Shown piece by piece: positions 1-35,835 of a DNA stretch of 35,835 bases. Numbering within the stretch: the stretch's first letter is position 1; each line of letters begins with the position of its first letter. The DNA is from a bacterium (GTDB lineage: Bacteria; Patescibacteriota; Minisyncoccia; UBA6257; JAGOQP01): NCBI GenBank assembly GCA_021844025.1, contig JAKBUF010000005.1:1-35835 (forward strand). Direction: 5' to 3'. Made by a program: the position numbers and the translations under genes. A model generated the notes under the pieces. It did no database searches and was not told the DNA's origin. It saw only the letters and a program-made list of their open reading frames with translations.

Positions 1-25
1 AGAGTAAAAAATGCAAGATATTTTG

Positions 26-98
26 AGCCACCTCGCGGACTCGGACCGCGGACCTACTGTTTACAAAACAGTTGCTCTACCAGCTGAGCTAAGGTGGC
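26..98 (-). tRNA. tRNA-Thr (anticodon TGT)
   Basis: Reverse complement reads GCCACCT TAGCTCAGCTGGTAGAGCA ACTGTTTTGTAAACAGT ... GGTCCGAGTCC ... AGGTGGC T. Cloverleaf pairs by eye; CCA not encoded. Confidence 0.93.
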
Positions 99-123
99 GT
101 CAGATATACATATAAATTAAATA

Positions 124-209
124 TGGTGCGCCGGGTTGGACTCGAACCAACGATGCCCATTGGGCGGCGGATTTACAGTCCGCTGGAATAGCCGCTATCC
201 GACCGACGC
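124..209 (-). tRNA. tRNA-Tyr (anticodon GTA), class II, CCA encoded
   Basis: Reverse complement GCGTCGG TCGGATAGCGGCTATTCCA GCGGACTGTAAATCCGC CGCCCAATGGGCATC GTTGGTTCGAGTCCAAC CCGGCGC ACCA; acceptor pairs with one G-U. Confidence 0.93.
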
Positions 210-983
210 ATATATATTATTAAACCTCTTTTGGTGTTTTTGGTTTTTGGGATTTATTTCTTTAAAAAATCTTTTAATGTCCTTCCTTTTCGTAAGGTAA
301 ATTTTATGAGAACTTACTTCCGATGGAATATATCCTAGTATAGATAACAAATTTTGTAAACCCTCCAATAAAGGAAGCGAATAATTAGTAAAAGAAATTT
401 GAATACCGTGCCGAATTTTATATACCGATCCATCTGTATCAAAAAAACCTCTTAAAAATCTTCTCATGAATACTTTCTGATAAAAAATCCATTGAGGGAC
501 TCCGATTTGTGATTTTACTTTATTACTCACCAGGCCTCCTTTAAAGAGCCACGATGTCGCTAATGTTGACCCTAGATACACAACCGTATAACCAGAACTT
601 CGAATAGATATCTTTGCAGGAGCATTAAATATTCTCGAAACAAGAGCTTGTACGTATTTTGCGTAGTCCATTTCTTTATTTCCGAGCGTAACGGTTACTT
701 GAAAATGTGAGACGTGCCCATCGCCCAACATCACACCAAAAAACTCCGCAAGATTGCCTGAGTATTTGTTCGGTAATCGTACATCAGAACGCTTCTTAAG
801 ATAATTCTTCTTAAGAGAAGGATTGGTCTGTATCCCCAATCGAACCAACCGTTGGAATACTGTTTGTTGCGCAATATTCAGAATCAAAGAAATTTCTCTG
901 ATTGATTTATTTTGTGTCACATATAACCGCCGCAATTCAGCGTGATTTTCTTTCTCTTCGTTTTTTGTCCATTTCCTTGCCAT
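195..983 (-). CDS. LAGLIDADG-type homing endonuclease with N-terminal HTH-like segment
   Basis: Two dodecapeptide-like motifs (EFFGVMLGDGH, FLRGFFDTDGSV). ORF runs 195..1010; internal start MARKWTKNEE preferred. Stop codon lies inside the tRNA-Tyr 5' end. Confidence 0.85.
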   Translation of the reverse strand: MARKWTKNEEKENHAELRRLYVTQNKSIREISLILNIAQQTVFQRLVRLGIQTNPSLKKNYLKKRSDVRLPNKYSGNLAEFFGVMLGDGHVSHFQVTVTLGNKEMDYAKYVQALVSRIFNAPAKISIRSSGYTVVYLGSTLATSWLFKGGLVSNKVKSQIGVPQWIFYQKVFMRRFLRGFFDTDGSVYKIRHGIQISFTNYSLPLLEGLQNLLSILGYIPSEVSSHKIYLTKRKDIKRFFKEINPKNQKHQKRFNNIYASVG

Positions 984-1010
984 ACTGCACAGTATAGCAC
1001 AGAAAATCAT

Positions 1011-1041
1011 GGATTACCATTGACCACTCCGCCACCCGTGC
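1011..1041 (-). pseudogene. Orphan tRNA 5' fragment (acceptor 5' strand plus D arm)
   Basis: Reverse complement GCACGGGTGGCGGAGTGGTCAATGGTAATCC resembles a class II tRNA 5' half; no matching 3' half (CCCGTGC acceptor strand) follows. Confidence 0.5.
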
Positions 1042-1049
1042 TTTTATTC

Positions 1050-1421
1050 TTATTCTGCGTCAGTCGTTTCCTCTTCTTTTTCGTCTTTCTTTTCTAGCTC
1101 GGCAAACACATGAAGAGAATTTTTCTCGTGTGCTTCCGTTTTCTTCTTTACACTATCCAATTTCTGAGAAACCGCATGATCAACTTTTAAAATTGCAACT
1201 CGGACTCTGCGTAATCCTTTTTCTAAAGAGGTTAGGATTTTTTTGTCCCACGCGTAAATCGTTTCACTTGAGATGTGAAATCGCTTGGATTCCTGCTCCT
1301 CTTGTTGAGCTTGTTCGCGTGCTACTGGGTAGGCACGCGCCAACAAATACACGATTCCCGCGCATGCCAATATAAATATTCCTTCTGCTACGTAAAGTCC
1401 CATATAATTAGTATTATGCAT
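1050..1421 (-). CDS. Hypothetical protein, N-terminal TM helix plus charged coiled coil
   Basis: 123 aa ORF, hydrophobic YVAEGIFILACAGIVYLLA segment then K/E-rich tail; gap-free between tRNA fragment and tsf. Confidence 0.6.
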   Translation of the reverse strand: MHNTNYMGLYVAEGIFILACAGIVYLLARAYPVAREQAQQEEQESKRFHISSETIYAWDKKILTSLEKGLRRVRVAILKVDHAVSQKLDSVKKKTEAHEKNSLHVFAELEKKDEKEEETTDAE

Positions 1422-1497
1422 TATGTATCAAGTATCAAGGAGGGAGAGTTAATAAGCTCTCCCCCACCCCTTAATACTTAATTCTTTATATAGCGTG

Positions 1498-1941
1498 TTA
1501 TATTTCGTATCGGCAAAAACGTTCAATCTTGATGTTTTCTCCAATAGTTGCAATTGCTTGTGTAATACAATCTGAAATCGTTTTCGATGGATCTTTAACG
1601 AATGGCTGCGCCGCTAATTCTTCAACGGTCTGCGGATTCATAGATGCAATTTGCATGGCAATGTGGTGAGCTAATTCTTTAAAAGAATCATTTTTTGCCA
1701 CAAAGTCTGTTTCACAACGCATTTCTAGGAGCACGCCAATGCGCCCCCCGTGAATGTATGCCTCTAAATATCCGGCTCCGGTTTTTCTTTCTCCTTTCTT
1801 TTCTGCTTTTGCAAAACCTCGTTCAAAAATAAGCTGTTTTGCTTTTTCTATATCTCCCCCTGCATCATCAAGCGCCTTTTTGCAATCCATCATGCCTGCA
1901 CCTGTTTCTTCGCGCAGACGCACTATATCTTCGTGTGCCAT
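1498..1941 (-). CDS. tsf: Elongation factor Ts (short form)
   Basis: MAHEDIVRLREETGAGMMDCKKALDDAGGDIEKAKQLI and CETDFVAKND signatures; downstream of rpsB. Confidence 0.95.
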   Translation of the reverse strand: MAHEDIVRLREETGAGMMDCKKALDDAGGDIEKAKQLIFERGFAKAEKKGERKTGAGYLEAYIHGGRIGVLLEMRCETDFVAKNDSFKELAHHIAMQIASMNPQTVEELAAQPFVKDPSKTISDCITQAIATIGENIKIERFCRYEI

Positions 1942-2063
1942 ATATATGAGTTTTAAAGTTATAAAGTTGAAAGTTTTAAAGATTTATTTCACCACATCTC
2001 GCAATGTCCTATAGTGAAACTTGTTTCTGCTATTTGGTTTATAAAGTATACCCATCTCCAAAA

Positions 2064-2843
2064 CTATTTACCAAGATGCGAGATAAGTGAATCTATAACC
2101 CATGCAATAGAAGCCTTGGAATGATCATTTGCGGGAATGAAGTATGAGAATTCATTCGGATCATCGTCGTTATCAATAATTCCCACAATTTGAATCTTTT
2201 TAATGCGTGCTTCATTTAACGCGGTTTTGTGCCCACGCACAGAACTATCTACCACAAACATAATATCAGGAACGCCTGCAAAATCTTCAAGTCCCTTAAA
2301 TTTATGTTCCATTTTTGAAACTTCACGTTCCATAAGTAATCGTTCGCGCTTGGTATATTTAGCAAAGGCTCCTTCTGCTAATCCTTTTTTCTGCTTTTTA
2401 AAATACTCCAAACGTTTTGAGAGTACGCTAAAATTAGTAATAAGCCCACCAATCCATTTATCTACTACAAACGGACAGTTTCCCAATGCTGCCGAGAGCT
2501 TTTCAATGCTTTCACGCGCCGCTGCTTGGGTGCCTACTAATAAAATATTCTTTCCCTCTGTTTTGTTCTTTTTAAGGAACTGGGCAACTATTTCAATTGC
2601 CTGCACGGTTTTTGTAACATCAATCAACTCTATACCATTGCGTACGCTAAAAATATAATCACTAAACCGAGGATTTTTCCTCGATTTTTTGTGCCCATAG
2701 ATAACGCCTGCCTTAGTCATTGCGACTAAAGTATCATCATCAATAGGAGTTTGTTGCAACGCAAACAAGGACGCGAGTTGATCGTTTTTCTTTTCCTCAC
2801 CGGCATTGGCTTGTATTGCCCCTGTTTTTTCTTCGTGTGCCAT
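2064..2843 (-). CDS. rpsB: 30S ribosomal protein S2
   Basis: AGVIYGHKKSRKNPRFSDYIF, WIGGLITNF, PDIMFVVD and NDDDPN motifs typical of S2. Confidence 0.96.
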   Translation of the reverse strand: MAHEEKTGAIQANAGEEKKNDQLASLFALQQTPIDDDTLVAMTKAGVIYGHKKSRKNPRFSDYIFSVRNGIELIDVTKTVQAIEIVAQFLKKNKTEGKNILLVGTQAAARESIEKLSAALGNCPFVVDKWIGGLITNFSVLSKRLEYFKKQKKGLAEGAFAKYTKRERLLMEREVSKMEHKFKGLEDFAGVPDIMFVVDSSVRGHKTALNEARIKKIQIVGIIDNDDDPNEFSYFIPANDHSKASIAWVIDSLISHLGK

Positions 2844-2910
2844 AACTTTGTATTAATTTTATTTATTTCGACGGTTGTGATGGTATCAAAAAAAACATGA
2901 AAAATCAAAT

Positions 2911-2946
2911 AAAAAGGTGCTGAACTTTATCTAACATTCAGCACCT
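2911..2946 (-). terminator. Rho-independent terminator-like hairpin
   Basis: Minus strand GGTGCTGAA TGTTAGATAAAG TTCAGCACC TTTTTATTT. Confidence 0.7.
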
Positions 2947-3202
2947 CACCTACGTAAGTTTTGCGGCCGGGACCGCTATTATAGGATACCCATACAGAGA
3001 TCTGTATGTGATAGCCCGGATCACATGACATCAGCATAGCAGAAAACATCACTCTGAAAACGCGGGGGACCTTCCGGTTCTCGCGGAAGGAAAACCAAAC
3101 AACAATAAGAATTCGCGAGCTTCTTTTGTTGATCAGTTGGGATGAGGATTGCGCTTGCTGTTATCTATGCGGGTACTAATAGTAATTCATGTATTTGTAT
3201 AC
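2917..3202 (-). ncRNA. Candidate structured ncRNA or rpsB leader, family not recognised
   Basis: About 290 nt without a convincing ORF. Promoter-like TTGCTG-N16-TATAAT upstream, internal hairpins (CCTTCCGcgagaaCCGGAAGG; CCGGGCTAT...ATAGCGGTCCCGG) and a terminator-like hairpin plus T tract at the 3' end. Confidence 0.5.
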
Positions 3203-3208
3203 GCATGA

Positions 3209-3236
3209 ATTATACTTGCCCCTGTTTTTTCAGCAA
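3209..3236 (-). promoter_or_regulatory. Sigma70-like promoter for the ncRNA candidate
   Basis: Minus strand TTGCTG - 16 nt - TATAAT. Confidence 0.5.
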
Positions 3237-3289
3237 ATACAAATGGGTACTATCAAGCAGTATAAAAAATATTTATTTGTGAAGCAAGT

Positions 3290-3964
3290 TTACTTTGTAT
3301 TCCTCCACTGTTCTATTCTCTTATGATCTCCTGAGAGTAAGTCTTTGGGAACTCGCCACGATTTTTTCTTATTTTTACTGTCTGGGTAATATACTTCCGG
3401 ACGGGTGTAGGTTGGGTAACTTCCTTTTATATCTTCAAGGGATTCAGTTTTTCCTAATACTCCAGGGATAAAGCGAGAAACCGCGTCTATAACCATCATA
3501 GCGGGTATTTCTCCCCCGGTGAGCACTACGTTCCCAACCGAAAGTTCTTCATCTGCAATATATTGAGCGACTCGCTCATCAACGCCTTCATAATGACCAC
3601 AAATAAATATTACATGATCATATTTTGTTAGCCGCTTTGCTTCTTGTTGGGTAAAAAGTTTTCCTCTAGTGCTAAATAAAATAGTCCGGATTTTTGGTTT
3701 CTTTTTTGTGCGAGTGTTGTTCTTTATAACTTTTAACTTTAAACTTTGAACTGCCGCGTGTATGGGCTGAATCTGCAATACCATTCCTGGTCCCCCGCCA
3801 TATGGTTTTTCATCAACTTTATGATGTTTTTTATCGTTGGAAAAATTACGCAATTGATATGCCTGTACGGAAAAAGTTTTGTTTTTTTGTGCTCTTCCTA
3901 AAATAGACGTATTAAAATACGAATTAAAAAGCTCGGGAAATAAGGTTAGGACGTGGAAAACCAT
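3290..3964 (-). CDS. trmD: tRNA (guanine-N1)-methyltransferase
   Basis: MVFHVLTLFPELF, PYGGGPGMVLQ, ICGHYEGVDERV, LTGGEIPAMMVIDAVSRFIPGVLG. Confidence 0.96.
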   Translation of the reverse strand: MVFHVLTLFPELFNSYFNTSILGRAQKNKTFSVQAYQLRNFSNDKKHHKVDEKPYGGGPGMVLQIQPIHAAVQSLKLKVIKNNTRTKKKPKIRTILFSTRGKLFTQQEAKRLTKYDHVIFICGHYEGVDERVAQYIADEELSVGNVVLTGGEIPAMMVIDAVSRFIPGVLGKTESLEDIKGSYPTYTRPEVYYPDSKNKKKSWRVPKDLLSGDHKRIEQWRNTK

Positions 3965-3969
3965 AGGAT

Positions 3970-4073
3970 AATTTTCAATTTACAATTTTGCAATTTCCAT
4001 TAAATTTTCAATGAAATAATTTAAAATTGGTTCGTTGTATAATTGGATAATTAATTGGAAATTGATAATTGAT
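3970..4073. repeat. AT-rich intergenic repeat, copy A
   Basis: AATTTTCAATTTACAATTTTGCAATTTCCATTAAATTTTCA ... AATTGGAAATTGATAATTGAT. Confidence 0.65.
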
Positions 4074-4106
4074 ATCCGAAAATTTTTATGCCCATTCATT
4101 AAACCA

Positions 4107-4139
4107 CAAACCCCGTTCTTTTAAAAGAAACGGGGTTTG
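4107..4139. terminator. Bidirectional-type terminator hairpin
   Basis: CAAACCCCGTT cttttaaaag AAACGGGGTTTG inverted repeat downstream of the KH-domain gene. Confidence 0.6.
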
Positions 4140-4159
4140 GAGAAACAATAAAAATTGTT

Positions 4160-4489
4160 TTAAAGATTTTTCAATTCTTCCATTGCTTTATCAACATCTG
4201 AAGGCTCTTCGCTTACGTGTTGACGAGGCATGGGACCTCCTTCCGGTTCAAGAATCTTGAGATTTACGCGAGCATTATTCTTCATACCCACGATACGCAA
4301 CAAGGAACGAATTGATTTTGCAGTCGATCCCTGGCGGCCCACTATCTGACCCATGTCAGCGCGGTTCACTTTGAGAGTGAGTAATACTCCCATCTCGTCA
4401 ATTTTTCGTTCGACTACCACATCGCTGGGGTTGTCTACGATTGATTTTACGAGAAATTCAAGAAATTCTTGGTCTCTGAATTTTTCCAT
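4160..4489 (-). CDS. khpA: KH-domain RNA-binding protein (KhpA/YlqC-like)
   Basis: Small protein with ADMGQIVGRQGSTAKSIRSLLR KH signature, next to rpsP. Confidence 0.85.
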   Translation of the reverse strand: MEKFRDQEFLEFLVKSIVDNPSDVVVERKIDEMGVLLTLKVNRADMGQIVGRQGSTAKSIRSLLRIVGMKNNARVNLKILEPEGGPMPRQHVSEEPSDVDKAMEELKNL

Positions 4490-4543
4490 GAATGTCTGTG
4501 TTTCTTGATTAGCGACCTTTATTATAATCTTTCAGTAATAATT

Positions 4544-4906
4544 TTATTCGGCAGCCGGTGCTTCTATTGCCGCCTCGGCTACTACTTCGGTTGCTGCTTT
4601 AGCAACTGGCTCGGTAGATGGTTGCGTAGACGGCTCTTGCTTTGACTTTTTATGCAGAGGAATTTTGGCTCCTTCTAGGACTTTCGCGGTTATTAAAATA
4701 TTGTGTACTGAATCAGTTGGAACGGCACCTGATTTTATCCAGTGTTGTACGCGATCCTTATTTACCAAAAACTTATTGGTATGCGGATTGTACCAACCAA
4801 GGTCTTCTAAAAATTTACCGTTTAGTTTGTCGCGTTTTTCATTCACCACAATGCGGTATGAAATCTGCTTCTTTTTCCCAATCGGACGTAATTTAATTGC
4901 TAACAT
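4544..4906 (-). CDS. rpsP: 30S ribosomal protein S16 with Ala/Glu/Pro/Thr-rich tail
   Basis: MLAIKLRPIGKKKQISYRIVVNEKRDKLNGKFLEDLGWYNP. Confidence 0.95.
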   Translation of the reverse strand: MLAIKLRPIGKKKQISYRIVVNEKRDKLNGKFLEDLGWYNPHTNKFLVNKDRVQHWIKSGAVPTDSVHNILITAKVLEGAKIPLHKKSKQEPSTQPSTEPVAKAATEVVAEAAIEAPAAE

Positions 4907-4983
4907 GAATATAAATTTAGTTCTGATATGTAAAGTATAGTACGCGAAAATGTAAAAGGAGTCAAGGATAAATATTTGCTACG

Positions 4984-5082
4984 ATTTTCAGTTTACAATT
5001 TTGCAATTTTCATTAAATTTTCAGTTATATAGTTTTAAAATTGAATTATTGAGACTTGATTGGAAATTGATAATTGAAAATT
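4984..5082. repeat. AT-rich intergenic repeat, copy B
   Basis: ATTTTCAGTTTACAATTTTGCAATTTTCATTAAATTTTCA ... TTGGAAATTGATAATTGAAAATT; clear homology to copy A. Confidence 0.65.
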
Positions 5083-5103
5083 AAAAATTAAAAATTCTTT
5101 CTC

Positions 5104-7320
5104 TTACACCATTTTCAGAGAAAGTACCTTTGACCCCCCTCCCTCATCCATCGTCACTCCATATAAAATATCTGCCGCTTCCATAGTCACTCGGTTATGG
5201 GTTACCACCACAAACTGTGTGTGAGACGCAAATGTTTTAATAAGCTCACTGAATCGACGCGAATTTTTTTCATCTAATGCACTGTCTACTTCATCTAACA
5301 CCAAAAACGGAGGCGGGCTTACCGAAATTAATGCAAATAGAACCGCTAGAGATACAAGACTTTTTTCTCCTCCCGAGAGCATTTCTAGGCTCGTTATTTT
5401 TTTCTGTGGAATAGAGAGATCAATATCAATTCCGAACGCCTCTTCTTGGGTCTCTTTTTCTTCGTCTTCACCCATAGACGTTGTCGGTGTGGTAGACTCT
5501 TCTCCCTCTGGGATTACTGTATTTGTTTTTTCTTTTTGCATTACTTTCATTTTTCCAAATCCCCCTCCAAACATGAGGCGGAAGAAATTATTAAACTCTT
5601 CATTTACTTTTTTGAATGACTCGTGAAACTGCGTGGTTATTTTTTCATCTAACTCATGAATTAAGGCGAATAGATCAGTTGATGCTTTTTCGAGATCCTG
5701 TGACTCTTTGGTAAGGTGCGTATAATGTGCCTCAACTTCCTGTGCTTCTTTTATAATGCTTTCATCTATATCTCCAATGCTGGTTATTTCTCCCCGTAAT
5801 CGCATACTTTCTCGCTCCCTTTCTGCTAATTCTTGTTCGCTGGTAATTGGAGTAAATGAATTTTGGTGCGCGTGGCGTGCAAAATTTTCATATAACCCTC
5901 CAACCGATGCAATATAATTACGCAGTTCTTCTTGTTTGTAGGTGTTTTTTTCCTGATCAAACCGAATACGTTCTATGCGTTCTTCAACCTCACGTATGCG
6001 CCCACGTGTTTGTTCTAGTTTTGAAAAAGCTTCTTTGTACCGAGTGTTAAATGTTTCAAAGCCGTGAGATACCTCTTGTTCTTGATGTTCAATAGATTTT
6101 ATATTCTCTTCTATGGCGTGTACCGCTTGTACTAACTCTTCTTTTTCTTGTGTTCTTTTGTGTGTGTTGTCTGGGATATTATTTTTTTCTTGTTTGGTCT
6201 CGTACAACTGCTCAATGTGCTCCAGAGCAGTACGTAACAATTTTTTAATACCCTCAAATTCCCCTTGTTCCAGAGCTTGTTGCAAAGTGCTTTTAACACT
6301 CTGAAGGGCCTTTTTTGCCTCGTCTAGAGAAATTGATCCGTGCTTTTCTTGCGCATGTGTATGTTCTAATTCAGCTTCCACACGATACAATTGCCGCTCC
6401 AGTTCAGATTTTTTATTGAATAATACCCGTTTCTGTTCTTGAATATCACGCATGTTCTGCGATGAAAGCGACGATTTTTCTAATTCATACAACGCACGTT
6501 GTTCTTCTTGTTCTTGATTTTTAAGGTTTAGTAATTGCTCTTCATGCTGTGGCAAAGGTTGTGTAATACGCTCTGCTTCGTGAGTCAGTGTATGTATTTT
6601 ACTCGCAAATATGTGGGTTTCTACTTCTTGTAATCGTTGTTCAATTTCACTTCTTTTTTCCCAACGCGATGTTTGGCGCTTCAGCATGCGCAAACGTGGA
6701 CCCACCTCTTGAATCATTGCTTGTATTTTTTCTAGATTAATTTTGGTGTTTTTTAGTTTGCGTTGACTTTCTGCTTTTTTTAATTGAAACTCGCGTAATC
6801 CTAAAATTTCCTGCACCATCATCATGCGTTCTTGTGGAGATGCTTTTACAAAAATATCCCCTGATCCTTGCCCAATAATGGTAAGACCACGTGTACCCAA
6901 TTTTATTTTTGAAAAGAAATCAATAATATCTTTCAAACGCACTTCAGCATCGTTAATAAAGTATTCTGAGTTACCGGTGCGACTTACCTTACGAGTAATC
7001 ACCACCTCTTTAAAATCAACGGGTAACTTTCCAAGCGCGTTATCAAACACCAAACTCACCTGCGCCTGGGACATGCGAGGTTTTTTTGTACTTCCCGCAA
7101 AAATAAGATCTTCAATTTTTGCTCCGCGTAGATTTTTTGCCTCTCGCTCTCCCAACAACCAACGAATAGCATCAATAACATTTGATTTTCCCGAACCATT
7201 CGGCCCCACAACCCCCACAATACCTGCTCCAAATTCAAAAATAGTCTTTTGCGCAAAAGACTTAAATCCATTTACTTCTAAGCGTTTTAGGAACATGGTG
7301 TTTAAATTTTCAAATATCAA
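5104..7320 (-). CDS. smc: SMC-family chromosome segregation ATPase, short form (start may be internal, MFLKRLEVNGFKSF)
   Basis: Walker A GPNGSGKSN, signature LSGGEKSLVSLAVLFAL, Walker B LVLDEVDSALDEKN; only 738 aa. Confidence 0.92.
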   Translation of the reverse strand: MIFENLNTMFLKRLEVNGFKSFAQKTIFEFGAGIVGVVGPNGSGKSNVIDAIRWLLGEREAKNLRGAKIEDLIFAGSTKKPRMSQAQVSLVFDNALGKLPVDFKEVVITRKVSRTGNSEYFINDAEVRLKDIIDFFSKIKLGTRGLTIIGQGSGDIFVKASPQERMMMVQEILGLREFQLKKAESQRKLKNTKINLEKIQAMIQEVGPRLRMLKRQTSRWEKRSEIEQRLQEVETHIFASKIHTLTHEAERITQPLPQHEEQLLNLKNQEQEEQRALYELEKSSLSSQNMRDIQEQKRVLFNKKSELERQLYRVEAELEHTHAQEKHGSISLDEAKKALQSVKSTLQQALEQGEFEGIKKLLRTALEHIEQLYETKQEKNNIPDNTHKRTQEKEELVQAVHAIEENIKSIEHQEQEVSHGFETFNTRYKEAFSKLEQTRGRIREVEERIERIRFDQEKNTYKQEELRNYIASVGGLYENFARHAHQNSFTPITSEQELAERERESMRLRGEITSIGDIDESIIKEAQEVEAHYTHLTKESQDLEKASTDLFALIHELDEKITTQFHESFKKVNEEFNNFFRLMFGGGFGKMKVMQKEKTNTVIPEGEESTTPTTSMGEDEEKETQEEAFGIDIDLSIPQKKITSLEMLSGGEKSLVSLAVLFALISVSPPPFLVLDEVDSALDEKNSRRFSELIKTFASHTQFVVVTHNRVTMEAADILYGVTMDEGGGSKVLSLKMV

Positions 7321-7414
7321 TCCGCTATCTGGCGGACCAATTTACAATCAATGATCAATTATACAATTATCCAATTGAAAATTCACTGGAAATTGACAAT
7401 TGGAAACTGAAAAT
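7304..7414. repeat. AT-rich intergenic repeat, copy C, carrying TCCGC-tatctg-GCGGA
   Basis: TTTTCAAATATCAA..CAATTGAAAATTCACTGGAAATTGACAATTGGAAACTGAAAATT. Confidence 0.6.
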
Positions 7415-7424
7415 TATGAATATT

Positions 7425-8117
7425 TTACTCTTCTAGGCTTTCCAGTGCATTACGCGCGGCCTCAACTTCGGCTTCTTGTTTTGAATACCCTTTCCCCTGC
7501 GCAACTTGTTTGTCTTTAATAAATACTCCTACCACAAATTCCTTACGGTGGTCAGGTCCTGATTGTGAAATGACTTGATATCCAGGGGTGGTTTTAAATT
7601 TTTCCTGCGCGCGTTCTTGAAACAAGCTCTTGGCATCTTTAAATAGCTGCTTTTCTACAATTTCATCTACGTGAGAAAACACCTGCTGTGCAATAAATTG
7701 AGCAGCAATTTCGTACCCTTGGTCAAGATATATGGCCCCCAACAATGCCTCAAACGCATTAGCTAAAATTACCTCGCGGGCGCGGCCGGTGTCCTTCTCT
7801 TCTCCGCGAGAGAGTAATAAGTAGTCTCCTAAAGAAATATCGCGAGCGATTTGGGCAAGTGATATATAATTTACCATTGCCGCTCGAACGCTGGTTAAAT
7901 ATCCCTCGTCTTTTTGAGGATATTTTTTAAACAAGGCTTCAGTAATTGCCAGTTCTAAAACTGCGTCCCCTAAAAATTCCAGCCGTTCATTATGTGGCAA
8001 CGGCCAATCCTGATTTTCATTTAAATATGAGCGGTGCGTGCATGCCTCATGCAAGAAATCAATTTTATGAAATGTAACACCGATTTGTTTTTGAAATACA
8101 CTAAAATCTGGAAGCAT
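7425..8117 (-). CDS. rnc: Ribonuclease III
   Basis: NERLEFLGDAVLELAIT signature and C-terminal dsRBD (GYSKQEAEVEAARNAL). Confidence 0.96.
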   Translation of the reverse strand: MLPDFSVFQKQIGVTFHKIDFLHEACTHRSYLNENQDWPLPHNERLEFLGDAVLELAITEALFKKYPQKDEGYLTSVRAAMVNYISLAQIARDISLGDYLLLSRGEEKDTGRAREVILANAFEALLGAIYLDQGYEIAAQFIAQQVFSHVDEIVEKQLFKDAKSLFQERAQEKFKTTPGYQVISQSGPDHRKEFVVGVFIKDKQVAQGKGYSKQEAEVEAARNALESLEE

Positions 8118-8142
8118 TGATTTGGGATTTTCAAATATCTAT

Positions 8143-8601
8143 TTATTTCTCATTCTTTTCTTTTTCTCCCGACTCTTTGTCGATTTGTTCAATTTGCTTA
8201 TATACCGTACCTAAAACACCGTTAATAAACCGTCCGGAGTTAATACCTCCGTAGTTTTTAGCTAATTCAATTGCCTCATTAATTGCCACTTTATAGGGAA
8301 CCTCATCGTGGTTTGCATACATGAGTTCATATACCCCAATACGCAATACATTCCTGTCTATAAAGGTAATTTGATCAAACGGCCATTCAACTGCCGACGC
8401 CGTAATGACCCCATCAATTTCTTGGAGGTGTTGGGTTATGCCTTTTATTATATTCCACACAAATTCTGGCTCATCAATCCCGGGACCGAATTCGCCCATG
8501 TTGCGTTGCACAATTCCAACCAGATCGGTCTGTTTTCCGGAGAAATCCCATTCATACAACGATTGTAATACGATTGAGCGTGCGAGATGACGGGTAGCCA
8601 T
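8143..8601 (-). CDS. nusB: Transcription antitermination factor NusB
   Basis: [44 protein letters not shown]. Confidence 0.94.
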
Positions 8602-8610
8602 AAATGTATA

Positions 8611-8719
8611 AAATTTTCAAATATCAATTTCCAATTTTCAATCAATGAATTAAATAATCAATTAAAAAATTATCTAAATGAAAATTCACTGAAAATTGAT
8701 AATTGGAAACTGAAAATTG
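8611..8719. repeat. AT-rich intergenic repeat, copy D
   Basis: AAATTTTCAAATATCAATTTCC ... GAAAATTCACTGAAAATTGATAATTGGAAACTGAAAATTGG; close to copy C. Confidence 0.65.
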
Positions 8720-8731
8720 GAGAAATAATTT

Positions 8732-8914
8732 CTATTTCTTTACCTTGATTTTTCTTCCTCGGTAATAACCACAGTGTGAACACGCACGATGCGAAAGTAC
8801 CGGATGTTTACATTCCGGACACGGGGCAACGTGTTGTTTTGGTTTTAACGCTTCATGTGAGCGGCGGCGTCCTACTTTAGAACTCGTATGATGCCGCATT
8901 GGTACTCCTCCCAT
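8732..8914 (-). CDS. rpmF: 50S ribosomal protein L32
   Basis: 60 aa; C-PEC...[10 protein letters not shown] zinc-ribbon, [13 protein letters not shown]. Confidence 0.93.
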
Positions 8915-8978
8915 AGTATAGATTTAGTGATTAGTGATTAGGGTCTAGTGGTTAGTGAAAATGCAAAAAAACAATAAA

Positions 8979-9665
8979 TCACTTACCTCTTTTTTTTATT
9001 GTAGACAAAGACCCAAGAAAAGTCAAACGATGTATGGAGCTAGGGCCGTGTTTTTTAATTGCTCGGTAGTGTTTTTTGGTTCCGTATCCTTTGTGTTCAT
9101 GAAACGCATAGTGTGGATAATTTTTGTGCATGCGGAGCATATATCTGTCTCGTAATACTTTTGCTACAACGGAAGCAAGTGATACCGCGGGGACTAATTC
9201 ATCTGCTTTTGGAAACCCACACACCAGAATAAGCGATTTTTTAGGGTCTCTTTGCGTTCGCTTGTTTGAGGTGTGGGTAAACCTCCTTTTGTCAACAAAA
9301 ACTTTTAGTCCACCGTCAAGAATTACTTCTACTTGATCCACCACCTTAAACTTTGATTGGGTCTGTAACTTATCTATTGCCCTCTGCGCCGCTTTATTGC
9401 ATGCGCGAGATATATTTATAGTATCTATCTGTTTTGCGGACGCGCTTGCATACGCATAAGGCACATTTTTTTGTATCCATAAAAACCACTCTTCTCGTTG
9501 TATGGGAGTAAGTTTTTTTGAGTCCGTTAATTTTTTAGGGGCATTGGTTTTTTTAAAAAGGGTTTTGTGGTTTTTGGGAAGTAACACCGCTCCCACATAT
9601 ACACTCCCCGCCAACGGTCCCCTGCCCGCTTCATCTATACCAATAATATGGCTCTTTTTAGACAT
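8979..9665 (-). CDS. rnhB: Ribonuclease HII
   Basis: IIGIDEAGRGPLAGSVYVGAVLL; start set at MSKKSHIIGIDEAG. Confidence 0.93.
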   Translation of the reverse strand: MSKKSHIIGIDEAGRGPLAGSVYVGAVLLPKNHKTLFKKTNAPKKLTDSKKLTPIQREEWFLWIQKNVPYAYASASAKQIDTINISRACNKAAQRAIDKLQTQSKFKVVDQVEVILDGGLKVFVDKRRFTHTSNKRTQRDPKKSLILVCGFPKADELVPAVSLASVVAKVLRDRYMLRMHKNYPHYAFHEHKGYGTKKHYRAIKKHGPSSIHRLTFLGSLSTIKKRGK

Positions 9666-9841
9666 AAAACAATGTTCTATTATTACATATTTTTTATAAT
9701 TTTGCGTTTCAAAATTGTATAGGTATAATACAAGCAATCAACCACCTCCATGCCATCCAAATTCACCCACCCCGTAAAATTTTCACTTCGTTCAAATTAC
9801 ACGGGGCAAGTTTTCATGTTTACTATTGTTAATTAGAGCCT

Positions 9842-12800
9842 ATGAAAAATCAATTTGTACATCTCCACGTACATAGCCACTACTCCCTCTTGGATGGGTT
9901 GGCAAAAATTGAAGACCTTGTAGCACGCGCAAAAGAATTGGAAATGGAATCAATCGCGCTTACGGATCATGGTAATGTATATGGTGCGGTTGAGTTTTAT
10001 CAAAAAGCAAAAAAGGCTGGCATAAAACCCATACTCGGCGTAGAAGCATATATTGCTCCCAAGAGCCGGTTTGATAGACAAAACGGAGGTGGCAAGTATT
10101 ACCATATTACTCTGTTAGCAAAAAATAATACGGGGTGGAAAAATATTTTGGAACTAGTTACTCTCGCAAATCTTGAGGGTTTTTATTATAAACCTCGTAT
10201 TGATAAAGAACTTTTACAAAAACACCACGAAGGAATTATTGCGCTTTCGGGATGTTTAACTGGAGAAATTCCCCGTTTACTCGCGGAACATCGCGTAGAA
10301 GACGCACGCGGCGTTGTTCGCTTTTATAAAGAATTATTCGGCGGCGACTTTTATATGGAAATTTGGGACCAAAAACAAATTCCCGAAATGCAAAACATAC
10401 GCCCCGCGGTGGTACAGTTGGCACGAGAAGAACATATTCCCCTCGTTGCTACGCAAGACATGCATTATTTGCGTAAAGATGATTCGTTGTATCACGATAT
10501 TTTACTTGCCGTACAAACCGGCAATAAATTGAGCGATGATGACCGTCTTACGTTACGTGCGGGAGATTTCTCTATGCGTTCTCCACAAGAAATGGAAGAA
10601 TTATTTTCTGAGTTTCCCGAAGCTATAGAAAATACACATATCATTGCAAATAAATGCAATGTGGAAATAGAGCTGGGAAAAACATTTTTGCCTAAGTTTC
10701 AGGTTCCCGATGGCAAAACTCCTACCGCGTATATGCGCGAACTTATTAATGCGCGCATACATGAACGATACCCCGTTATAACCGATGAAATTCGCCAACG
10801 TCTGGAATATGAACTGGGGGTTATTGAAAAAATGGGTTTTGAAGATTATTTCTTGATTGTGCAGGATTTTGTGAACTGGGCAAAAGACCGCAAAATTGTA
10901 GTAGGACCTGGCAGAGGAAGCGCGGCGGGGAGTATTGTTTCATATATATTACGTATTACCGACGTAGACCCTATACAATACGATTTGCTTTTTGAGCGTT
11001 TCTTAAATCCTGATCGTATTCAAATGCCAGATATTGATATTGATTTTACCGATGTGCGCCGCGACGAGGTTATGGGATATTTAGAAGAAAAATACGGGAA
11101 ACGCAATGTGGCACATATTATTACGTTTGGAACTATGGCGTCGCGCGCGGCAGTACGTGACGTCGGGCGCGCGTTGGGACTCTCTTATGGATTTTGCGAT
11201 CAGGTGGCAAAATTAATTCCATTTACTACCGAACAAACGCGCCGTCCCCTTTTGGAAATGGTTGAGGAAACACCCGATCTTAAACAACTCTACAACACCA
11301 ATACCGATGCACGAAAACTTATTGATGCCGCTTCTCGCTTAGAAGGAGTAGCGCGCCATGCTTCGGTGCATGCGTGCGGTACGGTGATCTCTGAAAAACC
11401 GCTCACTGAATATATTGCACTCCAAAACGCACCCCAAGACGAAAATGTTATTATTACCCAATTTGAAGGACACACTATTGAAGCACTGGGTCTTTTGAAA
11501 ATGGATTTATTGGGACTCAAAAACCTTACCATTATTGAAGAGGCTTTGCGTCTTATTAAAACCATACATGGAATTGATATTGATATTTCAAAAATTCCAC
11601 TTGACGATGAGGCAACATTTAAAACACTGCAACGAGGAGACACTACCGGTGTGTTTCAGTTAGAATCAAGCGGCATGCGACGCTACCTCAAGGAATTAAA
11701 GCCAACCGAGCTGGAAGATATTATTGCTATGGTTGCGTTGTATCGTCCTGGTCCCATGGAACTGATTCCTCAATATATTGCACGTAAACATGGGCGTGAA
11801 GAAGTTACCTATTTACACCCGAAATTAGAACCCATTTTAAAAACCACACACGGAATTGGAATTTATCAAGAACAAATGATGCGTATTGCGCGTGACTTAG
11901 CGGGGTTTTCGCTAGCACAAGCAGACACGCTACGTAAAGCAATTGGTAAAAAAATAAAAGAACTCCTTGATAAACAAGAGATGCTGTTAATAGATGGTAT
12001 GATTGCAAACGGTATAGACAAACGTACCGCGCGAAAAATTTGGGATTTATTTCCCCCGTTTGCGCGTTATGGATTTAATCGCAGTCACGCGGCGTGTTAC
12101 GCGTTCATTGCGTATCGCACTGCATATTTAAAGACTCACTACCCCATTGAACTTATGACCGCATTATTTAATGCTGATCGGGGAGACATTGATCGAATTT
12201 CATTTTTGATTTCTGAAGCGCGCCGTTCGCGTGTTGGTATTTTACCCCCCGACATTAACCAGAGTTACGCATTGTTTATGCCAGAAGGAAATGCGATTCG
12301 GTTTGGACTTACCGCTATTAAAAATGTGGGAGAAGCAATTGTTGAAGAAATTATTCGAGAACGTCAACGCGGTGGACCGTTTAAAAATTTTGAAGATGTA
12401 CTTACCCGCGTATTACATAAAGACCTTAATAAAAAATCTCTAGAAAGTATGATTAAGGCGGGGGTGTTTGATAGTTTGGGAAATGAGCGACAAAATTTGT
12501 TAGATAATTTAGATATGATTTTGCAATTTGCCCAACAAGCACGCAAACATACCGCCGCTATGCAACATAGTTTGTTTGGCTCAACCGCAACTCCCGCCGG
12601 TATTCGCATACAATTACGCGCTACCCCGCCCGCAACCATGAACGACACGTTGTTTTGGGAAAAAGAATTACTTGGGTTTTATCTTTCTGACCACCCCCTA
12701 AAAGCATATGAAAAAACACTAAAGGAAAAACAGGTAACGCCAATTAAAACCGCGCTTGCGAAAGGCGCAAGTAACGCGCCAGTACGGCTAGCAGGCGTGG

Positions 12801-13021
12801 TGACCGCAATAAAAAAGATCATTACTAAAAATAAAAAACAGATTGCGTTTGTGACTATTGAAGACACCAGCGACGCAACCGATATTATTGTGTTTTCAGA
12901 AGTCTTAGCGCGCAAACCGGAAGCATGGCAAGAAAAAAATATTTTAATTGTACAAGGAAAACTTTCTGAGCGAGACAATGAAACTAAGATGATTTGCGAA
13001 CAGGTGATCAAACTCAACTAA
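9842..13021 (+). CDS. dnaE: DNA polymerase III subunit alpha
   Basis: PHP domain FVHLHVHSHYSLLDG, VGPGRGSAAGS, PDIDIDF, YQEQMM and C-terminal OB fold. Confidence 0.97.
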   Translation: MKNQFVHLHVHSHYSLLDGLAKIEDLVARAKELEMESIALTDHGNVYGAVEFYQKAKKAGIKPILGVEAYIAPKSRFDRQNGGGKYYHITLLAKNNTGWKNILELVTLANLEGFYYKPRIDKELLQKHHEGIIALSGCLTGEIPRLLAEHRVEDARGVVRFYKELFGGDFYMEIWDQKQIPEMQNIRPAVVQLAREEHIPLVATQDMHYLRKDDSLYHDILLAVQTGNKLSDDDRLTLRAGDFSMRSPQEMEELFSEFPEAIENTHIIANKCNVEIELGKTFLPKFQVPDGKTPTAYMRELINARIHERYPVITDEIRQRLEYELGVIEKMGFEDYFLIVQDFVNWAKDRKIVVGPGRGSAAGSIVSYILRITDVDPIQYDLLFERFLNPDRIQMPDIDIDFTDVRRDEVMGYLEEKYGKRNVAHIITFGTMASRAAVRDVGRALGLSYGFCDQVAKLIPFTTEQTRRPLLEMVEETPDLKQLYNTNTDARKLIDAASRLEGVARHASVHACGTVISEKPLTEYIALQNAPQDENVIITQFEGHTIEALGLLKMDLLGLKNLTIIEEALRLIKTIHGIDIDISKIPLDDEATFKTLQRGDTTGVFQLESSGMRRYLKELKPTELEDIIAMVALYRPGPMELIPQYIARKHGREEVTYLHPKLEPILKTTHGIGIYQEQMMRIARDLAGFSLAQADTLRKAIGKKIKELLDKQEMLLIDGMIANGIDKRTARKIWDLFPPFARYGFNRSHAACYAFIAYRTAYLKTHYPIELMTALFNADRGDIDRISFLISEARRSRVGILPPDINQSYALFMPEGNAIRFGLTAIKNVGEAIVEEIIRERQRGGPFKNFEDVLTRVLHKDLNKKSLESMIKAGVFDSLGNERQNLLDNLDMILQFAQQARKHTAAMQHSLFGSTATPAGIRIQLRATPPATMNDTLFWEKELLGFYLSDHPLKAYEKTLKEKQVTPIKTALAKGASNAPVRLAGVVTAIKKIITKNKKQIAFVTIEDTSDATDIIVFSEVLARKPEAWQEKNILIVQGKLSERDNETKMICEQVIKLN

Positions 13022-13113
13022 TGTTGAGTTTGGTAGTGATTAGTGGTCAGTGACTAGTGGTTAGTGAATTAATCTTACATTCGTGACGATCGTCAGAAAT
13101 GTAAGAAAAAAAT

Positions 13114-13141
13114 AAACCCGAACAAACTACGTTCGGGTTTT
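13114..13141. terminator. Terminator hairpin between convergent genes
   Basis: AAACCCGAAC aaactac GTTCGGGTTTT. Confidence 0.65.
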
Positions 13142-13146
13142 GAATT

Positions 13147-13728
13147 TTATGCCGCGCGTAGGGCCGCGGGACTATCACCATAAAAATTATAGCAAAGTCG
13201 TTGATATACCCAGTCCCAGCGAAAGTTGTCCCATTTAAGTGCCCGGACACATAGGTCACCAAAACCATTGTGATATATAGTGCCCCAGAAGAATATAGTT
13301 TCCTTTTTCCATTCTTCGGGGATGTGTTTGGGGTTGGCAAGTAACCAATCCAACACATTTGTATTGAGGGCTGACTTGTTTTTTAATTCCTCACTAAGTT
13401 GCTCTCCACTTACACTACCATTAGTTTCCTGTTGTTCATTCAAATATAATCTAACGGCAGAGAGACTAAATTGAAATAGGCCATTCCTACAATGCCTGAC
13501 GATCTTCCAGCCACTCGGGACAAACGGATCAGTATCGCAGTCAATTAAGTCTTCAATTTTTTTGATCTCCGAAAGACCGCGGATAACATCATGAACCAAT
13601 GAAAGTGTGTTTCCAGAAGATAATTTTTTAATATCTCCGGGTGTCCATGGTCCACTGGTTCCAGAATTTCTTCGAAATGCCATAAAAAGTTCATTAATAA
13701 GCGGAAATGATACATTAAATTCAGACAT
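13147..13728 (-). CDS. Hypothetical protein
   Basis: ORF to 13761; GGAGGAC RBS supports internal start MSEFNVSFPLINELF at 13728. No family recognised with confidence. Confidence 0.75.
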   Translation of the reverse strand: MSEFNVSFPLINELFMAFRRNSGTSGPWTPGDIKKLSSGNTLSLVHDVIRGLSEIKKIEDLIDCDTDPFVPSGWKIVRHCRNGLFQFSLSAVRLYLNEQQETNGSVSGEQLSEELKNKSALNTNVLDWLLANPKHIPEEWKKETIFFWGTIYHNGFGDLCVRALKWDNFRWDWVYQRLCYNFYGDSPAALRAA

Positions 13729-13829
13729 GATTGTCCTCCTTTTTGTGCAACGGTGTTTCAAAACGAAACGATGTTGCTGGTTATTGGTTTTGTTTTTTGT
13801 TTACTCCCCCTGTTACGCACATTCCGGAA

Positions 13830-14827
13830 TATCTACGGACACTCTGATATCATAGAGCTATGCGTCAGAAACACACAAAGAACCTTTCCTTCGTTGAACG
13901 TAAGGAAATAGAGTACTTCATAGCAAAAGGATATAGTGGTCGAGCTATTGCTCAGATGCTCCATCGAGGAAAAAGCGCTATTTATACAGAACTACAACGA
14001 ACGGTACCTTATAACGCACGACTCGCACAGCAGTATGCACGAACCATCTTGAAGAATCGAAAATATCAAAAATACCACATAGAAGCAGTGCCAGATCTCA
14101 AACAGTATGTGATTGAGAAATTACAGGACGGATGGGCTCCTGAGGTGATTGCGGGACGTATGCAAAAAGATCATCTCCCTTTCTATGCCTCCAAAACCTC
14201 TATCTATGACTGGCTCTATTCGGTCTGGGGACAGTCATATTGTCACTATCTGTATACGCATAGATATGGACATAAGAAACGAAGAATACAGAAAGCATCT
14301 CGAGTAATGATTCCATTTCGAGTAGGAATTGAGCACAGAACTGCGGGCGCCACGAATCGTTCGCGTTATGGGCATTGGGAAGCAGATACGATCATATCAG
14401 GAAAAGGAGGGCGGGGTGCCTTACTCACGACCCAAGAACGGAAGTCACGGTATGTAACGATTATCAAATCATCTTCACTCTCTGCGTATGAGGTTGCCAG
14501 TCATCTGCAACATCAGATACTACAGCTAAAGACTCAGAGCATCACCTTTGATAACGGGATTGAGAACAAACAACATCATATAATTGGAGTACCTACATTC
14601 TTTTGTGAACCGTATAGCTCATGGCAGAAAGGAAGTATTGAAAATGCCAATCGATTAATACGGAGGTTCGTTCCCAAGAAAACCAATATGCGCTATATTA
14701 CTCAGAGACACTGTGATGCCATTGCCACGTATATAAACAAAAAACCCCGCAAGATATTGGGGTATGCCAGTCCGTATGAAGTCGCCATACGGGGTAACTT
14801 ATTTACACTACAGAGTGTCCGTAGATA
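13830..14827 (+). mobile_element. IS30-family insertion sequence
   Basis: Perfect 17-bp terminal inverted repeats TATCTACGGACACTCTG (13830-13846) / CAGAGTGTCCGTAGATA (14811-14827) around an IS30-like transposase. Confidence 0.88.
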
Positions 14828-14828
14828 G
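13860..14828 (+). CDS. IS30-family transposase
   Basis: HTH near N-terminus and DDE-type features: GHWEADTIISGKGGRGALLT, TFDNGIE, FCEPYSSWQKGSIENANRLIRRFVPK. Confidence 0.93.
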   Translation: MRQKHTKNLSFVERKEIEYFIAKGYSGRAIAQMLHRGKSAIYTELQRTVPYNARLAQQYARTILKNRKYQKYHIEAVPDLKQYVIEKLQDGWAPEVIAGRMQKDHLPFYASKTSIYDWLYSVWGQSYCHYLYTHRYGHKKRRIQKASRVMIPFRVGIEHRTAGATNRSRYGHWEADTIISGKGGRGALLTTQERKSRYVTIIKSSSLSAYEVASHLQHQILQLKTQSITFDNGIENKQHHIIGVPTFFCEPYSSWQKGSIENANRLIRRFVPKKTNMRYITQRHCDAIATYINKKPRKILGYASPYEVAIRGNLFTLQSVRR

Positions 14829-14931
14829 GGGTGAATTTGCCTTAAATTCCTAATATAATTGTATACACATATACAATATGTGTCAAGTGTTTCGGTGTAC
14901 AAAAGACCCGCTTTTCTGCTACACTATTTCC

Positions 14932-16803
14932 ATGAAACAATCAAAAGGATCTTCCTCCGCTAAAGCTACGGACGGACAAAGTAAGCAAATTTTCAAGGTT
15001 CGTCACTCACTCTCTCACCTGCTGGCGACCGCGGTGCTGGAACAATACCCCAAAACTAAGTTGGCCATTGGCCCCGTTATTGAAAATGGATTTTATTATG
15101 ACGTAGACACGGATAAACACGGGTTAAATGACGCGGATTTATCTGAACTAGAAAAGCGCGTGAAAGAATTAGTTAAGCAAAAACTAGAATTTAAAAAGGA
15201 AGCGGTTACCTACGCACAAGCAAAAAAAATATTTGCTGACCAACCATACAAATTGGAACTGATTGAGGAATTAAAGAAAAATAAAAAACCGATTACGATC
15301 TATACCACATACGGAAAAACTGATCAGTATACATCCGCGTCTCGTGCGCATAAATCGGTGTTGTTTGTAGATTTATGTTCCGGACCTCATATAAAAAATA
15401 CCTCGGAAATAAATCCTGACGCATTTAAGCTCACACATCTTGCAGGAGCATACTGGCGTGGAGATGAAAAGAACAAAATGCTTACTCGTATATATGGCGT
15501 TGCGTTTGCAACCAAACAAGAACTAGAAACTTACTTACACAACATAGAAGAAGCAGAAAAACGAGATCATAGAAAATTAGGAAAAGAATTGGATTTATTT
15601 CATGTGGACGATGAGGTGGGACTAGGGCTTCCTTTGTGGCACCCAAAAGGAGCGCTCTTATGGCGAATCGTAGAAGAATTTTGGTATAAAGAACACCTCA
15701 AGAACGGGTATGATTTGGTACGCACGCCACATATTGGAAGTCGCCACCTATGGGAAACGTCGGGACATTGGGGATTTTACAATAAATCAATGTATCCCCC
15801 GCTTGAGGTTGGGCAAACCCTTGAAGAGCTCCAGCAAAAAAAGAAAGTTGGTATGTCGGAGCAGTATCTGCTAAAACCGATGAATTGTCCGTTTCATATA
15901 CAGATTTATAAGAACAGCCCCCATTCGTATCGTGAATTTCCGTTCCGATGGGCGGAATGTGGCACCGTATATCGATTTGAAAAAAAAGGAGAACTCTCGG
16001 GACTTACGCGCGTGCGCGGATTTACGCAAGATGATGCGCACATTCTTTGTCGCAAAGACCAGGTAGAAGAAGAATTAAAGCGTGTCATTGATTTTATTTT
16101 GTTTATTTACGAATCGTTTGGTTTTAAAACACAAGACGTACACGTATATTTGTCACTTCGCGATCCGAAAAATAAAGATAAGTATGCCGGCAACGACGCG
16201 GGATGGAAATTTACCGAAACCATGTTGCGCAAAGTAGCAAAAGACAAAAAATTAAACTTCACCGAAGAATTAGGAGAAGCGGCGTTTTATGGACCAAAGC
16301 TTGATTTTAAAATAAAAGACGCGATCGGTCGCGAGTGGCAATGTTCAACATTACAGTTTGATTTTAACTTGCCGGAACGATTTAATCTGACATTTATTAA
16401 CGAAAAAGGAAAACAAGAACAACCGTATATGTTGCACCGCGCCTTATTCGGGTCATACGAGCGATTTTTGGGACTTTTAATAGAACATTATGCGGGCGCG
16501 TTTCCAGTTTGGTTGGCTCCGGTGCAAGTCGCAATTTTACCGGTATCGGACAAGCATGAGTCATACGCAAAACAAGTTATACAAACCCTGCGCGCTCAAG
16601 AGATTCGGGTGGAGTTATTTGGGCAAAATGAAACATTGGGCAAACGTATTCGTGAAGCAGAGATGAAAAAAATCCCCTATATTTTAGTTATGGGAGATAA
16701 AGAAATAGAGAGTAAAAGTGTAAACGTGCGAACTCGTGGACAAAAAGAAACTGAAACGGTTTCTGTTGAGAAATTTATTGAGAAAATTAAAAAACAGAAT
16801 TAA
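14932..16803 (+). CDS. thrS: Threonyl-tRNA synthetase, apparently without TGS domain
   Basis: RHSLSHLLATAVLEQYP, IGPVIENGFYYD, KPMNCPFHIQIYK, anticodon-binding tail. Start at MKQSKGSSSAKATDG preferred. Confidence 0.95.
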   Translation: MKQSKGSSSAKATDGQSKQIFKVRHSLSHLLATAVLEQYPKTKLAIGPVIENGFYYDVDTDKHGLNDADLSELEKRVKELVKQKLEFKKEAVTYAQAKKIFADQPYKLELIEELKKNKKPITIYTTYGKTDQYTSASRAHKSVLFVDLCSGPHIKNTSEINPDAFKLTHLAGAYWRGDEKNKMLTRIYGVAFATKQELETYLHNIEEAEKRDHRKLGKELDLFHVDDEVGLGLPLWHPKGALLWRIVEEFWYKEHLKNGYDLVRTPHIGSRHLWETSGHWGFYNKSMYPPLEVGQTLEELQQKKKVGMSEQYLLKPMNCPFHIQIYKNSPHSYREFPFRWAECGTVYRFEKKGELSGLTRVRGFTQDDAHILCRKDQVEEELKRVIDFILFIYESFGFKTQDVHVYLSLRDPKNKDKYAGNDAGWKFTETMLRKVAKDKKLNFTEELGEAAFYGPKLDFKIKDAIGREWQCSTLQFDFNLPERFNLTFINEKGKQEQPYMLHRALFGSYERFLGLLIEHYAGAFPVWLAPVQVAILPVSDKHESYAKQVIQTLRAQEIRVELFGQNETLGKRIREAEMKKIPYILVMGDKEIESKSVNVRTRGQKETETVSVEKFIEKIKKQN

Positions 16804-16867
16804 AAACATTCTCACATTCTTGAGAATGTTGGAATGTTTTGTGAGAAAATTCTATTTGAAATTTAAA

Positions 16868-16895
16868 AAAGCACCTCGTGAAAATGAGGTGCTTT
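16868..16895. terminator. Terminator hairpin between convergent thrS and Nudix gene
   Basis: AAAGCACCTC gtgaaaat GAGGTGCTTT. Confidence 0.65.
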
Positions 16896-16909
16896 CGTTG
16901 AAGGATCGT

Positions 16910-17314
16910 TTACCCATAGTATCCGCTTTTTATCAAAGCTGATACGACGCGCCAGGTTAGTTCTGAGAGTTGTACATCGACTAACCCAGTAAAGGGAACA
17001 TATCGAGCTTCGAGGTTTCGGTTCAGAATAATGTCCCCTCGCAGAGAGACCTGGTACACAATCTCTTTTATCTCTCTGTGTGAGTGTGGAGTGGTGCCAA
17101 TAAATACTCCATAGATATCGCCAACCTTTGTTACGCGGACAAATGGTAGTTCCTCTTTAACCCCCCGTTTTAGGCATTGCTCATCTGTTTCATGTGGTTT
17201 TAACTTTCCCCCGGGCAAAATCCACAAATCGCCCTTTTTAACCAGAAGCAGTTCGTGTCGTGGGTTAATATAGATACCGTGGACCACAACAATCTGTTGT
17301 GTACATGTATTCAT
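16910..17314 (-). CDS. Nudix hydrolase
   Basis: Nudix-box-like GGKLKPHETDEQCLKRGVKEEL. Confidence 0.85.
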   Translation of the reverse strand: MNTCTQQIVVVHGIYINPRHELLLVKKGDLWILPGGKLKPHETDEQCLKRGVKEELPFVRVTKVGDIYGVFIGTTPHSHREIKEIVYQVSLRGDIILNRNLEARYVPFTGLVDVQLSELTWRVVSALIKSGYYG

Positions 17315-17375
17315 AGAACCCTCCTCTATTATTTATGTTAATTTACAAATTTGATACTTTAGGTATAGTGGAATA

Positions 17376-18311
17376 ATGACCAAAAGTCAATCTCATAGAA
17401 AAGCTATTATTGTACTGGGGCCAACTGCGAGCGGTAAGTCTGATCTTGCGGTAGATATTGCTCATTACATACAGCAGCATTCCAAGAAATTTGGTGTTTT
17501 TGGTGCTGCAATTATCTCTGCGGACTCCCGACAAGTATATAGAGGGTTTACTATTGGCGCAGGAAAAATTACCAAACAAGAAATGCGTGGCATACCTCAT
17601 TACGGATTAGATATTGTCTCTCCCCTGCGCCGATACACGGTTGCGCAATACCAAGCGTATACCAATAGAATTTTAAAAAAACTGTGGAGCCAGAATATAC
17701 TTCCTATTATGTGTGGGGGTACCGGGCTATATATTGATTCGGTTTTATATAATTATTCCTTTCCTAAGGTAAAGCCCAACCATGCGTTGCGTGAAAAATT
17801 AGAAAAATTAAGCACAGAAAAATTATTTTTATTATTGCAGAAAAAAAGTCATTCTCGCGCACAGACTATAGACAAATACAACCGCCGCCGGCTCATTCGT
17901 GCGCTTGAAATTTTAGAAGATCAAAAACATATTGCGCCACTTACTAAAAACCCCGTGTTTGAGGCACTCATACTAGGTATTCATCCTCCACAAGATACAC
18001 TCTATAAACGCATTCATATTCGTCTTATAAAGCGACTGCGCGCGGGCATGGTTGCAGAAGTAAAAAACCTTCACGCCAGTGGCATTTCATATACACGTCT
18101 GGAATCGTTCGGACTTGAGTACCGATATGTTGCTCAATTTTTGCAACACAAAATTTCTAAGCAGGAAATGATTACACGACTTGAACACGAAATCCAACAA
18201 TACACCAAACGTCAAATAACGTGGTTTAAAAGAAATAAGAGTGTTGTATGGACAGAAAAGCCAAATATAAAACTAATAACTAAAAACTTGGAAAAGTTCT
18301 TACTCGCCTAA
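17376..18311 (+). CDS. miaA: tRNA dimethylallyltransferase
   Basis: AIIVLGPTASGKSDLAVDIA, SADSRQVYRG, GGTGLYIDSVLY. Confidence 0.95.
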   Translation: MTKSQSHRKAIIVLGPTASGKSDLAVDIAHYIQQHSKKFGVFGAAIISADSRQVYRGFTIGAGKITKQEMRGIPHYGLDIVSPLRRYTVAQYQAYTNRILKKLWSQNILPIMCGGTGLYIDSVLYNYSFPKVKPNHALREKLEKLSTEKLFLLLQKKSHSRAQTIDKYNRRRLIRALEILEDQKHIAPLTKNPVFEALILGIHPPQDTLYKRIHIRLIKRLRAGMVAEVKNLHASGISYTRLESFGLEYRYVAQFLQHKISKQEMITRLEHEIQQYTKRQITWFKRNKSVVWTEKPNIKLITKNLEKFLLA

Positions 18312-18364
18312 AAGTATTAAGGAAATTCAGTTTATACTTACTACTTACTACCAAATACTTAATA

Positions 18365-19819
18365 CTAGCTATTTAATTCTTTCTCCAACATTGTTCGCAC
18401 TATTCCCGGGTTTGCAGCCCCTTTTGTTTTTGCCATAACTTGTCCTACGAGAAACTGCAACACGGTTATTTTTCCTTTTTTATATTCTTCTACTACTTTT
18501 GCGTTTTGCGCAATAACTTCAGTAATAATTTTTTGCAGCGCAGATTCGTCTGATACTTGCTCTAGTCCTTTTTCTTTTACCGTGTCTTGCGGAGAAACTC
18601 CCGAATCAAATGATTCGCGGAGTATGTCTTTTGCAACTCGACTGGATATTTTATTTTCTCCCAGTAAAGCCACGATTTGGGCAATATGGGCCGGCTTTAT
18701 TTTTGATTCCGTTATAAGAATACCGGTATCTTTTTGTATTCCCTGTAAGTCACTTGTAATATAGTTATATACGGTTTCTATATTTCCTTTTGGTTGCAAA
18801 GCCCTTAGTTCAGAAACTGCTTCTTCAAAAAATTCGCATAGGAACATATCGCGTACGAGTAGTTCCGCTTGTTTGGGAGATATATTATATTCTTGAGATA
18901 GCCGCTCACGACGTCCCGCGGGCAATTCGGTAATGTGCGCGCGAATTGCTTCTATATATGCACCCGTGAATTCCATGGGGGGAAGATCTGGCTCCGGAAA
19001 ATATCTATAATCATGCGCGTCTTCTTTTGAGCGCTGTGAAAATGTTTGCTGTGCACCCTCGTTCCACCCTCGTGTTTCTTGAATAATTTCATTCCCCTTT
19101 CCCGCTTCCAGCAACTCGGTATGTCGTTTAATTTCATATTCAATTGCTTTATACACCGCCTGAAATGAATTGAGATTTTTTACTTCTACTTTCGTTCCTA
19201 ATTTTTCGCTTCCTTGCGGAGCAACTGAAATGTTTGCCTCAAAACGCAAGTGCCCTTTTTCCATATCCGCATCACTGGCTCCTAGATACCGTAATAGTAA
19301 TTGAAACTCCTGCGCAAATTCAATTACTTCTTGCGCGCTGTGAAAATCGGGCTCGGTTACTAGTTCCATTAGCGGTATCCCCGCACGGTTAAAATCAACC
19401 AATGAGTGTTTTCCATCGGCCGCGTGCGCTAGCTTGGCGGTATCTTCTTCTAGGTGAATACGAGTTATCCCAATTCTTTTTTTGCTTTCGGGTAAGGTTA
19501 TGTGTCCATTTTTACAAAGGGGTAGGTCGTATTGACTAATTTGATATGCCTTGGGAAGATCTGGGTAAAAATAGTTTTTTCTATCAAACTTGGAGTGTGT
19601 ATTGATTTCACAATTGAGTGCAAGTCCGGTTTTTATTACCAGATCAATAGCTTGTTTGTTTGCAACTGGTAATGCCCCCGGATGCGCCATACACACCGGA
19701 CATATGTTTTTATTTGCGGTTAGTTCGGTTTCATCGTTCAAACACCCACAAAACATTTTGGTTTTGGTGAGTAATTCTGAATGTATTTCAAGACCGATTG
19801 TCGGTTCGTACTTTGTCAT
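18365..19819 (-). CDS. gatB: Asp-tRNA(Asn)/Glu-tRNA(Gln) amidotransferase subunit B
   Basis: TIGLEIHSELLTKTKMFCGC, NICPVCMAHPGALPV, DYRYFPEPDLPP. Confidence 0.96.
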   Translation of the reverse strand: MTKYEPTIGLEIHSELLTKTKMFCGCLNDETELTANKNICPVCMAHPGALPVANKQAIDLVIKTGLALNCEINTHSKFDRKNYFYPDLPKAYQISQYDLPLCKNGHITLPESKKRIGITRIHLEEDTAKLAHAADGKHSLVDFNRAGIPLMELVTEPDFHSAQEVIEFAQEFQLLLRYLGASDADMEKGHLRFEANISVAPQGSEKLGTKVEVKNLNSFQAVYKAIEYEIKRHTELLEAGKGNEIIQETRGWNEGAQQTFSQRSKEDAHDYRYFPEPDLPPMEFTGAYIEAIRAHITELPAGRRERLSQEYNISPKQAELLVRDMFLCEFFEEAVSELRALQPKGNIETVYNYITSDLQGIQKDTGILITESKIKPAHIAQIVALLGENKISSRVAKDILRESFDSGVSPQDTVKEKGLEQVSDESALQKIITEVIAQNAKVVEEYKKGKITVLQFLVGQVMAKTKGAANPGIVRTMLEKELNS

Positions 19820-19852
19820 AAAATTAGTATATAAGAACGGGAATAGTTATGC

Positions 19853-19875
19853 AAAACCCCGCATAGGCGGGGTTT
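19853..19875. terminator. Terminator-like hairpin upstream of gatB start
   Basis: AAACCCCGC atag GCGGGGTTT. Confidence 0.45.
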
Positions 19876-19954
19876 AACTTTTTTATCTCTTATCTTTAAA
19901 GAATCAATTTTATTATGTATAAAGATAGCTCTCGCCCCCACCAAATTCTAAGAG

Positions 19955-20106
19955 GATTTTTTGCTATATATTTTTGAATATCTCGCAGGCATAAAAAGAT
20001 TGGTTTTCTTTGTAATAAACAAAGAAATTTTTATGCCGAGAGTTAAGATAACGGCTTGCCGCTGGAGCAAGCCGATTATCGGTTCAAAAATATATAGCGA
20101 AAAATC
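19955..20106. repeat. 152-bp inverted-repeat-bounded element with two internal hairpins
   Basis: 24-bp arms (19955-19978 / 20083-20106, one mismatch); internal hairpins GGCATAAAAA..TTTTTATGCC and GATAACGGCTTGC..GCAAGCCGATTATC. Confidence 0.8.
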
Positions 20107-20531
20107 TATTCCACCACCTCTATTCCCATTGATCGCGCAGTCCCCTCAATAATTTTGCAGGCTCCTTCAATATCTACCGCATTTAAGTCAGCCATTTTCT
20201 TTTCCGCAATTTCTTTTATCTGCGCCTTGGTAACTTTACCCACCTTACCACGCAACGGATCTGCGGCTCCTTTTTCAACCCCCGCTGCTTTGCGTAGCAT
20301 ATCGGATGCGGGAGGGGTTTTTAATACAAACTCAAACGATCTATCTTCATAAATAGTAATTTCTGCCGGCACAATGCTTCCCATCATTTCTTTGGTTGCT
20401 TCGTTAAATTGCTGACAAAACTGCGCAATGTTAATACCATGCGGACCAAGAGCTGTTCCTACCGGAGGAGCTGGGTTTGCTTTACCTGCCTCGAGTTGTA
20501 GTTTAATTTTTGATTTAATTGCTTTTGCCAT
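20106..20531 (-). CDS. rplK: 50S ribosomal protein L11
   Basis: [30 protein letters not shown]-terminal [10 protein letters not shown]. Confidence 0.96.
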
Positions 20532-20540
20532 ATTTGTTTA

Positions 20541-20626
20541 AATTATCAGTTTTCAATGGTCAATGATCAATAAATTTTGAAATTAATAATTAAAAAATGA
20601 AAATTGGAAATTGATAATTGAAAATT
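20541..20626. repeat. AT-rich intergenic repeat, copy E
   Basis: AATTATCAGTTTTCAATGGTCAATGATCAATAAATTTT ... GAAAATTGGAAATTGATAATTGAAAATT. Confidence 0.6.
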
Positions 20627-20634
20627 ATTTTATA

Positions 20635-21231
20635 TTATATCTTTTGTAGTTGTCCTGAATCGATTTCGACAATGGTTTCTCTACCAAACACCGGAACCGA
20701 TACTTTGACTCGTCCGTGTTCTTCATCTACCTCAAGCACCTTTCCTTCATAATCTCGGAATGGACCGTCAATAATTTTTACCAGATCATCTTTTGAAACC
20801 TCAACTCGGAATTTTGCGTCTTTAGAGTCTCCTTCATTCATACGCGCGACCAAGTATTCAATTTCATCTTTGGAAAGTGGGGTTGGCTTGGTAGTATCTG
20901 GACCCACAAATCCCATAACGCGCGGGGTATTTCTAACCACATACCACGAGTCTTCGGTTAAAATCATTTCCACTAACACATATCCAGGATAAATCTTTTC
21001 TTCAACCGTCTTTTTTTTATTGTTCTTTATGCGGATTTTTTTCTCTTTGGGGACGATAATACTAAAAATCTTATCATTCATGGAAAGAGACTCCACACGC
21101 TGCTTTAAATAGCGCGCTACGGCGTCTTCGTACCCCGAATACGTGTGAATTGCATACCACGCTCGCTGAGGTTTTATTTTTTCATCAAGCCCGATGTGCT
21201 TTTTTTCTGGTTCTTTTTTTTCTGGTTCCAT
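20635..21231 (-). CDS. nusG: Transcription termination/antitermination protein NusG
   Basis: WYAIHTYSGYEDAVARYL, YPGYVLVEM, VRNTPRVMGFVG, KOW motif. Confidence 0.96.
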   Translation of the reverse strand: MEPEKKEPEKKHIGLDEKIKPQRAWYAIHTYSGYEDAVARYLKQRVESLSMNDKIFSIIVPKEKKIRIKNNKKKTVEEKIYPGYVLVEMILTEDSWYVVRNTPRVMGFVGPDTTKPTPLSKDEIEYLVARMNEGDSKDAKFRVEVSKDDLVKIIDGPFRDYEGKVLEVDEEHGRVKVSVPVFGRETIVEIDSGQLQKI

Positions 21232-21242
21232 ACTAAGTTAGA

Positions 21243-21428
21243 TTATGGAGTAATGAGTAAACGAATGCCATATGAGAAGACCATGTCCAAAAGACCAAGA
21301 AATATAGCCACCGCAAGAGAAAATACAATAACTACCACGGTTAAACGGATAGTTTCTTGACGAGTAGGCCAATTAACTTTGCGCAACTCTTGATATGATT
21401 CTGTAAAATATGCTTTTAACTTGGACAT
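21243..21428 (-). CDS. secE: Preprotein translocase subunit SecE
   Basis: 61 aa, ELRKVNWPTRQETIRLTVVVIVF. Confidence 0.92.
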   Translation of the reverse strand: MSKLKAYFTESYQELRKVNWPTRQETIRLTVVVIVFSLAVAIFLGLLDMVFSYGIRLLITP

Positions 21429-21503
21429 ATTATGTTAATAAAAAAACCCCTTTTTCATGTAATACACCCACGGGGCATTGTGTACATATTACAAGCCCCA
21501 TGC

Positions 21504-23525
21504 TTATATGTCAAGATTTTTTACCGTTGCCGCCCGGCTCTGAATAAAGTGTTTACGAGGAGCAACTTTCTCTCCCATAAGAATATCAAATAAACGATCT
21601 GCCTCTTGCGCGTCATCTATGGTTACTTTTTTCAATATACGAGTAGCGGGATTCATGGTGGTCTCCCATAATTGCTCTGGATTCATTTCTCCCAAACCTT
21701 TGTATCGTTGTATATTTATGCCCTTTGTGTTTTCTCCTATGGTCTCGTCGGTTTCTACTATTATTTCTTCTTCTTGCTTTTTACTCTCCCCCTTTGCTTT
21801 TTTCTTTTCTCCTTTTATTTTTTGGATTTCTCCAATTACTCTTTCTTTTTCATCGTCTGAATATGCGTATTGAATTTCTTTTCCTGATTTTATTTGATAC
21901 AACGGGGGTTGCGCAATATACAAAAATCCACTCTCAATTACTGGTCTGAAATATCTAAAGAATAGGGTGAGGAGCAACGTACAAATGTGCGCGCCGTCAA
22001 CATCGGCATCGGTCATAATAACAATTTTATGATACCGAATTTTATCAACCGAAAAATCGTTTCCGATTGCGGTACCCAACGCAATAACCAACGATTTAAT
22101 TTCGTTGTTGGCAAGCATTTTATCCAATCGCGCCTTTTCTACATTTAAAATTTTTCCCCGTAACGGTAAGATTGCCTGATATCGGCGATCACGCCCTTGT
22201 TTTCCACTTCCTCCTGCGCTATCTCCCTCTACAATAAATAGTTCAGACTCGCTGGCATTTCTTGAAGTACAGTCGGCTAATTTTCCAGGTAAGGTGAGCC
22301 CCTCAAAAGGACCCTTACGTAATACTGTTTCCTTTGCCGCTTTTGCCGCCTTGCGGGCTTTTACCGCTAATAAGGCCTTCCCGACGATTGTTTTTGCTTC
22401 TGCTGAGTGCTTTTGCAAGAACTCTTTAAGGGACTCAGATACCACGCTTTCCACCGCACTGCGTGCGGGAGGGTTTCCTAATCGGGCTTTTGTTTGCCCC
22501 TCAAACTGAGGCTCTCGTAGTTTTAACGAAACAACAGCGACTAGTCCTTCGCGCACGTCATCTCCAGTAAAATTCTCTTCTTTGTCTTTAATGTAGCCTT
22601 GTTCACGCGCGTAATCATTTAGTGCTCGGGTAAGCGCGCTGCGAAATCCGGTCAAATGCATTCCTCCATCGGGTGTATAAATATTGTTGGCAAAACTTAG
22701 TTCCTGCGTTTCGGTATCGTTATTGTATACAAATGCCGCCTCAACCGGCATACCGTCATATTCTTTATTTACATAAAACGGTTCATCTTGAATTTGTTCG
22801 TTATATTCGTTGAGGTATTTTAAAAATGAAATAATACCCCCCTCAAAACAAAACGCATAATAAAACGGAACCTCTTCTCGTTGGTCTACAATTTCAATGC
22901 GCAATCCTTTTACCAAAAATGCCTGGTGACGTAAGTGGTCAATAATTTTTTTGCGATCGTATTTAATTTCTGAAAAAATAGACTCATCTGCGCGGAACGT
23001 AATAGTGGTTCCGGTATCGTTGGCTTTTCCTATCTTTTTAACATTATATTGCGGCTTTCCAATTTTGTATTCCTGCACATAAATTCCTCCGTCTTTGTGA
23101 ACCTCTGCCTTCAAGTGTGTAGAAAGCGCATTCACCACCGAAACCCCTACTCCATGCAATCCCCCTGAAACTTTATATGAGTCTCCTCCAAATTTTCCTC
23201 CGGCATGTAGCGTGCACAATGCAGTCTCTAAAGCAGATTTTTTTGTTTTTGGATGAATGTCTACCGGAATACCGCGTCCATCGTCGGTTACTGAAACCAT
23301 ATTATCTTTTAACAACTCAACGCGGATATTTTTCGCGTACCCTGCCATAGCCTCATCGATAGAGTTATCAACTACCTCCCAAATAAGATGGTGCAGTCCT
23401 TCGGTTCCTGTAGAGCCAATATACATACCCGGACGTTTTCGTACCGGTTCTAATCCCTCTAAGACAAATATATCTTTTGCACTATAGGATGATTCCTTTT
23501 TTGTTTCTTTTGCTTCATTGCTCAT
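21504..23525 (-). CDS. gyrB: DNA gyrase subunit B
   Basis: VRKRPGMYIGSTG, EVVDNSIDEAMAGY, FIVEGDSAGGSGKQGRDR, QRYKGLGEMNPEQLWETTM. Confidence 0.96.
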   Translation of the reverse strand: MSNEAKETKKESSYSAKDIFVLEGLEPVRKRPGMYIGSTGTEGLHHLIWEVVDNSIDEAMAGYAKNIRVELLKDNMVSVTDDGRGIPVDIHPKTKKSALETALCTLHAGGKFGGDSYKVSGGLHGVGVSVVNALSTHLKAEVHKDGGIYVQEYKIGKPQYNVKKIGKANDTGTTITFRADESIFSEIKYDRKKIIDHLRHQAFLVKGLRIEIVDQREEVPFYYAFCFEGGIISFLKYLNEYNEQIQDEPFYVNKEYDGMPVEAAFVYNNDTETQELSFANNIYTPDGGMHLTGFRSALTRALNDYAREQGYIKDKEENFTGDDVREGLVAVVSLKLREPQFEGQTKARLGNPPARSAVESVVSESLKEFLQKHSAEAKTIVGKALLAVKARKAAKAAKETVLRKGPFEGLTLPGKLADCTSRNASESELFIVEGDSAGGSGKQGRDRRYQAILPLRGKILNVEKARLDKMLANNEIKSLVIALGTAIGNDFSVDKIRYHKIVIMTDADVDGAHICTLLLTLFFRYFRPVIESGFLYIAQPPLYQIKSGKEIQYAYSDDEKERVIGEIQKIKGEKKKAKGESKKQEEEIIVETDETIGENTKGINIQRYKGLGEMNPEQLWETTMNPATRILKKVTIDDAQEADRLFDILMGEKVAPRKHFIQSRAATVKNLDI

Positions 23526-23779
23526 AAATTATTATTGTATAGCAGTAAAAAAATAACACCCTGATAACTTTGTTGGTATAAGTTCAGTGTATCATACTCT
23601 CTGCGTAAATACAACTACCATACACCTAAAATAGATAGTATTTATGCGATTAATTTTATTCTTTTCCTTGCGCCTCATATTTTTTATACATGCTTGTTTT
23701 TTTCTGCCCACATTTGTTACGATCGTAAAAAATTTGGGCAATTATATATATCCCACAATTATTTAATTATTTTAATTAA

Positions 23780-24922
23780 TTATTCCCATACTCTTCGTAT
23801 TTTCTCAGGGATCTTTACCAAAATCTCATACGGAATATGTACCGTACGAGCCATGGAAATAATTGAATTTTTATCGTTTGAATTATTGCTTATTATTTCA
23901 ACAGTGTCCCCCTCTCTTATAGCGGGCACTTGAGAAACATCAATGCTCATCATGTTCATGCTCACTCTTCCCACTATGGGACAGTACACATTTTTTATTT
24001 TTACATATCCATTATTTGAAAGCGCGCGAGGAATTCCTTCAAAATAACCCGCGGGCACCACTCCGATGGTCATATCGTGTGGCGCTGTATAAGTAAAGTT
24101 ATATCCAACTCCCTCTCCTTTTTTTATTTTTTTTATTCCCACCACGATTGACTCCATGCGCAATACTGGTTGTACATTAAGATTTCTGTCTATTCCCGAA
24201 TCAATACCGTAGAGCCCCAATCCTATGCGTGTCATATTTGCATCTATTTCATGTGCGTATGCCGTACCCGCAGTTGCTTCTATGTGCGTATATCGTATGC
24301 TTGGGAATTCTTTTTTTATACGAGCGCTTTGCTCATTCCATACGCGGATCTGCTTTTTGTTGAGTTCTGACTGTTTGGTGTCTGCATCTGCCAAATGTGA
24401 ACATATTCCCTCAAGAATAATATTTTTGTTTTTTTGTATTAGTTCAATGACGTGGGGAATGTCTGTGGGAAGAATTCCTTGCCGGTGCATACCGGTATCA
24501 ATTTTTATATGAAACCGTTTCTGGATTTTTAGTTTTTGAGAAAGCTCTTGCGCTTGCGCCAATGTGGTAATGCAAAATATTATTTCTGGGTGTGAAAATT
24601 GTATTATATTCTCCACAAAGGTATATCCAATAACCAGCAGGTTTGTTTTTATTCCCTCGTTCTTTAAAATAAGCGCCTCATAATATGAATCAACTACTAA
24701 AAAGGGGGCCTGTATGCCATCGAGTTGTTTTGCAACTCCCACGAGCCCATGCCCATACGCATTGCTTTTTAGTACTGGGGCAATTTGTTTTTGTGGTTCA
24801 AGTTCTTTAAATACTTGAACATTATGAAGAAGCGCCTGTTTTGAAAGTATAACTTGTACTAACGGCTTATATAGAAATCGCTTTGCTCGTATGAAACGAA
24901 AAATTTTTTTTATGATAGTCAT
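23780..24922 (-). CDS. alr: Alanine racemase
   Basis: PVLKSNAYGHGLVGVA PLP-lysine motif; IVGRVSMNMMSIDV. Confidence 0.93.
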   Translation of the reverse strand: MTIIKKIFRFIRAKRFLYKPLVQVILSKQALLHNVQVFKELEPQKQIAPVLKSNAYGHGLVGVAKQLDGIQAPFLVVDSYYEALILKNEGIKTNLLVIGYTFVENIIQFSHPEIIFCITTLAQAQELSQKLKIQKRFHIKIDTGMHRQGILPTDIPHVIELIQKNKNIILEGICSHLADADTKQSELNKKQIRVWNEQSARIKKEFPSIRYTHIEATAGTAYAHEIDANMTRIGLGLYGIDSGIDRNLNVQPVLRMESIVVGIKKIKKGEGVGYNFTYTAPHDMTIGVVPAGYFEGIPRALSNNGYVKIKNVYCPIVGRVSMNMMSIDVSQVPAIREGDTVEIISNNSNDKNSIISMARTVHIPYEILVKIPEKIRRVWE

Positions 24923-25977
24923 ACCGATAAAAGTTCAATATTCCCTTCTGCAGCCTGTAGCGCGGATGCTCCTTGCGGGTAATACCGTAATGGATCCGCG
25001 TGTTTTATAATTGATTCGGTAATATCCCATGCTAGTAATGCGTGCTCTATAGAAACAAACGATTCTCGATTTCCTTTGAAAAAGTCATCAAATAACCGCA
25101 CGTACGCGTTTGCCGAATTTTCTAAGTCAATTCGTGTGGTGTCTATTTCCATATATGACACCTTGCGATCAAACCTTTTACCGGTTATACATTCGTATGT
25201 TTTTGTTTTAGTGATTAACGTAACCTGGGCAAATGTTTCTGTGGCTGAGGGGTGCCCTAATTCGTGTACATACCCGGAGTCTTTTCCATTTCCATATTGC
25301 GCGGGGATATAACGTTTCACCGAAAAATTTTCAAATTCATCTTGCGGGTTTGAGAGAGTTCGAAATATTATGTTAAGAAAATGACTTTGCACCATATCAC
25401 GAAGCGCGCCAATTCCGTCATAGTATGCCGCGCGTTGCTCTAATCCCACCATTTCTAATGAAACAATTTTTAAGTTCTTGTAGGTGTCCAAGGGAAGTTT
25501 GTGTACTCCTTCTTTAAAGAGATAGTGATCCGAAATATAAAATACATCAATTAAATGATACTGCTGAAGTTGTTCGCGTAATTCTTGCGCGTGTTTTTTA
25601 CTTTCTCCAAACGGCTTTTCTGCAAGAACACGTACTTGATACCCCGCCTCTTGAACACCTCCAATGTACGCCAATACCGGTTCTAACGCACGCGGAGGAA
25701 GTGCAATATAAAAAAAATTTATTTCATTCTTTTCTAAAAAATCTCCGCAGCGTTCACAGATAATATCGTTTTCAAAATCAAGTTTATGATATATGGGCTT
25801 GGTTTTAAAGTCCTTTAAACAATCATCATCACAGATAAATTTATAATATAATTCGTCAGTAAATTCTTTTCGGCCGAGCGCAACAATCTCTAAATCTTTT
25901 GGCCGCAATTCAATAAACGCGGGAATTATTTTGCGTTTTACTAAATCTCCCGTTGAACCAAATATAAACAACTTCAT
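24919..25977 (-). CDS. zwf: Glucose-6-phosphate dehydrogenase-like protein, short (352 aa)
   Basis: IFGSTGDLVKRKIIPAF, LAEKPFGES, YISDHYLFKEGV; overlaps alr start by ATGA. Confidence 0.75.
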   Translation of the reverse strand: MKLFIFGSTGDLVKRKIIPAFIELRPKDLEIVALGRKEFTDELYYKFICDDDCLKDFKTKPIYHKLDFENDIICERCGDFLEKNEINFFYIALPPRALEPVLAYIGGVQEAGYQVRVLAEKPFGESKKHAQELREQLQQYHLIDVFYISDHYLFKEGVHKLPLDTYKNLKIVSLEMVGLEQRAAYYDGIGALRDMVQSHFLNIIFRTLSNPQDEFENFSVKRYIPAQYGNGKDSGYVHELGHPSATETFAQVTLITKTKTYECITGKRFDRKVSYMEIDTTRIDLENSANAYVRLFDDFFKGNRESFVSIEHALLAWDITESIIKHADPLRYYPQGASALQAAEGNIELLSV

Positions 25978-25999
25978 AGGTGTAGTATACCAACCAAAT

Positions 26000-26028
26000 C
26001 AAAAAACAGCCACTGGGGCTGTTTTTTG
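26000..26028. terminator. Terminator hairpin
   Basis: AAAAAACAGCC actg GGGCTGTTTTTTG. Confidence 0.65.
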
Positions 26029-26046
26029 AAATTATATCTCTTGAGT

Positions 26047-27036
26047 TTATAACCCAAGTAATGCGTTTATTTTTGCGCGAGTGGCGGGTCCTACAAATCC
26101 ATACCCTACATCTCCTACGTGTGCAATATTATATAACTCTTGGAACCTTTGCACTGCCCGCAGAGTTGCTTGCCCAAAGTATCCGGTGACTAACCCTTCT
26201 GGATATATAGTAGATCCCTGGCTTTTAAGAAACGTTTGTAAGCGAGTGACTTCGGCTCCTTGCGATCCAAGCAAGAGTGGTTGGGTAAACGGCGTGGTAA
26301 TAGTTGGTGTTGGAACTTGTGGCGTTGTAGGCAAACCTCCTATTGAGGTACCCCCAATACTACCCAGCACTTGGTTTGCAAATGATGTGGTAATAAGTCC
26401 CTGCGAATGTGCTTGTGCTAAAAGCGCTTGTAATGCCGCAATAAGTGTATTGAGGGTCGTTTGGGGCACGGTAGGTGTTGTTGGAGTTGGAGTTGGAGAT
26501 GCTCCACCACCTCCCCCGCCCCCACCACCAGTGGTATGCGATCCACCACTACTTACACATGAGCCGCCACTGAGCGTGTACCCGGTGTTACAAGTAATTG
26601 AACAAGAGGGATATGCGCCAACCGATCCGTTTGCTACCGATGAGGTGGCGCAGTTTAACACATAATCAAATGATGCTACCGACGACGCCGCGCTACTCTG
26701 ACACGCGACCGCTTTAAGGGTAAGTGACTGCGTTACTGCGACTGCGCTTGCATATACTGTTCCACTTGAACAGGTTGGTGTGGTGCCATCGGTGGTATAC
26801 CGTATGCTCGTTGCACCACTGGAGGTAAGTGAAACATTTTGCGTGGCATGATAGGTCCCCGAAGCAACACTGGCGGATGGAATATAGGGCACATTGCTAT
26901 TCATACTTCCCCCACTACCAATTCCCGATGAAATAGTTCCGGTTACTGTAGAGGCAAATGCTACAGAAGTCATACCCACAAGGGCAGCCAGTAACACCAA
27001 TATATTCAATAATTTTTTATTCATGTGTATATTCAT
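26047..27036 (-). CDS. Secreted protein: chitobiase-type beta-sandwich repeat, poly-Gly/PT linker, C-terminal peptidoglycan-binding domain
   Basis: Signal peptide MNKKLLNILVLLAALVGMTSVAFA; SIRYTTDGTTPTCSSGTVY; C-terminal LLLGSQGAEVTRLQTFLKSQG...YFGQATLRAVQRFQ. Confidence 0.82.
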   Translation of the reverse strand: MNIHMNKKLLNILVLLAALVGMTSVAFASTVTGTISSGIGSGGSMNSNVPYIPSASVASGTYHATQNVSLTSSGATSIRYTTDGTTPTCSSGTVYASAVAVTQSLTLKAVACQSSAASSVASFDYVLNCATSSVANGSVGAYPSCSITCNTGYTLSGGSCVSSGGSHTTGGGGGGGGGASPTPTPTTPTVPQTTLNTLIAALQALLAQAHSQGLITTSFANQVLGSIGGTSIGGLPTTPQVPTPTITTPFTQPLLLGSQGAEVTRLQTFLKSQGSTIYPEGLVTGYFGQATLRAVQRFQELYNIAHVGDVGYGFVGPATRAKINALLGL

Positions 27037-27074
27037 TTAGTTAGTACAAGAAAACAAGAAATGATTATTATCTA

Positions 27075-29425
27075 TTATCTAACTGGCTCCGATGAGGTAA
27101 TGGTGTAATTTGTTGAGTACGATCCTCCGGCCGCTCCTGAGGGAACCTTGAAATCAACAATTAAGTCTATTTGTCTCCCTGCGGTTGAAGCATCGTGGTC
27201 CGCATTAAGAGTTATGGTAGCACTTTGCGTATCTGCCGCAGTAATGGTGATCGCGCTGTCGGTTGTGCTTGCATTTGAAGAGTGGGCAGAGTATACACGC
27301 ATATTATTTGCGGTTGCTAAGGTGTCGGAACTTCCCACCCAGTTACCAAACGAAATAGTAAATTCTGTTTCTGTGGTTGGTACCGTAATGTGCAATTTCC
27401 ACGATCCACCATTGTCATAGGTTCCGCTTGCCGTCATGGTTGAGCGAATAATATCAACACTGTTTACCGCAAGCACCGCGCCACTATCATTTACGGTAGT
27501 AGTAAATGATACCGATCCCATATCACTTACGGCGTTTGAAGAAATACTGCAACGCACGTAGTAGTTATAGGTGGTACTAGGAGTTAGTCCGGTAAGATTT
27601 TGTGAGTGGCTGGTGGTTCCTGTGGTTGCCATGTCGGTCATACTTGCATATGGCTTGGTGCTGGTAGCATATCGACAATTTGCGCTTTCGCTTGTGGTTA
27701 CTGAGAGAGTTGCGGTTGATGATGCAACAGAGTCTGCAGTGAACGCAGTAATAATTGATTCGGCGCTGGTAATCGTTCTGGTGTTATTGCTTGCGGTTGC
27801 ATTACTATTCCCCGCTAAATCAGTCGCCACGATAGTTGCGGTTGCGGTACCCACATCATCAAATCCTCCCGGCACTTGCCAGTTATAGGTCCACACGGTA
27901 TTTGACGATTTCGTCATGTTGGTCGCACTTAAACTTCCATCTCCTGCAGTTGCCATGGCAACAGTAGGTACGGTGCTTTCATTCATTGCTTCACTAAACG
28001 TTGCGGTTATAGTAACAGTTTCTAGCCCCATTAATGATCTATTGGGGCTGTAGGTAAGCGCTACGGTTGGCTGAACAGCGTCGCCACTGTTTGCGGTTGT
28101 ACCAGTTACATCGGTATTTGATACAAAGTTTCCCGCCGCATCTTGAATTTTATTTGATGCGGGTTTGACCACAATTATATTTCCGTTTCTCAAGAAGGCA
28201 TTGTCTGTTGCTTCATCTAAAGTAATGGTAAGCGTAGTAGTTGCTCCGCTTGTCGGGCTAAATGTTGCATTCGTAAGAGTAAGAGCGGAACTTGTTGCTG
28301 GACTCTTTATATATTCAATTTCGTTTGCAGACCATGTACCATCTTGTGGCTGCACAGGTCCATCAAATGTAAGAACAATTTGATCTCCCGCACCCTGAAT
28401 AGTAGATCCGATAATTCCTGTAACAGGAAGGGTTGGCGCTACCACATCTTTGGTTGCTGCTTGCGTTGTCGCGGTACTGACATTCCCTGCTGCATCGGTA
28501 GCAGTTGAAGATGCAGTGATTGCACCATCTACTAAGGAGGTACCATCTATAGTAACGGTATATGCGCCACCTCCGTTTGCTGCAGCACTTCCCGTAACTG
28601 CAGTACCACTTGCATCAGTCAATGAAATATTCACGGTTGCAAGCGCTTCAGCAGTACCTACTACAGCTATTGTTGCTTTCTCGGCATTATTGATTTTGTT
28701 ATCAGTCGCAACAGAAGTAATAACAGGAGCAGCGGGTGCGTTCGCGTCAACCGTCACCGTACCCCCAGAAGTTGGTGCAGTAGTATAGGCAACATTTGAG
28801 TTTCCCGCGGCATCAGTAAGCACGACGCTTACTGGAATTGCAGCAACAGAAGCTCGATCAGTATCACCAGAAACTACCGTGTAGGTTCCTGTGTGTGTAT
28901 GAACCAGCACCTGCATCAGTAAATCCTCCCAGTGCTTGTCCATTGATAGTAATTGCTCCTGCAGTATATCCAGCAGCATCAGCAGTAATGGTCACGGGAA
29001 TTACAGAACCAATTTTATAGGTTCCTGCGGTAATAGAGACAGCAGAGATGACAGGCGCAGTGTTATCCACGGTAAATGTGGCATTTGAGGCATCAAACGC
29101 CCCAGATACCATGTCCTTTACCATAATTCTATCGGTTTCATTCAGTCCTGCTGTGTTCCAAGAATATGGAGAACTTGTCGCCACCACGGTTGTGATGAGA
29201 GTCTGATTTGAGGCACAGTCACCTCCAATACAACGATAGATATTAACATTGTCGGTACCGACACCATCAGTCGTCCATGTAATATTGTGGGTGCCACTCC
29301 AAATCTCACCTCCATTTGGAGAAGTAACGGTAATTGTAGTGATCGCCGCTTGTACGTTTTGAATAAACACAAATCCCCCAACTAAGATGAGTATGCTTAT
29401 TTAAAAGTAGACTAAATTTTTTCAT
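27075..29425 (-). pseudogene. Ig-like multidomain surface protein interrupted by two apparent frameshifts
   Basis: ORFs 28864..29370 and 27075..28979 form one continuous Ig-like protein in two frames; signal peptide MKKFSLLL (ATG at 29425) is in a third relation, restored by removing one base near 29401. Confidence 0.7.
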
Positions 29426-29807
29426 ATTTTTTAATTTGCTAATTTTTTTATTATTTTTTTAATTTTCTTGCCTCTTTAAAAAGGGGCGGGGTATTTTGCG
29501 AGCGGAGTATTTTAAAATATTCAGATGCTACAAACGTGCGACCTTTGCTGCATCTCTATATATTTATAAAATGTCCGCAAACAATTAAACTTTTTATGAA
29601 ACACGGCAACAGCGCCAAAACATCAGCGCGCCATGTCACACTTTTATATCAAGAGTATAACACATCATTTTGTATATTAGTATATTCGTATGTGGATAGC
29701 TTGGTATATTCTAACTTCTGCATATATAATAAAAAACAAGCCAATAACTTGTTTTGTTCTATTCCCCTTTTTTAACCTCCGGCTAACTCCCCTTTCTCCT
29801 CACGCGG

Positions 29808-30098
29808 TTATTGTGAACTCACCATTTTATCAATAACACCGCACAGCTTGTGAATATCCTCATTCGCAATCCGGTAATAGACGCTGGTTCCTTCTTTTCT
29901 GGTCTTTACTACGCGCGCGTATCGCAAATGCATCAAATGCTGTGAAACGTTTGATTTTGAAATTCCCGAATTTTTTGCAATATCGTCCACTGCCATTTCT
30001 CCCTTTTGCAATAATCGAATAATCGCGATGCGCTTGGCGTTTCCTAACACCTTATACAATTCAGCGTGCGGATCAAACTGTTCATGACGTACCATCAT
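29808..30098 (-). CDS. ArsR-family HTH transcriptional regulator
   Basis: KVLGNAKRIAIIRLLQKGEMAVDDIAKNSGISKSNVSQHLMHLRYARVVKTRKEGTSVYY winged helix. Confidence 0.87.
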   Translation of the reverse strand: MMVRHEQFDPHAELYKVLGNAKRIAIIRLLQKGEMAVDDIAKNSGISKSNVSQHLMHLRYARVVKTRKEGTSVYYRIANEDIHKLCGVIDKMVSSQ

Positions 30099-30240
30099 AT
30101 CTTGTAGTGGTTTAATTTATAAATTCGACCTTATGTATATATACGGATTATAAACGGTTATGTTTCATGATTTTGTATGTATTTTAGTACACAAAACCTA
30201 TGGCATTACTGTCGATGTCTCATATTATATAGATACCGTC

Positions 30241-30317
30241 TGGGGTGAGCGATGGGACTTGAACCCACAACCACCAGAGCCACAATCTGGAGCTCTACCA
30301 ATTGAGCTACGCCCACC
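30241..30317 (-). tRNA. tRNA-His (anticodon GTG), G-1 and CCA encoded
   Basis: Reverse complement G GTGGGCG TAGCTCAATTGGTAGAGCT CCAGATTGTGGCTCTGG ... CGCTCAC C CCA. Confidence 0.93.
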
Positions 30318-30329
30318 ATATTTAATTTT

Positions 30330-30785
30330 CTAATGAATTCCGCGTCTCATTAATATACGCCTCACGTATCCCCAGTCAAGCTTAATTGTTTTCCCTATAC
30401 GTCTATATGCACAACCTTTTATTCTCATGCTTTCAGCTATCTTAATCTTTTTCTCCATTAAGTCTCTGTGTATCTTTTTTTCTTTTAAATAATTCTTGAG
30501 AAAGGCCATGGCGATCTGCGCAGAGTCCTTTTTTACCACCAAGAATGATTTGATATTCTTAAGGAAAATATAAACATCTTCCTGCGAGGCTATATAATAA
30601 ACCCAGCTGTCTTTCCAGTGTTTTTTTCTTTTGGTCGTTTTGATAACCGCACCGACGCCACTAAAAGAAGCTATTCCTTTTAAAACATCTTCATTTGTCT
30701 GTGCGATAGTGATTCTATACCCCCTCCCATTGTGACATATAGATCCTTCGCCATCAAAAAAACCAGCTATATAACTCCAGTTCAT
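30330..30785 (-). CDS. Single-motif LAGLIDADG homing-endonuclease-like protein
   Basis: YIAGFFDGEGSI motif; C-terminal HTH-like segment; ends 12 nt before the tRNA-His 5' end. Confidence 0.8.
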   Translation of the reverse strand: MNWSYIAGFFDGEGSICHNGRGYRITIAQTNEDVLKGIASFSGVGAVIKTTKRKKHWKDSWVYYIASQEDVYIFLKNIKSFLVVKKDSAQIAMAFLKNYLKEKKIHRDLMEKKIKIAESMRIKGCAYRRIGKTIKLDWGYVRRILMRRGIH

Positions 30786-30942
30786 ATTTTTTAAGTGACA
30801 ATGCTCTTTTATATTATAATATCTAGATTTCTTAGTGTGGTCTGTTAATAATGTGTCATTATATCACACCCACATATTATATACAACCAAAACCGGGTTG
30901 AAAATATTTTTTTTACATGTTATTCTTACGTCACCACCGAAT

Positions 30943-31014
30943 GCCGCGGTAGCTCAGTGGCAGAGCTTTCGCCTGAAGAGCGAAGAGTCGTCAGTTCGAT
31001 TCTGACCCGCGGCA
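30943..31014 (+). tRNA. tRNA-Phe (anticodon GAA)
   Basis: GCCGCGG TAGCTCAGTGGCAGAGC TTTCGCCTGAAGAGCGAA GAGTC GTCAGTTCGATTCTGAC CCGCGGC A. Confidence 0.93.
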
Positions 31015-31018
31015 CATA

Positions 31019-31049
31019 ACAAAAAACAACACACATGTTGTTTTTTGTT
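31019..31049 (+). terminator. Terminator hairpin after tRNA-Phe
   Basis: AACAAAAAACAAC acacat GTTGTTTTTTGTTT. Confidence 0.6.
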
Positions 31050-31080
31050 TATATAATAATATTAACTTTTGGTTAGTGAG

Positions 31081-31152
31081 TACCCCCACCTTGAATCGAA
31101 CAAGGATCTATCCCTTAGGACGGGATTGTTTTATCCGTTAAACTATAGGGGC
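31081..31152 (-). tRNA. tRNA-Arg (anticodon CCT)
   Basis: Reverse complement GCCCCTA TAGTTTAACGGATAAAACA ATCCCGTCCTAAGGGAT ... CTTGTTCGATTCAAG TGGGGGT A. Confidence 0.9.
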
Positions 31153-31208
31153 AATAGTTGAAAAACCCGCTTTTGCATTGTATTATACAAAAACGCGAAA
31201 TAAAAGAT

Positions 31209-31282
31209 GGGCCTATAGTATAGCGGTAGAACGAGCGCATGGCATGCGCTAGGTCGGGGTTCGACTCCCCGTAGGTCCACCA
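31209..31282 (+). tRNA. tRNA-Ala (anticodon GGC), CCA encoded
   Basis: GGGCCTA...AGCGCATGGCATGCGCT...CGGGGTTCGACTCCCCG TAGGTCC ACCA, with the G3-U70 pair expected for Ala. Confidence 0.93.
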
Positions 31283-31465
31283 AAAAATTGATGCGATGAA
31301 CCTATCAATTTTTTGAGAACTACAGCAAGCCAACTGCTTAGCTTGCGTGGGGAAGTTGAAGACCGCAGCGCTATGTATTTAGTAAAATACATCGCGAGGG
31401 GCGGTCTGCGAGTTTACTGAGCGACGGCGAGGCAAAACTTGTAGACGACTCCCCGTAGGTCCACC
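31262..31465 (+). repeat. 20-bp direct repeat of the tRNA-Ala 3' end flanking a structured 164-nt segment
   Basis: CGACTCCCCGTAGGTCCACC at 31262-31281 and 31446-31465. Confidence 0.85.
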
Positions 31466-31473
31466 CCACATAT

Positions 31474-31655
31474 CGGGCCGTAGTGTAACGGCTAGCACGA
31501 GTCCTTCTTGCCTCGTCAGATAAATCGGAGAGTAGTATAATGGTAGTATACATGCTTTGGGAGCATGAGGTCCGAGTCCGATTCTCGGCTCTCCGACAAA
31601 ACTATCTGACGGGGTGAAGGAGGATTTATTCCGGGTTCGAATCCCGGCGGCCCGA
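31474..31655 (+). tRNA. Interrupted outer tRNA hosting a nested tRNA-Pro in its anticodon loop; isotype uncertain
   Basis: CGGGCCG TA GTGTAACGGCTAGCAC G AGTCC TTC[insert]A GGATT TATT CCGGGTTCGAATCCCGG CGGCCCG A. Acceptor, D, anticodon and T stems all pair once the insert is removed. Confidence 0.8.
31526..31596 (+). tRNA. tRNA-Pro (anticodon TGG), nested inside the outer tRNA
   Basis: CGGAGAG TA GTATAATGGTAGTAT A CATGC TTTGGGA GCATG AGGT CCGAGTCCGATTCTCGG CTCTCCG A. Confidence 0.88.
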
Positions 31656-31680
31656 CAGAATGGAATACAGAATATAGTAA

Positions 31681-31752
31681 GCCCCCGTAGTTCAATGGAT
31701 AGAACAGGACTCTTCTAAGGTCTTGATGTGGGTTCGATTCCTACCGGGGGTA
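31681..31752 (+). tRNA. tRNA-Arg (anticodon TCT)
   Basis: GCCCCCG TAGTTCAATGGATAGAACA GGACTCTTCTAAGGTCT ... GTGGGTTCGATTCCTAC CGGGGGT A. Confidence 0.9.
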
Positions 31753-31925
31753 CGGGATCGTAGATTTGAAGATTGTGGTATTGTGTGAGTTTATTTAATA
31801 GAATAAGGCGAATATTGCGAAGATTGATCTATAAAAATTTCATACAAAAGATTTATTTGTATGAGGAAATCCTTTTTGGAATACTGAATGTATATAAAAT
31901 AGAGTTGTGTTATGCCCATCATAAT

Positions 31926-33314
31926 ATGAGAAGGAATGTTATAAATAATTCAAAAAGAATTTATAAAATCTTAGGTATTATTGTAATGTTTGTGGCCATT
32001 ATAATAGGGGGATATTTTATATACACAAAGAATATTTTAAACTTATCAATTTTAACCCAATCAGCACCTCAGCAGATAGAATATGAAGAGCCAATAACAT
32101 CAGTTATATCTCCGAGTGGTGCAGATATGACCATTCTTAGTAAATCATCTATTATTGGAAAAATATCTTTAGATAATCTGCCAGACATTTATATAAACAC
32201 TCACCCAACCGCAAAAATTGTAGACAGCTGGATAGTTTCGTACCCATCCATTAACACAATGATAGATAAGGGAGTATTATTTTTTGTCATCTCTCAAGAT
32301 GATGTTCCTTCTTTTTGGCTAGCTCAATTAAATGGAGAACGTCCTCATAAAATTCTTTCTGTGGGAAATTTTATAAATAATAATATTTCTTTATTAAGTG
32401 ACGCACCAATATTTTCTCCGAAAGGAGATAAATTTATAGTTTTATTAAAAAATCCAAGTTTCTATAATACTTCAGAAGTCTGCAACGATATTCAAGATAC
32501 ATTTTCTGGCGACACCATTAGAGATGTTTCTGTAAATTTGTATGGGTATGATCTAACATCTAAAACTGAGCTTGATTTTAAACTTCCTATTGTTAGTAAA
32601 GATCCCACTTATTTAAGCTCAAGAATTATAAATGCAAAATGGATAGATAACAATACTGTAGAATTTATAAATAGTCCGCTCAAGTATCCATACATTGATA
32701 CACGGACCAATACTGCATTTGGATGTCCTAATAAACTGCCAATAGAAGTATATCGGATTTCTTCAAAACCTGCTGTCGTGGAGCCATATTTTCATACCGA
32801 TTTTCCCACAGAACTATCAAAACAAACTTGGTCAGAATATCATGACAAACAATATGGATTTATAATGCAATATCCTTCGGAGTGGGATAAAACTACACAT
32901 AATTTGGATTCTAATGAAATACTACGACTTAATAGTAATACCGTTGATGCTGGTGGAGATCGGGTATTAATGCATATATATGTCTCAGACGAGAAAATAA
33001 AAGATATTATTAAACAAGAAAAAATAAAAGAGGTGGAAAAACATGCTATTCCAGGGGTGGTAACTCAATATTTTAAGATGATTGATTTAGGTGGTTATCA
33101 AGGAATCGAATCTGTTTTTGTTCAAAATCTTGATAAACTTGAGGGATACAGAAGTTTATATTTTATTCCTAGAAATGGGAAAATGTTTCAAATTAAATTT
33201 GAATATATTTTAATGTACGATTCTCATTCCTCCGAGGTATTTCAAACAAACACCTTACGCAACTTATATGACCAGATCCTCTCTACCTTTGAATTTTTCA
33301 CTCATTCTAATTAA
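31926..33314 (+). CDS. Hypothetical membrane-anchored extracytoplasmic protein
   Basis: ORF 31773..33314; preferred start MRRNVINNSKRIYKILGIIVMFVAIIIGGYF followed by a long soluble region. Confidence 0.7.
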   Translation: MRRNVINNSKRIYKILGIIVMFVAIIIGGYFIYTKNILNLSILTQSAPQQIEYEEPITSVISPSGADMTILSKSSIIGKISLDNLPDIYINTHPTAKIVDSWIVSYPSINTMIDKGVLFFVISQDDVPSFWLAQLNGERPHKILSVGNFINNNISLLSDAPIFSPKGDKFIVLLKNPSFYNTSEVCNDIQDTFSGDTIRDVSVNLYGYDLTSKTELDFKLPIVSKDPTYLSSRIINAKWIDNNTVEFINSPLKYPYIDTRTNTAFGCPNKLPIEVYRISSKPAVVEPYFHTDFPTELSKQTWSEYHDKQYGFIMQYPSEWDKTTHNLDSNEILRLNSNTVDAGGDRVLMHIYVSDEKIKDIIKQEKIKEVEKHAIPGVVTQYFKMIDLGGYQGIESVFVQNLDKLEGYRSLYFIPRNGKMFQIKFEYILMYDSHSSEVFQTNTLRNLYDQILSTFEFFTHSN

Positions 33315-33562
33315 TTTCTGCAGTAACAATTTATTCATTTATAACTTCTCTCCATGGTGTTTTACTGTATCTACTAGACCCCGCGACCGAGGTGCCTTAT
33401 TAATCTGCTGTACTAAAAACACCCCAAAAGACCTTATAGACCCTAATGAGCGGAATTATAAGACCGAGCAAGGGTACAAAATTAAATTTTCCTTTTTGTG
33501 GGATATCCTCCCGAGGGCACGTTATTATTTACAGACTCACTCATTTTTAGTATCGTATATAT

Positions 33563-33832
33563 ATGGAACACATCCATACCAATCAAGAAACATCGGGGTC
33601 GGAACAAAATAATATAGAGAAAGAACCGCTTGTTGTTATTACCGAGGACAGCGAATATTTTATTATTGATACCGGAAATAAAAAGCGGTACGTTCCTAAA
33701 CGAGAAAAAATTCCCGTGAACGGTATTATGATTGATGCGCAAAAATTAGTGCGCGCGCTTGCATTGTATCCCGACGATGACCCGGCCGAAGCATTAGAAA
33801 AAATGAAATCGGAACATCCAGACATAAAATAA
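33563..33832 (+). CDS. Conserved-looking small hypothetical protein
   Basis: 89 aa, ends immediately before tRNA-Ser; acidic/charged soluble protein. Confidence 0.6.
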   Translation: MEHIHTNQETSGSEQNNIEKEPLVVITEDSEYFIIDTGNKKRYVPKREKIPVNGIMIDAQKLVRALALYPDDDPAEALEKMKSEHPDIK

Positions 33833-33834
33833 TT

Positions 33835-33923
33835 GGAGGGTTCGCATAGTGGTCTAGTGCGGCGCACTCGAAATGCGCTTGGGGAGTCAAATCCCCTCAC
33901 AGGTTCAAATCCTGTACCCTCCG
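33835..33923 (+). tRNA. tRNA-Ser (anticodon CGA), class II
   Basis: GGAGGGT...GCGCACTCGAAATGCGC, long variable arm GGGGAGTCAAATCCCC, ACAGGTTCAAATCCTGT, ACCCTCC G. Confidence 0.92.
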
Positions 33924-34051
33924 CCTTTGTTACGCTGAAGCATGACTACGACGCGATAAAATCCGCCCAGTTAAGCAAAGGCGGAAAAATAAAATGTATT
34001 ATGTATATATTTTAAGATGTAAAATAATATATTATAATAAATTTAACCAAT

Positions 34052-34708
34052 ATGACGACATCACTTTCATTTATCGTCGGGTTGCTAACAACAGTAATAT
34101 CATTATTGACTTTTACACAACAGCACCCTGAACTACCACAAGCCCAGCGGGATTATATGAGACAGATCGCTGAGACAGCGATCATACAAGCCACAAACAC
34201 TCTTATCGATCAGAATCAAAAGATATTTGCTACAAATAATACATCCATTGCGACAAATGAGACATCTACATCAGTTGGAGATAAAGAATTCAAAATCCAA
34301 CTTAACAAAATTACCAAGACATCAACAACCGCTCAAATATCTTGGACATTAAGCGCTCCCGCCAGCTCTAGGGTAACTATTAACAAAGCTTCGGCTAAGT
34401 TAGATCCAAAAACTGCACAATATTTGCCATCAGCAAATGGTGTTTCTACACAAGGCTTAGTTAGTGTAATTGGCCTTGATCCGAGTACGAAATATTACTA
34501 CTCGATAGAATCTACTTTTGATAACAAGACTATTAAAGAAGATGGCACTTTCATAACCGAAAAGAGTGCTCAACAGATATTACAAGAGGAAGAGGAGGCA
34601 CGATGGAAAGCTTTACCGCCTTGCCCTATAAATGGTCCTGTGTATGATGGTGTTTGTCGAATTGGGAATTGTCGTTATGAAAAAGGTCATCCAAGTTGTG
34701 GGGGGTAA
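34052..34708 (+). CDS. Hypothetical secreted/membrane protein with FN3-like segment
   Basis: N-terminal hydrophobic stretch; TTAQISWTLSAPASSRV...VIGLDPSTKYYYSIES FN3-like; Cys-containing tail. Confidence 0.6.
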   Translation: MTTSLSFIVGLLTTVISLLTFTQQHPELPQAQRDYMRQIAETAIIQATNTLIDQNQKIFATNNTSIATNETSTSVGDKEFKIQLNKITKTSTTAQISWTLSAPASSRVTINKASAKLDPKTAQYLPSANGVSTQGLVSVIGLDPSTKYYYSIESTFDNKTIKEDGTFITEKSAQQILQEEEEARWKALPPCPINGPVYDGVCRIGNCRYEKGHPSCGG

Positions 34709-34775
34709 ACAAAATAATCCCAATTGTTATCATGTATACAGAGAGTATAATTCAAATTATTATTAATAAAAAACT

Positions 34776-35063
34776 ATGAATTATTCTATAAAAATATACT
34801 CTAAAAATGATAATAAACCTATATTTGATGGCGATACTGAAGCGAAATTATTAGAGCGCACATCTCCATACACAAGATACTCATCTTATGAATTACAAAT
34901 TTCCTACCCAAGCACTTTCCTTGATTTTTTATTAAAGAAAGGGGTGTCTACCGATTTCAAGATTATTTTATTTGAGGAAGGTGTCTCTCTTGGCGAGTTT
35001 TCTATTATCTGTATACTTAATGATGAGAGGACTATTAAATTAAAACAAAAGACTGTAATTTGA
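34776..35063 (+). CDS. Hypothetical protein
   Basis: 95 aa ORF in a gene-sized gap, no recognised domain. Confidence 0.45.
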   Translation: MNYSIKIYSKNDNKPIFDGDTEAKLLERTSPYTRYSSYELQISYPSTFLDFLLKKGVSTDFKIILFEEGVSLGEFSIICILNDERTIKLKQKTVI

Positions 35064-35123
35064 TCTTAAAAAAACTTTATCGCTATTAGAATGCTTAGCT
35101 AGGGTGACCTACTAATAAGACTC

Positions 35124-35148
35124 AAAAATCCGCATCACGCGGATTTTT
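35124..35148. terminator. Terminator hairpin
   Basis: AAAAATCCGC atcac GCGGATTTTT. Confidence 0.65.
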
Positions 35149-35163
35149 GTTTTCGTTTTAGTT

Positions 35164-35625
35164 TCACTGCACCACTGCTCCAATTTTCAACGAAGCGAGC
35201 TCAGATTCCGGACGGCTTTGCCCTCCATGCATATTCGCAAATGCGGTCGTACCATCAACTCCACACAAACTTAAAATACTCCCCGATCCTCCCGGGTGCA
35301 TATTAATAAATGAGGTAAGATCATACACGCCCCCATTGATTGCGGTATAACAACTATTCTGATCACTATGCTGCGCGACCTGCGCCATGGTGAATGTTTT
35401 TTCTCCGCTTGCCGTTTGAGTGTGAGTGGTTGTTTGAGTTGGAGGTTGAACTTGCTTCACTCCTGTAGCAGACGGGGTAGACTGAGTAGTCGGTACTGTT
35501 TTGGTAACTGTGGGGTTAGATGTATTTGTTATGCGCGAGGTACTTGACCCACCCATATACAAAAACGTACCAATTCCAATTACCACCACAATTCCTAGTG
35601 CTACATACGTAATAAATTTTTTCAT
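35164..35625 (-). CDS. Membrane-anchored cytochrome b5-like heme-binding domain protein
   Basis: TM anchor, PT-rich linker, then FTMAQVAQHSDQNSCYTAINGGVYDLTSFINMHPGGSGSILSLCGVDGTTAFANMH. Confidence 0.85.
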   Translation of the reverse strand: MKKFITYVALGIVVVIGIGTFLYMGGSSTSRITNTSNPTVTKTVPTTQSTPSATGVKQVQPPTQTTTHTQTASGEKTFTMAQVAQHSDQNSCYTAINGGVYDLTSFINMHPGGSGSILSLCGVDGTTAFANMHGGQSRPESELASLKIGAVVQ

Positions 35626-35835
35626 ATCAAATATATACGGTTATATATAACCTCGCGTGTCTATTGCGAGAATATATTATATATCATATTTTTTTGTAAA
35701 AATGAACACGCGTAACATCCTATAGTATATCATACGACCCAGCACTTTTATTGGAGGCATACTTTGCTCCTCTCACAAAAACCATATATACTATATAATA
35801 TGAGCATGCATCATGCGCCGCGTATAAAATCACTT

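Follow-up and report, generated by a model that had tools for sequence, protein, structure and literature searches.

The window analysed here, a stretch of 35,835 nucleotides from an ultra-small bacterium of the CPR (Patescibacteriota, class Minisyncoccia), contains at positions 31474–31655 a complete tRNA-Pro gene that lies within the anticodon loop of another tRNA gene. The question raised by this locus is whether the outer gene is still used, with a tRNA-bearing intron removed from its transcript, or whether a tRNA cassette has destroyed it. The preliminary description had offered both options; the cassette that destroyed its host was favoured by the comparisons below, and the intron yielding two tRNAs was disfavoured.

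Layout of the nested locus

The window sequence was re-read, and the tRNA-in-tRNA arrangement was found as first described. The 5′ half of the outer (host) tRNA is located at 31474–31506 (forward strand, as for all features below) and comprises the acceptor strand, the D arm, AGTCC, T32, and T33. The 3′ half (31620–31655) comprises the 3′ end of the anticodon loop, GGATT, the T arm, the acceptor strand, and A73. The outer halves had been described as canonical, and the stem fit gave complete stems (acceptor 7/7, anticodon 5/5, T 5/5, and D 4/4 pairs); neither ARAGORN nor Rfam reported the interrupted outer tRNA in the window. The arms of the 12-bp inverted repeat, CCTCGTCAGATA (31511–31522) and TATCTGACGGGG (31603–31614), form the helix claimed for them, with 12 standard pairs, one of which is T-G. 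In the predicted fold of 31474–31655, the outer cloverleaf forms together with the long arm helix, and the inner tRNA shows its acceptor, anticodon, and T stems.

The outer tRNA was identified by a DNA search of 100 relatives, followed by extraction of the matching loci. It was found uninterrupted in other genomes of the order, including one of the same genus (G002), with the sequence AGTCC-TTTGGGA-GGATT of tRNA-Pro(UGG). The G002 gene is 97% identical to the 5′ half and 98% identical to the 3′ half, and its tRNA neighbours (His, Phe, Arg-UCU, Arg-CCU, Ala-GGC, Ser-CGA) are those of the window, in rearranged order. Because a genome of the same genus has the gene uninterrupted, the outer isotype was assigned as Pro(UGG), and the Lys(CUU)- or Gln(CUG)-like identities suggested earlier were rejected. 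Compared with the G002 allele, the likely borders are AGTCCTT (ending at 31506), CTTG...TGAAG (31507–31619), and GAGGATT; the missing part is therefore the host anticodon TGG, the place of which is occupied by a 113-bp cassette, CTTG-CCTC...GGGG-TGAAG.

The cargo of the cassette, the inner tRNA-Pro(UGG), was called at 31526–31596/97 by ARAGORN and Rfam (62.5 bits, family threshold 29), the Rfam covariance search recovering it as the canonical tRNA-Pro(UGG) it had been taken for. The window genome (assembly approximately 90% complete) has 42 tRNAs, among which the Pro tRNAs are GGG, CGG, and the nested UGG, the inner copy being the only Pro(UGG) found. In the DNA search, the nearest relatives of the inner tRNA (94%) belonged to other families and none to the window's own family, which points to horizontal acquisition of a tRNA of foreign type.

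A separate repeat was observed nearby. The 3′ end of tRNA-Ala(GGC), GACTCCCCGTAGGTCCACC, at 31263–31281 is repeated exactly at 31447–31465, approximately 165 nt downstream, and the stretch in between is hairpin-rich with no obvious gene. The same layout (a tRNA, a structured stretch, and the repeated tRNA 3′ end) was seen after tRNA-Pro genes at four other loci (L049, L050, L051, L054), so a second kind of element, targeting tRNA 3′ ends, seems likely.

Recurrence and turnover of nested tRNA genes

When five nested inserts, each from a different family, were aligned, all 12 positions of the arm helix were 100% paired and 6 of the 12 pairs had changed on both sides; the whole-structure values were matched by none of 500 shuffles. 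The 12-bp helix is thus more than chance. A covariance model of the arms and the inner tRNA was used for the searches (the L035 row was omitted, its arm having been misplaced by MAFFT). Having Pro inner tRNAs as its training set, the model favours Pro, but it does not favour loci where the isoacceptors agree. Among 244 genomes of the order, approximately 33 strong matches stood apart from ordinary tRNA-Pro matches, and strong matches were obtained in 37 of 250 genomes of the class sample and in 7 of 309 genomes of the phylum sample, five of the latter outside the class. Nested copies occur in many families of the order and class and are rare elsewhere in the phylum. Two of the carriers have names, Candidatus Jorgensenbacteria (L132, whose contig is also G054:C17) and Candidatus Moraniibacteriota (L171); of 120 stretches from a loose-pattern contig scan, only those from these two were real. 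A match in Kazan (L224) was discarded as chance, and the 3′-arm pattern, searched with a viral origin in mind, had no true match in viral contigs. An assembly chimera, a doubt raised at the outset, is excluded by independent recurrence in dozens of genomes.

The junction of the window cassette was common to approximately 35 of 77 inspected matches (counted by eye), where CCCC...GGGG, followed by TRAA or CAAG and then GG, was found at the same place in the anticodon loop. The inner and host anticodon types agreed in all of the approximately 31 unambiguous loci (UGG 12, CGG 13, GGG 5, and Ala-CGC 1). Inserts carrying tRNA-Ala(CGC) sit in tRNAs of the same isotype (L284, L309, L330, L363), and those carrying tRNA-Arg(UCG) in Arg tRNAs, placed in the D loop (L367, L382).

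Plain, nested, and resolved states were all observed at one locus in a single genus (g30), upstream of the same gene: a plain tRNA-Pro(CGG) in G033, nested genes with different arm families in G104 and G106, and, in G105, a single complete tRNA with an arm and the host 3′ half left over behind it, which is what a deletion between the two 5′ halves would produce. At L036, L045, and L222, a single host half was retained and the inner tRNA was intact. Two loci were doubly nested, with two serial host 5′ halves before one complete tRNA-Pro (L048 in G016:C2 and L320 in G803:C58). U33 was lost in six of seven clean CGG-type outer tRNAs (L264, L265, L274, L278, L321, L338) and kept in the seventh (L276). 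Ten outer tRNAs retained nearly all stem pairs in the stem fit, which, when automatic, works only where the halves contain no further interrupting hairpin. Such further hairpins were found in the D, variable, or T loop of the host at other nested loci.

At L267, L268, L280, L286, L298, L316, and others, the extra hairpins are simple, stand exactly in one of these loops (CCCCGTAGC..GCTACGGGG, CCTGCCTGCCGGCAGGCAGG, TCCGCC..GGCGGA), and often follow GGTAG or GGTTC. A second architecture, in which long perfect inverted repeats directly abut the acceptor stem of tRNA-Pro, was seen at L283, L292, L295, L301, L302, and L304; some of these loci keep host tRNA remains.

Terminal repeats and GIY-YIG genes

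Of the 244 genomes of the order, 66 contain the arm sequence CCCCGTTAGAWAT, of which the window arms are a variant; in total it has well over 100 occurrences, compared with 8 matches for a reversed-pattern control. As in MITEs, the dispersed copies share it as terminal inverted repeats, and many copies are palindromic elements of 32–120 bp. When 26 copies with both ends were inspected, exact 4-bp flanking direct repeats (e.g., TTGA, TTTA, TCTA) were present in 14, almost all tRNA-less, and no 4-bp target duplication was found at the tRNA-bearing copies or in the window.

Some elements enclose a gene. At L355 and L347, the palindromic element contains a GIY-YIG nuclease gene, and its right repeat is the gene end, TAT CTA ACG GGG TAA (Y-L-T-G-stop). 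A protein search detected close relatives of this nuclease in 59 of 194 genomes. Of the 28 GIY-YIG genes inspected, 24 lay inside perfect inverted repeats of 12–20 bp, including ACCCCGTTAGATA (YLTG) and ATCCCGTTAGAGA (SLTG). GIY-YIG genes within ACCCCGTTAGATA and other repeats, in other genomes, thus offer the autonomous partner with the same ends that is expected for a MITE. The left arm in the window is of the same family as the GIY-YIG element end CCCCGTTAGATA, and two other such ends, ACCCCGCACCTTTTTAGGAT and ACCCCCACACTCAAAAACTACT, are arm families of nested tRNAs (L290, L276). The GIY-YIG protein of these small elements is a single-domain nuclease, and the arms of the nested tRNAs match the terminal inverted repeats of the elements. 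In the window, the right arm and the three bases after it (31603–31617) read TAT CTG ACG GGG TGA, that is, YLTG-stop with a synonymous leucine codon (CTG for CTA). From this short match, the segment is a putative relic of a GIY-YIG gene end, which would account for the conserved TGA after GGGG. The only GIY-YIG gene in the window's assembly is of another type, and the matching mobiliser is therefore absent from that assembly.

GIY-YIG genes were also found in an alternative form, with a 5′ fragment of a tRNA on one side and the same tRNA complete on the other; this was seen for Val, Lys, Asn, Tyr, Ser, and initiator Met. An example in the window genome is L397 (G000:C25:158-361, minus strand), situated between a 5′ fragment of initiator tRNA-Met and the intact tRNA (G000:C25:33-104).

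Several further placements were recorded. An element with the end CCCCGTTAGAAAT lies directly after tRNA-Ala(CGC) and is flanked by the direct repeat TCCA (L371, G000:C16:10979-11160). Autonomous GIY-YIG elements are fitted tightly between host genes at L426, L428, L430, L440, and L455, where the right end, GGGGTAAATG or GGGATGAAA, extends into the start region of the next gene. A resemblance to integron attC sites was rejected: GTTAGAT...ATCTAAC has the letters of the attC core but not their order, and the other arm families do not keep it.

Interpretation and comparison with known systems

The best reading of these sequences is that the cassette is a self-rescuing, non-autonomous, tRNA-carrying mobile element. 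We consider it probable that a 113-bp element with palindromic, GIY-YIG-type ends and a tRNA-Pro(UGG) cargo replaced the anticodon of the resident tRNA-Pro(UGG), an event made survivable by the isoacceptor match. Such an element, carrying a tRNA in place of the nuclease gene, would enter the anticodon loop of a resident tRNA-Pro gene, after which the host tRNA would be dead. Ordinary 5′ and 3′ tRNA end-processing enzymes would then cut the cargo out of the transcript, and the released inner tRNA, if expressed, would supply Pro(UGG) decoding. The mobiliser may be a GIY-YIG nuclease with matching terminal inverted repeats acting in trans, or the cassette may spread by repair homing from a nested donor allele. 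Two routes are conceivable: an insertion survives if the cargo is the host isoacceptor, or the cassette homes from a nested donor allele sharing the host halves.

This reading of the cassette is argued for by the uninterrupted G002 allele among the same tRNA neighbours, and by an inner tRNA that is the sole Pro(UGG) in the assembly and most like those of other families. Recurrence with covarying arms and the agreement of inner and host isoacceptors point the same way, as do the arm families shared with the inverted ends of GIY-YIG genes, the tRNA-less copies with 4-bp repeats, the three states in genus g30, and the decay of hosts by loss of halves, added hairpins, and loss of U33. Against it stand the near-full outer stem pairing at ten loci, which a dead gene need not show, the lack of the 4-bp duplication at tRNA-bearing copies, the absence of a matching mobiliser from the window's assembly, and the UGG-host junction TTCTTG...TGAAGGA, whose conservation exceeds what a neutral scar requires. 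In the window, the recency of the insertion explains the intact outer stems; elsewhere, palindrome correction or a structural role is possible.

In the intron alternative, a nuclease of whatever type and a ligase would excise the insert and join the outer halves, so that two tRNAs are made. The covarying arms and paired outer stems fit this, as does the 7-nt Pro loop that removal of the unit between G35 and G36 would give in most CGG, GGG, and some UGG hosts. In the window, however, no simple cut restores a Pro loop, and excision there and in other TTCTTG hosts would leave a 9-nt loop; with the loss of U33 from most clean CGG-type outer tRNAs, the product would, judged from sequence, not be a functional tRNA. 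Moreover, host halves are missing or broken by hairpins at many loci where the inner tRNA is intact. Relatives do not share the bulge-helix-bulge layout earlier proposed for the junction: next to the arm helix, the bases vary (left TTCTTG, TTCG, CACG, TCCG, ATGG; right TGAA, TAAA, CAAG), and a conserved 3-4-3 layout was not found, the window having a 3-bp core at most. The check for processing genes that had been suggested gave no tRNA-splicing endonuclease (PF01974) in seven genomes, the same search having found it in four archaeal controls, and RtcB in one of the seven, which was not the window's. Splicing of the bulge-helix-bulge type was rejected on the absence of the endonuclease from these genomes and the variable junction. 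A group I or II intron was also rejected, as no core was matched in Rfam at the gathering threshold or up to E = 10. Splicing of the outer tRNA is thus unlikely, and we regard the intron alternative as improbable.

A second alternative invokes no mobile element: the nested locus would have arisen by DNA-repair accidents (template switching at palindromes, tRNA duplication), with the arms kept complementary by quasi-palindrome correction. It would explain arms that are unlike in sequence yet complementary, and the many simple hairpins in the tRNA loops of these genomes. We give it little credence, since a handful of arm families turns up repeatedly, in distant families, in intergenic copies flanked by 4-bp repeats, and around nuclease genes, and since the inner tRNA is of foreign type. 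Least probable of all is an outer tRNA that is never charged but serves the inner tRNA as a scaffold, for structure or for processing, and whose stems are therefore under selection: outer acceptor and T stems are paired at ten loci despite changes in the anticodon loop, but half of the outer tRNA is missing at three loci with an intact inner tRNA, and close uninterrupted relatives make the window insertion recent enough to explain its intact stems.

Beyond this locus, we advance a broader proposal tentatively, at slightly less than even confidence: that Patescibacteria harbour a new class of mobile elements, in which single-domain GIY-YIG nucleases mobilise palindrome-ended, tRNA-targeting elements carrying a same-isoacceptor replacement tRNA, and that single-copy tRNA genes have been taken over horizontally again and again with decoding kept. 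If true, it would show how single-copy essential tRNA genes can be invaded and replaced by foreign ones, the invader carrying the remedy for its own damage. A mechanism would then be at hand by which tRNA genes turn over horizontally in streamlined genomes, and the small GIY-YIG genes that are abundant in CPR bacteria would gain a function. For annotation, it should be kept in mind that tRNA finders call the inner gene ordinary and miss the disrupted host.

In open-licence PubMed Central, neither a bacterial tRNA gene inside another tRNA gene nor a GIY-YIG element ending in these repeats was found described; the search also covered tRNA introns of CPR bacteria, palindromic elements, and GIY-YIG proteins in connection with tRNA or Patescibacteria, with the same outcome. 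MITEs, which have terminal inverted repeats, and palindromic elements of bacteria (e.g., the Rickettsia palindromic elements) are small and non-autonomous. Like them, the cassette is short, palindromic, dispersed, and without a gene of its own, and its tRNA-less copies have target duplications; unlike them, it has a whole tRNA gene as cargo, occupies a tRNA gene for the same isoacceptor, and has ends that match GIY-YIG elements instead of a known transposase. Integrative elements are also known that insert into tRNA genes and make them whole again. The cassette likewise hits a tRNA gene and brings sequence that makes good the damage, but it is 113 bp long, has no integrase, uses an anticodon-loop site, and brings a whole foreign tRNA, whereas integrative elements restore one host end.

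Archaea have bulge-helix-bulge tRNA introns, which can transpose, and split tRNAs; in these, the halves are joined by a GC-rich helix (PMC10714607, PMC4090602). The anticodon-loop insert and the GC-rich helix joining two halves are shared with the cassette, which differs in its junction, in the splicing endonuclease missing from seven genomes and the ligase missing from the window's, and in holding a complete tRNA. In CPR rRNA genes, GIY-YIG insertions matching neither intron group have been described, with no mention of tRNA (PMC11270868). Single-domain GIY-YIG genes in CPR RNA genes, outside group I/II introns, are common to those homing elements and to the elements described here; the latter differ in ending in inverted repeats and in targeting tRNA genes, and the copy in the window has a tRNA where the nuclease gene would be.
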